From: Acidithiobacillus sp. HP-2
GTDB taxonomy: Bacteria > Pseudomonadota > Gammaproteobacteria > Acidithiobacillales > Acidithiobacillaceae
Reading direction: 5' to 3'
Assembly (NCBI RefSeq): GCF_015100155.1
Contig: NZ_JACKZA010000003.1
Location: 1 to 64,000, forward strand
Length of the DNA: 64,000 bases
Made by a program: the position numbers and the translations under genes. A model generated the notes under the pieces. The model was given only the letters and a program-made list of their open reading frames with translations. It did not search any database and had not been told where the DNA came from. Below are positions 1 to 64,000 of the stretch, in pieces (the stretch's first letter is position 1; each line of letters begins with the position of its first letter).

Positions 1-226
1 CGTTGGCATAGCCGTAGACCAGAATCGCCAGGAGGGTGGCCGGGTGATAGGCCTTATGGCCACGACCCGCATATTGTTGGACCAGCAGCGAGAGATCGAG
101 CTGATCAATGACTTCCACGATAAATCGCGCCAGGTGCCCTTCCGGAAGCCAGTCGTCCATGGAGGGGGGCAGAAGATAATCGGTCTTGCGGTCAGCATCG
201 AGGAAGTGGGCCATAAAATCACTCAT
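1..226 (-). CDS. IS1182/IS5-type transposase, N-terminal part (cut by window edge)
   Basis: The reverse strand reads from an ATG at 226-224 into a 75-residue open frame that leaves the window at base 1. The visible part begins MSDFMAHFLDADRKTDYLLP and continues through DDWLPEGHLARFIVE and GRGHKAYHPATLLAILVYGYA. This is the DUF772 N-terminal domain of IS1182/IS5-type transposases, whose YHP motif precedes a segment that recurs across the family. The catalytic DDE domain would lie to the left, outside the window. Nothing seen disrupts the visible part. The right end of the element probably lies near 270-290, just before a cobW scrap, but I could not define its terminal repeat. Confidence 0.8.
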   Translation of the reverse strand, partial: MSDFMAHFLDADRKTDYLLPPSMDDWLPEGHLARFIVEVIDQLDLSLLVQQYAGRGHKAYHPATLLAILVYGYAN

Positions 227-243
227 CACATTGAATCATAAGT

Positions 244-391
244 AATTATACGATAATTTTAGGCAAAATGAAAGTCCGACAAGCTGCTAGTGTCGCCAGA
301 ATCGGTGCCGGATCTGCTAGGCCAGTGGTTTCCAGGATAACCCGCTTAAACGGCGGTAGTTCTTCGCGCTGGCGAGCGGCAAATAGCGCTA
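244..391 (-). pseudogene. Fragment of a CobW/G3E-family GTPase
   Basis: Read on the reverse strand from 389, this stretch encodes ALFAARQREELPPFKRVILE followed by TTGLADPAPILATLAA. The string ETTGLADPAP is a hallmark of the CobW/YjiA (COG0523, G3E) metal-chaperone GTPases. Only about 36 convincing residues survive. The N-terminal side is cut exactly at the CTAG where the IS630-type element begins. The C-terminal side runs into non-matching sequence and a TAA before the neighbouring IS1182-type transposase. The P-loop and the rest of the protein are missing, so this is a relic of a gene broken by two insertions. Confidence 0.7.
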
Positions 392-1559
392 GTGTAGTGT
401 TGCATTCTTGGTGAACCTTAAGGTTAATGATGATAAAATAGCTCCATGTTGAGGGTATGAATGGAGTCGAGCCTTGCGAGTTGCGCCCACAGTCATTTTA
501 ACCAGCGAAGAGCTGTCCGAGTTGTCCCGTATAGTCGCCTCCCGATTAAGCAGTGTCCGCTTGTCATTACGGGCACGGATGATATTGCTGGCGGCAGAGG
601 GCTTGCAGAACAAAGAAATTGCGGAGCGCCTGGGGGTGGATCGCCTGCAAGTCGCACGTTGGCGCAAGCGTTATCTGGAACACCGCTTGTCGGGTATTGA
701 ACGCGATTTACCGCGCGGCGCCCCTCCGGTGAAAGTGGATGTGGCCCGCCTGGTAGAATTGACCACGCAGAGTAAGCCGGAAGCGATGACCCATTGGAGT
801 ACGCGCAGGATGGCGGCAGAACTGGGTGTCAGTGCCGCCAGTGTGTCTCGGCATTGGCGCAAGCATGGCCTCAAGCCTCATCTGCTGCGTGGTTTCAAGG
901 TGTCACGAGACCCGCATTTTGTGGAAAAGCTGGAAGATATTGTGGGGTTGTATATGTCTCCCCCGGAGCATGCCTTGGTGCTCTGCGTGGATGAAAAAAG
1001 TCAGGTACAGGCCCTGGACCGGACCCAACCGGGACTCCCCCTCAAAAAGGGCCGCGCAGAAAGGATGACCCACGACTACAAACGTAATGGCACTACGACC
1101 TTGTTTGCCGCACTCAACGTGCTGGATGGTCAGGTCATCGGACAGTGTTAACAGCGCCATACCCATGTGGAATGGCTGAAGTTCCTGAAGAAAATTGATC
1201 GGCAGACGCCCAAGGACAAGGCTCTGCATTTGATCGCCGACAACTATGCGACCCATAAACGCCCGGTAGTACAGGCGTGGCTCGACAAGCACCCGCGTAT
1301 TCACATGCACTTTACGCCCACTTCGGCATCCTGGCTCAACATGGTCGAGCGTTTCTTTCGGGATATCACGACCCAGCGGTTACGTCGTGGGGTGTTCACC
1401 AGTGTCTCCGAACTCATCCAGGCCATTGAGGGGTACATCGACCACCACAACACCCATCACAAACCCTTCATCTGGACCAAAACCGCCCGCGACATCCTGC
1501 AAAAGGTCATTCGCGCCAACAGCCACTTAAGCAGCAAACAGAATGCAACACTACACTAG
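389..1559. mobile_element. IS630-type insertion sequence with inverted ends
   Basis: The element is bounded by perfect 20-bp inverted repeats: bases 389-408 (CTAGTGTAGTGTTGCATTCT) and the complement at 1540-1559. IS630-family elements insert at TA, often in CTAG, and duplicate the TA. Both ends here lie in CTAG. The element is about 1.17 kb and holds one transposase frame. Its left end cuts a cobW remnant. Its right end lies in the 3' end of a sensor-kinase remnant, which now uses a TAG stop inside the repeat. Confidence 0.85.
474..1559 (+). pseudogene. IS630-type transposase interrupted by an in-frame TAA
   Basis: From a TTG at 474 ([14 protein letters not shown]) the frame encodes an N-terminal helix-turn-helix ([20 protein letters not shown]) and then the first half of a DDE nuclease. 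It stops at a TAA at 1149-1151. The same frame resumes at once with QRHTHVEWLKFL and runs to a TAG at 1557-1559 inside the right terminal repeat. The DDE residues can be placed in LCVDEKS (about residue 172), LIADNYATHK (about 255) and WLNMVERFF (about 290). A single nonsense change, perhaps CAA to TAA, explains the break. The transposase is therefore probably inactive unless read through or helped in trans. Confidence 0.8.
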
Positions 1560-2899
1560 TGGGAAAGTGAGCATAACGAGGAGACCTCCTTCAGGATGGT
1601 TGCTGAGGGATACGTCCCCACCTTGATGGCGCATCAATCGCTCGACAATAGTCAGACCGAGCCCAGTATTTGCGCCCTTGCCGGCCATAAAAAAGGGCTT
1701 GGTCACATCCGCTATTAAATGGGCTGGGATGCCTGAACCATGGTCACGGATTTTTACGATCACCCGATTCAGAGACCGGTCTACTATGAGTTGGATTTCT
1801 ACCGGCCCAAGTCCGTGCTGTACAACATTTTCCAGAATATTGCTGAAAATCCTTTCGCAACCCGTTTTACCCAGATGTAGATCAGGAACCGGGACCGCTT
1901 GCAAGGACACGTCAATCGCGTGGATTTCCTGAAAGCGTTCTATGGTATTCACTATCAAAGTGACCAAATTGGTGGGCTCCAGTTTTTCTTCGGTCCCTTC
2001 CCGAACATAAGCTATAACGCGCTGAATGATCTCAACCATTTCACGAACGTTTTCGATAAGATCGTCGCGCAGGTCCGATTGACTTTTCTCAAGGAGCTCC
2101 ACGGCAAGGCGCATGCGCGTGAGTGGTGTACGCAGGTCGTGGGAAACCCCCACCAGCACCAGTTCCCGCTCATCAATCAACGCATCAATTTCCGTAACAA
2201 GACGGTTGAAACGCTCAATCAACTGACGGATATCACGCGGTCCTCGCGCAATCAACGTGGATTTTTTTCACCGTGCCGGAATTTTTCCAAGCGGTCGACC
2301 AGACGAATCAGTGGACGCGTACTCTGGCGCGCGGCCAAGAAACCACCGATCAAGAAGACCAGCAGAATCGCTAACAATTGGATCCAAGGCAGCTATTTAG
2401 GAATGGCTTCGCGCATAGGCAACTTGACTTCTACAGCGCGTGGCCCAGCCCAGAACAAGCGGATAACATGTTGTGCGGGATCGGCCTCAATACGCATACT
2501 CGACCCCAGGATGCCCCTTAAATTTTGTGAGACCTGAATCAGGAATGGATTCGGCTGAGGTTGCGGCACAGGAAATTTGTCAGGATGACTAATGGGCATG
2601 TGCACACATTCGTCCGCCCCAGCGTCGAGAACGGATATGCAATCTCTTGTGCCGCCGTACTGGAAAAGAAAAAGCAACGGCGCATCAAAACCCCAGGATC
2701 TCATTCGATGAATCAATGGCTCACTATTCTGTGAGCCAAAAATCAGGCACGCACCAGGCAGGGGCATATTTTTAGGAGGAGGACCATACACCGCCGTTTT
2801 GTTCAGATGACGGAGGTCAAAGCCTCTATCCCGTAAATAGTCTGCGAGCAGCGCGGATTGGATATCTGTACAATTCACCAGCCAGAGTAATGGGTTCAT
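1551..2899 (-). pseudogene. Remnant of an OmpR/EnvZ-type two-component system (receiver-like part fused to kinase)
   Basis: On the reverse strand from the ATG at 2899, the frame starts like a response-regulator receiver (MNPLLWLVNCTDIQSALLAD, later LDAGADECVHMP). The phospho-acceptor Asp and the conserved Lys cannot be found. It then passes without a DNA-binding domain or first membrane helix into what looks like the sensor domain of an EnvZ-type kinase. A TAG at 2395-2393 interrupts the frame just before a membrane helix (LPWIQLLAILLVFLIGGFL) and a HAMP-like stretch. A one-base frameshift near 2255-2258 follows. The rest is a good kinase core: VGVSHDLRTPLTRMRL (H box), NILENVVQHG (N box), DHGSGIP and TGLGLTIVERLM. 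The 3' end is fused to the IS630 repeat. The locus carries a large deletion, a nonsense codon, a frameshift and an insertion. Confidence 0.75.
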
Positions 2900-2918
2900 T
2901 ACACCACCATCCTTTCTG

Positions 2919-3190
2919 TCATTGAAACCCAAATTGCCTGTATGGACTGCTAGAAGAAAACGCATGCACGCGCTGTTTTTGCGCCGACGAGAGCAGCGCA
3001 TCCAACTTTGTGGTCACTCGCGCCACTATCTGACCAATCATTTGGCGATCCTCCTCCAAGGCCCGGGAAAGGTCTGGAATATCCTGTTCGTGATTTCCGG
3101 TGGTAATCGCGTTGTGTAGGGCTGCACCATGTAAGAGTGACCGCTGAAACTGCCGTCGATATTGCAACCAATAGCTCCGTTTAACCAAAA
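2919..3190 (-). pseudogene. Unrecognised open frame truncated by the IS200-type element
   Basis: The reverse-strand frame ends at 2919, twenty bases before the receiver-like start at 2899. Its readable part includes LVKRSYWLQYRRQFQRSL, then SRALEEDRQMIGQIVARVT and KLDALLSSAQ. I do not recognise the family. The composition (Arg/Gln-rich, helical) looks protein-like rather than random. Upstream the frame simply runs into the IS200-type element, so any original start has been lost. Its position suggests it was the gene before the two-component pair. Confidence 0.3.
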
Positions 3191-3845
3191 ATAGGAAATC
3201 CCCCGGCTCTGCCGGGGTGACAGTAGATGTTTGACATATAGGGGAGTCCATCGGAGAACCGACGTTGTGAGCCGCCAAGCACACGATGAAGGAGAAACCG
3301 ATGGACGAAGGATTGAGCCTAAGGCACAGCAAGTGGGAGTGCAAATATCACATAGTATTTATTCCGAAGTGCCGACGTAGGGTGTTGTACGGTCAGTTAC
3401 GGAATGATCTTGGGGAGGTATTTCGGGCTTTGGCCCGGCATAAGGAAAGCCGGATAGAAGAAGGGCATCTGATGGTAGACCATGTTCATATGCTGATTTC
3501 GATACCGCCGAAGTACGCAGTATCCAGTGTGGTGGGTTACATCAAGGGCAAGAGCGCGATCCATATAGCGCGGACTTACGGTGAACGGAAGCGTAATTTC
3601 GTGGGCCAGCATTTTTGGGCGCGTGGGTATTTTGTATCGACGGTGGGTAGAGATGAGGCGATGATTCGAGATTATATTCGCCATCAGGAAAAAGAGGATG
3701 AACGAGTAGATCAGTTGAACATATGGAGTTGATCCGGGCCACCCAGTGGTGGCGCCAAAACTGAGGGGCCGCGTTAGCGTCCCCGTTTTAAGCCGCTTTG
3801 AGCGGCTCACGAACTAAAGCTCCCGGCTTTGCCGGGAGATATTTA
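3190..3845. mobile_element. IS200-type element with one tnpA gene and hairpin ends
   Basis: A lone Y1 transposase gene is flanked by short imperfect palindromes instead of inverted repeats, as expected for IS200/IS605 elements. The left hairpin is CCCCGGC-TCT-GCCGGGG at 3201-3217. The right one is CTCCCGGC-TTT-GCCGGGAG at 3820-3838. A third, AGCCGC-TTTGA-GCGGCT, lies at 3791-3807. The two outer hairpins share the core CCCGGC(T)nGCCGGG. No tnpB is present. The exact ends are uncertain by about 10 bases. The right hairpin ends about 47 bases before the likely aroE start. Confidence 0.75.
3301..3732 (+). CDS. tnpA: IS200-type HUH (Y1) transposase TnpA
   Basis: This protein of about 143 residues catalyses single-strand excision and insertion of IS200-type elements. 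The ATG at 3301 is chosen over one at 3286 because AAGGAGA sits 5-12 bases upstream of it. The HUH motif is VDHVHML (His61, His63). The catalytic tyrosine is probably Tyr125 in EAMIRDYIRHQ. The start (LSLRHSKWECKYHIVFIPK) is typical of the family. Length matches complete IS200 transposases and the frame is intact, so unlike the neighbouring IS630 this element may still be able to move. Confidence 0.88.
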   Translation: MDEGLSLRHSKWECKYHIVFIPKCRRRVLYGQLRNDLGEVFRALARHKESRIEEGHLMVDHVHMLISIPPKYAVSSVVGYIKGKSAIHIARTYGERKRNFVGQHFWARGYFVSTVGRDEAMIRDYIRHQEKEDERVDQLNIWS

Positions 3846-3884
3846 CTTTAAGTGCTGCAGCATTGGGTTCATGAGGAGCAGATT

Positions 3885-4769
3885 TTGGTAACAGCAGTAG
3901 AAACATGGCATCCCGGCGGAGAAACTGCCGTCTACGGAATCATTGGTGACCCGGTAAAACACAGTTTGTCCCCCTGGATGCATCGGCTGTTTGCGCAACA
4001 ACTGGGGATCGACATGGTGTATGTGCCATTTCCCGTGATGGCTGCTGACTTGCCCAAAGCGCTCAAAGGATTGGCGGCAGCTGGTGTATTGGGACTCAAT
4101 GTCACGGTGCCGCATAAAGAATCCACAAAGATTCTGATGGACGAACTCAGTCCAGCCGCAGAGCAGATTGGTGCAGTGAATACGGTGCATTATAGAGCGG
4201 GCCGTTTTATGGGAGACAATACCGATGCCGTTGGATTTCAGCGGGCTTTGGAGCGTCATGCGGGGGACAGTTGGCGCTCTGGCCCCGTTCTGGTAATTGG
4301 GGCGGGTGGGGCAGCCCGGGCCATTATTTATGCCTTGGGAACGGCTGGCTGCCCCGCTATTTATGTGGCCAACCGCCATGCCGAACGCGCCGAAAAACTG
4401 GTGGCTGAATTTCCCCAATTCCCCTTGCATCCGCTTCCACTGGAACGGCAACGCATTGCCCGGATTTTGCCGCAGACACTGTTACTGGTGAATACCAGCG
4501 CCTTGGGTTTGCATGGGGAAGGTCATCCGGAACTGAATCTGGAATTGTTGCCAAATCATGGCAATGTGTACGATGTCGTCTATAACCCCTTGGAAACCCC
4601 ATTGTTACGCGTAGCTCGACAATATGGGCGATGTGCAATTGACGGACTGGGTATGCTGGTGGAACAGGGAGCTGAAAGCTTCCGGATCTGGACGGGTGTT
4701 TTGCCGCAAACCCAAGCTGTGGAGGATACATTACGTCGATGGCTGCAAACCCGGAACAAATTGCTTTAA
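3885..4769 (+). CDS. aroE: Shikimate dehydrogenase (NADP+)
   Basis: AroE reduces 3-dehydroshikimate to shikimate in aromatic amino-acid synthesis (cytoplasm). The shikimate-binding loop GDPVKHSLSP lies near residues 21-30, the catalytic-lysine motif VTVPHKE near 85, GAVNTVH and GDNTDAVGF after it, and the Rossmann loop GAGGAARAI near 143. I take the TTG at 3885 as start because GAGGAG precedes it by about 6 bases. An upstream in-frame GTG at 3852 has no such site and lies close to the IS200 end. The product is 294 residues, slightly longer than usual. The 3' end overlaps pilB by 31 bases. The IS200 element lies just upstream and may have replaced the native promoter. Confidence 0.93.
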   Translation: MVTAVETWHPGGETAVYGIIGDPVKHSLSPWMHRLFAQQLGIDMVYVPFPVMAADLPKALKGLAAAGVLGLNVTVPHKESTKILMDELSPAAEQIGAVNTVHYRAGRFMGDNTDAVGFQRALERHAGDSWRSGPVLVIGAGGAARAIIYALGTAGCPAIYVANRHAERAEKLVAEFPQFPLHPLPLERQRIARILPQTLLLVNTSALGLHGEGHPELNLELLPNHGNVYDVVYNPLETPLLRVARQYGRCAIDGLGMLVEQGAESFRIWTGVLPQTQAVEDTLRRWLQTRNKLL

Positions 4770-6457
4770 CGCCCGTATTGCGGGCACTGGTCAGTAATGG
4801 GCTGGGTAATGAGGCGCAATTGGTCTCTCTTGCCAGTGATCCCGGGCGGGGGAAAAAACCATTGCTGTTTTATGCGGTAGAAAAAGGTGCTGTTTCTGCG
4901 CCAGCGCTGATGGCACACCTATCGCAGCGCTACAATATGCCGATGCTTGACCTGGATGCGGTCATGATTGATGACCTGTTGGTGCGCCGGATTGATAAAA
5001 ACCTGATGAGCCGTTATTTCGTTCTGCCCCTATCCAAGCGTGGCGAGACTCTCTATCTGGCGATGGCAGATCCGACCGACTTCAAAGCTGTTGAAGATAT
5101 CAAGTTCAATACTGGTTTGCAGGTTGTGCCGATACTCGTGGAAGCCAACAAGCTGATGCGCGCGGTACACCTGGCCAATAATGCCGGAACAGGAATTGAT
5201 GATGTATTCCTTGAAAAGTCACCAGATGTTGATGCGGATGGTGCCCAGGAAGAATTTGATTTATCCAAGGATAGCGACGGAACTGTGGAGGATGCACCGG
5301 TGGTGCGTTTTGTGCAGCAACTGCTTTTGGACGCAATTCAGCGTGGCGTATCGGATATTCATCTGGAACCCTATGAAAAGGATTTCCGGGTGCGTTACCG
5401 CCTGGATGGGGTGTTGCAGGACGCTTTGCATCCACCATTGGCTATGCGGGATGGGGTTACGTCGCGGCTGAAGATTCTTTGTCGTCTGGATATTTCGGAG
5501 CGGCGTTTGCCTCAGGATGGACGCTTACGGGTGCGCGTGCCTCCTGCTCGGGTCATTGATTTTCGCGTGTCTTTCTTGCCAACCAGTTTCGGGGAAACCA
5601 TTGTCCTGCGTCTTCTGGATCCTGCCAGTTCCAGGGTACCCATCGAACAACTGGGTTTTTTACCTGAACAACGCAAAGCCTTTGAGGAGGCTATTCACCG
5701 CCCCTATGGCATGATTCTGGTAACAGGACCTACTGGCTCTGGTAAAACCACGACTTTATACACCGCATTGAACATTCTCAATACTGGTGACTGCAATATC
5801 AGTACGGCGGAAGATCCGGTAGAAATTCCGGTGTATGGTATCAATCAGGTGAATATCAATGAGCGGATCGGCTTGAATTTTGCCGCTGCCCTGCGTTCAT
5901 TTTTACGTCAGGATCCTGATATTATCATGGTCGGTGAGGTGCGTGATCTGGAAACCGCAGAAACTGCGATAAAGGCTGCCCAGACCGGACATTTGGTCTT
6001 GGCCACGCTCCATACCAATGATGCACCTCAGAGCCTGACTCGCCTGGAGAATATGGGTATTCCTACTTACAACATTGCTGGTGGGGTGCATCTGGTCATG
6101 GCTCAACGGCTGGCCCGCAAGCTGTGTATGCATTGCAAAAAGCCGGTTCGCATCCCCGATCAGGCGCTTGTGGAAGCCGGATTTGCTGCGGATGATCTGC
6201 AAGGCTGGCGCCCCATGGGTCCTACGGGTTGTGATGAATGTAATAAAACAGGCTACAAAGGGCGTACGGGGCTCTATCAGGTCATGCCAGTCAGTGAAAC
6301 AATGCGCGAAATCATCATGCGGGGTGGCACCGCTATGGATCTGGCACGGCAGGCAGCCAGTGAGGGAGTGCTCACCATGCGCCAGAATGGTCTACGCAGA
6401 ATCAAGGAAGGCATAACCAGTCTGGAAGAAGTATTGAGGGTCACCAATCTGCAATGA
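4739..6457 (+). CDS. pilB: Type IV pilus assembly ATPase PilB
   Basis: This is the cytoplasmic GspE/PulE-family motor that powers pilin polymerisation. The N-terminal MshEN-like region is followed by a core with Walker A GPTGSGKTTTLYT near residue 329 and an Asp-box segment around AEDPVEIPVYGINQV. Walker B/His-box sequences are DPDIIMVGEVRDLETAE and TGHLVLATLHTNDA. A C-terminal zinc site has two CxxC pairs (CMHC near 462, CDEC near 497). The 572-residue length is normal. The ATG lies inside aroE (31-bp overlap) with GGAGG about 12 bases upstream. In most relatives pilC follows pilB; here pilS follows. Confidence 0.94.
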   Translation: MAANPEQIALTPVLRALVSNGLGNEAQLVSLASDPGRGKKPLLFYAVEKGAVSAPALMAHLSQRYNMPMLDLDAVMIDDLLVRRIDKNLMSRYFVLPLSKRGETLYLAMADPTDFKAVEDIKFNTGLQVVPILVEANKLMRAVHLANNAGTGIDDVFLEKSPDVDADGAQEEFDLSKDSDGTVEDAPVVRFVQQLLLDAIQRGVSDIHLEPYEKDFRVRYRLDGVLQDALHPPLAMRDGVTSRLKILCRLDISERRLPQDGRLRVRVPPARVIDFRVSFLPTSFGETIVLRLLDPASSRVPIEQLGFLPEQRKAFEEAIHRPYGMILVTGPTGSGKTTTLYTALNILNTGDCNISTAEDPVEIPVYGINQVNINERIGLNFAAALRSFLRQDPDIIMVGEVRDLETAETAIKAAQTGHLVLATLHTNDAPQSLTRLENMGIPTYNIAGGVHLVMAQRLARKLCMHCKKPVRIPDQALVEAGFAADDLQGWRPMGPTGCDECNKTGYKGRTGLYQVMPVSETMREIIMRGGTAMDLARQAASEGVLTMRQNGLRRIKEGITSLEEVLRVTNLQ

Positions 6458-6489
6458 ATAACTGATGCAGCACCACAAAATTCAAATTC

Positions 6490-8103
6490 ATGGTATCTGA
6501 GTCCATCCAGCAGGACGGATCCTGGCGGCGTCTGTGGGGCGTTTCGGCTTATCGCCTGTTGATTGCCTCTGCAATTGCCATATTGGTGCAGTTACCAGTC
6601 AGTAAAAATTTCCTGGATATAGGTGCGCGCAATCATCCGCTGAGTGTCGTAACTCTCGTCGCTGCCGGGATGAGCATGCTTTATCTCTTGCTCCTGCTGA
6701 TGAGATTCCCCGGCCAGGCGCGCTGGCATCTTTGGTCGCAAGTATTAGTGGACACTGTTCTGGTATTGCTGCTGCTGCATTATGGCGGTGGAATAAACGG
6801 TCCTTTCAGTATTCTCCCTTTTCTGCTGTTGGTGTCAGTAGCCAGTTTATTGCGGGGTAAGGGCGCGTTTTTATTTGTCTGGGTATTGCTGCTGCTTCTG
6901 GTGATTGAATCTTTGCAGGGTGGCATGGCAAGCGTGCACCCACTTTTTGGCCAGTTATTTATTTATATTCTGGCACTGATTGCGGTAGCCGTTCTGGCGG
7001 ATAGCCTGGTGCGGAGTCTGGATCGCGGTAATCGTTTAGCCATACAACGTGACCAGGAGCTGTTCAACCTGAATGTGCTTAATCAGGAAATCGTTCAGCA
7101 GATGGATGTAGGCGTGTTGGTCCTGGATCAGTATAACCGGGTTATCCTGAGTAATCCGATTGCACGCAAACTCTCTGGTTATCGGTTTTGGGGAAATGTA
7201 CCCGTTGCCATAGATCTGGTACAGGCGCGTCTGGCCGCAATGTTGATTAAAAATCAGGGTGACGACAATGAAGTCCTGGTTCCTTTGGGTTCAGGTGATC
7301 CGGCTTTAAAGGACCAGACGCAGTCGCTGATGGTGCGAAAAATTGCGCTTCCGGGAAGTCCCTTCCGTCTGCTGCTGTTAAGAGATGCTTCTGTTTTGCG
7401 GGCAATGGAGCGCGAGGCGCAACTCGCCGCATTGGGGCGTCTGGCCGCGAATATTGCCCACGAAATCCGTAATCCGCTCAGTGTCATCCGTCACGCAGCC
7501 AATCTTCTGGATGAAAGCATGGAAAATGCCAGTTCTCGCCATTTGTTCGAAATCTTGGAAAGGGAAACGGTGCGTATTAATGCCATTGTCGAATCGGTGC
7601 TGGAAATGGCGCGACCGGGACCCGCCCATCTGGAGCCCATCGCCTTATCCAGCTGGTTGCCAAAATTGATTGCCCAGCTTCAGACCGATCCGCAGTTGGC
7701 GGACATGCATGTGCTGGTTCAGGATATCTCGATGAGCTTGCTGATCTACGCGGATCCTGCACAATTGCGTCAGGTTGTCTGGAATTTGCTGCATAACACA
7801 GCCCAGTATGCCGTTGACGAAGATGGGCTGGTGCGGGTAGAAATCAGTGCAGAGCGTTATGGAAAAGAACAAATTATGCTGACGTTAAGAGATTTCGGCT
7901 CCGGTATCCGACCGGAAGTCATGGAACGTATTTTTGAGCCTTTTTTTACGACCAACTCTCGGGGTACCGGATTGGGTTTACCAATGGTGCGCGAGTTGAT
8001 CCAAATGAATAGTGGACAGGTAATTTGTGAGAATCACCCTGATCGTGGTGCCGTATTCAAAATATTGCTGCCCTGTTGGGACCCCCATGAGGAGGTGGCA
8101 TAA
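6490..8103 (+). CDS. pilS: Membrane sensor histidine kinase PilS
   Basis: PilS-type kinases sense pilin in the membrane and phosphorylate PilR. The N-terminal ~190 residues contain about six hydrophobic helices. A PAS-like linker follows (VLNQEIVQQMDVGVLVLDQY). The H-box is NIAHEIRNPLSVIRHAAN near residue 323. The ATPase domain shows NLLHNTAQYAVD, LRDFGSGI and GTGLGLPMVRELI. Length is 537. It overlaps pilR by one base (TAATG), so the two are translated together. No strong ribosome site is seen before the ATG at 6490. The pilus role rests on the pilB and pilD neighbours. Confidence 0.88.
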   Translation: MVSESIQQDGSWRRLWGVSAYRLLIASAIAILVQLPVSKNFLDIGARNHPLSVVTLVAAGMSMLYLLLLLMRFPGQARWHLWSQVLVDTVLVLLLLHYGGGINGPFSILPFLLLVSVASLLRGKGAFLFVWVLLLLLVIESLQGGMASVHPLFGQLFIYILALIAVAVLADSLVRSLDRGNRLAIQRDQELFNLNVLNQEIVQQMDVGVLVLDQYNRVILSNPIARKLSGYRFWGNVPVAIDLVQARLAAMLIKNQGDDNEVLVPLGSGDPALKDQTQSLMVRKIALPGSPFRLLLLRDASVLRAMEREAQLAALGRLAANIAHEIRNPLSVIRHAANLLDESMENASSRHLFEILERETVRINAIVESVLEMARPGPAHLEPIALSSWLPKLIAQLQTDPQLADMHVLVQDISMSLLIYADPAQLRQVVWNLLHNTAQYAVDEDGLVRVEISAERYGKEQIMLTLRDFGSGIRPEVMERIFEPFFTTNSRGTGLGLPMVRELIQMNSGQVICENHPDRGAVFKILLPCWDPHEEVA

Positions 8104-9458
8104 TGGCGAATCGACCTGGCCCCTTGGCGTTGGTAGTGGATGACGAGCCCAGTATTGTTGAATTGTTACAGATTACTTTGCAGGGTATGGGGCTGCAGGT
8201 GTCTGGCGCAGGTTCTCTGGCAGAAGCGCATGTCCATCTATCCCATGATCTCCCCTCTCTGGTGCTGAGCGATTTACGCTTGCCAGATGGTTCAGGCATT
8301 GATCTGGTGCGACATTTGCACAATGCCTATCCACACATTCCAGTGGCCGTCATTACGGCTTATTCATCAGCGGATGGCGCTGTAGAGGCCATGCAGGCAG
8401 GGGCTTTTGACTATATGTCCAAGCCCATTGAGTTGGCGCGCCTGCGCCAGTTGGTGACCCAGGCGCTCAAGCTGAATCATCCCCGGGGCGTGGAGCAGGA
8501 TGCGACGAACCGGCTGATCGGTCAGTCTTTCGTAATGCAGCAATTAAGAGCAGATATTCGCAAACTGGCCCGTAGTAATGCGCCTGTTCATATTACGGGC
8601 GAATCGGGAACCGGCAAGGAGCTGGCTGCCAGGGCTATTCATGATTCCAGCCTGCGTCATGACAAGCCTTTTGTGGCGGTGAATTGTGGGGCTATTCCGG
8701 AAGGGCTGATTGAGAGCGAATTATTTGGTGCCGAAAAGGGCGCCTATTCTGGTGCAACCCAGTCCCGCCAGGGGCTTTTCCAGACGGCTAACGGAGGCAC
8801 GCTTTTTCTGGACGAAATTGCTGAGTTGCCCATGTTGATGCAGGTCAAGTTGCTGCGTGCCATTCAGGAGCGGGTGATCAGGCCGCTGGGTGGAGCGCGC
8901 GAAATTTCTTTGGATCTGCGGTTTATTTCGGCGACGCATCGCGACCTTGGCGCGATGGTGGAGGCTGGGAGCTTTCGTCAAGACCTTCTATATCGGCTGA
9001 ATGTGGTGCAGTTACACATGCCGCCATTGCGGCAACGACTGGAAGATGTTCCCCAGCTGGTTGAGGCGATTCTTCAGCGCATCAATGGGCCAGGAGATCA
9101 TGGTCAAGCCGTTTTGGCGGAAGATGTGCTGGAAAAGCTGCAGGAGTATGATTTTCCGGGTAATGTGCGCGAACTGGAGAATTTGCTGGAGCGTAGTCTG
9201 GTATTTCCGGACAAGAATATTCTTGAAAATGGAAATCACGTTGCTCCGAACCAAAATGCGGACCGATGTTTTTCTCCTGTTGCCCCGAAAACAGAATCCG
9301 GGGTTGCCCGTACCCTGGATAGTGCCGAAGCCGATTTGCTCCGATCCGTGCTTGCAGAGTTTTCGGGAGACCCGGTGGCAGCGGCGACACGACTGGGTAT
9401 TTGTCCACAATCTTTTGCACTCAGATTGACCCGTGCCGTGACTGGGAGGGGGAGGTGA
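8103..9458 (+). CDS. pilR: Sigma-54-dependent response regulator PilR
   Basis: This NtrC-type activator has three parts. The receiver carries VVDDEPS, phospho-acceptor Asp near residue 56 in LSDLRLPDG, and a lysine in YMSKPI. The AAA+ domain has Walker A GESGTGKE near 165 and Walker B GGTLFLDEIAEL. The Fis-type C-terminus reads DPVAAATRLGICPQSFALRL. The sigma-54 contact loop, normally GAFTGA, is GAYSGA here (about 212). PilR relatives switch on pilA transcription with RNA polymerase-sigma54. The end overlaps pilD by 4 bases (GTGA). No pilA is in the window, so the target is elsewhere. Confidence 0.9.
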   Translation: MANRPGPLALVVDDEPSIVELLQITLQGMGLQVSGAGSLAEAHVHLSHDLPSLVLSDLRLPDGSGIDLVRHLHNAYPHIPVAVITAYSSADGAVEAMQAGAFDYMSKPIELARLRQLVTQALKLNHPRGVEQDATNRLIGQSFVMQQLRADIRKLARSNAPVHITGESGTGKELAARAIHDSSLRHDKPFVAVNCGAIPEGLIESELFGAEKGAYSGATQSRQGLFQTANGGTLFLDEIAELPMLMQVKLLRAIQERVIRPLGGAREISLDLRFISATHRDLGAMVEAGSFRQDLLYRLNVVQLHMPPLRQRLEDVPQLVEAILQRINGPGDHGQAVLAEDVLEKLQEYDFPGNVRELENLLERSLVFPDKNILENGNHVAPNQNADRCFSPVAPKTESGVARTLDSAEADLLRSVLAEFSGDPVAAATRLGICPQSFALRLTRAVTGRGR

Positions 9459-10255
9459 CGCCACTTTTTCCCGTTGCCGAATACGTATTTGTGGGACTGT
9501 TCGGGTTGCTGATTGGCAGTTTTCTCAATGTGGTCGTGCACCGCGTTCCCCGCCGGGAATCAATCATTCGGCCTTCTTCCCACTGCCCACAGTGTGGGCA
9601 TGTGCTCCGCGCCTGGGAGAATATTCCGGTGCTGAGCTGGTTATTGCTGCGCGGTCGCTGTCACGCTTGTGGTAGTTCCATCTCCTGGCGCTATCCGGCC
9701 TTGGAGTTGTTAACGGCGATATTCAGCGTAGTGGTTGCCTGGCAATGGGGATTCCGTTGGTCATTAATTCCTGCACTGCTTTTCACCTGGGCTTTGTTGG
9801 CGCTTACCCTGATTGATCTGGAAACTCAATTGCTCCCGGACCGCATTACCAAACCGGGTATGCTCCTCGGCCTGCTCATCAATGCTTCCGCTTTTTTGGG
9901 GTCGGGACTGGCCCTGACCACGCCATTGAATGCCCTCCTCGGTATTGTTCTGGGATACGGCAGCTTATGGTTGCTGGCGACCGTGTATTTGAAAATGACC
10001 GGACGGCATGGCATGGGTGGTGGTGACCTCAAGCTACTGGGTTTAATCGGAGCCTGGCTGGGTTGGCAGGCAGTATTTCTGACACTATTCATAGCGGCAA
10101 TAAGCGGAGGGCTGGTAGCCATTGTTTTCCTGCTGGGCGGGAAAGGGCGGGACTATGCCATTCCCTTCGGTCCCTATCTGGCTCTGGGAGGATGGCTCAT
10201 GCTGCTCTGGCCTGAGGAGATTGTGCATGCATATCTGCATTTGCTGGGAGCCTGA
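9455..10255 (+). CDS. pilD: Prepilin peptidase / N-methyltransferase PilD
   Basis: PilD is an inner-membrane aspartic protease that cleaves type IV prepilins and methylates the new N-terminus. The GTG at 9455 is chosen because it overlaps the pilR stop (GTGA) and follows GGGAGGGGGAG. The frame stays open upstream but only within pilR. The cytoplasmic domain carries two CxxC pairs (CPQC near residue 43 and CHAC). The two catalytic Asp motifs are LIDLETQLLPD and GMGGGDLKLLG (about 187). About seven to eight membrane helices are visible. Six bases separate it from coaE, the usual gammaproteobacterial pairing. Confidence 0.93.
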   Translation: MTPLFPVAEYVFVGLFGLLIGSFLNVVVHRVPRRESIIRPSSHCPQCGHVLRAWENIPVLSWLLLRGRCHACGSSISWRYPALELLTAIFSVVVAWQWGFRWSLIPALLFTWALLALTLIDLETQLLPDRITKPGMLLGLLINASAFLGSGLALTTPLNALLGIVLGYGSLWLLATVYLKMTGRHGMGGGDLKLLGLIGAWLGWQAVFLTLFIAAISGGLVAIVFLLGGKGRDYAIPFGPYLALGGWLMLLWPEEIVHAYLHLLGA

Positions 10256-10261
10256 TCCATC

Positions 10262-10870
10262 ATGCGCATAGGACTGACCGGCGGAGTTGCCAGCGGTAAA
10301 AGTACTGTGGCGGAGATGTTGGGGGCCTTGGGTGCGCATATTCTGGATGCGGATCTCATGGCCCGTGAGCTGGTTGAGCCGGGCCAGCCGGCCTACGCGG
10401 AGATTGTCCGGCACTGGGGGCCGCAATATTTGCTGGCGGATGGTCGTTTGGATCGGTCTTTGTTGCGGGAGCGGATTTTCAGTGATCCGGCCGCCAAAAA
10501 ATGGCTGGAGTCCCTGTTGCATCCCCAGATTCGCCAACTTTTTCTGGACCGCAGTCAAAGTCTGCAAAAGGACCAGCCCGAAGCGGCCATCGTCTGGGTA
10601 GTGCCGCTTCTTGTCGAAAACCATTATCAGGCGCTGCTGGATCAGGTTCTGGTTATTGATTGCCCAAGTTCTTTGCAAATTGAACGATTACAGTCGCGTC
10701 CCGGCTGGTCCAACACGCAAATTGAGGCTGTTCTGGCGGCGCAACTTCCGCGTGCCGAGCGCAATGCCGCTGCCGATTACGTCATTAACAATGAAAAAGA
10801 CGTGCAGGCTTTGCATGAAGCCGTTTTGGTTTACTGGGACACAGTTCATAAAGCCCGTGGATTTGCCTAG
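10262..10870 (+). CDS. coaE: Dephospho-CoA kinase
   Basis: CoaE performs the last step of coenzyme A synthesis, phosphorylating the 3'-OH of dephospho-CoA's ribose. The N-terminal P-loop is GLTGGVASGKSTVAEML. DADLMARELVEPG follows, and a lid region precedes DYVINNEKD near the C-terminus. The 202-residue length matches the family. The order pilD-coaE-zapD is conserved in gammaproteobacteria and related groups, which supports all three calls. Confidence 0.94.
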   Translation: MRIGLTGGVASGKSTVAEMLGALGAHILDADLMARELVEPGQPAYAEIVRHWGPQYLLADGRLDRSLLRERIFSDPAAKKWLESLLHPQIRQLFLDRSQSLQKDQPEAAIVWVVPLLVENHYQALLDQVLVIDCPSSLQIERLQSRPGWSNTQIEAVLAAQLPRAERNAAADYVINNEKDVQALHEAVLVYWDTVHKARGFA

Positions 10871-10965
10871 AAAAATTGCCTGTGGCAACCTGTCAGGCAA
10901 TGCCCGAAAATGGTGCATTAATTGCTGTCACTATGAACGGTTTTTACGGATAAAAAAGGACAGGC

Positions 10966-11712
10966 ATGGCAGTTTATGAGCATCCCCTCCACGAGCGCGC
11001 CCGATTGCTGTTGCGCATGGAGAGCGTTTTTGCGCAGGTGCAGCGCATTCATGAGGGAGATTTGCGTCAGGCATTGCGTTCATATAATGAACTGCTGGAT
11101 TTTTGCAGTCGACCTGAGTTGCGCCTGGATTTGATTCTGGAACTGGAGCGACTTGCGCAAAGCCTCAGTATCTGGTCCCAAAGTCCCGAGGTGGATGAGC
11201 GGCCCCTACAGGCCTGGCAGTTTCGCATCAATCAGCAACTCAAATTACTGCGCGAACATCGGGAAGCTTTTGGAGAGTTATTACGACATCAGGAAATCAT
11301 TCAGCTGGCGCGGGGTCGTATGGGGGTGGCTGGTGGTTTGGCAGACTGCGACTTACCCCTGTTGGCTTTTTGGAGTCAGCAGGCGCCGGAACGCGCGAAA
11401 ATGCTGCTTGGTGGCTGGGAGAAAGGGTTGGAATTATTGCAGCATAGTGTGGATTTGATTCTGGCTTTGCTGCGGGATTCCTGCGCATGGTCACTCGTGG
11501 ATGCTCAGGAAGGGCGCTATGGTTCTGCCCTTGATCCGCGTCGACCGCCCTCATTGATCCGTCTGGAAATTACCGATGATATGGATTGTTACCCCAAAAT
11601 CAGTGGAGGTATTCATCGTTTTCACATTCAGTGGTTGCAATGGTTGGACCAGGGTGCTGGCCGCGCGATAGAATCCACCATCACCTTCAGGCTGGGTCTG
11701 AGTGCCCTGTAG
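10966..11712 (+). CDS. zapD: Cell division protein ZapD (FtsZ bundling)
   Basis: ZapD (YacF, DUF1342) binds the C-terminal tail of FtsZ and bundles protofilaments at midcell. The start YEHPLHERARLLLRMESVF is typical of the family, as is LPLLAFWSQQAPERAKMLLGGW in the second half. No membrane segment is seen. The 248-residue length is normal. An AAAAAAGGACAGGC stretch supplies AGGA before the ATG. The gene follows coaE after a 95-base gap. The usual next gene, yacG, is absent and fbp follows instead. Confidence 0.88.
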   Translation: MAVYEHPLHERARLLLRMESVFAQVQRIHEGDLRQALRSYNELLDFCSRPELRLDLILELERLAQSLSIWSQSPEVDERPLQAWQFRINQQLKLLREHREAFGELLRHQEIIQLARGRMGVAGGLADCDLPLLAFWSQQAPERAKMLLGGWEKGLELLQHSVDLILALLRDSCAWSLVDAQEGRYGSALDPRRPPSLIRLEITDDMDCYPKISGGIHRFHIQWLQWLDQGAGRAIESTITFRLGLSAL

Positions 11713-11746
11713 ACAAATTTTCATTGCTTAATTAAAGGATCGGCGC

Positions 11747-12751
11747 ATGCATATTGGGACTACCCTGACACAATTCATTACGGAAGAAACACGACGGCAT
11801 CCTCAGGCCTCCGGAGACTTTGCTGCACTTTTGAATGATCTGGCAGTTTCCTGCAAGTTTATTGGTGCACAGGTTTATCGGGGTGCCCTGGTAGGTGCCC
11901 TGGGAAGTGCCGGGACTGACAATGTCCAGGGCGAAGTACAGAAAAAGCTCGATATTATTTCCAACGATGCCATTTTGCACGCCATGGACTGGACCGGGCA
12001 TCTCGCGGGTATGGCTTCCGAGGAAATGGATGATCCTTATTCCATTCCCAATAGTGTTCCCAGAGGTAAATACCTGCTTCTTTTTGATCCTCTGGATGGT
12101 TCCAGCAACACGGACGTTGGGATCAGCGTCGGAACGATTTTCAGCATTCTCAGAGCGCCAGTTGCGGGACGGGATGCCAGCCTGGAAGATTTCCTGCAGC
12201 CGGGCGTGGAGCAGGTGTGTGCCGGCTATGCCCTGTATGGGTCCAGTAACATGCTGGTTTACAGTACGGGGCATGGTGTCAATGGCTTCACTCTGGACCC
12301 GTCCATCGGCGAATACATTCTCACCCACAAGCAAATGACCATTCCGGAAGACACCAGTGAATATGCCATCAACATGAGCAATCATCGGCACTGGCAGAAA
12401 CCGGTACAACGTTATATTGATGAGCTGAACCAGGGTACAGAAGGTCCGCGCGGGCGGAATTTCAACATGCGCTGGGTGGGTTCCATGGTCGCGGATGTTC
12501 ACCGCATTCTTTGCCGGGGCGGAATTTTTCTGTATCCCTTTGACCTGAAAGACCCCAAAAAGCCCGGTAAACTCAGGTTGTTGTATGAAGCCAATCCCAT
12601 GTCCTACCTGGTGGAGCAGGCGGGTGGTGCAGCAAGTACCGGGACTGCACGGATTCTGGAAATACAGCCGGAGGGGCTGCATCAGCGGGTTCCCGTCATT
12701 CTGGGCGCGAAAAATGAAGTCGAACGGGTGCTCAGCTACCATCAGCACTGA
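11747..12751 (+). CDS. fbp: Fructose-1,6-bisphosphatase class 1
   Basis: The enzyme converts fructose 1,6-bisphosphate to fructose 6-phosphate in gluconeogenesis and the Calvin cycle. Metal and substrate residues lie in [20 protein letters not shown] near residue 113. [10 protein letters not shown] and [19 protein letters not shown] are also typical. The 334-residue length fits class 1. AAAGGATCGGCGC precedes the ATG. In a chemolithoautotroph this would serve CO2 fixation, but no other Calvin-cycle gene is in the window. A strong hairpin terminator follows. Confidence 0.94.
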
Positions 12752-12769
12752 TTTTTTTCGGCCGAACTG

Positions 12770-12802
12770 AAAAAGCTCCCGATTTTGGTCGGGAGCTTTT
12801 TT
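12770..12802. terminator. Bidirectional intrinsic terminator between fbp and traT
   Basis: An 11-bp perfect stem, AAAGCTCCCGA (12772-12782) paired with TCGGGAGCTTT (12789-12799), encloses the loop TTTTGG. It continues into a T run on the plus strand and, read backwards, into TTTTTC on the minus strand. It sits between the convergent fbp and traT genes and can end transcription from both sides. Confidence 0.88.
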
Positions 12803-12840
12803 GCGAGTGGTCCAGAGCGTTCCGGACCTTTACCGGCGGG

Positions 12841-13587
12841 TTAGAGAATGCCGGACAGACTGTGCACTAATTGCCCCTGCAATGCGGGAACGGCGTCCTT
12901 GAAGTCCAGATTGACCTTGTTGGCTGTGGAAACAACACGGGTCCGGTAATACATCCAATGGTTGGTACCACTGATCTGCTGGGTGGTCGTGCTGCTGGTA
13001 CCCTGCTGCAAGCTGGAATTGGTCTGCTGGTTGACGGCCTGCTTGCTGCGTTCTGCCACCTGAACGTCAGTGATCATCGCGTAGGTCACATCCTTGACGA
13101 GGGAGTTGGCAATGAGCCCAATTCCTTCACCAACCAGTGCTCCCGCACCTGCGCCAGTCCAGCTCTGACCAATAACTGCTCCGGCGGCGGCCCCAAAAGC
13201 AGCACCACCAAAACCGTTGGTCAATGATTTTTGAGCGGCGGCTTCGGACATTTTGCCGACGGATAATACGTTAATCTGCAACATGTAATGTGCCTGATTG
13301 TAAGGAACGATGCGGTATCCCTGATTAGTCAGGTTGGCGTCAATTTCCTGCTCCAAAGCGGCAACGTTCAGGGTTTTATCCGAAGTATTCTTAAACTGTA
13401 CATAAACGGTCTGTTCGGAAGGTGGAACCGGATTCAGGAAAATGGTGTTGGACATTTTTGTCTGGACACTCAGGTCTTTATGTTCCAGAGCAACCTGGGT
13501 AGCGGCACAACCGGAAAGCGCGATGGCACTGGCAGCGGCGATGGTATAAGTAACAAGCCGAAGTTGTTGACGTGTGGCTAACTGCAT
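12841..13587 (-). CDS. traT: TraT-family outer-membrane lipoprotein
   Basis: TraT is the surface-exclusion and serum-resistance lipoprotein of F-like plasmids. The signal peptide ends in a lipobox (ALSGC, Cys27). The mature protein keeps the family landmarks: LSVQTKMSNTIFLNP, VYVQFKNTSDKTL, a Gly/Ala-rich hydrophobic stretch (FGGAAFGAAAGAVIGQSW), DVTYAMITDVQVAERSKQAV, LQQGTSS and YRTRVVSTANKVNLDF. The 248-residue length matches TraT. No transfer gene lies nearby, so this is a chromosomal homologue whose role is unknown. It could limit DNA uptake or phage, or protect the surface. The upstream region is very AT-rich. Confidence 0.88.
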   Translation of the reverse strand: MQLATRQQLRLVTYTIAAASAIALSGCAATQVALEHKDLSVQTKMSNTIFLNPVPPSEQTVYVQFKNTSDKTLNVAALEQEIDANLTNQGYRIVPYNQAHYMLQINVLSVGKMSEAAAQKSLTNGFGGAAFGAAAGAVIGQSWTGAGAGALVGEGIGLIANSLVKDVTYAMITDVQVAERSKQAVNQQTNSSLQQGTSSTTTQQISGTNHWMYYRTRVVSTANKVNLDFKDAVPALQGQLVHSLSGIL

Positions 13588-13899
13588 GGGTTCCTCCGAA
13601 CGTGAGTTATAAACCCCAAAATGGGGATGATCGTAAAGCGCATATTATGATTTCTATTTTAGAGATTACTGTAAAGGAGGCAAGAAATATTTACCATTCA
13701 ACTTTTAATCTGAGGTCATTTATAAATAAGAAAAAATATAAATTTAGAATTAAAAAATTTTAGTGAGTGTAATATATTTATCATCGATCAAGCTGGTGCT
13801 CAGAATAGCTTGAAGATTCGTAAAATTCAGCTATATAGTTCCTTTAGTGTTTAGTCTGGAAGATAGTCATCCAGACCCAGCGTGAATGGAGAGTGCAAC
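13588..13899. promoter_or_regulatory. AT-rich divergent intergenic region between traT and sspB
   Basis: This 312-base gap separates divergent traT and sspB. Bases about 13640-13860 are far more AT-rich than the flanks, with runs such as TTTATAAATAAGAAAAAATA and TTTAGAATTAAAAAATTTTA. Several -10-like boxes can be drawn on both strands, so no single promoter is convincing. A 63-codon frame crosses the traT start and is not credible. The region may hold UP elements or a nucleoid-protein site, or be imported DNA. Confidence 0.5.
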
Positions 13900-14319
13900 T
13901 TGTTGCCTGAAAGTGCCAAGCCTTATTTGCTGAATAGTGTTTATCAATGGTGTGTTGACCAGGGCCATACGCCATATATTCTGGTGGTGGTTGCCTATCC
14001 GGGGGTAGCGGTCCCCGGCGGTTATGAAAAGGACGGGCGCATGATTCTGGATATTTCCCCGAATGCCTGTCACAACCTCAGCATGGCCGATGGCTGGATC
14101 AGTTTTAATGCCCGCTTTGGTGGTGTGGCACGGACGGTGGACGTACCTATGGCGGCCGTGGCGGCCATTTATGCTGCAGAAACCCAGGAGGGTATGGGCT
14201 TTGCAGAACCGGATCTGCCTGATGCTCCACCGCCGGGATCCGACCCTGAAGATCGGGCAGGACGCAGTGCTGATGCTCAGGAAAAGCCGGAGAGACCCTC
14301 TTTGCGGGTCATCAAATGA
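13900..14319 (+). CDS. sspB: ClpXP protease specificity-enhancing factor SspB
   Basis: SspB delivers ssrA-tagged peptides to ClpXP. The compact N-terminal domain starts with SAKPYLLNSVYQWCVDQGHTP, followed by MILDISPNACHNLSMADGWISF and ARFGGVARTVDVPMAAVAAIYA. The C-terminus is Pro/Asp/Glu-rich and ends in LRVIK, the ClpX-binding tail typical of the family. I choose the TTG at 13900 with GGAGAG 6-11 bases upstream. An upstream GTG at 13882 lacks a site. The stop overlaps the next gene by 4 bases. Its usual partner sspA is about 28 kb away in this window. Confidence 0.87.
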   Translation: MLPESAKPYLLNSVYQWCVDQGHTPYILVVVAYPGVAVPGGYEKDGRMILDISPNACHNLSMADGWISFNARFGGVARTVDVPMAAVAAIYAAETQEGMGFAEPDLPDAPPPGSDPEDRAGRSADAQEKPERPSLRVIK

Positions 14320-14996
14320 AAATTCAGGCGGGTTTCTGTGGTCTGCTGTTGCTCCTGTGCGGGTCTGCAGCCGAGGCAAATATATACGCCTATACAGATA
14401 GCCACGGGGTCGTGCATCTGACCAATGTTCCGGCTGGAAACCGCGCGTATCACATGGTCATGCGCACCCCGAAAATGCCGGTAGCCACCGCCCGCGCCGA
14501 CTTCAACCGGATAGCCAAACAGCAATATCAGTCGCTGATTCACGCAGCGGCCAGTCATTACGGCGTGAGTCCCGCTTTGGTCAATGCCGTCATTTCTGCT
14601 GAATCCGGTTATAACGCCGGTGCGGTTTCACCCAAGGGAGCCATTGGTCTGATGCAGTTAATTCCGGCTACGGCGGCCCGTTTCGGGGTTTCCAACTCTT
14701 TCAGTCCGGCAGAAAACATCAATGGCGGTACCGCTTATCTGGCCCATCTGCTGCGTAAGTTCAGCGGTGACCTGAAACTGGCAGTAGCTGCCTACAATGC
14801 CGGTTCCGGTGCGGTTATTCAGGCGGGTTATCACATCCCTCCCCTTGCTGAAACCCAGGCTTATGTACCCCGGGTATTGGCTTATTACCAGCGCTATCTC
14901 GATGGCAGCAGCTCAGGCCCAAACCTGGGTGTCATTGGTCATGTGCCCACTCCGGTTTCAGCCTCTCCGCAGCTTATTCAGGTGTCCAGCCCGTAG
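14316..14996 (+). CDS. Periplasmic lytic transglycosylase (SLT domain)
   Basis: The 226-residue protein has a signal peptide (FCGLLLLLCGSAAEA) and a DUF4124-like start (IYAYTDSHGVVHLTNVPAG). A complete SLT fold follows with the catalytic Glu near residue 94 in VNAVISAESGYNAGAVSPKG, then AIGLMQLIPATAARFGV, AENINGGTAYLAHLL and LAVAAYNAGSGAV. Such enzymes cleave the MurNAc-GlcNAc bond of peptidoglycan with 1,6-anhydro product formation. The ATG overlaps the sspB stop (ATGA). The 3' end overlaps the convergent fis gene by 19 bases. Which pathway it serves is not clear. Confidence 0.88.
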   Translation: MKIQAGFCGLLLLLCGSAAEANIYAYTDSHGVVHLTNVPAGNRAYHMVMRTPKMPVATARADFNRIAKQQYQSLIHAAASHYGVSPALVNAVISAESGYNAGAVSPKGAIGLMQLIPATAARFGVSNSFSPAENINGGTAYLAHLLRKFSGDLKLAVAAYNAGSGAVIQAGYHIPPLAETQAYVPRVLAYYQRYLDGSSSGPNLGVIGHVPTPVSASPQLIQVSSP

Positions 14997-15220
14997 TTTT
15001 GCAGTTTTTTTCGCAAGGTATTGCGATTGATACCCAGCCATTGGGCAGCCGTACCCCGTTGTCCGTCACATTTCTTCAGGGTGTGTTCGAGCAGGGCACA
15101 TTCTACTTGTTCAATAACCTGAGTATGCAGGTTTTTTGGCGCTTCGCCCTGCAGATCGTCCAGGTAACGATCCACGATCATGACCACGCAGTCACTCAGA
15201 GTCATCGATTCTGTTGCCAT
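14978..15220 (-). CDS. fis: DNA-binding protein Fis
   Basis: Fis is a small nucleoid and growth-phase regulator. The 80-residue frame has the family's dimerisation helices (EAPKNLHTQVIEQVECALLE) and a C-terminal helix-turn-helix (QRGTAAQWLGINRNTLRKKL) ending in QNYGLDT. It is slightly shorter than E. coli Fis at the N-terminus. It is the last gene of the aroQ-accB-accC-prmA-DUF3426 row. Its end overlaps the convergent transglycosylase gene by 19 bases. Confidence 0.9.
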   Translation of the reverse strand: MATESMTLSDCVVMIVDRYLDDLQGEAPKNLHTQVIEQVECALLEHTLKKCDGQRGTAAQWLGINRNTLRKKLQNYGLDT

Positions 15221-15231
15221 GATCCTGCTCC

Positions 15232-15864
15232 TCAGGGTTGACTGAGAAGAGTGACCTGATAGCCTGCAGCGGCAATCAGTTTGGGACTCTTGATGGAGAA
15301 CTGAACGGGTGTATGGGATAAAAAACCGGATATGGTCTCTTCCGGCTTTGCCAGATATTCTTTTGGCGTGAATTGCAGATGGGCAATGGGTGCACCGTAA
15401 ACATTACTCAGAGTGACCTGGATGGCCGGGTATGCCTGTACGTGCCCCGCCAGATTCTCCATTTTTCCGGTAATTTCGGCCAGGTGATTATCCAGCGCCG
15501 TGACATGGCTATCGACAATGCGCATTTCCTTATTGGGTCCCGGCCAGGAAATCTGAGTACCTATTGCATTGGCACTATGGATCATGGCACGGCGGATGGG
15601 CGCACTATTGGCCGCATAACTGTAGACGCCCGTTGACCAGAGGATTTGTCCAATCAGCGCCAGGACCAGCAGGAAAATAATCAACAGGAGTAAATAACGG
15701 CCCAGACGCTGCCCCAGATGGGCACCAGCTGTGCTGGTTTCGTTGTCCAGGTCCACCTGGAAGACCTGCTGGCAGACGCCACACTTGACCTGATAATGAT
15801 GTTTTTGCAGGGCGTTATGATCAACGCCAAAAGTGGACTCGCAACGCGGGCAGGTTATTTCCAT
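15232..15864 (-). CDS. Zinc-ribbon membrane protein (MJ0042 / DUF3426)
   Basis: The protein begins with a zinc ribbon with two CxxC pairs (ITCPRCESTF and VKCGVCQQVF). A single membrane helix of hydrophobic residues (YLLLLIIFLLVLALIGQILW) follows, then a DUF3426 C-terminal domain with VTLSNVYGAPIAHLQFTPKE and a final GYQVTLLSQP. The function is unknown. The family lies between prmA and fis in many proteobacteria, as here (4 bases from prmA, 11 from fis). It is 210 residues. Confidence 0.8.
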   Translation of the reverse strand: MEITCPRCESTFGVDHNALQKHHYQVKCGVCQQVFQVDLDNETSTAGAHLGQRLGRYLLLLIIFLLVLALIGQILWSTGVYSYAANSAPIRRAMIHSANAIGTQISWPGPNKEMRIVDSHVTALDNHLAEITGKMENLAGHVQAYPAIQVTLSNVYGAPIAHLQFTPKEYLAKPEETISGFLSHTPVQFSIKSPKLIAAAGYQVTLLSQP

Positions 15865-15867
15865 GGT

Positions 15868-16746
15868 TCAGTCTCCGGATTTTCGCTGGCCATACAGCAG
15901 GGACCAGTCTTCTTCATGTTGCGGGGCGGCTAAATTAAAATAGGGCGCGTAGGCATTTTGAATGCCGGTTTCCTGGCTGTGGAGAATGCCGGAGAGGGCA
16001 ATCCATCCTCCCGGCCTGGTCAATGCAGCCAGTGTCGGGGCAAGACTGAGCAGGGGGCCGGCCAGAATATTGGCAACCAGAATATCCGCCAGGGGCAGTG
16101 GGGTTTCATCGGGCAGGGACAGTCGCAGTCGCTCCGCGACGCCATTGTGTTGGGCGTTGTCCATGGCTACTTGCAGCGCAATAGGGTCGGTATCGACCCC
16201 ATAAGCTTCTTTCGCACCCAAAAGCAAAGCAGCAATAGCGAGAATACCTGAGCCGCAGCCATAATCCACAATGCACTCGCCACCCTGAATGTGGCTTTCC
16301 AGAAAGTGCAGGCAGCGCGAAGTGGTAGGATGCGCCCCGGTACCAAAAGCCTGGCCGGGGTCGAGGTGCAGTTCATAGCGGGCATCTTGTGGCGCTTGAT
16401 CCCAGCTGGGAACCACCCAGAGTTTTCCAAACTGACGGGCCGGAAATTGTGCCTGGGTACTGGATACCCAATCCTGATCTTCCAAAGCCTGGACAGAGGC
16501 CCCATAGTTTTGCCAACCGGACCTGTTTACTAAGGCATGAATGGTGGCTTCGCTGTGATTTTGGACAGCAAAAAGCGCCTGACACTGACTTTTCTGCCAG
16601 AGCTCTCCTTCAATAAAAAGCGCCTCGCTGGTATCCAGCTCCAAAAAAGTGATGGCGTCAGCACCTGCCTCCAGCAATTGTGTCTCCACCTGTGCGGCAG
16701 AGTCGGCGGGAACCTGAAGGCTCAGTTGCCACCATGCAATATTCAT
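15868..16746 (-). CDS. prmA: Ribosomal protein L11 methyltransferase
   Basis: PrmA trimethylates lysines and the N-terminus of ribosomal protein L11. The N-terminal substrate domain starts [19 protein letters not shown]. The Rossmann domain shows [36 protein letters not shown] and the NILAGPL motif. The 292-residue length is usual. The start overlaps the accC stop by 4 bases, suggesting coupled translation. Confidence 0.93.
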
Positions 16747-18089
16747 AGCGCGAGCAGTGCCTCCAGATAATGGATATTTACTTCACCAGCCGCATATTGG
16801 GCTTCTTCAAGAATACGGCGATGCAAAAGAATGTTGGTCTGGATGCCTTCAATGCTGGTTTCACGCAGGGCGCTGCGCATACGCATCTGGGCTTCTTCCC
16901 GATCATTTCCATAGGCGATGATTTTGCCGATCATGGAATCATAGAAAGGCGGTACCCGATAACCGGCATATATATGGCTGTCTACCCGAATCCCCGGACC
17001 GCCGGGTGGGTGCCAGGCCGTGATTTGCCCGGGTGAGGGCATGAATTTTTCAGGATCCTCAGCGTTGATGCGGCATTCAATGGCATGTCCCTGCAAGCGG
17101 ACATCTTCCTGCCGGAAAGGGAGAGGCTTGCCTGCCGCAATCAGAATCTGCGCTTTGACAATGTCCACACCAGTAATCATTTCAGTCACTGGATGCTCTA
17201 CCTGGACGCGGGTGTTCATCTCGATAAAGTAAAAGGTTTTACTGCCGGGATCGTAAAGAAACTCAATGGTTCCGGCACCGCGATAGCCCATGTCTGAACA
17301 GGCTTTGACCACTGCTGCACCAATTTCGGCACGTTGTTGATCGGTAATGCCCGGAGCCGGTGCTTCCTCGACGACCTTTTGGTGACGCCGTTGTACGGAG
17401 CAGTCCCGCTCGCCGAGGTGTACGCAATGGCCGTGAGCATCGCAGAGCACCTGGAATTCAATATGGCGGGGTGTTTCCAGAAACTTTTCCATGTACAGGG
17501 TCGGGTTACCAAAAGCTTTGCCCGCTTCTGCCCGGGTCAGGTTGGCGGCGTTGATTAAATGTGCCTCGGTGTGGACAACGCGCATGCCGCGTCCGCCACC
17601 GCCCCCGGCAGCCTTGAGAATGACCGGATAACCAATATCCTTCGCCAGTTTTTTGAGGGCATCACTGTCATCGGGTAATGGACCATCAGACCCGGGAACG
17701 CAGGGTACCCCGGCTTTTATCATGGCGGCCTTTGCCGCGATTTTATCTCCCATCAGACGAATGGTTTCTGCACGGGGACCAATAAATGCAAAGCCACTAT
17801 TTTCCACCCTTTCGGCAAAATCGGCATTTTCCGACAAAAATCCATAGCCGGGATGAATGGCTTCTGCGTCGGTGACTTCTGCAGCAGCAATGACCGCTGG
17901 GATATTCAAATAGCTTTGATCACTGGGAGCGGGGCCAATACAGACCGATTCGTCGGCCAGCTTGACGTGCATCAGATCACGGTCGGGTTCGGAATGTACG
18001 GCCACCGTGCGGATTCCCAGCTCACGACAGGCACGCTGAATGCGCAGGGCAATTTCGCCCCGGTTGGCGATGAGGATTTTTTCAAACAT
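16743..18089 (-). CDS. accC: Acetyl-CoA carboxylase, biotin carboxylase subunit
   Basis: AccC carboxylates the biotin carried on AccB, the first half of malonyl-CoA formation. The ATP-grasp fold begins [20 protein letters not shown]. It contains [16 protein letters not shown], the glycine-rich loop [14 protein letters not shown], and [20 protein letters not shown]. The active-site stretch [20 protein letters not shown] follows. The 448-residue length is standard. accB lies one base upstream and prmA overlaps by four. Confidence 0.96.
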
Positions 18090-18090
18090 A

Positions 18091-18561
18091 TCAATCCTCT
18101 GGGGCGATAATAAAGAGTGGTTCGCCGTATTCTACGGGCTGGCCGTTACTGGCCAGTACCTTGATGATTTTGCCGGAGACATCTGCCTCGATTTCATTCA
18201 GCAATTTCATGGCTTCGATAATGCAAAGTGTCTGGCCGGCCTTGACGGTGCTGCCTTCTTCAACAAAAGGCGCGGCTTCCGGTGAAGAAGCCCGATAGAA
18301 GGTGCCGACCATGGGGGACTTGATCATGTAGCCCTGTGGTGGAGCGGTTTCAGGGGATGGCGCCGGTGCAGGCGGTTGCGGCGCTTCCGCTGCCGGCATC
18401 GGCATCGGGGCCGGCTGCGCGTGATAGGTCACATTTTGCGGGGCGACGGGTGCCGCATGTCGGGTAATACGAACCTTACTTTCACCTTCCACAACTTCAA
18501 TTTCGTCAATGGCACTTTTTTCAAGTAATTCGGCAAGGCGACGAATGAATTGGATATCCAT
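18091..18561 (-). CDS. accB: Biotin carboxyl carrier protein
   Basis: AccB carries biotin for acetyl-CoA carboxylase. The ATG at 18561 ([18 protein letters not shown]) is the family start. The frame stays open upstream but only into aroQ. A Pro/Ala-rich linker (about residues 45-75) leads to the biotinyl domain, with the modified Lys near 119 in [33 protein letters not shown] marks the domain start. It is 156 residues. One base separates it from accC. Confidence 0.95.
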
Positions 18562-18580
18562 GCTTTTCCTTATTATGCGT

Positions 18581-19039
18581 TTAGTCAGGGCGTGAGAAAC
18601 GCCGGTAAATGGCTTCCAGGGCGAGGAAGTAGCCATCAGCACCCAATCCGGCAATAACCCCCTGGGCCATGTCGGAAAAGTAGGAATGCTGACGGAAGGG
18701 TTCCCGCGCATGAATGTTGGACAAATGTACCTCAATGAACGGAATCGCCACGGCACTCAGGGCATCCCGCAGGGCCACGCTGGTGTGGGTAAACGCAGCG
18801 GGATTGATGATGATGTTGGTGACACCCTGGTTGGGGGCAAGCTGCACGGCATCTATCAATTGATGCTCGGCATTACTTTGCAGGCTGCTCAAGGCCCAAC
18901 CCCAGGCATTGGCCATGGCTAACAGTTTGGCGTTTATGTCGGCCAGGGTGCTGCGGCCGTAGTGTGCCGGTTCACGCTGACCCAGAAGGTTCAGGTTCGG
19001 TCCGTGCAGTACCAATATGTGAGGAATAGATACAGCCAT
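18581..19039 (-). CDS. aroQ: Type II 3-dehydroquinate dehydratase
   Basis: AroQ dehydrates 3-dehydroquinate to 3-dehydroshikimate, the step before AroE. Family motifs are [20 protein letters not shown] (with the reactive Tyr), [30 protein letters not shown] and [20 protein letters not shown]. The 152-residue length is normal. It is first in the leftward row aroQ-accB-accC-prmA, an arrangement common in proteobacteria. Any promoter lies in the 235-base gap to the right, where I see no clear pair of boxes. Confidence 0.95.
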
Positions 19040-19274
19040 GGCTTCCGCGTAACATCAAGAATAGACTGAAGTCTGCCGCAAATGCGCGCATAAATCTAGG
19101 TCGGAGCGCGACTCAAGGGCCTCGCGGTTTTTTACAGGCATCGCCCCACGCGTTGATTTGACGTAGAATACACTCGATATGTTGTTCATACGGGTTGCTG
19201 GCAGTATGGTGCAGCCCAGACGGGTCGCTGCAGACCTATTGTAATTGACGACGCCGGAGAGAGGTGGCTTTGCC
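19040..19274. promoter_or_regulatory. Divergent intergenic region, aroQ / di-iron gene
   Basis: The 235-base gap lies between two outward-facing genes and must hold both promoters. TTGACG at about 19161 and TAGAAT next to it are suggestive, but spacing does not fit a standard sigma-70 promoter. No hairpin or repeat stands out. Confidence 0.35.
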
Positions 19275-20132
19275 ATGTTATACCCTGAACTATTTAAATC
19301 CCTGGAGGCCGCGCGTTGGAATATGGCGACAGATATTCCCTGGGATCAGTTTGATCGGAGTCTGGTGAGTGATGAGCAGCTGCGCACCATCAAGATGAAT
19401 GCCGTGACCGAGTGGTCGGCGCTTCCGGCGACGGAAATGTTTTTGCGTGATAATCGCGATGATTCGGATTTTTCAGCATTCATGTCCATCTGGTTTTATG
19501 AAGAACAGAAGCACGCGCTGGTTTTGATGGAATACCTGCGCCGCTTTGCCCCCGAGTATCTCCCGACTGAGGAAGAGCTGCACAAGGTGCGATTTGAATT
19601 TGATCCTGCTCCCGCCATGGAAACCCTGATGCTCCATTTTTGTGGAGAAATTCGTTTGACGCATTGGTACAAATGCGCGGCGCAGTGGCACAGCGAGCCG
19701 GTCATTCGTTCCATTTACGAAGTGCTGTCCAAGGATGAAGCGCGGCACGCGGGCATTTATCTCAAATATATGCGCCGGGCTATTGAGCGCCTGGGAGACA
19801 CGGCGCGCCTGGCTTTTGCCAAGATTGGTGTATTGATGGCCAATACCAAGACGGCAAAGGCTCTGCATCCAACCAACTTGCATGTGAATAAAGAGATGTA
19901 CCCTGAGGATAGTGTCCAGAGTCACTTGCCGGATCCGGGCTGGCTGGAGCAATGGCTGGATACCCAGATTCATTTTGATGCCATCTGGGAAGGCAAGGTC
20001 ATCAATGGCATTTTGCGCAATCTTTCCACTTTGCTTGAAATTCCCATCCAGAGTGCCAAGGATCTGAGCCGTTATCGTAAGGCCATGTCCAGTGCAGACC
20101 GCGAAGCATCCGGGCATATGGCCGCTGGCTGA
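19275..20132 (+). CDS. Ferritin-like di-iron protein related to acyl-ACP desaturases
   Basis: The 285-residue helical protein carries two ExxH motifs typical of di-iron desaturase/ferritin folds: Glu77-x-x-His80 in YEEQKHALVLMEYL and Glu155-x-x-His158 in SKDEARHAGIYLKYM. Additional acidic ligands are probably Glu46 or Glu54 and Glu125. The ATG at 19275 has GAGAGG 9-14 bases upstream; a TTG at 19245 is less likely. No membrane helix is seen. It resembles the soluble stearoyl-ACP desaturase group, but substrate and activity cannot be told from sequence. The next gene encodes an LRV-like protein 18 bases downstream, probably on the same transcript. Confidence 0.65.
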   Translation: MLYPELFKSLEAARWNMATDIPWDQFDRSLVSDEQLRTIKMNAVTEWSALPATEMFLRDNRDDSDFSAFMSIWFYEEQKHALVLMEYLRRFAPEYLPTEEELHKVRFEFDPAPAMETLMLHFCGEIRLTHWYKCAAQWHSEPVIRSIYEVLSKDEARHAGIYLKYMRRAIERLGDTARLAFAKIGVLMANTKTAKALHPTNLHVNKEMYPEDSVQSHLPDPGWLEQWLDTQIHFDAIWEGKVINGILRNLSTLLEIPIQSAKDLSRYRKAMSSADREASGHMAAG

Positions 20133-20150
20133 CATCAGGAACGTTTAAGT

Positions 20151-20576
20151 ATGTCAGATGCGTCCTGGCGGAGTATGAGCCTGGAGGAAAGGTTGAAATG
20201 GGCACTGAGTCCTGAACTGCCCGGTCACTATCGTCCCTTCCTGCTGAGGGAGCAGTGGGTACAGACGCGCTGTTACTTTGCCAGACGCGCGGATTTGCTG
20301 CCCGAAGAAGTAGCTGCATTGGCTCGGGATGACGACTATGTAATCCGCTTGTGTATTGCGAAAAGACCGGATTTGTCAGCGGAACAGGTGGCGGAGTTTT
20401 GTGCGGACCGGGATCCCAATGTGCGTTATGCCATTGCCCGAAATCCCCTGCTGAAGGACGTCCAGCGCGCCGGGCTGCTTGCCGATGAGGATGAGTTGGT
20501 AAGAACAGCCGCAGCCAGGGGGCCACGGCCTAGTCAGGAACGTTGTCGGCCGGGTCAGGCGCCGTTATTGCGCTGA
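20151..20576 (+). CDS. LRV/HEAT-like repeat protein of unknown function
   Basis: The 141-residue protein contains helical repeats resembling the leucine-rich-repeat variant: DLLPEEVAALARDDDYVIRL, then DLSAEQVAEFCADRDPNVRY, then a weaker third. Each has the pattern LxxxxVxxxAxDxxxxVR. Four cysteines are scattered and form no iron-sulfur pattern. Such repeats bind other proteins. It probably shares an operon with the di-iron protein upstream. Its 3' end contains half of the stem-loop facing ftsZ. I cannot assign a function. Confidence 0.6.
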   Translation: MSDASWRSMSLEERLKWALSPELPGHYRPFLLREQWVQTRCYFARRADLLPEEVAALARDDDYVIRLCIAKRPDLSAEQVAEFCADRDPNVRYAIARNPLLKDVQRAGLLADEDELVRTAAARGPRPSQERCRPGQAPLLR

Positions 20577-20581
20577 CCCGG
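20550..20581. terminator. GC-rich stem-loop between convergent LRV gene and ftsZ
   Basis: CCGGGTCA (20550-20557) pairs with TGACCCGG (20574-20581), extended by an inner GCGC pairing. It spans the LRV stop codon and ends 12 bases before the ftsZ stop. No T run follows on either strand, so it may stabilise 3' ends instead of ending transcription alone. Confidence 0.45.
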
Positions 20582-20592
20582 TGGTACCGACC

Positions 20593-21771
20593 TTAGTCAG
20601 CCTGGCGGCGCAGAAAGGCAGGGATATCCAGATCGGCAAAATCCTGAACCCCACCGGTGCCATTGTTGCGGTTTGAGGCTGAAACCGATGCCGGACGTTC
20701 GTTATGACGCATACCCACGGGTATGTCGAGATTGCGCCAGTCCGAAGGTGTGCTCGGATTGCCGGCACTGGTAGCCCCACGACCCCGGATGTTCTCCACG
20801 GCCAAACGCACGGGTTCCCGCTGCAAACCTGTAGCCACTACGGTGACGCGCAATTCCCCATCCAGGTCAGGATCCAGCACCGTACCGACCTTCACATTGG
20901 CGTCATCTGCTGCATAACCGCGAATCAGCTCGCCGACTTCCTGGAATTCTCCCAGGGTCAGGTCCATACCTGCCGTGATGTTGACGAGAATGCCACGTGC
21001 CCCGGAGAGGTTGATGTCGTCCAGTAACGGGCTGGATGCGGCACGGGTCGCCGCATCCCTGGCGCGGTTTTCACCCTTGCCACTGGCGGCGCCCATCATT
21101 GCCAGACCCATACCCGACATGACCGTACGCACATCGGCAAAATCCAGGTTCATCAGGCCGGGACGGGTGACCAGCTCGGAGATACCCTGCACCGCACCCA
21201 GCAAAATGTTGTCTGCTGCCTGATAGGCATCCTTGAGACTGATGGATGTGCCCAGAACGGCCAGCAGCTTCTCATTGGGAATAATGACCAGAGAATCGAC
21301 ATGCTGGGAAAGTTCGTCGATACCGGAAAGCGCATGCTGCTGGCGTTTTTTGCCTTCAAAATTGAAGGGCTTGGTTACCACACCAACCGTCAGAATGCCC
21401 ATGTCCCGGGCAATGGCCGCAACAACAGGAGCGGCACCCGTACCTGTTCCGCCGCCCATGCCGGTGGTGATGAATACCATATCCGCTTTTTCGAGGGCTG
21501 CACGAATATCGTCGCGGCCTTCTTCCGCTGCCTTGCGGCCTACTTCCGGATCAGCTCCTGCGCCCAGGCCACGGGTAATCTGCGCACCCAGCTGAATGGT
21601 GCGGCCGGCCAGTGAGTGACGTAAAGCCTGGGCATCCGTATTGGCGGTGATGAATTCCACCCCTTCCAGACCCGCCCCACACATGTTGTTGATGGCGTTA
21701 CCTCCACCACCGCCGACGCCGATGACCTTGATGACGGCGCCGTCCTGTTCGCATTCGTTCAATTCATACAT
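20593..21771 (-). CDS. ftsZ: Cell division GTPase FtsZ
   Basis: FtsZ is the tubulin-like ring protein. The N-terminal IKVIGVGGGGGNAINNM, the tubulin signature GGGTGTG in ITTGMGGGTGTGAAPV (about residue 105), and the T7 loop NLDFADV are present. The flexible linker ends in the conserved tail DFADLDIPAFLRRQAD, which binds FtsA and ZapD. The 392-residue length is normal. AGGAG sits before the ATG. It is the last gene of the dcw cluster; lpxC, its usual follower in E. coli, lies 22 kb away. Confidence 0.97.
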   Translation of the reverse strand: MYELNECEQDGAVIKVIGVGGGGGNAINNMCGAGLEGVEFITANTDAQALRHSLAGRTIQLGAQITRGLGAGADPEVGRKAAEEGRDDIRAALEKADMVFITTGMGGGTGTGAAPVVAAIARDMGILTVGVVTKPFNFEGKKRQQHALSGIDELSQHVDSLVIIPNEKLLAVLGTSISLKDAYQAADNILLGAVQGISELVTRPGLMNLDFADVRTVMSGMGLAMMGAASGKGENRARDAATRAASSPLLDDINLSGARGILVNITAGMDLTLGEFQEVGELIRGYAADDANVKVGTVLDPDLDGELRVTVVATGLQREPVRLAVENIRGRGATSAGNPSTPSDWRNLDIPVGMRHNERPASVSASNRNNGTGGVQDFADLDIPAFLRRQAD

Positions 21772-21812
21772 GATATTTCTCCTGATTCGTTAAGTATGGG
21801 TGTTGGTGGGGA

Positions 21813-23102
21813 TCAGCCGAAGCTGGTCTGGACCCAGTTGCGCATTTTCCGGAAAACACCGCCAAAGCTGGTGTCCATACCGGCATGTCCCTGACTGTGA
21901 TCTTCATAGGCCGCCCTGGGCTGGGCGACAACGGCGGCTTCGCCTTGCCCCGCAGGTTGATTATGTAATCCGTACATGACCAGGCCTACGCCCGTGGCAT
22001 GTCCAGGTACCCGAACCACGTTTTCCATCCCCGGCAAATGCATGGGTTCACCGACGCGAACCGGCAGATGAAGGATTTCTTCAGCCAGTTCGGCAATGCC
22101 TTCCAGACAGCTGGAACCGCCGGTAATGACGACACCAGCGGCAATCAAATCTTCATAGCCGGTGCGCCGCAGTTCTGCCTGGATGAGTTCAAACAGTTCC
22201 TTGATGCGGGGCTCAATGATGTCACCGAGAATGCGTCGGGAAATGGTGCGGGGCGGGCGGGTGCCGACACTGGGGACCGAGATTTCATCATCCTGCTGAA
22301 TGAGATCACCCAGGGCGCAACCGTATAATTTCTTGATTTGCTCAGCTTCGACGGGTGGGGTGCGAAGACCCAGGGCAATGTCATTGGTCACCTGATCTCC
22401 GGCGATGGGAATGACGGCCGTATGGCGGACGGCCCCATCGCGGAAAATGGCGATATCGGTAGTCCCGCCACCGATATCCACCAGACAAACACCCAGTTCT
22501 TTCTCGTCCTGGGTAAGCACGGCGTCTGCCGAGGCCAGCTGTTCGAGGACCAGATCCTGGACTTGCAGTCCGCAACGTTCCACACATTTGGCGATATTCT
22601 GGGCGGCACTGACAGCACCCGTAACAATATGTACCCGGGCTTCCAGGCGTACTCCCGACATGCCGACCGGTTCGCGAACCCCTTCCTGGCTGTCAATCAT
22701 GAATTCCTGGGGCAGAATATGAATGACGTTCTGATCCTGGGGAATGACGATGGCGCGCGCCGCATCCATGACCCGACCTACATCATCATTGCTGACTTCC
22801 TTGTTTTTGATGGCGACAATACCGTGGCTGTTGTAGCCGCGGATATGCCCGCCGGCAATGCCGACCACCGCGCCATGAATCTGCACACCGGCCATGAGCT
22901 CGGCTTCCTGCACGGCACGGGTGATGGCCTGAACCGTGGATTCAATATCCACGACAACGCCTTTTTTCAAGCCCCGGGAGGGATGCTGACCAACCCCGAT
23001 GATTTCTGCTTCACGACCACCTTTGGACTGCGCAACAATACAGGCCACTTTGGAAGTACCAATATCCAGGCCGACGATGAGTTCCTGATGTCCACGTTTC
23101 AT
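21813..23102 (-). CDS. ftsA: Cell division protein FtsA
   Basis: FtsA is the actin-like membrane tether of the Z ring. The ATP-binding start LIVGLDIGTSKVACIVAQSK, LVDIGGGTTDIAIFRDGAV and GVVITGGSSCLEGIAELAEE are actin-fold landmarks. The C-terminus ends in an amphipathic helix (VFRKMRNWVQTSFG) that binds the membrane. The 429-residue length is usual. It lies 41 bases before ftsZ. Confidence 0.96.
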   Translation of the reverse strand: MKRGHQELIVGLDIGTSKVACIVAQSKGGREAEIIGVGQHPSRGLKKGVVVDIESTVQAITRAVQEAELMAGVQIHGAVVGIAGGHIRGYNSHGIVAIKNKEVSNDDVGRVMDAARAIVIPQDQNVIHILPQEFMIDSQEGVREPVGMSGVRLEARVHIVTGAVSAAQNIAKCVERCGLQVQDLVLEQLASADAVLTQDEKELGVCLVDIGGGTTDIAIFRDGAVRHTAVIPIAGDQVTNDIALGLRTPPVEAEQIKKLYGCALGDLIQQDDEISVPSVGTRPPRTISRRILGDIIEPRIKELFELIQAELRRTGYEDLIAAGVVITGGSSCLEGIAELAEEILHLPVRVGEPMHLPGMENVVRVPGHATGVGLVMYGLHNQPAGQGEAAVVAQPRAAYEDHSQGHAGMDTSFGGVFRKMRNWVQTSFG

Positions 23103-23132
23103 TTGCTTTCTCTCCTTCGGATCCAGGATCCG

Positions 23133-23984
23133 TTACTGACTGTTGACGGTGGTCGCTGAGGGCATGGCGACCGCAAAACCATTTGTATAGCGAAGATCCA
23201 TTGTGGCTCCGGCTACCAGGTATTCCTTGACCTGGGGGGCAATGGCCACCCAGCGTTTTAAAGCGGGTATCACGTCCTCGCTGCCCAGCAGCAGGCGGAC
23301 CTGATTATTGAGAATGCAGCGCCATCCACCCCTTTGGTCTTCCTGCAGGGAATCGACCTTCAGGCCCAGTGGGGCAACAATGGAATTAAATTTCGCCAGT
23401 TGCGCGAGGAGTTGGCTGCCACTATCGGCGGGTCCGGCCAGATTGGGGAGTCCATTGGGTACTTGTGCCGGGGGAACGCTGAATACCTTTCCCTGGGCAT
23501 CGACCATTTGCCCGGCACCACCCAGCCAGCGGGCGACCGGCGTGTAGGGTTTGATACTGACCGTCAGGCGGTCGGGCCAGACCCGCCGCACCTCGGCATC
23601 GGCGACCCAGGGCAGGGCATCCAGAGCATGGCGGATTTGTTCGGGGTTCGCCCACAGAAAGCCACGTGCCGCATAGGGCTTGAGAACCGTGTTGATTTCG
23701 GCCAGAGGAATTTTGGGAGAACTGCCGGTAATGGTCAGGGTATTGATGGGCATCAGGGAGGGTTGCTGGAGCCATTGCCATCCGGACCATCCTCCCCAGG
23801 CGAGAATGCTGATACTCAGGCCACCCGCAAGGACCTTTCCATAAAGTTTCCAGGGCAGGGGCTTATGGGCTTTGGCGGCGGTCTTGACGGGTGCCGTCCG
23901 GGGAGCTTTGGTTTTTTCCTTCAGGGTGGCTGCAGGCCGTTGGGGCTGTTGTCCGTGGCGATAATCACGCATGACACTAACCAT
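23133..23984 (-). CDS. ftsQ: Cell division protein FtsQ
   Basis: FtsQ is a bitopic divisome protein that recruits FtsL/FtsB. A basic, Pro/Lys-rich cytoplasmic tail (residues 1-48) precedes one membrane helix (YGKVLAGGLSISILAWGGW). A POTRA domain follows (PINTLTITGSSPKIPLAEIN) and then the FtsQ domain with LPWVADAEVRRVWPDRLTVS. The 283-residue length is normal. The start overlaps the ddl stop by 8 bases. Confidence 0.93.
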   Translation of the reverse strand: MVSVMRDYRHGQQPQRPAATLKEKTKAPRTAPVKTAAKAHKPLPWKLYGKVLAGGLSISILAWGGWSGWQWLQQPSLMPINTLTITGSSPKIPLAEINTVLKPYAARGFLWANPEQIRHALDALPWVADAEVRRVWPDRLTVSIKPYTPVARWLGGAGQMVDAQGKVFSVPPAQVPNGLPNLAGPADSGSQLLAQLAKFNSIVAPLGLKVDSLQEDQRGGWRCILNNQVRLLLGSEDVIPALKRWVAIAPQVKEYLVAGATMDLRYTNGFAVAMPSATTVNSQ

Positions 23985-24903
23985 GATTCACTCTCCTCTG
24001 CGCCGTACGCAGTATGGTCTTGCATAATTCGGGGAAATCCATGCCCACAGCTTTGGCGGCCATGGGTACGAGGCTGTGGCTGGTCATGCCGGGAACACTG
24101 TTGATTTCCAGAAGATGTATTTTTCCCGATGCACTGATCATGAAATCGACCCTGCCCCAGTCTCTGCCACCCAGTTCGGCAAATGCGCGGAGAGCCATGG
24201 CCTGCAGTTCGGCATCTTTGGCGGCACCCAGTCCCGAAGGCAGCAGATAACGGGTATCTTCGGCAAAATATTTGGCATCGTAGTCATAAAAGGCGTGCGG
24301 GGTTTCAATGACAATGGGTGGAAGGGCTTTACCATCGACAATTCCGACTGTGGCTTCATGACCAATGACAGCGGCTTCGCAGAGGATTTCATCTTCGAGA
24401 GCAAAAGCATCCGTTATGGCTTTATCCAGTTCTTCCGGCCCATTCACCCGGCTGACGCCGAGGCTGGAGCCACCATGATTGGGTTTGATATAAAGCGGCC
24501 AGGTAAAATTTGCCGCGAGATCAGGTCGCGGATCGTGACGCCGCATCAGAATCCCTTCCGTTACGGGGAGGCTGGCGGCTTTCCAGATCTGCTTGGAACG
24601 CCACTTGTCCATGGCCAGTGCCGAACTCAAGACGCCGCTCCCGGTGTATGGAATGGCGAGGGTTTCGAGCACGGCCTGGAGGAGGCCATCCTCGCCGATG
24701 GCGCCATGGCAGACATTGAAGGCGAAACGGATGCGTTCGTCCTGCAACTGCTGTTGCAGACGCGCTGGTTCAATATCAATGCCCAGCACTTCCATGCCGC
24801 TGCTGCGCAGGGCGTCGAGGACTGCCGAAGCACTCAGCAATGACACCTCGCGTTCGCCGGAAGGACCACCGTAAAGTACGGCTGTGCGGATGGATTCAGC
24901 CAT
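23977..24903 (-). CDS. ddl: D-alanine--D-alanine ligase
   Basis: Ddl makes the D-Ala-D-Ala dipeptide of peptidoglycan precursors. The ATP-grasp frame has VLYGGPSGEREVSLLSA, HGAIGEDGLLQAVLETLAIP, YTGSGVLSSALAMDKWRSKQ, and the metal-binding end DFMISASGKIHLLEINSVPG. The 308-residue length is normal for DdlB. It overlaps murB by 8 bases and ftsQ by 8. Confidence 0.96.
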   Translation of the reverse strand: MAESIRTAVLYGGPSGEREVSLLSASAVLDALRSSGMEVLGIDIEPARLQQQLQDERIRFAFNVCHGAIGEDGLLQAVLETLAIPYTGSGVLSSALAMDKWRSKQIWKAASLPVTEGILMRRHDPRPDLAANFTWPLYIKPNHGGSSLGVSRVNGPEELDKAITDAFALEDEILCEAAVIGHEATVGIVDGKALPPIVIETPHAFYDYDAKYFAEDTRYLLPSGLGAAKDAELQAMALRAFAELGGRDWGRVDFMISASGKIHLLEINSVPGMTSHSLVPMAAKAVGMDFPELCKTILRTAQRRVNHG

Positions 24904-25783
24904 GTTTCGCCTCCCCCAGAATGCGCATTTCGGCTTTCAGCCTGATGCCGAACTGTTGCTGCACTTGTGTTTGTACGTCTTCCACCAGGGCCTCAATATC
25001 AGCGGCCTGGGCATCGCCCCGGTTGATGATGAAATTGGCATGCTGGCTGCTGACTTCGGCTTGCCCACGGGCTTTTCCCTTTAACCCGGCCGCTTCAATC
25101 AGGCGGGCCGCGTGGTCACCCGTCGGGTTACGGAACACCGAACCACAACTGGGCCATTCGAGAGGCTGAGTGGCGGCGCGTTTTTCCTGCCAGGCGCGCA
25201 AGCGTTGCATGACTGCCGTACTTTCTTCGGGGATCAGGCGGAGTCCGGCCGCAACAAAGCAGGCGTCACCATGGCCGTACACTTCCCGATAGCCAATCTG
25301 GAAATCCTGAGGAGCAAGACGCTGGATTTCACCATGGGGATGAATGACTTCCACCCATTCCACCAGACTCCAGGTATCGCCGCCATGAGCGCCGGCATTC
25401 ATGCTCAGGCAGCCCCCCAAGGTGCCGGGAATGCCTGCCAGAAACTCTGCGCCGGCAAGTCCTGCCTTGGCTGCAAAATGGGCAATTTTTACCGCACCCG
25501 CACCGGCCCCGACCCGCAGCAGATCATTTTCTGCCAAAACGATCTGATCCAGGGTATTGGCGAGGCAGATGGTGGTCCCGCGCAGTCCGGCATCGCGCAC
25601 CAGCACATTACTGCCCAACCCTATCCAGGTGAGCGGAGGAACCGCAAAATGTCTTAAAAATCCTTGCAGATCTTCCAGGGTGCCGGGGAGATAGAAGCGA
25701 TCAGCCGGTCCTCCAACCCGCCAGCTGGTATGGCGCTGCATGGGTTCTCCCAGGCGCAGGCGGCCACCAATGACCGGCATCAT
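24896..25783 (-). CDS. murB: UDP-N-acetylenolpyruvoylglucosamine reductase
   Basis: MurB reduces the enolpyruvyl group to form UDP-MurNAc using FAD and NADPH. The FAD-binding start is MQRHTSWRVGGPADRFYLPG with WIGLGSNVLVRDAGLRG. A type I signature FLAGIPGTLGGCLSMNAGAH and WPSCGSVFRNPTGDHAARLI with the proton-donating Ser are present. The ATG at 25783 overlaps the murC stop (ATGA); a second ATG lies one codon in. It is 295 residues. Confidence 0.95.
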   Translation of the reverse strand: MMPVIGGRLRLGEPMQRHTSWRVGGPADRFYLPGTLEDLQGFLRHFAVPPLTWIGLGSNVLVRDAGLRGTTICLANTLDQIVLAENDLLRVGAGAGAVKIAHFAAKAGLAGAEFLAGIPGTLGGCLSMNAGAHGGDTWSLVEWVEVIHPHGEIQRLAPQDFQIGYREVYGHGDACFVAAGLRLIPEESTAVMQRLRAWQEKRAATQPLEWPSCGSVFRNPTGDHAARLIEAAGLKGKARGQAEVSSQHANFIINRGDAQAADIEALVEDVQTQVQQQFGIRLKAEMRILGEAKHG

Positions 25784-27174
25784 GGGGTGGCCTCCGCAAA
25801 TACTTCAGCCCATTGACCGGCCAAATGGGCAATGCTGCCAGCGCCCATGGTGAGTAGCACCGCGTTCGCAGGCAGGAGTGAGCGAATCTGCGCCGGGGCA
25901 TTGAGCAGCTCCGGTAAATAGTGAACGCTTATTCCCTGGGCAAGCATGGCCGCGCTGAGTGCCTGACTGCTGACTCCGGGTAAGGCTTTTTCGCCCGCAC
26001 TGTAAATATCGGTGAGTATGACCAGATCCGCCGAGGCCAGACTGTGGACGAAATCGCCAAACAAGGCCTGGGTTCGGCTATAGCGATGGGGTTGAAAGGC
26101 AACGACCAGAGGGCGATCAGGCCATACGGCCCGGGCGGCGCTGATGGTGGCGCTCAGTTCGCGGGGGTGGTGACCATAATCGTCAATAATGGTGATGCCG
26201 GCAAACTCGCCGACCTGTTCGAAACGTCTGCCTACCCCGCGAAAATCTGCCAGGGCACTGCGAATGGTCTGCTCACTCACCCCGACCTTGCTGGCAATAC
26301 CGATGGCGGCAAGGGCATTGAGTACATTGTGCTGTCCGGGAATCCCCAGATCTACATCCAGCCAGTGCACATAGTCATTATCCACCCGCCGCCAGACTTC
26401 AAAGTGACTGCCCACTCCCCTGACGGTCACATTACGGGCCTGCAGGTCCGCATCTGCACTGAATCCATAACGCAGTACCGGGGTGCGTAATTCTGGAATC
26501 AGGCCAGCTACCATGGGCTCGTCAGTACAAAGAACGGCAAGACCATAGAAAGGCAGGCGCTGCAGAAACTGCAAAAAGGCATTGCGCAAATTGTCGAGAC
26601 TGTCGCCATAGGTTTCCATGTGGTCGGCATCAATATTGGTGACGACGGCCATGACCGGAGCAAGATACAAAAAGGAGGCGTCCGATTCATCGGCTTCAGC
26701 CACCAGGTATTCACCGCTACCCAGAGCGGCATGGGTGCCGGCACTTTTCAACCGGCCGCCAATCACAAAAGTGGGATCCAGACCGGCTGCACCGAGAATG
26801 CTGGCGACCAGGCTGGTTGTGGTCGTTTTGCCGTGGGTTCCGGCAATGGCGATGCCCTGTTTGAAGCGCATCAACTCGGCCAGCATTTCGGCGCGCCGAA
26901 TCACGGGAATACGTAATTCCCGGGCTGCCTGTACTTCTGGATTGCTGTCGGGAATGGCCGAAGAGATCACAACGACATCAGCGCCGCGCACATTGGCGGC
27001 TTCGTGACCCGTGAAAATCCGCGCACCCAGATCCGTAAGGCGCAGGGTCGAACTGCCTGGCTGCAAATCAGAACCGGAAACAGCATAGCCCAGATTGAGC
27101 AAAACCTCGGCAATACCGCGCATGCCGCTGCCACCTATTCCAACCATATGAATCTGTCTGACCCAGTTACGCAT
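25780..27174 (-). CDS. murC: UDP-N-acetylmuramate--L-alanine ligase
   Basis: MurC adds L-Ala to UDP-MurNAc. The N-terminal Rossmann loop is HMVGIGGSGMRGIAEVLLNL. The ATP loop is AIAGTHGKTTTTSLVASIL, followed by AEADESDASFLYLAP, TNIDADHMETY and the C-terminal DDYGHHPRELSATI. The 464-residue length is standard. Overlaps murG by 8 bases and murB by 4. Confidence 0.97.
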   Translation of the reverse strand: MRNWVRQIHMVGIGGSGMRGIAEVLLNLGYAVSGSDLQPGSSTLRLTDLGARIFTGHEAANVRGADVVVISSAIPDSNPEVQAARELRIPVIRRAEMLAELMRFKQGIAIAGTHGKTTTTSLVASILGAAGLDPTFVIGGRLKSAGTHAALGSGEYLVAEADESDASFLYLAPVMAVVTNIDADHMETYGDSLDNLRNAFLQFLQRLPFYGLAVLCTDEPMVAGLIPELRTPVLRYGFSADADLQARNVTVRGVGSHFEVWRRVDNDYVHWLDVDLGIPGQHNVLNALAAIGIASKVGVSEQTIRSALADFRGVGRRFEQVGEFAGITIIDDYGHHPRELSATISAARAVWPDRPLVVAFQPHRYSRTQALFGDFVHSLASADLVILTDIYSAGEKALPGVSSQALSAAMLAQGISVHYLPELLNAPAQIRSLLPANAVLLTMGAGSIAHLAGQWAEVFAEATP

Positions 27175-28249
27175 GGTTTACTCCTTCCGGGTGCATACAA
27201 ATTTGGGCGACGGCTGCAGCCGCGTCACCCCGGCTTTGTTGTCTGGCCGCTTCTGCCCAGCGCAGGCGTAAAGCCGGATCGTTGAGCAGGGGGCTGAGAA
27301 TATCCCGCAATTCCCGGGCATGGAGGTTTTCCTGGCGAAGCATTCGGGCGGCCCCGGCGCTTTCCAGAAACTGCGCGTTGGCTGCCTGGTGATCATCCAC
27401 GGCAAAGGGAAAAGGTACGAGAATGGCTCCCAGCCCTGCCGCTGCCAGTTCGGCGACGGTGGCAGCGCCAGCGCGGCATAGCGCCAAATCGGCCCAGCCC
27501 AACGCGACACTGATATCCGGGATGAAAGGCTCGACGCGGGCGTCGATGCCTGCCGCCGCATATTCGGCTCGGGTGCTTTCGCAATGATCCTTGCCGGTCT
27601 GGTGCCAGATTTGTGGGCGTTGTTCCGTGGGCATGGCCGCTATGGCGGCGACACTGACGCTATTCAGCGCCTTGGCTCCCTGGCTGCCGCCCATGATCAA
27701 TAAGCGGACAGGCCCCTGATGACTGGCGAAGCGCTCCTGCGGCATGGGGAGTTCGCGGATACTGCGGCGTACCGGGTTACCGACCCATTCACCCCTGGGC
27801 AAGCGCGCCCCGGGAAATCCCAGAAAAACATGTTTGGCCAGAGGAGCCAGCAGGCGATTGCTCAGCCCGGCAATGGCATTCTGTTCGTGCAGGCACAGTG
27901 GACAACCCATACTCCAGGCCGCCAGTCCTACGGGGGCCGTCACATAGCCGCCCATACCCAGCACCGCCTCGCTGCGGGTTTGTTGAATGATTTTCCGGGC
28001 CTGAACAACGGCCTTGCTGACCCGCCAGGGCATGCGCAACCAGCGTCCCAAGCCTTTTCCGCGAACGCCTTGCATGTCGATGGTATGTAGAGGATAGCCG
28101 CGTTCGGGAACCAGACGCGCTTCCATCCCGGCATCGGTTCCGGCAAAGGCCACTTCCACCCCCTGATCGCGTAACATGTCGGCGACCGCGAGAGCCGGAA
28201 ATACATGCCCGCCAGTACCGCCTGCAGCAATGAGGACGCGTTCAGCCAT
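27167..28249 (-). CDS. murG: UDP-GlcNAc:lipid I N-acetylglucosaminyltransferase MurG
   Basis: MurG adds GlcNAc to lipid I on the inner face of the membrane to make lipid II. The ATG at 28249 (MAERVLIAAGGTGGHVFPAL) is the family start; the frame is open further upstream but only within ftsW. Motifs HEQNAIAGLSNRLLA, GGSQGAKALN and the donor site LALCRAGAATVAELAAAGLG are present. It is 360 residues. Overlaps ftsW by 8 bases. Confidence 0.96.
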   Translation of the reverse strand: MAERVLIAAGGTGGHVFPALAVADMLRDQGVEVAFAGTDAGMEARLVPERGYPLHTIDMQGVRGKGLGRWLRMPWRVSKAVVQARKIIQQTRSEAVLGMGGYVTAPVGLAAWSMGCPLCLHEQNAIAGLSNRLLAPLAKHVFLGFPGARLPRGEWVGNPVRRSIRELPMPQERFASHQGPVRLLIMGGSQGAKALNSVSVAAIAAMPTEQRPQIWHQTGKDHCESTRAEYAAAGIDARVEPFIPDISVALGWADLALCRAGAATVAELAAAGLGAILVPFPFAVDDHQAANAQFLESAGAARMLRQENLHARELRDILSPLLNDPALRLRWAEAARQQSRGDAAAAVAQICMHPEGVNHA

Positions 28250-29429
28250 GCTGTACCTCCTTCTGCATCTGGTCCATCTGGTCTGTCTGCTGCTGAGCAG
28301 AAAGCGCTGGATAACGCCGGCTGACGGCCAACACAACACCCAGAGAGGCACAGAGAAATACCAGCGCACTACCGCCGTAACTGATCAGTGGCAGGGCAAA
28401 ACCCTTGGTGGGAAGAGCGCCAAGGTTGACGCCCATGGACATGACCGCCTCACCGCCGAACCAGGTCAGTGTGCCGTAGCAGAACAAGGCAAAAAAAGCA
28501 TCTCCGGCGGCAGCGGCGCGGCGTCCGATCCGATAAATACGCCAGCAGGCCACACTGTAGAAAATGGCCAGTGCCCATACCCCGATCATGCCCAGCTCTT
28601 CACCGATCACCGCCAGAATGAAATCCGTATAGGATTCAGGAAGATAAAAGTATTTCATGATGCCATCGCCGAGGCCGACCCCGAAAATACCACCCCGACC
28701 AAAAGCAATCAGGGACTGTACCAACTGAAAACCCGCCCCGTAGGGATCTGCCCAGGGATTCTGGAAAGCAGTGATGCGGGCGAGTCGGTAGGGGGCTGAT
28801 ACGGCAAGGATTCCCAACGCGCCACCGGCAACAATGCCCGCCAGTAGAACGTAAGCAATGGGTAATCCGCCCAGGAACAACATGACGCCGGTGAGCAGTA
28901 CCACCATCGCAAATGAGCCAAAATCGGGTTGTAGTAACAGCAGCAACCCCAGCAACCCCAGCACCACAAAAATCGGCCAGAGTCCTTCCTTGAATTTGCC
29001 GAGGAGCTCGCCTTTGCGCACCACATAGCGCGCGAGGAATAAGAGCAGGGCAAATTTCAGCAGTTCTGAAGGCTGCAGGCGGACAATGATGAAATTGATC
29101 CAGCGATGCGAGCCGTTGACGGCAACGCCGATGACCGGCAAAAACACCATCATCAGGGCGATCAGGGAAATGATCATGAGGGGAAAGGTCATGCGTTCCC
29201 AGAAGTCGAGATCAATGCGGCTAAAATAATAGAGTACAGCTGCGGCCAGAATGACATAAAGGCCCTGACGTTCGGCAAAAAAGAACGGATTACCGGTTTC
29301 ATGCTGGGCAATGGGCGCGCTGGCGGAGTACACCATGATCAGGCCAAAACCCAGCAGCACCAGAATGATCCACCACAGAATGGTATCTGCCGGGCCGTTT
29401 TCGGCCAGCCACCAGCTCGGACGTTTCAT
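28242..29429 (-). CDS. ftsW: Septal peptidoglycan polymerase FtsW (SEDS family)
   Basis: FtsW is the SEDS glycosyltransferase that works with FtsI at the septum. About ten membrane helices are visible. The large loop carries the family patterns GVAVNGSHRWINF, LQPSELLKFALLLFLAR, QPDFGSFAMVVLL and FAVIGEE-type sequence (FILAVIGEELGMIG). The end has GFALPLISYGGSALV. The 395-residue length is typical. Overlaps murD by 4 bases (ATGA). Confidence 0.95.
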   Translation of the reverse strand: MKRPSWWLAENGPADTILWWIILVLLGFGLIMVYSASAPIAQHETGNPFFFAERQGLYVILAAAVLYYFSRIDLDFWERMTFPLMIISLIALMMVFLPVIGVAVNGSHRWINFIIVRLQPSELLKFALLLFLARYVVRKGELLGKFKEGLWPIFVVLGLLGLLLLLQPDFGSFAMVVLLTGVMLFLGGLPIAYVLLAGIVAGGALGILAVSAPYRLARITAFQNPWADPYGAGFQLVQSLIAFGRGGIFGVGLGDGIMKYFYLPESYTDFILAVIGEELGMIGVWALAIFYSVACWRIYRIGRRAAAAGDAFFALFCYGTLTWFGGEAVMSMGVNLGALPTKGFALPLISYGGSALVFLCASLGVVLAVSRRYPALSAQQQTDQMDQMQKEVQHG

Positions 29430-30775
29430 GACTTTCCTCCAGACAGTTCCTGGACAGCAGCGCTGAACTGCTGCCCCCGATCCTGATAATCCCGGAACAT
29501 ATCGGTACTGGCGCAGGCTGGTGAAAGCAGAACCTGATCTCCGGCCATGGCTCTGGATGCGGCTTTAAGAACCGCATCCTGCATGCTGTCGGCATAATCT
29601 ACCGGAATGATATTTTCCAGCAGTTGCGCGATTTTTTTGGCATCTTTGCCGAGCACAACTGCTGCACGCTGATCGCGGCAGGCTTGCTGCAACGGACTGA
29701 GATCTGCCCCCTTGGCATCGCCACCGAGAATCATCACCAACGGTCCGGATAAGCCGCTCATGGCTTTGATTGTGGCGCCCAGATTGGTTCCCTTGGAATC
29801 ATTGTAATAGTTGACTCCCTGATACTCGGCAACCCAGGCCAGACGGTGTGGGAGACCGGAAAACTGGCAAAACACTTCCTGAATGGCGGCAAGTGGGAAC
29901 TGGGCAGCTTCGGCCAGGAGCGCTGCTGCCAGGGCGTTTTCGATATTGTGTCCGCCCTGCATACGCAGGTCGGCAATGGCAAGCAGGGCTCCGCTGTTGC
30001 GCAGCGTGAGCCGGTCATGCAGTACATAGGCATCACTGCGCTCATCATGAACAGCAAAGCAACGGATGGCCACGGAGTCTGGGACTTGCCCGGGCAAGCT
30101 CGACGTAAAGGCATCTTCACCATTCAAAACCAGGACATCACCGGCATTCATGTTCTGAAAAATCCGGGCTTTGGCGGCCCCGTACTGCGTGTAGTCACCA
30201 TGCCAGTCCAGATGGTCGGGACTGAGGTTCAGAATGGCAGCCACCCGGGGTCGAAAAGTCGTACAGGCATCCAGCTGAAAGCTGGAGAGTTCGAGGATAT
30301 ACCAGGCCGGTTCAGGGCCAGATTCTGGTAATAACTCCAGTGCCGGAGTCCCCAGGTTGCCACCAGTCGCAACCATTATCCCGGCTTTTCGGGCAATTTC
30401 GCTGACTAGCGTGGTAACAGTGCTTTTACCATTACTGCCGGTGATGGCAATGATGGGTGCCTTGGCCAGCCGCGAAAATAATTCAATATCACCCATGACG
30501 GTGATTCCCGCCTTTCTGGCCTTTTGCAAGGCCGGCAGGGTAGGAGCAAGACCGGGGCTGAGTAGAATCAGATCGCTGTCGAGCAGCAGATTTTCAGGAA
30601 GGGCTCCGAAATGAAAAGTGGCTTGGGGATATTGTGTACGGAGGGTATCAGCATTTTCCAGGTGGCGGGTATCCGCCACCTGACAATGTCCACCCAGGCG
30701 CAGGGCGGTGTTCAGGAGCGATTGTCCGGTTTTGCCGAAGCCGAGGATGAATACCTTTTTGCCGTCGAGTTTCAT
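29426..30775 (-). CDS. murD: UDP-MurNAc-L-alanine--D-glutamate ligase
   Basis: MurD adds D-Glu to UDP-MurNAc-L-Ala. The N-terminal loop is VFILGFGKTGQSLLNTALRL. The ATP site is AITGSNGKSTVTTLVSEIA. It is followed by LELSSFQLDACTTFRPRVAA, NLSPDHLDWHGDYTQYGAAK and the C-terminal NDSKGTNLGATIKAM. The 449-residue length fits. One base separates it from mraY. Confidence 0.97.
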   Translation of the reverse strand: MKLDGKKVFILGFGKTGQSLLNTALRLGGHCQVADTRHLENADTLRTQYPQATFHFGALPENLLLDSDLILLSPGLAPTLPALQKARKAGITVMGDIELFSRLAKAPIIAITGSNGKSTVTTLVSEIARKAGIMVATGGNLGTPALELLPESGPEPAWYILELSSFQLDACTTFRPRVAAILNLSPDHLDWHGDYTQYGAAKARIFQNMNAGDVLVLNGEDAFTSSLPGQVPDSVAIRCFAVHDERSDAYVLHDRLTLRNSGALLAIADLRMQGGHNIENALAAALLAEAAQFPLAAIQEVFCQFSGLPHRLAWVAEYQGVNYYNDSKGTNLGATIKAMSGLSGPLVMILGGDAKGADLSPLQQACRDQRAAVVLGKDAKKIAQLLENIIPVDYADSMQDAVLKAASRAMAGDQVLLSPACASTDMFRDYQDRGQQFSAAVQELSGGKS

Positions 30776-30776
30776 G

Positions 30777-31859
30777 TCAGCGGATCTTCAGACTGGAAAG
30801 GCCGATGAGCACGAGAATCACGGTAATAATCCAGAAACGCACGGCTACCCGTGGCTCTGGCCAGCCTTTTTTCTCGAAATGATGATGAATGGGCGCCATG
30901 CGGAACACCCGTTTGCCCGTCAGCTTGAAGGAAGCCACCTGAATCATCACCGACAGGGTTTCCATGACAAAAACCCCACCCATGATGACCAATACCAATT
31001 CCTGTCGGGCAATGATGGCGACAATGGCCAGGGCGGCACCGAGCGCCAGTGCGCCGGTATCGCCCATGAATACTTCGGCAGGATAGGTGTTAAACCAGAG
31101 AAAGCCGAGCCCGGCACCGACCAGTGATCCGCAGAAAATCAGCATTTGTCCGGAACCCGGCACCCAGGGCAGATCCAGGTAATGGGCGAATACAGAATTC
31201 CCTGAAACATAAGCAAATATTCCCAGGGCTGCAGCCACCATAACGGTTGGGACGATGGCCAGCCCGTCCAGGCCATCGGTCAAATTGACGGCGTTGGAGG
31301 TGCCGACAATGACGAAGTAGCTGAAAATGATGAAGCCGAACCCCAAGGGAATCAGGACATGAGGTACAAAAGGAATAATCAGGCTGGTTTCTACGGATTT
31401 GTTGGCCAGTCCATACAATACTCCGGCTGCAGCCAGGGCAAACAAGGACTGCAAACCATATTTGGCGCGGGCGGATAAACCCTTGGTGTTTTTACGCCGC
31501 AGCTTGCGCCAGTCGTCAATAAAACCAATGGCGCCAAAGGCAAAGGTGGTGATGACTGCCACCCAGACCAAAGGATTGCGCAAATCTGACCAGAGCAGGG
31601 TGGTAATAATGACGACCAGCAGAATCAGGGCCCCACCCATGGTCGGCGTCCCCTGTTTGCTGAAGTGGGTTTCCGGCCCATCGCTGCGTACCATCTGCCC
31701 GATTTTGTAATAGCGCAGACGGGCAATGAAAAAAGGACCGATCACCAGGGAGAGGACCAGCGCGGTCAGTATCGCCAGTACGCCGCGCAGGGTCAGATAC
31801 TGAAACACGTAAAAACCGTGGTATATCTGGCCGAGTTGCATGAATAGTGCGTAGAGCAT
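30777..31859 (-). CDS. mraY: Phospho-N-acetylmuramoyl-pentapeptide-transferase MraY
   Basis: MraY transfers phospho-MurNAc-pentapeptide to undecaprenyl phosphate, giving lipid I. About ten helices are visible with [20 protein letters not shown], the Asp-rich [34 protein letters not shown] and [20 protein letters not shown]. The 360-residue length is exact for the family. Its start overlaps the murF stop by one base. Confidence 0.97.
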
Positions 31860-33211
31860 CAGGCGTCTCCGGCCACGAGTGCCTGAACGACACGTTCCAT
31901 GTGTGCGGCTCTGGAACCTTTTACCAGCACCACCGTTTCCGGATTGAGCTGGGGCAGCAGGGCATCAATCAGGGGGGGCAGTTCCACAAAATGCTCTGTA
32001 CCGGCTGCAAACGCTTCAGCGGCTTCGGCAGCCAGTTGCCCCAGTCCGTAAACCGCATCAATGCCCAGCTGTTGGGCCAGAATTCCTGCCTGCCGGTGAT
32101 AAACTACCGTATCAGGACCCAGTTCGCCCATATCTCCGAGAATGAGAATACGCTGGCCGGATTGGGCGGCAAGAACACGTAATGCGGACTCTAATGAAGC
32201 TGGATTGGCGTTATAGGTGTCATCCAGAATGCGGCAGCCGCCCCTGCCGTTGCGCCATTGCAAGCGACCGGGGATGGCCTCTAATGTGGCCACAGCACGC
32301 TGAATTTGGGGAATGCTGATATCCAGGGCCAGTGCGGCGGTGACAGCAGCCAGGACATTGGCACCATTATGTCTTCCAGGTAGCGGAACTTCGAGGGTGA
32401 ATTCACCCTGGGGGGCGCGCACATCCAGTTGGCCGCCAGTTCCTGAACGATCCTGCCAATGTCCCCGGACGCGTACCGGGAGGTTGTTCAGACTGAAGCG
32501 CCACACTTCGCCCGGAGCTTTTTCTGCCCAGAAGTCGGCAAATTGATCGTCACCATTCAAAATGCTGATGCCACGATTGTCCAGTCCCGAGAGAATTTCT
32601 CCCTTGGCCGCCGCGACTGCCTTTACACTTCCGAGCCCGGCCAGGTGGGCGGGGCCCGCATTGTTGATAAGGGCCAACGTTGGTTTGGCCAGAGCACTGA
32701 GTACGGTGAGCTCGCCAGCATGGTTCATGCCCATTTCCAGAACCGCATGGCGATGTTCCTTGCCCAGTCTTGCCAGGGTCAAGGGCACGCCAATATGATT
32801 GTTCTGATTGGCTTGAGTGGCCAGTACGGGGCCGCTTTCAGTGAGGATGGCGGTCAGGACTTCCTTGACCGTGGTTTTGCCACAGGAGCCAGTAACTGCC
32901 AGCACCGGTACGTTGAAACGCTGCCGCCAATGCTGTGCCAAGTCTTGCAGGCTTTGTAATGTGTCCTTGACCACTATTCCAGGGGCATTCACCTGACGGT
33001 TGCTGAGTACAGCGGCCGCGCCTTGCGCTAAAGCTGCCGGAACAAAATCGTTACCATCAAAGTGTTCTCCGGCAAGTGCAACAAACAGTTTGCCAATCAT
33101 GGGTTGGCGGCTGTCGGTGGCAATGCCGTTTATTTCGTCTTTTCCCTGGCTGTCAGGCAGAAGTTGACCACCGGTAATGCGGGCTATTTCGTTGAGAGAG
33201 TAGCGCATCAT
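31859..33211 (-). CDS. murF: UDP-MurNAc-tripeptide--D-Ala-D-Ala ligase
   Basis: MurF adds D-Ala-D-Ala, the dipeptide made by Ddl in this same cluster. The N-terminal domain has [20 protein letters not shown]. The ATP loop is [20 protein letters not shown]. It is followed by [28 protein letters not shown] and [19 protein letters not shown]. It is 450 residues. The start overlaps the murE stop (ATGA). Confidence 0.96.
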
Positions 33212-34662
33212 GGGCGCAGTGCCTCCATCACTACCTGCTGGTCATGAAAGGGGATTTTCTGACCCATGATTTCCTGGGTGCGTTCATGCCCTTTACCGGC
33301 AATCAGCACCCAATCCCCTGTTTTGGCCTGGTGGATGGCCTGGTGGATGGCCGCCGCCCGATCATGGATGATCTCAACGGCTTCAGGGCGCTGCATGCCA
33401 GCGAGAATGTCGCGGATGATATGGGCGGCATTTTCACTGCGGGGATTGTCATCGGTGAGGATGACCTGATCGGCCAGACGTTCGGCGACTTCTCCCATCT
33501 CCGGACGTTTACCTCGATCCCGATCGCCGCCGCAGCCAAAAACCACATGGACCTGTCCTTTAGCGACGGCGCGAATGTCCCCCAACACACGTTCCAACGC
33601 ATCGGGAGTGTGGGCGTAGTCAATCATGACCTGCGCCTTGCCGGACGTGGCCGGGAGGCGCTGATAACGTCCTTCGGGCAAGTTGAGTTGGTGAATGTCA
33701 GCGTCGCTGACCTCCCAGCCTAGACCGTTTGCGGTGCTCAGGGCGGCCAGGAGGTTTTCGACATTGCTCTGCCCAATGAGCGGGCTGCGTAGTTGCCGAA
33801 GACCTTCCGCTGTGCCCAGGGTCAGAAGCGTGCCGCTGGCCCCGGCATGTATTTCTCGGACCTGAAAATCGCTGGCACCCGATCCAAAACCCAGAATCTT
33901 TACGGAGGGATCTATTTGCTGCGCAATTTGTGCGGAAAACGGATCATCCTGATTCAGTACGGCCAGCTTCAGGTCGGGGAATTTGAACAAACGGGCTTTG
34001 GCTGCGCCGTATTGATCCATGTCGCCATGAAAATCCAGATGATCACGGCTGAGATTGGTAAACACCGCTGCAGTGAATGGTACGGCGGCTACCCGCTCAA
34101 GGGCCAGAGCATGCGAGGAGACTTCCAGAGCAATGACTTTGGCACCCTGATCCCGGAGCAGGGCCAGAGTTTCCCAGAGACGAACGGCTTCCGGGGTGGT
34201 GTTGGCATGGGGAACGAGCGCATCAACCGGCCCGTAGCCCAATGTTCCGATAATCATGGCCGGTTGGGGGGCGAGTTCGGCAATCAGTCGCGTGACGCTA
34301 CTTTTGCCATTGGTCCCGGTCACGCCGATCAATAGCGGTGTTGCCCCTTCATCCCAGCCATGCCAACGGCGCAAGGCCTGGCCGAGCTTGTCGCGGAGGT
34401 CGGGAGTCTGCCAGCAAACAGGGCTATCGCCTTGCGGAATAACGGTCTCGTGCCCGGCTTCCAGTACGGCGGCCACGGCCCCCGCCTTCCAGGCTTCCGC
34501 CAGAAACTGATCGGCATCGCCACGATGATTGTGTAATCCTACGTAGAGCATGCCCGGCTGCAAACGGCGGGTATCTGTTTCGATGCCAGTTACAGCCAGT
34601 TCCCTGAGGGCGTCAGGTACGGCATCAAATAGCCGGGATAGGGGTTCAGTGCGCTGCATCAC
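33208..34662 (-). CDS. murE: UDP-MurNAc-L-Ala-D-Glu--meso-diaminopimelate ligase
   Basis: MurE adds the third residue of the stem peptide. The ATP site is LIGVTGTNGKSSVTRLIAEL. The substrate motif DDNPRSENAAHIIRDIL contains DNPR, diagnostic for meso-diaminopimelate. SRDHLDFHGDMDQYGAAKAR and IDYAHTPDALERVL are also seen. It is 484 residues. A 12-bp tandem repeat at about 33328-33351 gives AIHQAIHQA near the C-terminus. The start overlaps the ftsI end by 17 bases. Confidence 0.96.
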   Translation of the reverse strand: MMQRTEPLSRLFDAVPDALRELAVTGIETDTRRLQPGMLYVGLHNHRGDADQFLAEAWKAGAVAAVLEAGHETVIPQGDSPVCWQTPDLRDKLGQALRRWHGWDEGATPLLIGVTGTNGKSSVTRLIAELAPQPAMIIGTLGYGPVDALVPHANTTPEAVRLWETLALLRDQGAKVIALEVSSHALALERVAAVPFTAAVFTNLSRDHLDFHGDMDQYGAAKARLFKFPDLKLAVLNQDDPFSAQIAQQIDPSVKILGFGSGASDFQVREIHAGASGTLLTLGTAEGLRQLRSPLIGQSNVENLLAALSTANGLGWEVSDADIHQLNLPEGRYQRLPATSGKAQVMIDYAHTPDALERVLGDIRAVAKGQVHVVFGCGGDRDRGKRPEMGEVAERLADQVILTDDNPRSENAAHIIRDILAGMQRPEAVEIIHDRAAAIHQAIHQAKTGDWVLIAGKGHERTQEIMGQKIPFHDQQVVMEALRP

Positions 34663-36424
34663 CCGCTCCTTCTGCCCACTGCTGGGCCTCGGTGACAGTG
34701 CGGTATGGATGTGCGGCAGTATTTCTCAGAAGGCCCGGGTCTGGTTGAATGCCCATGTTTTGCAGGGCAGCTGCCATGGTCACCCGAAATACCGGCGCTG
34801 CCACGACTCCGCCATATCGCCATCCCCGGGTCGGGGCGCGTACCACGACGGCCATCACCAGGCGCGGGTCCTGGGCAGGTGCAAAGCCTACAAAACTGGT
34901 GTTCACCAGGTTTTTATGGAAGCCACCTTTGCCGTTGGCCATGATGGAAGTCCCGGTTTTTCCCGCTACCTGATAACCCGGGATGCTGGCCAGAAAACCG
35001 GTGCCGCCTGGACTGGTAACGCCGCTCAGCCATCGGCTCAGTCGTGCGGCAGTGCTTGCAGGCATAATCCGGATCCCGTTTACTGAGCTGGTATCCTGAC
35101 GGATCAGGGTGGGTGCTACATAAACACCTTGATTGGCAATGGCCGCATAAGCGGCCGCCAGTTGCAGGGGAGTTACCGACAAACCATATCCGTAAGCCAT
35201 CGCTGCCCGGCGGGCAATATCCCAACCCTGCCAGGCCGGCAGCATTCCCGTACTTTCTCCGGGGAGCCCGAGGCCGCTGCCTTGTCCAAAGCCAGCCTGA
35301 TGGAGCATTTGATAAAGATCCGCCGGAGGGGTGCGCAAGGATATTTTTGCGGCCCCGATGTTGCTTGAATATTTAAGGACTTGCGCCAGATCCAGATTAT
35401 TGTGACGGACGTCATCCTGGATACAGAAACGGGCAACTCGAAAACAGTTGGTGTTGACGTTGAAAGTACTGTCGGGCTGGATACTGTTATCGTCCAGTGC
35501 CGCCGCAATGGTGAAGGGTTTCATCACGGAACCGGGTTCAAAGGTGTCGGCAACGGCCCGATCATTATAAAGACCAGCCTGATAATCACGACGATCATTG
35601 GGGTTGAAAGCAGGATAACTGACCATGGCCAGCACCTCACCGGTCCGGGCATTCATGAGCACCGCTGCCCCGGATCGGGCCTGGAAGCGTTGTACGGCCG
35701 AGGCCAGAGCGGTGTAAGCCACATACTGAAGATTGCGGTCAATGCTCAAAGTCAGGACTTTGCCGGGCTGGGCAGAACGGGCTGGGCCGTGCAGGCTCAG
35801 CGGGTGGCCGTAATTGTCACGCAACCCGGTTTCTTCCCCCGCCTTGCCGGTTAACCACTGATTATAAGCCAGTTCCAAACCTTCAATGCCTTTGCCATCT
35901 ACATTGGTAAAGCCGATCAGTGGTGCCGCAATGCTTCCGGCGGGATAATAACGGCGATTCTCGGTGAGGCCATACAGGCCGGAAATATGCAGTGCCGTTA
36001 TTTTTTCGGCTCGTTCGGGACTGATCTGGCGGGCGATAAAGGCAAAGTGGCTACCACCCGCATGGACACGGGCATCGAGTTCGTTGACCCTGATTCCCAG
36101 GGCGGAAGCCACAAGCGGCCATTGACTTTCCTGGTGGGTGAATACTTGCGGATCTACCCAGAGGGTTTTGACCGGTACCGACAAAGCCAGAGGTTTGCCC
36201 TCGCGGTCAACAATGGGACCGCGTTGCACCGGCAACGGAAAATGACGCAAATAGCGTTGGGCTCCCTGGTCGCGTAAAAATGGACCATGTTCCACCTGGG
36301 CACGCCAGGCCTGAGCCATGACTGCAGCAAAGGCAAGGGTTACGGCTGCCCAAACGGCCGTCGCCCGCCACGCCGGTAATGCGCGTGCGGGGATTTTAGC
36401 CTGAAAGGCAGCAGGCGAATTCAC
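34646..36424 (-). CDS. ftsI: Septal transpeptidase FtsI (PBP3)
   Basis: FtsI cross-links septal peptidoglycan and is the target of beta-lactams. One membrane helix near residues 20-40 is followed by a pedestal domain. The penicillin-binding domain has SxxK in FEPGSVMKPFTIAAAL, SxN in LKYSSNIGAAKISL and KTG in YQVAGKTGTSIMANG. The 592-residue length is typical. The GTG start overlaps the ftsL stop (GTGA). No lipobox is seen. Confidence 0.95.
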   Translation of the reverse strand: MNSPAAFQAKIPARALPAWRATAVWAAVTLAFAAVMAQAWRAQVEHGPFLRDQGAQRYLRHFPLPVQRGPIVDREGKPLALSVPVKTLWVDPQVFTHQESQWPLVASALGIRVNELDARVHAGGSHFAFIARQISPERAEKITALHISGLYGLTENRRYYPAGSIAAPLIGFTNVDGKGIEGLELAYNQWLTGKAGEETGLRDNYGHPLSLHGPARSAQPGKVLTLSIDRNLQYVAYTALASAVQRFQARSGAAVLMNARTGEVLAMVSYPAFNPNDRRDYQAGLYNDRAVADTFEPGSVMKPFTIAAALDDNSIQPDSTFNVNTNCFRVARFCIQDDVRHNNLDLAQVLKYSSNIGAAKISLRTPPADLYQMLHQAGFGQGSGLGLPGESTGMLPAWQGWDIARRAAMAYGYGLSVTPLQLAAAYAAIANQGVYVAPTLIRQDTSSVNGIRIMPASTAARLSRWLSGVTSPGGTGFLASIPGYQVAGKTGTSIMANGKGGFHKNLVNTSFVGFAPAQDPRLVMAVVVRAPTRGWRYGGVVAAPVFRVTMAAALQNMGIQPDPGLLRNTAAHPYRTVTEAQQWAEGAGDAAH

Positions 36425-36693
36425 TGCGCTTTCACCATGACAATCTGATTGTTTTTGGGCGCGCTCAATCCCAGCTTCTGCCGGGCGATATCCCCGACCC
36501 GCGCATTGGAGGCGAGTGTGGCCTGCTCCAGTTGCAGCTGTCCCCAGCGATTGTCCAGGGCAAAATGTTTCGCCTGTGCTTCCTGCAAGGCAATAAACTG
36601 GCTTCGGGTGCTTTCGCGTGCAGCCACTATACCGAGCAGGGTTACCATGATGAGAATGGCGAGAATTACCGTACTACGCCGCATGACGCTCAC
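36421..36693 (-). CDS. ftsL: Cell division protein FtsL
   Basis: The 90-residue bitopic protein has a short cytoplasmic start (MSVMRRSTV), a membrane helix (ILAILIMVTLLGIVAAREST) and a periplasmic coiled-coil (RSQFIALQEAQAKHFALDNR and RWGQLQLEQATLASNARVGD). It ends in IARQKLGLSAPKNNQIVMVK, the usual FtsL C-terminus. FtsL joins FtsB and FtsQ to activate FtsWI. It overlaps rsmH by 20 bases. Confidence 0.9.
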   Translation of the reverse strand: MSVMRRSTVILAILIMVTLLGIVAARESTRSQFIALQEAQAKHFALDNRWGQLQLEQATLASNARVGDIARQKLGLSAPKNNQIVMVKAQ

Positions 36694-37633
36694 TCCTTTC
36701 GGCCACTCTGAGTACCGCTGAACGGGAACGGGGGTTCATCTGGATTTCTTCCGCACTGGCATGAATGGCCTTGCCGACTGCGCACCATGGTAAGGGTGGG
36801 ATTTCCGTGGCGCGCAAGGGCAGGTCGCTGCTGACCCGAAACGCATCTGCCCGGAAAAAGCGTTTGACCATGCGATCTTCCAATGAATGAAAGCTGATGA
36901 TGGCCAGGCGTCCGCCAGCACGCAGTACCGCCATGGCCTCGGGAAGGAAATGTTCCAGCTCTTCCAGCTCATGGTTGATAAAAATACGAATGCCCTGAAA
37001 GCTGCGCGTTGCTGGATTCAGTCCGGAGTCGTGACGGGGGATGACCTCGGCAATAAGTCCGGCAAGCTCGCCAGTGCGCTGCAAGGGTGATTGCGCACGA
37101 TGCCTGACGATTTTGCGGGCAATCGCGCGGGCAAATCGTTCTTCGCCGTAATTTTTCAGTACCTGGCTGATTTCTGTTTCAGGAGCGCTGTTCAACCATT
37201 CGGCGGCACTGATGCCGCTGTCGGGATCCATGCGCATATCCAGAGGACCGTCACGGAGGAAGCTGAAGCCACGTTCGGCTTCATCGAGTTGCGGGGAAGA
37301 GACGCCCAGATCGGCGAGAATCGCGTCCACATTTTCCCAGCCAAGACTTTCCACAACGCTGCGGATTTCACTGAAACGTGCCTGGCGGATCAGTACCCGG
37401 TCATCGTCGGCAAAGCGGTCTTGCAGTGCCGCGATGGCGCTGGGGTCGCGATCGAGGATTAACAACATATCCTGATGCTGAAGCTTTTCCAGCAATGCCG
37501 CACTATGCCCGCCACGTCCTCCGGTCACATCCACACAACGTCGGGCCGGGCCCTCGCTGAGGGCGGGCTGGAGCATGGCGACGCTTTCCTGCAGAAGTAC
37601 CGTAATGTGAGATCCGGACGTGGGTATGTTCAC
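36674..37633 (-). CDS. rsmH: 16S rRNA (cytosine-1402-N4)-methyltransferase RsmH (MraW)
   Basis: RsmH methylates C1402 in the ribosomal P site. The GTG at 37633 is chosen because it overlaps the mraZ stop (GTGA), has GGGAG about 10 bases upstream, and starts the family sequence SHITVLLQESVAMLQPALSE. The frame is open further upstream but only inside mraZ. SAM motifs are VDVTGGRGGHSAALLEKL and ILADLGVSSPQLDEAERGFS; NPATRSFQGIRIFINHELEE and ISFHSLEDRMVKRFF follow. It is 319 residues. Confidence 0.95.
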   Translation of the reverse strand: MNIPTSGSHITVLLQESVAMLQPALSEGPARRCVDVTGGRGGHSAALLEKLQHQDMLLILDRDPSAIAALQDRFADDDRVLIRQARFSEIRSVVESLGWENVDAILADLGVSSPQLDEAERGFSFLRDGPLDMRMDPDSGISAAEWLNSAPETEISQVLKNYGEERFARAIARKIVRHRAQSPLQRTGELAGLIAEVIPRHDSGLNPATRSFQGIRIFINHELEELEHFLPEAMAVLRAGGRLAIISFHSLEDRMVKRFFRADAFRVSSDLPLRATEIPPLPWCAVGKAIHASAEEIQMNPRSRSAVLRVAERSERHAA

Positions 37634-38085
37634 AGGATGAGATCTCCCAGGCTGGCAAATCCATCGTTGTTGTTCAGACTGTTTTCCTGGTAACGATCCC
37701 AGCATTGGGCATCCCAGATTTCGAATTTGTTGATTTGACCGACGACGACCAGTTCCTTGTCGATTTCTGCGAAGCGGCGCAGATTGGGTGAAAGCAGGAT
37801 GCGGGCCTGACTGTCGAGACGCATTTCTTCTGATTGCCCGACAAACATCCGCTGAAACTGGCGGGCGGCAGGGTTGTTGCTGGGGAGTTCGGCCACTCGG
37901 GCTTCTACTTTTTCCCAGGTGGGAAGAGGGTAGGCCACCAGACAATGTTCCCCCGGGCGGCTTTGCACATCGATGGTAACCACAATCTGACCGTCGCAAT
38001 GGGCATTCAGCCAGTCGCGGAAGCGGGCCGGGACGTTCATGCGTCCCTTGCTGTCGAGATTATGCCGGTGCGTTCCCCTAAACAT
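37630..38085 (-). CDS. mraZ: Transcriptional regulator MraZ
   Basis: MraZ represses its own dcw operon by binding TGGGN repeats at the promoter. The ATG at 38085 (MFRGTHRHNLDSKGRMNVPA) is the family start. A second SpoVT-like half contains RMFVGQSEEMRLDSQARILL. The DNA-contact DxxGR pattern appears as DSKGRM and DSQARI. It is 151 residues. The upstream leader holds the matching binding box, described separately. Confidence 0.95.
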   Translation of the reverse strand: MFRGTHRHNLDSKGRMNVPARFRDWLNAHCDGQIVVTIDVQSRPGEHCLVAYPLPTWEKVEARVAELPSNNPAARQFQRMFVGQSEEMRLDSQARILLSPNLRRFAEIDKELVVVGQINKFEIWDAQCWDRYQENSLNNNDGFASLGDLIL

Positions 38086-38098
38086 TTTGTGTTTTACT

Positions 38099-38133
38099 CT
38101 CCAAAACCTTCCACTTTGACCCACTTTTCCCCA
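38099..38133 (-). promoter_or_regulatory. MraZ box: four TGGNN repeats at 10-bp period
   Basis: On the minus strand, TGGGG (38133-38129), TGGGT (38123-38119), TGGAA (38113-38109) and TGGAG (38103-38099) recur at exactly 10-bp spacing. This matches the known MraZ operator, TGGGN repeats separated by 5 bases. The box begins about nine bases downstream of the -10 and ends 13 bases before the mraZ ATG. The two repeats nearest the promoter keep the full TGGG. Confidence 0.88.
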
Positions 38134-38141
38134 CATGCTGA

Positions 38142-38170
38142 AGAATAGAGGGCTCACATCGGGCTGTCAA
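38142..38170 (-). promoter_or_regulatory. Sigma-70 promoter of the mraZ-ftsZ cluster
   Basis: A consensus -35 TTGACA (complement of 38165-38170) and a -10 TATTCT (complement of 38142-38147) are separated by 17 bases. The start of transcription would fall close to 38135, at the edge of the MraZ box. This would give a leader of about 50 bases. Confidence 0.82.
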
Positions 38171-38410
38171 GGAGAAATATTGAATAATTACGGCATGTTA
38201 GAGCATGTTGATAAAGCTCTATAAAACACTTTAAAGGGTTCTTGTAATTATTGGATTATGCAGTACAAAGTGATTTTTAACGTGTTTGCCGGAAAATCAG
38301 AAGGTTGGCTGTATGCATCATGAAGCTAAGAAAGTTTCTATTTACTTCATTGACTTGGGTCGTTGTGTCGGTATTTCTGCCGGAAGCAGATGACGCAAGG
38401 AATAAAAATT
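38171..38410. other. Spacer between the dcw promoter and rnpB
   Basis: This stretch of about 240 bases has no credible gene. It is AT-rich at 38180-38290 (AATTACGG, GATAAAGCTCTATAAAACAC), as is usual upstream of a strong promoter. ATTTTTATTCC on the minus strand, just past the RNase P RNA 3' end, could act as part of a terminator. Confidence 0.5.
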
Positions 38411-38751
38411 GGAGTGGGCCGATAAGCCGGGTTCTGTCGTGGACGACCATTCCTCTAGGCCTGCACTTACGCACAGGCTCCAGCAATCTACCCGCATGCA
38501 CCGCGGACCACGGTATCGCATGCCTATTTGATCTTGCTCCAGGCGGGGTTTTCCCTGCCATTTCCGTTACCGGAAATGCGGTGCGCTCTTACCGCACCTT
38601 TTCACCCTTACCGGCGCTTGCGCGCTTGGCGGTATATTTTCTGTGGCACTTTCCGTAGGCTCACGCCCCCCGGCCGTTAACCGGCGCCTTGCCCTATGGA
38701 GCCCGGACTTTCCTCCCCAGATAAATCTGCGGCGGTCGTCTGGCCCACTCC
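38411..38751 (-). ncRNA. rnpB: RNase P RNA (bacterial type A)
   Basis: This 341-base RNA is the ribozyme that matures tRNA 5' ends. Read on the minus strand, the 5' GGAGTGGGCC pairs perfectly with the 3' GGCCCACTCC to form P1. Universal blocks are present: GAGGAAAGTCCGGGCTCC, ATAGGGCA, GGTAAGGGTGAAAAGGTGCG followed by GTAAGAGCGCACC, GGAGCAAGATCAAATAG, GGCCTAGAGGAATGG, and CCACGACAGAACCCGGCTTA near the 3' end. It has its own promoter. Open frames across it on both strands are accidental. Confidence 0.97.
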
Positions 38752-38758
38752 GAGGCGG

Positions 38759-38787
38759 ATCATACGCGTTTTCAACAGGACTGTCAG
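38759..38787 (-). promoter_or_regulatory. Sigma-70 promoter of rnpB
   Basis: The -10 TATGAT (complement of 38759-38764) and -35 CTGACA (complement of 38782-38787) are 17 bases apart. The expected start falls about seven bases after the -10, near 38752, which agrees with the P1-defined 5' end at 38751. Confidence 0.78.
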
Positions 38788-38888
38788 AATAAAAACCATC
38801 CATTTTGCGAACTATACTCTGCTCATAAGGATGTGTGGTGTATCGGGTATCCAGTTAACCGGTACTGTTTGCTGAAGGAGTGAATATT

Positions 38889-39155
38889 ATGATTACTGAC
38901 AATTTTCTGGATGAAGCACGCGATGTCCCCTCAACCACGCCGATGGAAAGAGTGGTGGCCTGGTCCATTTTCCGCAGTCGGGAGGACGCCAGGAAACTGC
39001 TCGACCACGTACATTTGGCGCCCGGGCAGGCGCTGGTAGGCGGGCACGGTCAGGACAGTGTGGCCGCTTATTGGTGGGTTGGTGTGCAGGTGCAGGACAT
39101 GAGCCAATGGGGCAATGCTACGGCGGTCAACAAGCGGGGTCGTTTGGGAGATTGA
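38889..39155 (+). CDS. Small unknown protein between rnpB and cca
   Basis: The 88-residue frame starts at an ATG (MITDNFLDEARDVPSTTPME) with AAGGAG about 9 bases upstream; an upstream GTG sits directly on the ribosome site. Visible segments are VVAWSIFRSREDARKLLDHV and a glycine-rich end around GGHGQDSVAAYWWVGVQVQD. No signal peptide, membrane helix or known motif is seen. It faces away from rnpB and overlaps the convergent cca gene by 29 bases. I do not recognise the family. The strong ribosome site argues for a real gene. Confidence 0.6.
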   Translation: MITDNFLDEARDVPSTTPMERVVAWSIFRSREDARKLLDHVHLAPGQALVGGHGQDSVAAYWWVGVQVQDMSQWGNATAVNKRGRLGD

Positions 39156-40467
39156 TGGCGGGGATCAGGCCATGTAATGCCCTGAGTAGGGTTTCCTTGT
39201 TTTGATGGTTGCCCAAAACCTGTCTCTGGTAGGCGCTGCGCAGGGCCTTGCCGAGTTCTGGTCCCGGAAGAACGCCAAGGTCCATGAGATCGTCGCCACG
39301 GATCAGCGCTTCAGGAAGTGTTCTCCAGAGCCCCAGTTTCTGCCAGATTTCGCGGGCACGCGTGATGGATCGCAGATCACTGTGACCGGCACCACGTGCA
39401 TCGGCCTGGGCAATGTCCAGGAGCAGGCTGCGGTCAGGAACACGTAGAGCCAGACGAGCGTAGGCCTGTTGTTTGGCCCGATCCCGAAACAGGGCGTGGG
39501 GAGCTCCGTGCCAACGCAGTAATGGTAAAATCTGCCGCTGTAGATGTTGTCCGGGAAAATAACGATTCAGGAAGTCGCGTGCCCGGGCAAGGGAATGCTC
39601 ATGCCCTATGGCCCGCCAGCGATTTTGTGGGTCGCGCCGGGTGCTGTCGGCTTTACCCAGATCATGCAAGAGCGCTGCCAGCATCAGGATGAGGTCGCGT
39701 GCGGGCAGACCCTGGCGCAGGTTGGCGGCTTCGACAAGCACTTTTCCCGTATGTATCCAGACATCTCCTTCAGGATGCGCATCCGGACGCTGAGGTACGG
39801 CCTGCAGCGCTTCAAGGTCCGGGAATGCCCGGATGCTACCGGTGAGTGCCAGTGCATCCCAGGCTGCCCGCAGGTTGCAGCCACGCAGCAGGAGCGCCTC
39901 CCATTCCTTGCGCAGCCGTTCGCCAGGGATTTCTGACAGTTGCTCGGCCAGTTTTTGGCAATGTGGGACGCTGCTTGCTTCGAGATGAAAATCCAGTTGC
40001 CCGACCAAACGCGCCGCCCGGAATGCTCTGAGAGGGTCATCAGCAAAGGTGCCGGGATTCACGATGCGCAGTCGTTTTTTCTGCAGATCATGCAGCCCAC
40101 CCACAGCATCCAGTATTTGTCCGGAGCGCCAGTCCCAGGCCAGGGCATTGACCGTAAAATCACGACGCTGGACAGCAATGGACCAGGGCAGGTGCGGGTC
40201 TGTCTCGCCGCGTGTTTGGGGCAAGGTAAACTCTGCACCGCCAGCTACCCAGACTGCACAGCGGCCACCCACCCGATGCGCAGCAAAAGGCGCCAGGCAT
40301 TCTTCCAGGCGCGCTTCATTGAGCGCATGGATTTCCATATCCCAGTCATGGATGGGCAGACCTAACAGGCTGTCGCGAACCGCACCGCCGACCAGCAGCG
40401 TCCTTGCCCCCGCACGTTCCAACGCGTTGATTATTGGCGTCAGTTTTGGCGGGATGGATATTTCCAT
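39127..40467 (-). CDS. cca: CCA-adding tRNA nucleotidyltransferase (class II) with HD domain
   Basis: The enzyme adds or repairs the CCA end of tRNA. The nucleotidyltransferase head carries LLVGGAVRDSLLGLPIHDWD with the metal motif DWDME, then QRRDFTVNALAWDWRSGQIL and DPLRAFRAARLVGQLDFH. An HD domain follows with MLAALLHDLGKADSTRRD and RAIGHEHSLARARDF. The 446-residue length is slightly above E. coli Cca. An A-adding-only or poly(A) polymerase role cannot be fully excluded. The gene overlaps the small convergent gene at its 3' end and lies 4 bases from the acyl-CoA synthetase gene. Confidence 0.87.
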   Translation of the reverse strand: MEISIPPKLTPIINALERAGARTLLVGGAVRDSLLGLPIHDWDMEIHALNEARLEECLAPFAAHRVGGRCAVWVAGGAEFTLPQTRGETDPHLPWSIAVQRRDFTVNALAWDWRSGQILDAVGGLHDLQKKRLRIVNPGTFADDPLRAFRAARLVGQLDFHLEASSVPHCQKLAEQLSEIPGERLRKEWEALLLRGCNLRAAWDALALTGSIRAFPDLEALQAVPQRPDAHPEGDVWIHTGKVLVEAANLRQGLPARDLILMLAALLHDLGKADSTRRDPQNRWRAIGHEHSLARARDFLNRYFPGQHLQRQILPLLRWHGAPHALFRDRAKQQAYARLALRVPDRSLLLDIAQADARGAGHSDLRSITRAREIWQKLGLWRTLPEALIRGDDLMDLGVLPGPELGKALRSAYQRQVLGNHQNKETLLRALHGLIPAINLPNDPAC

Positions 40468-40471
40468 AACC

Positions 40472-42205
40472 CTAGTTTTTGCGCATCTCGGTTAACAATT
40501 CGGCGTAGCGTTCGGCCACAACCCGACGTTTGATTTTCAGGGTGGGTGTTACTTCACCATGCGCTTCGCTCAGTGCTTCCGGCAAAACGGCAAAACGCCG
40601 TACCTGTTCGTAGGAAGGCAAATCCTGCAGGGCGGTATGAATGCTTTCCTGAAGAGCCTTGCGCAGGGTGCCTGCCTCAGGATTGATGCCGAAAAGTTCC
40701 TGCACCTGTTCCGGATTGGGGAAAATCAGGGCACTCAGGTAGGGAAGGCGGTCTCCGAAAACGACGGCCTGGCTGATAAGCGCCTGGGCCATCAGGCGCA
40801 TTTCAATTTTTTGCGGGGGAATGTTTTCGCCCGCCGAATTGACGATCAGATCTTTTTTGCGATCATAAATAGTCAGGTATCCATTTTCATCAAGGCTGCC
40901 GACATCACCGGTGTGTAGCCAGCCATCCACGATGGTTTCCCGGGTAGCACCGTCATTATTCCAGTAGCCGGACATGATGGATGGCCCGCGCACCAGGATT
41001 TCGCCATCGGCGGCAATACGACCTTGCAAATTAGGCAGGAAGCGGCCGACGGTTCCTGGTCGGATATCATCCAGAGGATTGGCGGCGATGACCGGGCTGG
41101 TTTCGGTCATGCCATATCCCTCCACCACAGGCAGGCCGATGTCCAGAAAAAAACGGGTGATATCTGTATCCAGCGGAGCGCCTCCGGAAACGAAAAAGCG
41201 CAGACGTCCTCCCAGTTTTTTGCGTAGCCCGGAGACTAAAAGGCGGCGCGCGACATACCGTTGCCATGGAGGGGCAGAGCGATCACTGTCACTTAACCCG
41301 GCGCCGCGCTGCATGAAACGACCCAGCAGGCCATGGCGTTCCTCAATACCACGCCGGACCCGGCTGTAAAGCAACTGAAAAACTCTGGGAACAGCAATGA
41401 CAATATCAGGATGAGCCGCTTCCATATCGCGCAGAACAGTATCAGGGCGTTCAGCATAGGCAACTTCCAGTCCGAGCAGGTAAGCACCAAAATGCCCGGT
41501 CCCCCGCTCAAACACATGTGACAGCGGCAGGATGGACAGCAGTCGCTGGCCGCGCCGCAAGGGGACTAAAGGCAAAAAACCGGCAATATTGCTGAGAATA
41601 TTGCCATGACTGAGCATGACGCCTTTGGGCCATCCGGTGGTTCCGGAGGTATAAACAATGCTGGCAATCTGCTCACGCTGCAAGCTGCCCAGGCGTTCTG
41701 TCAGCTCCTGTTTGTGCAGCGCGGTATTGTCCTGTTCGAGTTGTGCCCAGTTTTTCAGGCCGGCGCTTTGGGCTGCCTCAGGATTTCTGAGTAATATGCG
41801 TTCATGCGGGACCCCCCAACCCTCGCCACCCATTTTTTCCCACTCATTACTGCCCTCCAGTAACACCAGTCCGGCACCACTATCCCCCAGAACGTAGTGA
41901 ATTTCCCGGGGACTAAAACTGGGGTATAGAGGAACCGTGATGGCGCCTATGCTGAGAATGGCGAAATCCATAATGGCCCAGTCCATGGAGTTGGGTGCCA
42001 TCAATATGACCCTTTCTCCCCTTTTGACGCCCAGGCGTAACAAGCCCTCAGCGCGCGCCCGTACCCGGGTCTGAAAATGGGCGGCACTGACTTTCTGGAA
42101 GCCCTGTGGCTGACGCTCCAGGGCAATACAGCCTTCTGGATCCAGTGTGCAACGTGCGAACAGTCCTTCGGGCAGACTCCGAAAACGATCAAGGTCTGCC
42201 ATCAT
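40472..42205 (-). CDS. AMP-forming long-chain acyl-CoA synthetase
   Basis: This ANL-superfamily enzyme of 577 residues activates an acid with ATP to an acyl-AMP, then CoA thioester. Motifs are SIVYTSGTTGWPKGVMLSHG (P-loop), PVVEGYGMTETSPVIAANPL and HTGDVGSLDENGYLTIYDRK, with the DRKKDLIVNSAGENIPPQ hinge. The catalytic Lys near the C-terminus lies in TPTLKIKRRVVAERYA. The sequence most resembles the FadD15/long-chain group. The substrate is not known. One base separates it from sspA, an unusual partner. Confidence 0.87.
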   Translation of the reverse strand: MMADLDRFRSLPEGLFARCTLDPEGCIALERQPQGFQKVSAAHFQTRVRARAEGLLRLGVKRGERVILMAPNSMDWAIMDFAILSIGAITVPLYPSFSPREIHYVLGDSGAGLVLLEGSNEWEKMGGEGWGVPHERILLRNPEAAQSAGLKNWAQLEQDNTALHKQELTERLGSLQREQIASIVYTSGTTGWPKGVMLSHGNILSNIAGFLPLVPLRRGQRLLSILPLSHVFERGTGHFGAYLLGLEVAYAERPDTVLRDMEAAHPDIVIAVPRVFQLLYSRVRRGIEERHGLLGRFMQRGAGLSDSDRSAPPWQRYVARRLLVSGLRKKLGGRLRFFVSGGAPLDTDITRFFLDIGLPVVEGYGMTETSPVIAANPLDDIRPGTVGRFLPNLQGRIAADGEILVRGPSIMSGYWNNDGATRETIVDGWLHTGDVGSLDENGYLTIYDRKKDLIVNSAGENIPPQKIEMRLMAQALISQAVVFGDRLPYLSALIFPNPEQVQELFGINPEAGTLRKALQESIHTALQDLPSYEQVRRFAVLPEALSEAHGEVTPTLKIKRRVVAERYAELLTEMRKN

Positions 42206-42206
42206 T

Positions 42207-42827
42207 TCAGCGCATGGCCTTTTCGGCAGGGGTCAGGCTGCGCTTGAAACTCTCCATTTGAAACAGGCGGTCCATATATTCCTGGGTAGCCTTGGCCGCT
42301 GCGGGCAGGCTGATGTCGAGTATGGGGAGGCGCCAGAGCAGGGGGGCAATGGCACAATCAAGAATGGACAGATCATCGCCAAAAAGAAACCGCTGTTGCG
42401 TAAAAATGGTGCTGAGTCCTGCCATGGTGCTGCGGATTTGTTCTTTGGCCGCCTTGATTTGTTCCGGACTGAAGCCTGGCTGGAAGAGCGGCGCGAACCA
42501 GTCCTGGTCAAAGCGCAGCAGCCCCAGACGAACTTTTGCCCTGGAAATGGGATCAACAGGAATAAGAGGAGGGTGCGGAAAGCGCTCGTCCAGATACTCC
42601 ATAATCAACACCGATTCATGGATGGCGAGGTCCCGGTCAAGGAGGGTGGGAACCTGGTTATAAGAATTGAGTTCAGCGAGTTCTTCAGGCTTCTGGGCGA
42701 GGTCAACTTCAATGGTCTGATATTCCATTGCCTTTTCTTCCAGAACAAAACGCACGCGCTGCGCATACACGCAATCGTCGCTGGAATACAGTGTCATCAG
42801 GGTTTTTTTGCTGCTGGGCGTGGCCAT
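42207..42827 (-). CDS. sspA: Stringent starvation protein A (GST fold)
   Basis: SspA is a glutathione-S-transferase-like protein that binds RNA polymerase during starvation. The ATG at 42827 is chosen because AAGGAAG lies 6 bases upstream. The thioredoxin-like half has TLYSSDDCVYAQRVRFVLEE and NSYNQVPTLLDRDLAIHESV, and the helical half FLFGDDLSILDCAIAPLLWR. It is 206 residues. Unlike E. coli it is not next to sspB. Confidence 0.87.
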   Translation of the reverse strand: MATPSSKKTLMTLYSSDDCVYAQRVRFVLEEKAMEYQTIEVDLAQKPEELAELNSYNQVPTLLDRDLAIHESVLIMEYLDERFPHPPLIPVDPISRAKVRLGLLRFDQDWFAPLFQPGFSPEQIKAAKEQIRSTMAGLSTIFTQQRFLFGDDLSILDCAIAPLLWRLPILDISLPAAAKATQEYMDRLFQMESFKRSLTPAEKAMR

Positions 42828-43119
42828 ATTAAACTTCCTTGATCGCAAGTAGAGTATATCTTCAGCATGAAACCCGTAAGGGATTTCATCGGCTCGTTGA
42901 TTATACATGACTACCGCATTGTTGGGGTATTTCCGTGAGGGCAGAGTGCCCTATGGGAAAATATTAAATGTTAATGAATGTCAATAGGTCTTGCCGAGGA
43001 CTGTGGGTCGCTGTAAACTTCCTGACCAGTCGGTTAGTTGTATAGAGACAACAAAAGTTGTAACCTAAACCACAACTGTATGGGAGGGCGGTCCTGAGGA
43101 TCGCATAGGAATTAAAATC
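42828..43119. promoter_or_regulatory. Divergent intergenic region between sspA and lpxC
   Basis: The 292-base gap separates divergent genes. For lpxC, TTGCCG then 17 bases then TAAACT (about 42992-43020) is a fair sigma-70 candidate. TATAAT occurs on the minus strand near 42904-42899 but lacks a -35. An ACAACAAAAGTTGT palindrome lies near 43048-43061 and could be an operator. Confidence 0.4.
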
Positions 43120-44034
43120 ATGATCCGTCAGCGCACACTTAAAAATATGATTTGGGGCACCGGAATCGGCCTGCACAGTGGCCGCAAGGTTTATCTGGGT
43201 CTTCGTCCTGCCCCGATTAACACCGGCATTGTTTTTCACCGGAGTGATATTGAGGGTGGCGCCTGGATCAAGGCTGATCCTCTCCATGTAGTGGATACCC
43301 GTCTTTCCACCAATATTGGCGACGGACAGATTCGTGTGGGCACCATTGAACATCTGATGTCAGCTTTGGCTGGCTTGGGTATTGATAATGCCTATATAGA
43401 CCTGGATGGTCCGGAAGTGCCGATTATGGATGGTAGCGCGGCGCCTTTTGTTTTTTTGATTCAATGCGCGGGCATTGAAGAGCAGAATGCACCCAAGCGT
43501 TACATCCGTATCACCAAGCCGCTGCTTGCCGAAGACGGTGATCGTTGGGTGCGTCTGGAACCTTTTGATGGATTCAAGGTGAGTTTCACCATTGATTTTG
43601 ACCATCCGGTCGTCAAGAACGGTGGCCAAGACGTGACAGTGGATTTTTCACGCACCTCTTACCTGAAAGAAGTAGCGCGGGCCCGGACTTTTGGTTTCAT
43701 GCGGGAAGTGGAAACCCTCCGCAAAATGGGCCTGGCTTTGGGTGGTAATCTGGATAATGCCATTGTGGTCGATGATTATCGCATCCTCAATGAAGAGGGT
43801 CTGCGTTACACCAATGAATTTGTCCGTCACAAGGTTCTTGATTCCATTGGGGATTTGTATCTGCTGGGACATCCTCTGGTGGGACATTTTTCCGGGCATA
43901 AGGCAGGTCATGCCCTCAATAACAGCCTGTTGCGGGCCTTGTTGCAGCGCCAGGATGCCTGGGAATTTGCGGATTATTCCGAAAACTCTGCGCCCTTTTC
44001 CTTTGCAGAAACCCTGGTGGCTTCTCCCGCCTGA
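43120..44034 (+). CDS. lpxC: UDP-3-O-acyl-N-acetylglucosamine deacetylase LpxC
   Basis: LpxC is the zinc amidase that commits precursors to lipid A. Motifs are [20 protein letters not shown], the zinc-binding [54 protein letters not shown] and the second zinc/catalytic site [20 protein letters not shown] with [12 protein letters not shown]. The 304-residue length is exact. In E. coli it follows ftsZ; here it stands in front of dciA and secA. It overlaps dciA by 61 bases tail to tail. Confidence 0.97.
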
Positions 44035-44489
44035 GCTTTTTCCAGAGTCTCTGCCAGGCGCAGCATGGCCCGGGCGATGGCTGGAGCCATCTGCTTGCTA
44101 TTTTGTTTGAGGGTTTCGGCAGCCTGATCCGCGTAGATTTCAGGTTTTTTCTGTACTTTGGTCTGGGCGGGCAGTTGGGCATGCCAGTGCCTGATGCTGG
44201 ACTGGATCTGTTGCACCGGATCTTCGGGAAATTCTTTGTTCCAGCGTTTAATCACTTTTTTTTCATTGCGCCGTAACCACGCGTGCCAAACCGGACTTTG
44301 GCAAAGCACCTGTAAAGTGTTATCCGACCAGGCCACCAGCCAGGTGTGGTCCTGAATTTCCAGATCGAGCATGGCATTCCAGGCAGGCTGACGTTCCCGC
44401 AGCAGGCGGGCATGCTGAACGATGCTGCCGACATGTCCTGAGTGGCGTAGTGTAAATGGGCGTTGTGGTCGCTGTCGTTTATCATTCAT
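43974..44489 (-). CDS. dciA: DciA-type protein (DUF721), predicted helicase operator
   Basis: The 171-residue protein has the DUF721 core: [20 protein letters not shown], then [20 protein letters not shown] and [23 protein letters not shown]721 includes DciA, which helps load the replicative helicase DnaB in bacteria that lack DnaC. The long charged C-terminus is not conserved. It is divergent from secA and overlaps lpxC tail to tail, occupying the place where E. coli has secM. Assignment to DciA is by family; the helicase role is inferred. Confidence 0.78.
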
Positions 44490-44539
44490 GGGCTTTCATG
44501 CTAACCTGCAAAATATTTTTTACCTAGGTTTGTCTATTC

Positions 44540-47296
44540 ATGTTTGGAACCATCATCCGTCATGTGGTTGGTAGTCGCAATGAGCGTCTGATTAAGAAAG
44601 CCCGTGCTGTAGTGGTCAGAATCAATGCGCTGGAAGAGCAATACCAGGCCATGGACGATACCAGTCTGGCCGGGCAGACAGCTATTTTCAAAGAGCGTAT
44701 CGCCCGGGGTGAAAGCCTCGATGCCTTACTGCCCGAAGCCTTTGCCGTGGTTCGCGAAGCTACCCGGCGGGTGATAGGTATGCGCCACTATGACGTGCAG
44801 CTGATTGGCGGATATATGCTGCATGAAGGCAAAATCGCAGAAATGCGGACCGGCGAAGGCAAGACACTGGTCGCTACGCTGCCCGCCTACCTGAATGCCT
44901 TGACGGGCAAGGGTGTGCACGTAATTACCGTCAATGATTATCTGGCCAGCCGTGATGCGCAATGGGTTGCCAAAGTACATAATTTTCTGGGGCTTAGCGT
45001 GGGCACCATCATTTCCGATCTGGCTACGGAAGACCGGCGTGCAGCTTATGCAGCCGATATTACCTATGGTACCAATAACGAATTCGGCTTCGATTATTTG
45101 CGCGACAATATGGCTTTTTCGCCTGCTGACCGGGTCCAGCGTGGCTTGCATTATGCGATTATTGACGAAGTGGACTCCATCCTCATTGATGAAGCGCGGA
45201 CTCCCCTTATTATCAGTGGCCCTACCGAAGAAAATACGGATTTATATTTCCGGGTAGACAAGCTGGTAGGGCAATTTGTCGTCGAGGAAGATTACACGGT
45301 TGACGAAAAAGCCAAGCAGGTGATGCTCACCGAGGAAGGTATTGAAAAGGCCGAAAGGCTCATGGCTGAACATGGCCTGCTGACTGAAGATAATCTTTAC
45401 GATCTGGCTAATGTCACCCTGGTGCATCATCTGAATCAGGCGCTGCGGGCGCATGTCATTTATCATCGCGAAACCGACTACATTGTCCGTGATGGCGAAG
45501 TTTGCATTGTGGATGAATTTACCGGTCGTATGATGACCGGGCGGCGCTGGTCCGACGGATTGCATCAGGCGGTGGAGGCCAAGGAAGGGGTCGAGGTCCA
45601 GAATGAAAATCAGACGCTGGCTTCCATTACCTTCCAGAATTATTTCCGGATGTACGACAAGCTTTCCGGAATGACCGGAACGGCTGATACTGAAGCGTTT
45701 GAACTGAATCAGATTTACAATCTGGAAGTGGTGGTTATCCCGACCCACAAGCCGGTTCGGCGTCTGGATATGGCGGATCTTATTTATCGCACGGCGCAGG
45801 AAAAATGGACGGCCATTGTTGGGGATATACGTGATTGTCATCAGCGTGGGCAACCGGTGCTGGTGGGTACGACTTCCATCGAGCATAACGAGTTTCTCTC
45901 GCATCTGCTCAAGCAGGCGAAAATTCCCCATGAAGTGTTGAACGCCAAGCAACACCAAAGGGAGGCGGAAATTATCGCCCAGGCGGGTACGCCCGGAGCG
46001 GTGACCATTGCCACCAACATGGCCGGTCGGGGCACGGACATTGTGTTGGGCGGCAATGTGGGGCATCAGGTGGATATGGTGCTGGCAGATCCGGATATGG
46101 ATGAAGAACGTAAAAGTGAGCGCGCCGAAGCCCTGAAAAATGGATGGCAAGGCTTGCATGATCGCTCAATCGAAGCGGGTGGTCTGCATATTATCGGTAC
46201 TGAACGCCACGAATCCCGGCGTGTGGATAATCAGTTGCGGGGCCGTTCCGGCCGGCAGGGTGATCCGGGCACCACCCGCTTTTATCTGTGCCTGGAAGAT
46301 CCGCTGATGCGGATTTTCGGCAGTGACCGTTTGGGTGGGCTGATGCAGAAGCTGGGGATGAAAGAGGGCGAGGCCATCGAACATCCCTGGGTCACTAAAT
46401 CCATTGAAAATGCGCAGCGCAAGGTCGAAAGTCGCAACTTCGATATTCGTAAACAACTGCTGGAATATGATGATGTAGCGAACGAGCAGCGTAAAATCAT
46501 TTATCAGCAGCGCAATGCCTTTATGGATGCGGATGATGTCAGCGAGGAAATCCAGGTTTTACGTGAGGATGTACTGGATGCAGTGCTGGCGGATTACACT
46601 CCTGCCGGAGTCATGGAAGAAGAATGGGATGTTCCGGGTCTGGAGTCGGCCCTGCAGCGGGTGTTCGGGCTGGAAGCCCCCGTCGAGCAGTGGCTGGAAC
46701 TCGACAAGCGTTTGAACTACGAAGGGCTGCGCAGCAGGATCATGGAGATGGTGCAAACGTCTTATGCCGAGAAAGAAGCCTTGATGGGTAGCGAAATGGC
46801 GCGCCATTTTGAAAAGTCCATCATGCTGCAGGTGCTGGACAGCCAGTGGAAAGATCATCTGGCAAGTATGGATCATTTGCGTGAAGGCATTCATTTACGC
46901 GGCTATGCGCAAAAAAATCCCAAGCAGGAATATAAAAAAGAGTCCCTGGCGATGTTCAACAGCATGTTGGCGCGCATGCGCGAAGAGGTCATCAGTACCT
47001 TGTCGCGTCTGCATGTCAGTCCAGCGGCGGAAACCATGGATTGGGACGCCCTGGCGCGCGCTGCCGCGCCGCAGCACATACAGTTTTCTCACCCTGATTT
47101 TGCGGGTGAGCCGCTGGCTGAAAATCCGGGTTTGAGCGCATTAGCCGAGGGGGTCCTCGGAGAATATCTGGCAGATTCGTCCACTCGTTCTCCTGCGCAA
47201 TCACCCCTGATTGGCGATGACAAAATTGGCCGGAATCAGCCCTGCCCCTGTGGATCAGGCAAAAAATACAAGCATTGTCACGGACGCTTACAATAA
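44540..47296 (+). CDS. secA: Preprotein translocase ATPase SecA
   Basis: SecA drives proteins through SecYEG. The 918-residue chain has Walker [25 protein letters not shown]-box [20 protein letters not shown], the preprotein domain, motif [40 protein letters not shown] and [11 protein letters not shown]. The C-terminal zinc site is [14 protein letters not shown], which binds SecB. No SecM-like leader is seen upstream. argJ follows after 9 bases. Confidence 0.97.
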
Positions 47297-47305
47297 GGAG
47301 CTGCT

Positions 47306-48532
47306 ATGGCTGTTGGCCTTCTTCCTCCCCACGATTTGCTGCCTGTAGCCGGTTTGCGGCTGGCGGTCACCGAAGCGGGCATCCGCTATGCCGGACGCCG
47401 TGACCTCACCCTGATTGCTGTGGATGAAGGCACTCAGGTAGCGGGAGTGTTTACGCGGAACCGCTTCTCGGCGGCGCCGGTATTGGTGGCCCAGCGGCAT
47501 TTGTCCTCGGGAACCTCCATCCGGGCGCTGGTCATCAATACGGGTAATGCCAATGCGGGTACGGGGGCTGCAGGCTTGCAGGCGGCAGAAGATTCCTGCC
47601 GGGTTGTTGCTGTCGCTTTGGATTGTCCTTGCGAGTCGGTGCTGCCCTTTTCCACCGGGGTGATAGGTGAACCGGTAGATCTGGCCGGAAAAATCTCTGC
47701 TGCGCTTCCCGCCTTGAAAATACATCTCGATGAAAATCATTGGGAAATGGCTGCCGCTGCCATCATGACTACCGATACTATCCCCAAGGCCTGCTCGCGG
47801 CAGCTTGAACTGGATGGTGAGCGGGTAACGGTAACGGGCATGGCCAAGGGTTCTGGCATGATTCGTCCAGATATGGCGACCATGCTGGCCTATCTGGCTA
47901 CCGATGCCCCCCTGCAGGGAGAAGCCTTGCAGCAGTGTCTGCAGGACGCCATGGCGCAATCGTTCAATCGGATTACGGTAGATGGAGACACTTCTACCAA
48001 TGACGCCTGTATGTTGATGGCGACGGGCAAAATTGCCGCTGAGCCCATCAGCAGTGCCGAAGATCCGCGCTATGCGCCGCTCTGTGCAGCGATCACCGAG
48101 GTGGCGCAATTTTTGGCCCAGGCCATTGTTCGGGATGGCGAGGGAGCCAGCAAATTTATTCCTATCCACATTGCAGGGGGGCGCAATGAGGAGGAATGTC
48201 TGCAGGTGGCTTATCGCATGGCGCACAGTCCTCTGATCAAGACGGCCTTTTTTGCTTCAGACCCCAACTGGGGGCGCTTGCTGGCCGCCATTGGTTCGGC
48301 CGGGGTCGATGATCTGGAAGTGGATAAGGTTCAGGTCAGCCTGGGGGAAACGCGTATTGTCCGGGATGGTGCCCGAGACCCTGATTACAGCGAGGCTGCC
48401 GGGCAGGCGGTGATGGCCGAGGCGGAAATTCCGGTGCGGGTGGATTTGGGTCGCGGGCAGGCGAGCGCGACGATCTGGACCTGTGATTTATCCTATGACT
48501 ACGTGCGTATTAACGCCGATTATCGCAGCTGA
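47306..48532 (+). CDS. argJ: Bifunctional ornithine acetyltransferase / N-acetylglutamate synthase
   Basis: ArgJ recycles the acetyl group in arginine synthesis. The self-cleavage site is in AAAIMTTDTIPKACSRQLEL, where the Thr after Met-Thr is the nucleophile. GMAKGSGMIRPDMATMLAYL, TVDGDTSTNDACMLMATG and DPNWGRLLAAIGSAGV are family motifs. The 408-residue length is normal. AAGGAG precedes the ATG. Often next to secA and a MutT gene in betaproteobacteria and relatives, as here. Whether it also makes acetylglutamate from acetyl-CoA cannot be read from sequence. Confidence 0.95.
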   Translation: MAVGLLPPHDLLPVAGLRLAVTEAGIRYAGRRDLTLIAVDEGTQVAGVFTRNRFSAAPVLVAQRHLSSGTSIRALVINTGNANAGTGAAGLQAAEDSCRVVAVALDCPCESVLPFSTGVIGEPVDLAGKISAALPALKIHLDENHWEMAAAAIMTTDTIPKACSRQLELDGERVTVTGMAKGSGMIRPDMATMLAYLATDAPLQGEALQQCLQDAMAQSFNRITVDGDTSTNDACMLMATGKIAAEPISSAEDPRYAPLCAAITEVAQFLAQAIVRDGEGASKFIPIHIAGGRNEEECLQVAYRMAHSPLIKTAFFASDPNWGRLLAAIGSAGVDDLEVDKVQVSLGETRIVRDGARDPDYSEAAGQAVMAEAEIPVRVDLGRGQASATIWTCDLSYDYVRINADYRS

Positions 48533-49521
48533 TGACCGTCGTTCCTGTAGCCACGGGCATTCTTGAGGACGAAAAAGGTCGTCTGCTTGTTTCCCTGCGC
48601 CCTGAAGGCAAACCCTGGCCGGGGTTTTGGGAGTTTCCCGGTGGCAAGGTGGATCCCGGAGAAACAGCCGTGGAGGCTCTGCATCGCGAGTTATGGGAAG
48701 AAATCGGCATCCGGGTGCAGGATGCGGAACCATTCCGGACCCTGGATTATACCTACCCCGAGCGGACGGTGCGCCTGCATTTTTATCGGGTGCGACGCTG
48801 GAATGGTGCGGCTCATGGTAAGGAAGGGCAGCAGATTCGCTGGTTGTACCCCTGGGAAATTCCGGCGTTGGAGTGTCTGCCCGCCAACCTGCGGATGACG
48901 GCAGCCGTACTGGAAGAATCTTTGCCGCACCCGCCACTATGCCTGATTGTAGATCCGGCCCGTGTGGAGCCCCAGGCATTCGCTCATGCCTGGCGGGAAG
49001 CGCTGAGAGCCGGCCTGCAATGGGTGATTCTGCGTTGCAAAAGCGCTATGGATGAAGAGCGCGCGAAGTTGTTGAAATCCCTTTGCGCAGAATCCCTGGC
49101 CGCAGGTGCGCAGGTCTGGCTGAATCATGCTGAACCTCTGCCGGACTGGCCGCATAGTGGTCGGCATTTGACGCAATCCCAATTGGAAGCTGGCTTGCGC
49201 CCTTCGGAGCCCTTTGGTGCTTCCTGTCACAATGCCGGGGAAATCCACCAGGCGGCCCAGGCGGGGGCCCGTTATGCCTTGCTTTCCCCATTGTTTTCCA
49301 CCCGCTCCCATCCGGATACGCTGCCATTGGGCGAAAAAGCATTTGCCGAACTGGTGGAAATATCGGCCATACCGCTTATTGCCTTGGGTGGGCTAACGGC
49401 AGAGCGTGTTCCTGCGGCCGTGGCTGCCGGGGCCAGTGGGGTTGCCATCCTCTCGGGAATTCTCGACGCTCCTGATCCTTTTGTTACCACCAGTGATTTT
49501 CTGCGCTATTGGAGACCCTGA
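48532..49521 (+). CDS. Nudix hydrolase (MutT-like) fused to a ThiE-like domain
   Basis: The N-terminal ~130 residues form a Nudix domain with box GGKVDPGETAVEALHRELWE followed by EIGI. It resembles MutT, which removes 8-oxo-dGTP. The C-terminal ~190 residues are a ThiE-like TIM barrel with LCLIVDPARVEPQAFAHAWR, SPLFSTRSHPDTLPLGEK and LGGLTAERVPAAVAAGASGV. Several ThiE phosphate-binding residues look changed (VILRCKSAM instead of QLRxK; no clear HTPTK). Thiamine phosphate synthase activity is therefore doubtful. Start overlaps the argJ stop by one base. The fusion is known in other proteobacteria. Confidence 0.85.
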   Translation: MTVVPVATGILEDEKGRLLVSLRPEGKPWPGFWEFPGGKVDPGETAVEALHRELWEEIGIRVQDAEPFRTLDYTYPERTVRLHFYRVRRWNGAAHGKEGQQIRWLYPWEIPALECLPANLRMTAAVLEESLPHPPLCLIVDPARVEPQAFAHAWREALRAGLQWVILRCKSAMDEERAKLLKSLCAESLAAGAQVWLNHAEPLPDWPHSGRHLTQSQLEAGLRPSEPFGASCHNAGEIHQAAQAGARYALLSPLFSTRSHPDTLPLGEKAFAELVEISAIPLIALGGLTAERVPAAVAAGASGVAILSGILDAPDPFVTTSDFLRYWRP

Positions 49522-50490
49522 GTGCCCCGAATTTCCGTCGTTATCCCGCTGTACAACGAAATCGACAACGTCACACCGCTGTGTGATGCCCTGAGTGCGG
49601 CGCTGGCGGGAGCAGATGCTGAAATCATCATTGTCGATGATGGTAGTCGTGATGGCAGTGCGGCGGCCCTGGACCGGGAAGCCGCAGCACGCGGAAACCA
49701 TTTCAAGATGATTCATCTGCAAAGAAATTTTGGCCAGACAGCGGCCATGCAGGCGGGAATTGATGCTGCCCAGGGGGAGGTCATCGTGACCCTGGATGCG
49801 GACCTGCAAAATGATCCTCAGGATATTCTCCCTTTGGCTGAGCGCTTGCTGGCTGAAAATCTGGATGTTGTAGCGGGTTGGCGCAAAAATCGCCAGGATG
49901 GTCTGTTTTTGCGCAAAATACCTTCGCGTATCGCCAATCGACTCATTCGCCGCTTTACGGGGGTACGTTTGCATGATTATGGCTGCACGCTCAAAGCCTA
50001 CCGGGCTTCGGTGATCAAGGGGGTGCGTCTTTATGGAGAAATGCACCGCTTTATTCCGGCCTGGTTATCGACCCTGACTTACACCGATCGTATTGTGGAA
50101 GTGCCCGTGCGTCATCATGCGCGTGTGGCAGGCAAGAGCAAGTACGGGATTTCCCGAACTTTTCGGGTGCTGGTAGACTTATTGTTCGTCAAGTTTTTTC
50201 TGGGTTACAGCCAGCGACCCATGCATTTTTTTGGTACTGTCGGGCTGTTTTCGCTGTTTGTAGGCTCTGGCATGCTGATTTATCTGTTTATTGATAAATT
50301 CGCCGAAGGCGCAGAGATTTCCGGTCGGCCCATGCTCATTGCGGGCGTCCTGTTTTTTCTGGGAGGACTGCAGTTTTTGAATACGGGTATTGTCGGAGAG
50401 ATGTTGTCGCGGATATATCATGAATCCCAGGATAAAAAGACTTATGTGATTCGCCATACGGTGCATCTTGACCCGGGTGCCGAACCCTGA
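49522..50490 (+). CDS. Membrane-bound family 2 glycosyltransferase (ArnC/GtrB-like)
   Basis: The GT-A domain has ISVVIPLYNEIDNVTPLCDA, EIIIVDDGSRDGSAAAL and VTLDADLQNDPQDILPLAE (DxD-like). A C-terminal part has two membrane helices (FFGTVGLFSLFVGSGMLIYL and MLIAGVLFFLGGLQFLNTGI). This arrangement is typical of enzymes that transfer a sugar to undecaprenyl phosphate. The sugar is not predictable; ArnC would be one option but no other arn gene is here. It starts with GTG directly after the Nudix stop. It is 322 residues. Confidence 0.8.
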   Translation: MPRISVVIPLYNEIDNVTPLCDALSAALAGADAEIIIVDDGSRDGSAAALDREAAARGNHFKMIHLQRNFGQTAAMQAGIDAAQGEVIVTLDADLQNDPQDILPLAERLLAENLDVVAGWRKNRQDGLFLRKIPSRIANRLIRRFTGVRLHDYGCTLKAYRASVIKGVRLYGEMHRFIPAWLSTLTYTDRIVEVPVRHHARVAGKSKYGISRTFRVLVDLLFVKFFLGYSQRPMHFFGTVGLFSLFVGSGMLIYLFIDKFAEGAEISGRPMLIAGVLFFLGGLQFLNTGIVGEMLSRIYHESQDKKTYVIRHTVHLDPGAEP

Positions 50491-51206
50491 TGGCCGTTCC
50501 TATTTTGATGTATCACAATATTGACCGCGCACCCAAAGAGGTGAAATTGCGCGGTCTTTACGTTTCTCCAGAACGATTCCGGCGCCAGATGGCATTGCTG
50601 CATCGCTTTGGTTATCAGGGTTTGTCCATGTCTGCGGCCTTGCCCTATATTCATGGCGAAGCCAAAGGAAAAGTGGTTGCCATTACCTTTGATGATGGCT
50701 ATCGGGATAATCTGGAAAATGCCTTGCCGGTTTTGCAGCATTATGGATTTACGGCGACCTGTTACATGGTCAGCGCGGCCCTGGGTGCGGACAATGCCTG
50801 GGATGCGGCAGAACTGGGCGTACACAAGCCGTTGATGTCCGCAACAGAGTTGCGGCAATGGCAAGCAGCCGGGATGGAAGTCGGCGCCCATAGTCGTCAT
50901 CATCCCCGTCTGCCGGATCTGACGGAAGCGGATCTGCTCAATGAAATGGCCGGTTCACGACAGGATCTGGAAAGACTGTTGGATGTTCCCGTCACGCAAT
51001 TTTGTTACCCATACGGTGCCGCAGGGCAGCGCGAGCGGAAAGCGGCAAAACAGGCTGGGTATTTGGCGGCCGTGACCGTGCGCCGGGGGCGCGCCCGAGC
51101 GGGGGTGGAGGACCCTTTTGACCTTCCCCGAGTCATGGTTGGCGGACATCATGGCCCCCACGTATTTCCCATGCAGATCTGGACAGCGTATGAGGATCGG
51201 CATTGA
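50490..51206 (+). CDS. Polysaccharide deacetylase (NodB-type)
   Basis: The 238-residue protein has the NodB fold motifs ILMYHNIDRAPKEVKLRGLY, VAITFDDGYRDNLENALPVL (metal and catalytic Asp near residues 66-67), EVGAHSRHHPRLPDLTEADL (His-x3-His) and QFCYPYGAAGQRERKAAKQA. No signal peptide is clear. In LPS clusters such enzymes deacetylate a sugar on a lipid carrier or core, but its target is unknown. The 5' end overlaps the preceding gene by one base and the 3' end the following gene by 4. Confidence 0.83.
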   Translation: MAVPILMYHNIDRAPKEVKLRGLYVSPERFRRQMALLHRFGYQGLSMSAALPYIHGEAKGKVVAITFDDGYRDNLENALPVLQHYGFTATCYMVSAALGADNAWDAAELGVHKPLMSATELRQWQAAGMEVGAHSRHHPRLPDLTEADLLNEMAGSRQDLERLLDVPVTQFCYPYGAAGQRERKAAKQAGYLAAVTVRRGRARAGVEDPFDLPRVMVGGHHGPHVFPMQIWTAYEDRH

Positions 51207-52282
51207 GCACCACTGGGCGGCGTTTGCTCTGGGTAGGTACAAATCCGGGGGGGGGAGGGACAGAAACCCATATGATCACCATGTGTCGGGCTTTGGCGGA
51301 TGTCGGCGTGGACATGCACGCATTTGTGCATCCCCGGGGACATATTGGCGAGGCTTTGTCTGACAGTTTGGTCAAGTTGCACTATGGGGTGTTCCGTAAC
51401 AGTGCCGATGCGCCAGCCATGCGCAAGCTATGGAAAATTATCCGTCATGTGCAACCCGATTGGCTGATCGGGAGTTTCAGCAAGGAATACTGGCCACTCG
51501 CCATACTCAGTCGAATGAGTGGCTGTCCTCTGGTATTGTTCCGGCATATGGATTTACGCCTCAGACCCAGCACACGCTGGCTTTTATCGCGCTGGCCCTT
51601 GCGGCTTTTCGCCATATCCGAATACTTGCGTCGTCGTCTGATAGAACAGGGCATTCCTCCGGAGCGGGTAGAAGTACTCCTGAATCCCATCCATCTGGCA
51701 GAATTCCATCGGGATGCTGAAGCCCGTCACAATGGGCGAAGTGATTTAGGGCTGACTGATGCGGATTTCCTCTTGGGTTTTGTGGGTGCATGGCATCGGG
51801 GTAAAGGCGTTTTCATGTTGGCCGATGCCATTGATGCCGCCCACGCACAAAATGCCCATGTTCATGGCCTATGGTTAGGTGGTGGGGCGCACGAGGAAGA
51901 ATTGCGTTCCCGACTGGTCAATAAACCCTGGCATCATGTGCTGGGTTGGCAAAATCCGGTAATGCCTTGGTATAGTGTGATGGATGCTTTGACCCTGCCG
52001 TCCATAGAACCCGATACTTTCGGCCGGGTTTGCCTGGAGGCCCAGGCCTGTGGAACACCAGTGCTGGGCGCGGACATAGGGGGTATTCCTGAGAGTTTTG
52101 TGGATGGTGAGGGAGGTTGGTTGTTGCCGGCTGGAGATGTTTTGCGCTGGGAAAATGCTCTGCTGAGTTTGTTGGCGGATCCGGCGTTGCGAGAAAATTC
52201 TGCTGATGCAGGACCTGTTTACGCAACAGGATTTGCCTCGGAAAACATTGCCTGCAATTTTTTGCTGGAGTTGCAGCAATGA
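51203..52282 (+). CDS. Family 4 glycosyltransferase with a G9 tract near its start
   Basis: The GT-B fold protein of 359 residues has an N-terminal glycine-rich loop (LLWVGTNPGGGGTETHMITM) and a C-terminal nucleotide-sugar site DALTLPSIEPDTFGRVCLEA followed by QACGTPVLGADIGGIPESFV. It starts at TTG (TTGA overlap with the deacetylase stop). Nine consecutive G residues at 51247-51255 encode codons 15-18. A one-base slip would truncate the protein after a few dozen codons. The sugar and acceptor are unknown; placement in the LPS operon suggests core or O-chain assembly. Confidence 0.83.
   Translation: MSTTGRRLLWVGTNPGGGGTETHMITMCRALADVGVDMHAFVHPRGHIGEALSDSLVKLHYGVFRNSADAPAMRKLWKIIRHVQPDWLIGSFSKEYWPLAILSRMSGCPLVLFRHMDLRLRPSTRWLLSRWPLRLFAISEYLRRRLIEQGIPPERVEVLLNPIHLAEFHRDAEARHNGRSDLGLTDADFLLGFVGAWHRGKGVFMLADAIDAAHAQNAHVHGLWLGGGAHEEELRSRLVNKPWHHVLGWQNPVMPWYSVMDALTLPSIEPDTFGRVCLEAQACGTPVLGADIGGIPESFVDGEGGWLLPAGDVLRWENALLSLLADPALRENSADAGPVYATGFASENIACNFLLELQQ
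51247..51255 (+). repeat. Homopolymeric G9 tract inside glycosyltransferase gene
   Basis: Nine G residues in a row, followed by A and another GGG, lie about 45 bases after the start codon. It is the longest such run I noticed in the window. The run keeps the frame open at its present length. Runs like this change length by slippage in many bacteria. Confidence 0.9.
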
Positions 52283-52304
52283 TTGCTGGTTTTGTGGGCT
52301 AAAC

Positions 52305-53399
52305 ATGGCGCGTGCTATTCCTGCCAATCCCCAGCGTATTTTACTGATCAAATCCCACAGCGCGGGCATAGGTGATATTCTCCGCAGCTCTGCGGCTTGG
52401 GCCGTCCTCAAAAAACGTTGGCCCGATGTCGAGTTGCATTTGCTGTTTTTAACGCGCTGGCCAGGATATCCCAGTGAAGCGTTGATTCGTGAACATTTCC
52501 TGCTTTCCAGTGCACATTTTCTGCCTATGCAGGAAGGGCGTTTCTGGGGGATGCGTGGAGTGGGGCCTCGAACCTGGAGACGTCTGTTGCCGGAATTGAG
52601 GAAAATTGCCGAGCAGATTCAGCCTGATTTAATTATTGATCATGAACCTCATGGTTTGGAAACAGCTCTTGTGACCCGCTTTCTGAGATATAAGCTCCAT
52701 GACGTAGCGACTATCGGCGTGGCTCAAGTGCCTGGACGGGGATTTTTGTATGATCGCGCTAGTATCTCCTTCAAAGAATATGTGCGAGAAAGAAATATCC
52801 TTTGGCCGATGGATTATACCGAGCGAGATTTTGTTGCTTTGACAGCTTTGGGTTTGGCCCGTCACGGTCAACCTATATCACTAGTTTGCACTAATGCAGG
52901 GAAAAATTGGCAGGTAAATAAATTAAATAAACTTGGCACAAGTAGGTTATTAGGACTTAATATTGGCTGTGGAACAAAGGGAGCTGAATCTCGACGACCA
53001 CCTGTCGAATTGCTCGTTGCATCTTTGGGGCCTCAATACCTTCCTGACGATGTAACTATTTTACTTAGCGGATCTGCAGAAGAACAAGTTATTAATGAAA
53101 GCTTCGTTGAGCAATATCGCCAGAGTTGGGGAGAGTCCAGAACTATCATGGATTTCGCAGGTAAGCTTTCTCTCTCTGAACTTACCGGACTAATTAATGC
53201 GTGCCAGGTTTTTATTTCCAGCGATTCTGGGCCCTACCATATGGCGGTCGGTTTAGCCATTCCAACAATTGCGCTGTTTAATTTTGAAGAACCAACAGCA
53301 TATCATTGTGAAAAAAATATTCAGATACTGGTCGCACCCACGATCGAGCAGCTGGGTGTATGTTTGTTTCGTTATTTCCAGGACGAGAGGGCCTCATGA
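52305..53399 (+). CDS. Family 9 glycosyltransferase (heptosyltransferase-like)
   Basis: The 364-residue protein has the GT9 start RILLIKSHSAGIGDILRSSA and the end INACQVFISSDSGPYHMAVG with LAIPTIALFNFEEP, the expected nucleotide-sugar pocket. The ATG at 52305 is preferred over an upstream in-frame ATG at 52206 that overlaps the previous gene by 77 bases and adds an unrelated stretch. The middle (about 52860-53150) is visibly richer in A/T than neighbouring genes. Its acceptor is unknown. It overlaps waaL by four bases. Confidence 0.8.
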   Translation: MARAIPANPQRILLIKSHSAGIGDILRSSAAWAVLKKRWPDVELHLLFLTRWPGYPSEALIREHFLLSSAHFLPMQEGRFWGMRGVGPRTWRRLLPELRKIAEQIQPDLIIDHEPHGLETALVTRFLRYKLHDVATIGVAQVPGRGFLYDRASISFKEYVRERNILWPMDYTERDFVALTALGLARHGQPISLVCTNAGKNWQVNKLNKLGTSRLLGLNIGCGTKGAESRRPPVELLVASLGPQYLPDDVTILLSGSAEEQVINESFVEQYRQSWGESRTIMDFAGKLSLSELTGLINACQVFISSDSGPYHMAVGLAIPTIALFNFEEPTAYHCEKNIQILVAPTIEQLGVCLFRYFQDERAS

Positions 53400-54586
53400 A
53401 AAGGTTGATCCATGCCCGGGTGGTTCCACATTTTTATGGACTTCCCCTCTTTTTGTTTCCGATTACTACTGCGGGTTCAGGTATCGCATTGGGACTGTTG
53501 CTGCTTGTCTATGGACTCAGTAATGAGTGGCAAAACTGGCGAGAGATTGGTCTACGGCGTTGGGCTTGGCCGTGGGCCTTATTCATCTTTTGGACTCTCA
53601 TCGGTCTAGCGTGGACAACTAACATGTTCTTCGGGCAGAAAGTAGCCGTAGCCACTGGTTATGGCCTGTTAGCCTTTTTGGGCGCCACTCTGAGCTGGAA
53701 TCAGGCAACAATAAAGATTGTTATTCGTTATTTTCTTTTTGGCATTTTACTGAATGAGCTAATTGCCATCATGATGACCTTGCAGCTCTTGCCCTGGCCG
53801 AATGGGGACGGGCCTATGACCGGTCTATGCGATCATATTTTTTTGTCGTTCATCCTTGCCCATGCCCTTTTTTGGCTCAGTTATGACTGGAAACACCAAT
53901 GGTGTTTCCCTCGCTGGATAACAACCCTCTTATTTCTTTTATTCATTCTCCAACTTTTTATCGCCCCTGCGCGCTCCGGGCAGTTGACATTTGTTTTGTT
54001 CTTTCCGATTGCTCTCGCTATTTTATATCCGGGGCGTTGGCGTTGGGGGCTTCCAGTTTTAGGTTTGGCATTGATTCTGGTGGTAGCATTTACACCGGAA
54101 CTGCGTGTTCATTTCTCTCAAGGTATTACGGAACTGCTGCACTTCAATCTGGGTAAGAATGATATTAGTAGCAGTTGGGGATTACGCTTGTTGGCCATGT
54201 GGGCAGGACTATTAATGTTCTTTAATCATCCCTTGGTAGGTGTTGGTACCGGAAACTTTTATCCTGCAGCATTGCAATTGATGCACGCTCACATCATACC
54301 CGGAGACGGCGGGTTCATTATGAACACTGCCGCCAACAGCTTTTTAAGTGTGGCAGCCAGTCAAGGCAGTATCGGCTTGATACTTTTCCTGTTGGTGATC
54401 TGGTTTGTCGGCCGGGAAGCCTGGTTTGCACGGAATACTCCTTGGGGATGGTTTGCATTGAGTTATTTCATTATCTATCTGGTGGGCGGCCTTTTTGATT
54501 CTCTTAACTGGGGTTATGCAGATGCCATCACTGTAGCCCTCATGGCTGGGTTGCCATTGCATAGGCGAGAGAGGGCTGAGCTCTGA
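53396..54586 (+). CDS. O-antigen ligase / polymerase-like membrane protein (WaaL-type)
   Basis: About ten to twelve membrane helices and a large loop near residues 270-310 identify the O-antigen ligase (Wzy_C) superfamily. The ATG at 53396 follows GAGAGG and overlaps the previous stop (ATGA). The family motif H-N-x9-G-x-x-G appears as AANSFLSVAASQGSIG, with Ala where the conserved His is expected. It is 396 residues. It may ligate O-chains or oligosaccharides to core; a polymerase role is also possible. Confidence 0.72.
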   Translation: MKRLIHARVVPHFYGLPLFLFPITTAGSGIALGLLLLVYGLSNEWQNWREIGLRRWAWPWALFIFWTLIGLAWTTNMFFGQKVAVATGYGLLAFLGATLSWNQATIKIVIRYFLFGILLNELIAIMMTLQLLPWPNGDGPMTGLCDHIFLSFILAHALFWLSYDWKHQWCFPRWITTLLFLLFILQLFIAPARSGQLTFVLFFPIALAILYPGRWRWGLPVLGLALILVVAFTPELRVHFSQGITELLHFNLGKNDISSSWGLRLLAMWAGLLMFFNHPLVGVGTGNFYPAALQLMHAHIIPGDGGFIMNTAANSFLSVAASQGSIGLILFLLVIWFVGREAWFARNTPWGWFALSYFIIYLVGGLFDSLNWGYADAITVALMAGLPLHRRERAEL

Positions 54587-55353
54587 TCCCGCTATCCATA
54601 GTCTATCTTACATATAATTCCAGTCGTACTTTACGTGCTTCTTTGCAAAGCATTACTGGAATAGGGCAAGAAGTTCTAGTTGTCGATTCTGGTTCCAGCG
54701 ATGATACTCTGGAAATCGCCAATTCCTTTGGCGCACGAGTTTTAAATCATTCTTGGGAAGGCTTCGCGAAACAGCGTAACTGGGCTTTGGCGCAAGCAAT
54801 TAATGACTGGGTGTTAATGATGGACAGCGATGAAGTGCTGACCTCCGATGGTAGGGAGAAAATTCAGCAACTACTGCAGCAAGAGCCCGCTGTATCAGCT
54901 TATTTTTTGATGCGCTACAGTGTATTCCATGGTCGGCGAATTAACTTCGGAGACTGGCGCCACGATGAGACTCTGCGTATTTTTGATCGTCGTCGAGGAG
55001 CCTATGATCCCGACGATTTAGTCCATGAGTCCTGGCACTGCGAAGGGAAAACAGGAAATCTTCCTGGTTACGCTTTAGCCCATCACTCCTATGCTTCCTT
55101 GGTACAATTGATGGAGAAAACTCAACGATATGCAGAACTGAATGCGCAATTGGTAAAGTCTAGGGGGCATGCTATATCGTCTTGGACTCCGACGACTCAT
55201 GCATTTTGGACTTTTTTCAGAGCTTATATCCTGCGCCTAGGCATTCTCGATGGTGTCGATGGTGCCGCCATTGCCTGGACCACAGCCTTGGGGGCCTTCA
55301 TGAAATATGCTATTGCCCGTGAAATGCAGTTGCAGGACAAGGAAAATTCGTGA
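54583..55353 (+). CDS. Family 2 glycosyltransferase (WaaE/KdtX-like), apparent CTG start
   Basis: The GT-A domain reads IPLSIVYLTYNSSRTLRASL, VLVVDSGSSDDTLEIANSF and WVLMMDSDEVLTSDGREKI (DxD). It matches LPS-core glucosyltransferases of the WaaE type. The family sequence begins right after a CTG at 54583 that overlaps the waaL stop as CTGA, with GAGAGG 10 bases upstream. No ATG, GTG or TTG precedes it in frame. The first TTG at 54643 would remove the first beta strand. Adjacent genes use ATGA, GTGA or TTGA overlaps, so CTG is the likely start. It is 256 residues. Confidence 0.75.
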   Translation: MIPLSIVYLTYNSSRTLRASLQSITGIGQEVLVVDSGSSDDTLEIANSFGARVLNHSWEGFAKQRNWALAQAINDWVLMMDSDEVLTSDGREKIQQLLQQEPAVSAYFLMRYSVFHGRRINFGDWRHDETLRIFDRRRGAYDPDDLVHESWHCEGKTGNLPGYALAHHSYASLVQLMEKTQRYAELNAQLVKSRGHAISSWTPTTHAFWTFFRAYILRLGILDGVDGAAIAWTTALGAFMKYAIAREMQLQDKENS

Positions 55354-56411
55354 AATTGCTGCTGCTGCGCCTCAGTTCTTTGGGGGATGTGCTGCATACT
55401 TTGCCGGCCATGTCCGATTTGGCGGTGCATTGTCCTGATGTGGAAGTGGACTGGTTGGTGGAGCCTGCTTTCGCTCCAGTTGTTGCCTGGCATCCGAAAG
55501 TCAAAAATGCCATTCCTTTTTCTCTGCGAGCCCTGAAAAAAACACCACTTACTTTTCCTGCCGCACTGCGCCAGCTCCGTAACATATTGCTTTCGAATCA
55601 ATATGATGCGGTGCTGGATAGTCAGGGGCTCTATAAAAGTGCATTGCTGGCCCGGTTGGCGGGTGCTCCGGTTTTGGGACTGGCGGCGGACAGTGCCAGA
55701 GAGCCTGGGGCTTCCCGCTTGTATCAACAGCGCTTTACGGTTCCCTGGTCCAGTCCTGCCATTGCGCGCAATCGCCAGCTGTTCTCGGCGGCGTTGCAAT
55801 ATCCGCTTCCGGATACGCCACCGGACTTTGCTTTGGCTTATCTTCGCAGGCAATGGCAGTATCAGTCGTTGGATGGTCCGCTGACGCAACGGCTCAGAAA
55901 GCCTTTTGTCATAGGTTTTCACGCGACTTCTGCCGCCTGGAAAACCAAGGAGTGGCCGGAACGGCACTGGAGGGCATTGGCTTCTCGTATGCGCGTAAAT
56001 GGCTTGAATTTGGTGCTACCCGCAGCGGACGAACGCGAGCGCCTGCGGGTGGCTAGCATTCAGTCGGGTGCTGATAATGCTATAGCGCTTCCGCGCCTGA
56101 ATCTGGAAACTCTGGCTATGGTCATGAGCAGAGCGCAGGCTTTTGTCGGGATGGATACCGGGCTGTCTTATCTGGGCAGTGCGCTGGGGTTGGCTGGAGT
56201 CACACTGTATGGACCTACATCTGTAGAACAGTTAGCCCATGGAGGTGAGCAACAGATCAATCTCCAAAGTCCACAATCCTGCGCCCCCTGCGGCAAAACC
56301 CGCTGTCCGTTGCCCGAGGCGCAAAATGGCCGGATACTTTGTCAGGAGGCGCTGGAGCCTGATCGGGTCTGGGCCGCTTTATCTTCCTTGCTGGAGTCGT
56401 CCGATTCATGA
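55350..56411 (+). CDS. waaC: LPS heptosyltransferase I
   Basis: WaaC adds the first L-glycero-D-manno-heptose to Kdo of the inner core. The start LLLLRLSSLGDVLHTLPAMS, VIGFHATSAAWKTKEWPERH and the end MSRAQAFVGMDTGLSYLGSA with TLYGPTSVEQLA are typical GT9/WaaC features. It is 353 residues. The GTG start overlaps the preceding stop (GTGA). Confidence 0.9.
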   Translation: MKLLLLRLSSLGDVLHTLPAMSDLAVHCPDVEVDWLVEPAFAPVVAWHPKVKNAIPFSLRALKKTPLTFPAALRQLRNILLSNQYDAVLDSQGLYKSALLARLAGAPVLGLAADSAREPGASRLYQQRFTVPWSSPAIARNRQLFSAALQYPLPDTPPDFALAYLRRQWQYQSLDGPLTQRLRKPFVIGFHATSAAWKTKEWPERHWRALASRMRVNGLNLVLPAADERERLRVASIQSGADNAIALPRLNLETLAMVMSRAQAFVGMDTGLSYLGSALGLAGVTLYGPTSVEQLAHGGEQQINLQSPQSCAPCGKTRCPLPEAQNGRILCQEALEPDRVWAALSSLLESSDS

Positions 56412-57088
56412 ATCCGTCCCTCAGGCTTTTGCCGGAAGAGCGTCGTCGCTATCGTCGCCATCAATTCTGGACAGATCACGGCATCTTTCGGGAATGGTTT
56501 TATGCCAATTTCCATGAAATGGCACCGGGTGTATTTCGTTCGGCACAACCTTCGCCCAGGCAGTTGCGGCTCTGGCATAAGCGCCATGCTCTCCGGGCGG
56601 TGCTGAACCTGCGGGCCCCAGCGCCTCGGGAACCCCATTACCGTCTGGAACAGGAAATTTGTGACGCTACCGGAATGCAGCATATTGTTCTGCATGGTTT
56701 CGGTTCCCGTGATTTACCCGAAAAAGAGCGTTTGCTGGCGGCCATGGATTTATTGACAGAGCTCCCTAAGCCTTTTTTGTTGCACTGCAAATCGGGGGCA
56801 GATCGGGCCGGGTTCTTGAGCGTTCTATACATGCACTTGGTCTTGCAGCAACCCATTGCGGAAGCTCAGAGACAATTGCGACTGTGGCCGTTCGGTCATA
56901 TCCGTCATGCCAATACCGGGATTCTTGACTGGTTTTTCGCGAGTTATCGACAGGCTCTTGGCAATGAACCGGGACTGACCCTGCGCCATTGGGTAGAGCG
57001 CGATTATGACCGTGATGCGCTATTGAAGAGTTTCCGCCCCTGGTATCGTCTAGATTGGCTGACCGATCGTCTGTTGCGTCGCGAATGA
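56408..57088 (+). CDS. Dual-specificity tyrosine-phosphatase-like protein in LPS operon
   Basis: The 226-residue protein carries the CX5R signature in LLHCKSGADRAGFLSVLYMH (near residues 126-132) and an upstream FRSAQPSPRQLRLWHKRHAL typical of DSP-type phosphatases. No signal peptide or membrane helix is clear. It overlaps waaC (ATGA) and waaA (ATGA), so it is translated with the Kdo and heptose transferases. A role in removing phosphate from LPS core, lipid A or a precursor is an inference. No kinase gene is visible next to it. Confidence 0.75.
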   Translation: MNPSLRLLPEERRRYRRHQFWTDHGIFREWFYANFHEMAPGVFRSAQPSPRQLRLWHKRHALRAVLNLRAPAPREPHYRLEQEICDATGMQHIVLHGFGSRDLPEKERLLAAMDLLTELPKPFLLHCKSGADRAGFLSVLYMHLVLQQPIAEAQRQLRLWPFGHIRHANTGILDWFFASYRQALGNEPGLTLRHWVERDYDRDALLKSFRPWYRLDWLTDRLLRRE

Positions 57089-58341
57089 TGAATCGCCGTA
57101 TTTACGCGGGATTACTCGGTCTTTTCAGTCCGTTCCTGTTGATTTTCACCTTGTGGCGCGGCTGGCGTCGCCCGCCTTACCGGGAAAGATGGCGGGAACG
57201 CTTTGGCTGGGGAGAAATGCATCAGGATCGTCCCCTATGGATTCATGCAGTCAGTGTCGGAGAAGCGATTGCCGCCATCCCGCTGGTGCATGCCCTGCAA
57301 AAGCGCTATCCCGACATTCCCATTCTGCTGACCAGCACAACCCCAACGGGTGCTGCCATCATCGCTCAGCGTCTGGGTTCGGCAGTGCGCCAACACTATA
57401 TGCCCTATGACACTTCGGTAGCTGTAAGACGGTTTTTGAAGCGTCAGCAGCCGCGCCTTTGTCTGATTATGGAAACGGAAATCTGGCCGAATTTATGCTA
57501 TTGGACGGCCCGGTTTTCCATCCCGCTATTATTGATCAATGCGCGCTTGTCGCCGCGTTCGCTGCGGGGATATGGACGTTTTTCGGGTTTGTTTCGCCCG
57601 GCGCTGGCCGCCATGACGGCGGTGGCGGCACAAAGTCCCGAGGATGCCGAGGCTTTCAAGAGTCTGGGCGCTTCCCGGGTCCTGGTCATCGAAAATATTA
57701 AGTACGATCTTCCTGAACCTGTGGATGCCCTGGAAAAGGGACGCATCTGGCGGCAACATCTGGCCACCCGGCAGGTTTGGGTGTTTGCCTCCACCCATGC
57801 CGGTGAGGAAAAAATAGCAATAGCGGTACTCGAACATTTACGCGTGCATTGGCCCCACCTTTTGCTGGTGCTGATTCCCCGGCATCCCAGCCGATGCGAT
57901 GCCATAGAGGCGGAGCTGCAAGCGGCCGGGATAGGGTTTGCGCTGCGCTCCCGGGATGTTGAAGTTGAAAGTAAAAACGTCTTGCTGGTCGATACCTTGG
58001 GAGAAGTGATGGATTTTTATGCAGCAGCGGATCTGGTGACGGTCGGCGGCAGCTTTGTCCCTGTGGGTGGACATAATCCGTTAGAGGCGGCGGTATTGTC
58101 CTGCCCCATTATTTTTGGTCCACACATGGAAAATTTTCGGAGTATTGCGCGGGATATGCTGACTGCTGAAGCTGCCGTTCAGGCTGATGATGCTGAAGCC
58201 CTGGAGGCCCGGTTGGAGCACTGGCTGCGCCAACCCGAGGATGCCCAGGAACAGGGAAAAAGAGCTTTGGCCCTTGTACAAAAGCAGCGCGGTTCTCTGG
58301 AAAAGGTCATGCAGCTTCTGGAAGAACTGGATTTGTCCTAG
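57085..58341 (+). CDS. waaA: Kdo transferase
   Basis: WaaA transfers Kdo from CMP-Kdo to lipid IVA. It starts with a membrane anchor (IYAGLLGLFSPFLLIFTLW). The catalytic Glu is residue 60 in WIHAVSVGEAIAAIPLVHAL, the same number as in E. coli WaaA. LCLIMETEIWPNLCYWTAR and GGSFVPVGGHNPLEAAVLSC are further motifs. The ATG at 57085 overlaps the phosphatase stop. Its TAG stop shares the CTAG at 58338-58341 with the convergent ovoB gene. It is 418 residues. Confidence 0.94.
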   Translation: MMNRRIYAGLLGLFSPFLLIFTLWRGWRRPPYRERWRERFGWGEMHQDRPLWIHAVSVGEAIAAIPLVHALQKRYPDIPILLTSTTPTGAAIIAQRLGSAVRQHYMPYDTSVAVRRFLKRQQPRLCLIMETEIWPNLCYWTARFSIPLLLINARLSPRSLRGYGRFSGLFRPALAAMTAVAAQSPEDAEAFKSLGASRVLVIENIKYDLPEPVDALEKGRIWRQHLATRQVWVFASTHAGEEKIAIAVLEHLRVHWPHLLLVLIPRHPSRCDAIEAELQAAGIGFALRSRDVEVESKNVLLVDTLGEVMDFYAAADLVTVGGSFVPVGGHNPLEAAVLSCPIIFGPHMENFRSIARDMLTAEAAVQADDAEALEARLEHWLRQPEDAQEQGKRALALVQKQRGSLEKVMQLLEELDLS

Positions 58342-59540
58342 AGCTGGCAGCGGACCGGAAGGCTTTGCGGCGACTTTGGCCCGCGCCACAGAGCGCTCCG
58401 CAAACGCAATAATCCTTCCTCCAGGACACTGCGGGGTGCTGCAAAATTCAGACGTACAAAACCCTCTCCGCCCGGCCCGAAACTGGGTCCAAGATTGAGC
58501 CCGAGTCCGGCCTTGAGCAGGCTTTTCTGAATGTGATCGTCGTCGCCATAAGCCCCCACATCGAGCCAGGCCAGATAACCGAATTCCGGAATGCGGTAAC
58601 CGACTTCCGCTAGTTCCCGGCGCAGGAATTCCTGAATGAATTGTGCATTGGCCAACAGGTATTCCCGCAACGCCGTCTGCCATTCTGCACCCTGCTGCCA
58701 GGCACTGGTCATGGCCGTCAGGGCGCAGGCATTGGTCTGATGAATCTGGCTGCGATACAGCTCATCCCGAAAAGTCTGGCGTAATTCGCTGTCCGGAATA
58801 ATGGCAATTCCGCCGCCAATGCCGGCAATGTTGAAACTCTTGCCCGCCGAACTCAGTAATACAGATCGGGCTGCAAGCTTTGCAAAAGGAGTGTGTTGCG
58901 CATAACTGAGGTCGGCGTGAATTTCATCGCTGACTACCACGCAGTCGGCCGCCTTACAAAGCCGGGCCAGACGCTGAAGTTCTTCTTCCGTCCAGACTCG
59001 TCCCACCGGGTTGTGCGGCGAACAGAACAACAGCAGGCGGGATCGGCTTAAGGCCTTTTCCAGGGCCTGCCAGTCGATACGGTAAGTAAGATCCGTTTCC
59101 CTTTGTAAGGGCACGAGGAGCAGCTCCCGATTATTTTTCCGCACGGCGTTCATAAAGGGAGGATAGATGGGCGGCATAACCATGACGGTGTCGCCTGGTT
59201 GAGTAAATGCCCGCACGGCTGCAAATAAGGCCGGTACCACTCCGCTGATGCTTCCTGTCGCGCCGGGTTCCGGGCGCCAGCCATGACGCGCAGCCATCCA
59301 TTCGTCAGCCGCACGTAACATGGCCGGCCCGTCACTGGGGTACCCAAAAATCGGGTGCTCCAGACGTTTTCGCAAGTCCTGGATGATAGGGTCGGGAACT
59401 GCAAAATCCATATCGGCAACCCACATGGGCAAAACATCGCCGCCGAAGCGATGCGCTGCTTCATCCCATTTTATGGAACCGGTGCCCATGCGCGGAATAA
59501 CGGCATCAAATGGCGAGACTGAATTTCCATGATTTTTCAT
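58338..59540 (-). CDS. ovoB: PLP-dependent C-S lyase (PatB/MalY fold), candidate OvoB
   Basis: This type I PLP enzyme of 400 residues has the MalY/PatB pattern: WVADMDFAVPDPIIQDLRKR, PPIYPPFMNAVRKNNREL, FCSPHNPVGRVWTEEELQRL and the PLP lysine in LLSSAGKSFNIAGIGGGIA. Homologues split cystathionine or act as aminotransferases. It overlaps the ovoA stop by four bases (ATGA). In ovothiol synthesis OvoB is a PLP sulfoxide lyase acting on the product of OvoA. The location makes that role likely; sequence alone would only say PatB/MalY-type. Confidence 0.75.
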   Translation of the reverse strand: MKNHGNSVSPFDAVIPRMGTGSIKWDEAAHRFGGDVLPMWVADMDFAVPDPIIQDLRKRLEHPIFGYPSDGPAMLRAADEWMAARHGWRPEPGATGSISGVVPALFAAVRAFTQPGDTVMVMPPIYPPFMNAVRKNNRELLLVPLQRETDLTYRIDWQALEKALSRSRLLLFCSPHNPVGRVWTEEELQRLARLCKAADCVVVSDEIHADLSYAQHTPFAKLAARSVLLSSAGKSFNIAGIGGGIAIIPDSELRQTFRDELYRSQIHQTNACALTAMTSAWQQGAEWQTALREYLLANAQFIQEFLRRELAEVGYRIPEFGYLAWLDVGAYGDDDHIQKSLLKAGLGLNLGPSFGPGGEGFVRLNFAAPRSVLEEGLLRLRSALWRGPKSPQSLPVRCQL

Positions 59541-61645
59541 AGGCGTTCCCAGAGGGTGGCTTGCGCGATACTGTGCTGATATTTGCGCGCGGTTTCGCGG
59601 ATGACAAAGGGAATATCCAGCGGGCTTTCTTCCCGAAGCCGGAAATAGGGCGACAGGATTTCCTTGAGTGCTTCCAGGGTGCTGAGATTTTCACCATCTT
59701 TTTTGTAGCCACCGAGCCACTCGCTGCGTGCGGTATATTCTTCCAGCCAGGTGTAAGGTGAGGTGATGAGCAGGATGCCGCCCGGTACAATGCGCTCACG
59801 CATATCCTCCAGAAATTTGCGGGGATGATGCAGGCGATCAATGAGATTGGCCGCGACCACCAGATCATAGTCCCGATACAATGGTTTGAGATTGCAGGCG
59901 TCGGCCTGAAAAAAATGGACATGATCAGCACTTTCCCGCAAACCCAGGGTTGCCAGGTCGATGCTTTGATAACTCCGCAAATCGCCTTCTTCGACCCGTG
60001 TGTAGGAAAAATGTCCGCGCTCACGAAGTTGTACACCGACACTGATAAAGCGCGCCGAGAAATCCAGTCCGGTCACATCCGGGCAGTGTTTTGCCAGTTC
60101 AAAGCTGCTCCGCCCCACCGCGCAGCCAATATCCAAGGCCCGGCGCAAAGGTTTACCCGCCATGGCTCGAAGCGCCAGTTCAGCGACCGCAGCCGCAAAG
60201 TTAGGGACTTCATAATAGCTGCGTCCATAGTGAAATTCCGCATACTGGGAGACCAGTGCGTCGCTTTCATAAATGGGTACTTCAGGAACGGTGTTGGTTG
60301 AGGTGACATAACGGAATCCGGCATGCTGAAAAAAATGCCGACGAAAGGCATAGCGTGCTTCCTGCTGCATTTCGTTACCAAGGCTGATAAATGATCCCCC
60401 TTTCATCAGATTATGCTGCTGATCAAAAGTCGGCACCGTAAAATCGTCGTACACCGGATGGACTTCAAAGCCCGGAAAAGGATAAATCGGTGTACTGGTC
60501 CACTCCCAGACGTTGCCTATCAAATCGTAAAAATCACCCTGAGGAAATGCGTCCACCGGACAGGGGGAGCAGCCGACACTCAAGCCAATATTGGCGGGGA
60601 CTGCATCTTCCCAGCCATCGCTGTCACTCAATGCACTGAGATTGCGCAGATGGCGCCATTCGTCCTCACTGGGAAGACGCAGGTTTTCACCGGGTTGGGT
60701 CGATTTCCAGCGACAAAAAGCGGCTGCCTCCAGGGCATTCACCTCAACTGGCCAGTTCCAGGGCATGGCTCGCTCTTCGGCAATCAGACGCAAGCGCCAT
60801 CCTTCAGCATCGGGCACCCAAAATGGCGGATGTTCAGCGCGACTGAAGCGCCGCCAGCCATCACCCTCTTCATCCCACCAGTCGGGATTGTGGTAACCAC
60901 CGTCTTCGACAAAGGCAAGAAACTCCTGGTTACTGACCAGAAATCTGGCGGCGGCAAAAGGGTGCAGTTCATGTTGATGGTTCCCATACTCGTTGTCCCA
61001 GCCATATTGGCAGTCATCTTTTGCCTTGCCCAGCGCAACGAGACCCCCGGGCACGGGCAGCAGAGCATTTTCCGGGGCCTTGCCAGCCTGATCCCAGGGT
61101 GCAAAGGCGGCTACCGGGCGGACCCGGGAAAGTGGCAACTGGCGCATCAGGACCGAGCTGGTTTCCAGATGGATGTTTTCGTGTTCGATGCCCATCAGGA
61201 TGACCCACCAGGGTGAATCCCAGGTAATGGGGAGGGTCAGGGGTAACTCCGAAATGAGCCTGTCCACCATATTCCGTACCTCCTGGCGATAAAGGCGGAC
61301 GGTTTCAGGGGTAGGCCAGTCATAATGGGTTTCGTCCAGATCATCCCAGGACATTTCATCAACGCCGACGGCAAATACGGATTCCAGATGCGGGTCGAGA
61401 CGGGCTTCAATCAGTCCCGCAAATTGCAATTTGTTCACATAAAAAGTAGCGGTATGCCCGAAGTAAAATATCAGGGGATGCCGCAGAGGAATGGCTTTTT
61501 CCACCCAGGCAGCAGAGTCCTGCAAGTGATCAAACAAGGATTCATACAAGGAGAAGGTTTCATGGAAAACCCTGCGAATTTCTTCCCGTTTTTGTTCAGC
61601 ATTCTCACCGTCCAGACGAAGTGGAGTAATGCGTGTACGCGCCAT
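59537..61645 (-). CDS. ovoA: 5-histidylcysteine sulfoxide synthase / methyltransferase OvoA
   Basis: OvoA joins cysteine to histidine C5 as a sulfoxide and later N-methylates 5-thiohistidine, giving ovothiol A. The 702-residue chain has a DinB-like N-terminal domain with the iron motif HxxxHxE (His155, His159, Glu161 in GIEHENIHLETSS). An FGE-sulfatase-like domain follows (about 200-450: LPSEDEWRHL, GNVWEWTSTPIYPFPGF, MKGGSF). Last comes a SAM methyltransferase (about 480-702: ALDIGCAVGRSSFELAKHCP). FYFGHTATFYVNKLQFAG and VGVDEMSWDDLDETHYDWPT are OvoA-type. The ATG at 61645 is chosen because AAAGGAGC precedes it by 5 bases; an ATG at 61666 has no site. Confidence 0.88.
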   Translation of the reverse strand: MARTRITPLRLDGENAEQKREEIRRVFHETFSLYESLFDHLQDSAAWVEKAIPLRHPLIFYFGHTATFYVNKLQFAGLIEARLDPHLESVFAVGVDEMSWDDLDETHYDWPTPETVRLYRQEVRNMVDRLISELPLTLPITWDSPWWVILMGIEHENIHLETSSVLMRQLPLSRVRPVAAFAPWDQAGKAPENALLPVPGGLVALGKAKDDCQYGWDNEYGNHQHELHPFAAARFLVSNQEFLAFVEDGGYHNPDWWDEEGDGWRRFSRAEHPPFWVPDAEGWRLRLIAEERAMPWNWPVEVNALEAAAFCRWKSTQPGENLRLPSEDEWRHLRNLSALSDSDGWEDAVPANIGLSVGCSPCPVDAFPQGDFYDLIGNVWEWTSTPIYPFPGFEVHPVYDDFTVPTFDQQHNLMKGGSFISLGNEMQQEARYAFRRHFFQHAGFRYVTSTNTVPEVPIYESDALVSQYAEFHYGRSYYEVPNFAAAVAELALRAMAGKPLRRALDIGCAVGRSSFELAKHCPDVTGLDFSARFISVGVQLRERGHFSYTRVEEGDLRSYQSIDLATLGLRESADHVHFFQADACNLKPLYRDYDLVVAANLIDRLHHPRKFLEDMRERIVPGGILLITSPYTWLEEYTARSEWLGGYKKDGENLSTLEALKEILSPYFRLREESPLDIPFVIRETARKYQHSIAQATLWERL

Positions 61646-61738
61646 GATTGCTCCTTTGTAAGTCATTTCTGTTTGTCATCCCTAGTCTAACACAAGATAC
61701 CGTCCGGTCGGATGCTTGGGAAGGGCCTGCAAGCAGGC

Positions 61739-62872
61739 TCAGGTGTCGCGCGCAGGGTCGAGCAATTTGCGCGCCAGCGGCGGCATGATCAGCAGCATCA
61801 TCAACAAGCGAATGAGGTGAGCACCGAGGACAAAAAGGACATTACCGTGAGCTGCCATGCTGACGGCAACCGCTGCATACAGGGCACCGGGTGCGGTCGC
61901 CAGATAACCATCCAGATCACTGACGCCGACCAGATGCGCCAGGAGAACACCGAGCAGGGCGCAGCACAGGTTCAGAACGAGAATAATGAGCAAAGCACGG
62001 GGAATCAGGCGTAAGTGCAGACGAAGGCGGCTTATGGACAATTGCAGCCCGGCCTGCCAGCCAATCAGCAAATAGGCAGCTTCCAGAAGCGGACCAGGAA
62101 GCGCCCGGGTTGGATGGACGTGAAACAAGGTCAGCAGGAGGGTGATCAGTAAAGGCCCCAACAAATAGGGCGCGGTGATGTGGATTTTTCGCGCCAACCA
62201 GATTCCAAAAGGGGCCCCCGGCAGCAGCAACAGGAGGCTTCCTGCCCAGGATGCGGGTAAATGCGCGTCCGCCAAAGTCGCCGTATTTGCGTTGTGATTG
62301 TGAAATACAAAGAGAACCACCAGAGGCAGACTGATCATGACCAGAATGACGCGCAGGTATTGCATGATCGCCACCAGCCCTACATCGGCCTCGAATTCCT
62401 GGGCAATGGCGGTAATCCCGGCTGCCCCTCCTGCAGTCATGGACAGCAGACCGGTACTGGCTTTGATCTGCGTCCAGCGGCTGAAGAGCAAACCAGAAGC
62501 CAGGCTCAAAATCAGGGTGCCAGCCGTTACCAGCAATATGGGTAGCAGATGGGCGGAAATGGCCTCCAGCGCAGCAGTCGTAAACATCAAACCAATAGCC
62601 ATGCCCAGTATGGCTTGTCCGGCTCGGGAAAAATGACGGGGATAAGCCAGGTTCCCGAGACTGTTGACGGCGATTCCAGTAACAACACCGGCAAACAGGG
62701 CTGCGGCGGGAATCTGCCAGAAGCGGAATAAAACGCTCAGCAGGACACTGCCCACAAGCAGTAATATCCAACGTCCCGTTATGCCGGAAACAGCGCCCGT
62801 AAGTTGTGCCAGAAACGTGTGCTCCCCGGGTTTGGTTTTCAAACGCCGCCCTTGAATCCCAATTGCCGCCAT
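61739..62872 (-). CDS. AbrB-type membrane protein (PF05145)
   Basis: A 377-residue integral membrane protein with about ten helices and an internal duplication typical of the family often labelled ammonia-monooxygenase-like or AbrB. Landmarks are SAGLMFTTA-type glycine-rich helices ([19 protein letters not shown]), [20 protein letters not shown] and [20 protein letters not shown]. The catalytic copper or iron site of real monooxygenases is not recognisable; a transport role is plausible. The start overlaps trmL by 34 bases. Downstream, 93 bases separate it from ovoA. Confidence 0.75.
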
Positions 62873-63315
62873 GCTTCAAATACCCCAACAGCACAGGCAT
62901 TGGAAAGATTCAGGCTACGCTGTCCCGGACGCATGGGTAAACGCAATACTTGACTGGTGGGAAGACTCTCCAGAATTGGTGTGGGCAGACCACGCGTTTC
63001 CGGTCCGAACAGCAGGGCATCGCCTTCCTGAAAAGCTACTTGCTGATACAGGTTTTTTCCTTTGGTACTGAATGCAAAAATACGTGCTCCATGCAGCGCG
63101 TTCAGGCAATGTTGCCAATCCGGATGCCGCAGCACCTCTGCAAATTCATGATAATCCAGTCCCGCACGGCGCAGGCGACGATCATCCCAGGCAAAGCCCA
63201 AGGGCTCTACCAGATGCAGGCGCGCGCCGGTGTTGGCGCAGAGCCGGATAACATTGCCGGTATTGGGCGGGATTTCCGGCTCATAAAGGATGACGTGCAA
63301 AAAAACGTCAGGCAT
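62839..63315 (-). CDS. trmL: tRNA (cytidine/uridine-34-2'-O)-methyltransferase TrmL
   Basis: TrmL is a SPOUT enzyme that methylates the wobble ribose of tRNA-Leu. The ATG at 63315 gives [20 protein letters not shown]. Knot motifs are [18 protein letters not shown] and [40 protein letters not shown] is typical. The 158-residue length is exact. A longer open frame extends upstream only within comF. The two genes overlap by 8 bases. Confidence 0.92.
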
Positions 63316-64000
63316 GGGCAGGGACCGTTTCGCGCAGGGCGCGGGCCAGAACCCAGACATCAATACGCTGCACACCCACACTTTTCAATAACTCGGCAAT
63401 TTGCCCCGCTGTTGTTCCCGTCGTCATCACATCATCGATAATGGCCACATGGTCGGGCAATTTGCCCCGCAGGGTGAAGGCAGAATCCAGATTATCGCGT
63501 CGGGCGGCCGCACTCAGTCCGGTCTGGTGACGGGTATTCCGACAGCGTCGTAACACGCCAACCTTTACCGGAATACGCCAGCGTTTTCCCCAATAGCGGG
63601 CCAGCAGCAGCGCCTGATTGTAGCCGCGCTCGCGCAGTCGTTTGGGGTGCAGGGGCACGGGTAGCAAGCATGCGGGATGAGAAGGTGGCTGCGCTCCCCA
63701 ACTGTCTGCCCAGGTCGTCGCCAAGGCCCGAGTCCAGTCCAGACGCTGGTGGAATTTCCAGGCGAGAATGGCAGCATTCAGTGGTTCGGCATACACAAAA
63801 GGCGTGTAGACATGATCGTACTGGGGCGCTTCTACAGAACATACTGGGCAGTCACCGTTGGCCTGGAGCGGCAATGCACAATAACTGCAACGGTTTTCTG
63901 GCAGGCGAGGCCAATCCTGGGCACAGGCCTCGCAGAGGGCGGCACCGACCACGCCACAGGCGCGACAATGTTCCGGGAAAAGCCACTGAGTGAGTTTTCG
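63308..64000 (-). CDS. ComF/GntX-type phosphoribosyltransferase-like protein, 5' end beyond window
   Basis: The frame enters from the right edge at base 64000 and reads [20 protein letters not shown], so a first zinc pair (CRAC) lies before any start in the window. A second cluster CSYCALPL...CPVC follows. The phosphoribosyltransferase part has [20 protein letters not shown] and the PRPP loop [20 protein letters not shown]. ComF proteins take part in natural transformation, GntX in gluconate use; which applies is unknown. The real start is outside the window. Confidence 0.85.

Follow-up and report, generated by a model that had tools for sequence, protein, structure and literature searches.

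A window of 64,000 nucleotides (the whole stretch of DNA analysed) from Acidithiobacillus sp. HP-2 contains two adjacent minus-strand genes at 58338-61645, which an earlier note on this DNA had described as an ovothiol operon, ovoA-ovoB. The locus raises the question of whether these genes encode the synthesis of ovothiol A, and whether the arrangement is peculiar to this genome or common in the family Acidithiobacillaceae. The coordinates given for the pair were right and both reading frames are open. Judging from sequence and gene context, the pair is in all likelihood a translationally coupled ovothiol A operon, and it is near-universal across the family.

Layout of the locus

The ovoA reading frame comprises 702 open codons, with the ATG located 5 bases downstream of an AAAGGAG motif, and the lyase reading frame comprises 400 codons (59540-58338, minus strand). 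The features of the locus are as follows:

61651-61657, minus strand: AAAGGAG, likely ribosome-binding site of ovoA, as read from the sequence
59537-61645, minus strand: ovoA, predicted sulfoxide synthase and methyltransferase fusion, 702 aa (matches to TIGR04344, TIGR04345 and 8khq)
60305-61621, minus strand: sulfoxide synthase part of OvoA (TIGR04344, 687.3 bits in the genome search; phmmer against the Protein Data Bank)
59537-60271, minus strand: methyltransferase part of OvoA, residues 459-702 (TIGR04345; match to OvoM 9bxl)
59537-59540, minus strand: ATGA in which the ovoA stop and the lyase start overlap, sequence GAACGCCTATGAAAAA
58338-59540, minus strand: ovoB candidate, PatB-family PLP-dependent C-S lyase, 400 aa (matches to TIGR04350 and 6qp3)

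The junction of the two genes reads GAA CGC CTA TGA AAA on the minus strand (CTATGAAAA), so that the lyase ATG and the ovoA TGA share the ATGA in a 4-base overlap. A simple scan found no sigma-70-like promoter upstream of the operon.

On its other side, the lyase gene is convergent with a kdtA-like gene, and the two overlap tail-to-tail at the palindrome CTAG (58338-58341), which provides the TAG stop of the lyase on the minus strand and of the kdtA-like gene on the plus strand. A dual-specificity-phosphatase-like protein (56408-57088, plus strand; assigned by eye) is encoded between the waaC-like and kdtA-like genes and is kept throughout the family at 63-96% identity. Upstream of ovoA lies a gene for an AbrB/YeiH-like membrane protein (61739-62872, minus strand; named by eye). 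This gene comes and goes at the site: it is present in genomes G004, G010, G016 and G008 and missing in G001, G003 and the remaining family genomes inspected. Since it is missing even from the close relatives G001 and G003, it was rejected as a member of the operon.

The large protein and its product

Its sequence assigns the large protein to the OvoA family, as a predicted 5-histidylcysteine sulfoxide synthase fused to a methyltransferase. Both of NCBIfam's ovothiol-specific models are passed, namely TIGR04344 for the N-terminal sulfoxide synthase (685.6 bits, cut-off 400) and TIGR04345 for the 5-thiohistidine methyltransferase (318.8 bits, cut-off 170). E-values from 1e-206 to 1e-95 exclude chance. 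The three OvoA parts reported earlier were all found: the motif HENIHLE (HxxxHxE) at residues 155-161, an FGE-sulfatase domain at residues 194-447 (Pfam, 103 bits, cut-off 23.3) and the methyltransferase recognised by TIGR04345 at residues 459-701. The N-terminal part consists of DinB-like and FGE-sulfatase-like domains. Residues 6 to 702 align end to end with the solved bifunctional OvoA 8khq (E 1.7e-264). The iron histidines are residues 64, 155 and 159, the active-site tyrosine is Tyr399, and the methyltransferase motif is kept. All 108 aligned OvoA rows, near copies among them, share His64, His155, His159, Glu161 and Tyr399. In an alignment to EgtB 4x8b, Tyr399 corresponds to EgtB Tyr377 and to OvoA Tyr417, residues that have been compared previously (PMC10903977). 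The nearest named relatives are the OvoA proteins of Acidithiobacillus ferrivorans (80%) and A. sulfuriphilus (72%), records of the window's own species possibly having been left out.

The protein belongs to the same superfamily as EgtB, with HxxxHxE, DinB and FGE-sulfatase domains in common, and could on that ground be taken for an EgtB-type enzyme of a pair that makes ergothioneine. However, it fails the EgtB model TIGR03440 (172.5 bits, cut-off 360) and the SenA model (170.2 bits, cut-off 420); the model check proposed in the earlier note came out on the side of OvoA. In the phmmer search of the Protein Data Bank, the sulfoxide synthase part matched OvoA far above EgtB-IV, EgtB, SenA and OvsA. 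The large protein also carries an OvoA methyltransferase. Phylogeny, on which the note had beforehand staked its reading, places it with OvoA: the 26 OvoA rows stand apart from the EgtB-like rows at 100/100, and as these are just two in number, the curated models weigh more. Model searches of the window's genome revealed no EgtD, and no EgtB other than a weak match of OvoA itself. Given the model scores, the tree and the lack of EgtD, an EgtB or ergothioneine identity retains hardly any probability.

The existence of the relatives OvsA and OvsM, and of bacteria that acetylate 5-thiohistidine (PMC12631010), suggests another product, that is, the selenium analogue ovoselenol or a different 5-thiohistidine derivative in place of ovothiol A. 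This is very improbable. The large protein scores 66 bits against OvsA versus 599 bits against OvoA 8khq, and its methyltransferase part is nearer to OvoM 9bxl (255.7 bits, E 4.5e-75) than to the selenium enzyme OvsM 9bxh (230.0 bits, E 3.2e-67). The selenium analogue was set aside because of this lower similarity to OvsA and OvsM than to OvoA and OvoM, and no acetyltransferase was recognised by eye among the flanking genes.

The lyase and its association with ovoA

The small protein passes the PatB C-S lyase model TIGR04350 with 479.3 bits (cut-off 340), in agreement with its earlier description as a PatB/MalY-type PLP lyase that starts in the ovoA stop at the ATGA. It is the sole protein above this cut-off in the window's genome, which has one OvoA and one PatB lyase. 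The closest solved relative is PatB 6qp3 (E 8.5e-92). Lys234, the PLP lysine, is conserved, together with Asn177, Asp205 and Arg363. The naming of the lyase as OvoB stood in part. The PatB family, the overlap and the co-occurrence with OvoA speak for it, without a specific signature, as TIGR04350 is a subfamily model that does not name OvoB; the breadth of the PatB family in substrate keeps the lyase from being named OvoB from sequence alone.

OvoA was found above the cut-off in 27 of the 29 Acidithiobacillaceae genomes (own genome counted), and the lyase in the same 27. The two genomes that lack both are only 85% and 61% complete. The lyase gene follows ovoA immediately in 23 of the 27, and the order comF-like, trmL-like, (other genes), ovoA, ovoB, kdtA-like is observed in most of the family, the names other than ovoA and ovoB being given by eye. 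In the remaining four (G022, G023, G024 and G026), the gene after ovoA is the kdtA-like one and the lyase is encoded elsewhere, which is a point against the operon. Both an adjoining and a distant lyase are present in G019 and G025. Beyond the family, a PatB lyase adjoins ovoA at 48 of 80 public-genome loci (mostly Proteobacteria), and the same pair occurs in Nitrosomonas, Methylophaga, Rhodanobacter and others.

Several related arrangements were also seen. The OvoA genes of Azonexus, Dechloromonas, Halomonas and Marinobacter have no adjoining PatB lyase (L021, L033, L035, L046, L052 and others). One Acidithiobacillaceae genus has a further clade of PatB-family lyases that are not adjacent to ovoA (L138, L139, L140, L141, L142 and L143) and show about 50% identity to the lyase of the window; this clade supplies the sole lyase of some genomes, and two genomes have both types. 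The sister family, which belongs to the same taxonomic order, has EgtB-like proteins in place of OvoA (L155 in G030, L144 in G029), and its genome G029 has a PatB lyase and no OvoA.

Given a genuine OvoA, the lyase might still serve mainly methionine or general cysteine-conjugate metabolism, as a cystathionine or cysteine beta-lyase, while other PLP enzymes take part in sulfoxide cleavage. Beta-lyases of the PatB/MalY type are broad, PatB-family lyases of about 42% identity occur in relatives that have no OvoA (G029 and G039), and the four genomes with a separated lyase fit such a role. The ATGA overlap, the fact that lyase and OvoA co-occur perfectly across the family and the recurrence of this gene order in many other Proteobacteria argue against it, and we consider it unlikely. 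In the phylogeny, which had also been suggested as a check of the lyase, the window's protein groups with the other ovoA-following Acidithiobacillaceae lyases and not with a methionine operon.

In the best tree, the ovoA-adjoining lyases fall into two groups (Acidithiobacillaceae and other Proteobacteria), PatB and MalY being placed between the two, and this split looked strong. A single ovoA-linked clade against PatB and MalY was not rejected when all Acidithiobacillaceae lyases were kept (p-AU 0.162), nor when MalY was removed (p-AU 0.475); an earlier p-AU of 0.003 against one clade had been obtained with the non-adjacent Acidithiobacillaceae lyases left out. The claim of two independent recruitments was therefore dropped. 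In a broader proposal, ovothiol would be a second near-universal low-molecular-weight thiol of the Acidithiobacillaceae with a core function (e.g., carrying persulfide during sulfur oxidation, or handling iron and metals) instead of a simple antioxidant, and its lyase would have been drawn from the PatB family independently of other ovothiol makers; as a whole it appears quite improbable.

Proposed pathway and comparison with known systems

The two-enzyme pathway is established in other organisms (PMC12631010, PMC10903977). By family membership, the window's OvoA would couple cysteine oxidatively to C5 of histidine, with iron and O2, to give a sulfoxide. The PatB-family lyase, as OvoB, would cleave this sulfoxide to 5-thiohistidine, pyruvate and ammonia, and the C-terminal methyltransferase of OvoA would methylate the pi nitrogen with SAM. 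The families, the catalytic residues, the gene overlap, the co-occurrence and the lack of an ergothioneine route make ovothiol A synthesis in this organism very likely. The window's genome also contains gshA (TIGR02049, 662 bits) and gshB (TIGR01380, 394.9 bits) side by side; with EgtD and EgtB absent, ovothiol would be a second thiol beside glutathione. A protective role against metals or reactive oxygen presupposes this predicted product and would be a further step from it; under physiological conditions, little convincing evidence supports a role of this kind (PMC12631010).

The pathway itself is known, and automatic annotation pipelines would name the ovoA gene; what stands out is the near-family-wide retention in Acidithiobacillaceae. 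The published accounts consulted on thiol redox balance in these biomining bacteria name the glutathione and thioredoxin systems, not ovothiol (PMC2621215, PMC6450195), and the two systems are listed in the A. ferrooxidans genome paper (PMC2621215). In the open-licence literature, we found no joint mention of Acidithiobacillus and either ovothiol, OvoA or the full enzyme name; an earlier mention elsewhere is possible. With a conserved ovothiol operon, bacteria living with acid, iron and reactive oxygen would possess a thiol that has been overlooked. What ovothiol does is described as an open question (PMC12631010), and the family would offer a free-living, family-wide setting to test its function.

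Compared with characterised OvoA (TIGR04344/TIGR04345, 8khq), the window's protein is the same in length, domain order, iron ligands, tyrosine and methyltransferase, with no notable difference; the Acidithiobacillaceae proteins form their own branch inside OvoA. EgtB, EgtB-IV and SenA share with it the superfamily, the HxxxHxE motif and the FGE-sulfatase domain but lack the OvoA-type methyltransferase, and the protein stays under the curated EgtB and SenA cut-offs. The lyase has the fold family, PLP lysine, binding residues and full length of PatB-family C-S lyases (TIGR04350; PatB 6qp3, E. coli MalY) and, unlike these comparators, its gene overlaps ovoA. Between the Acidithiobacillaceae lyases and those encoded behind ovoA in most other genomes, identity is only about 36-44%.
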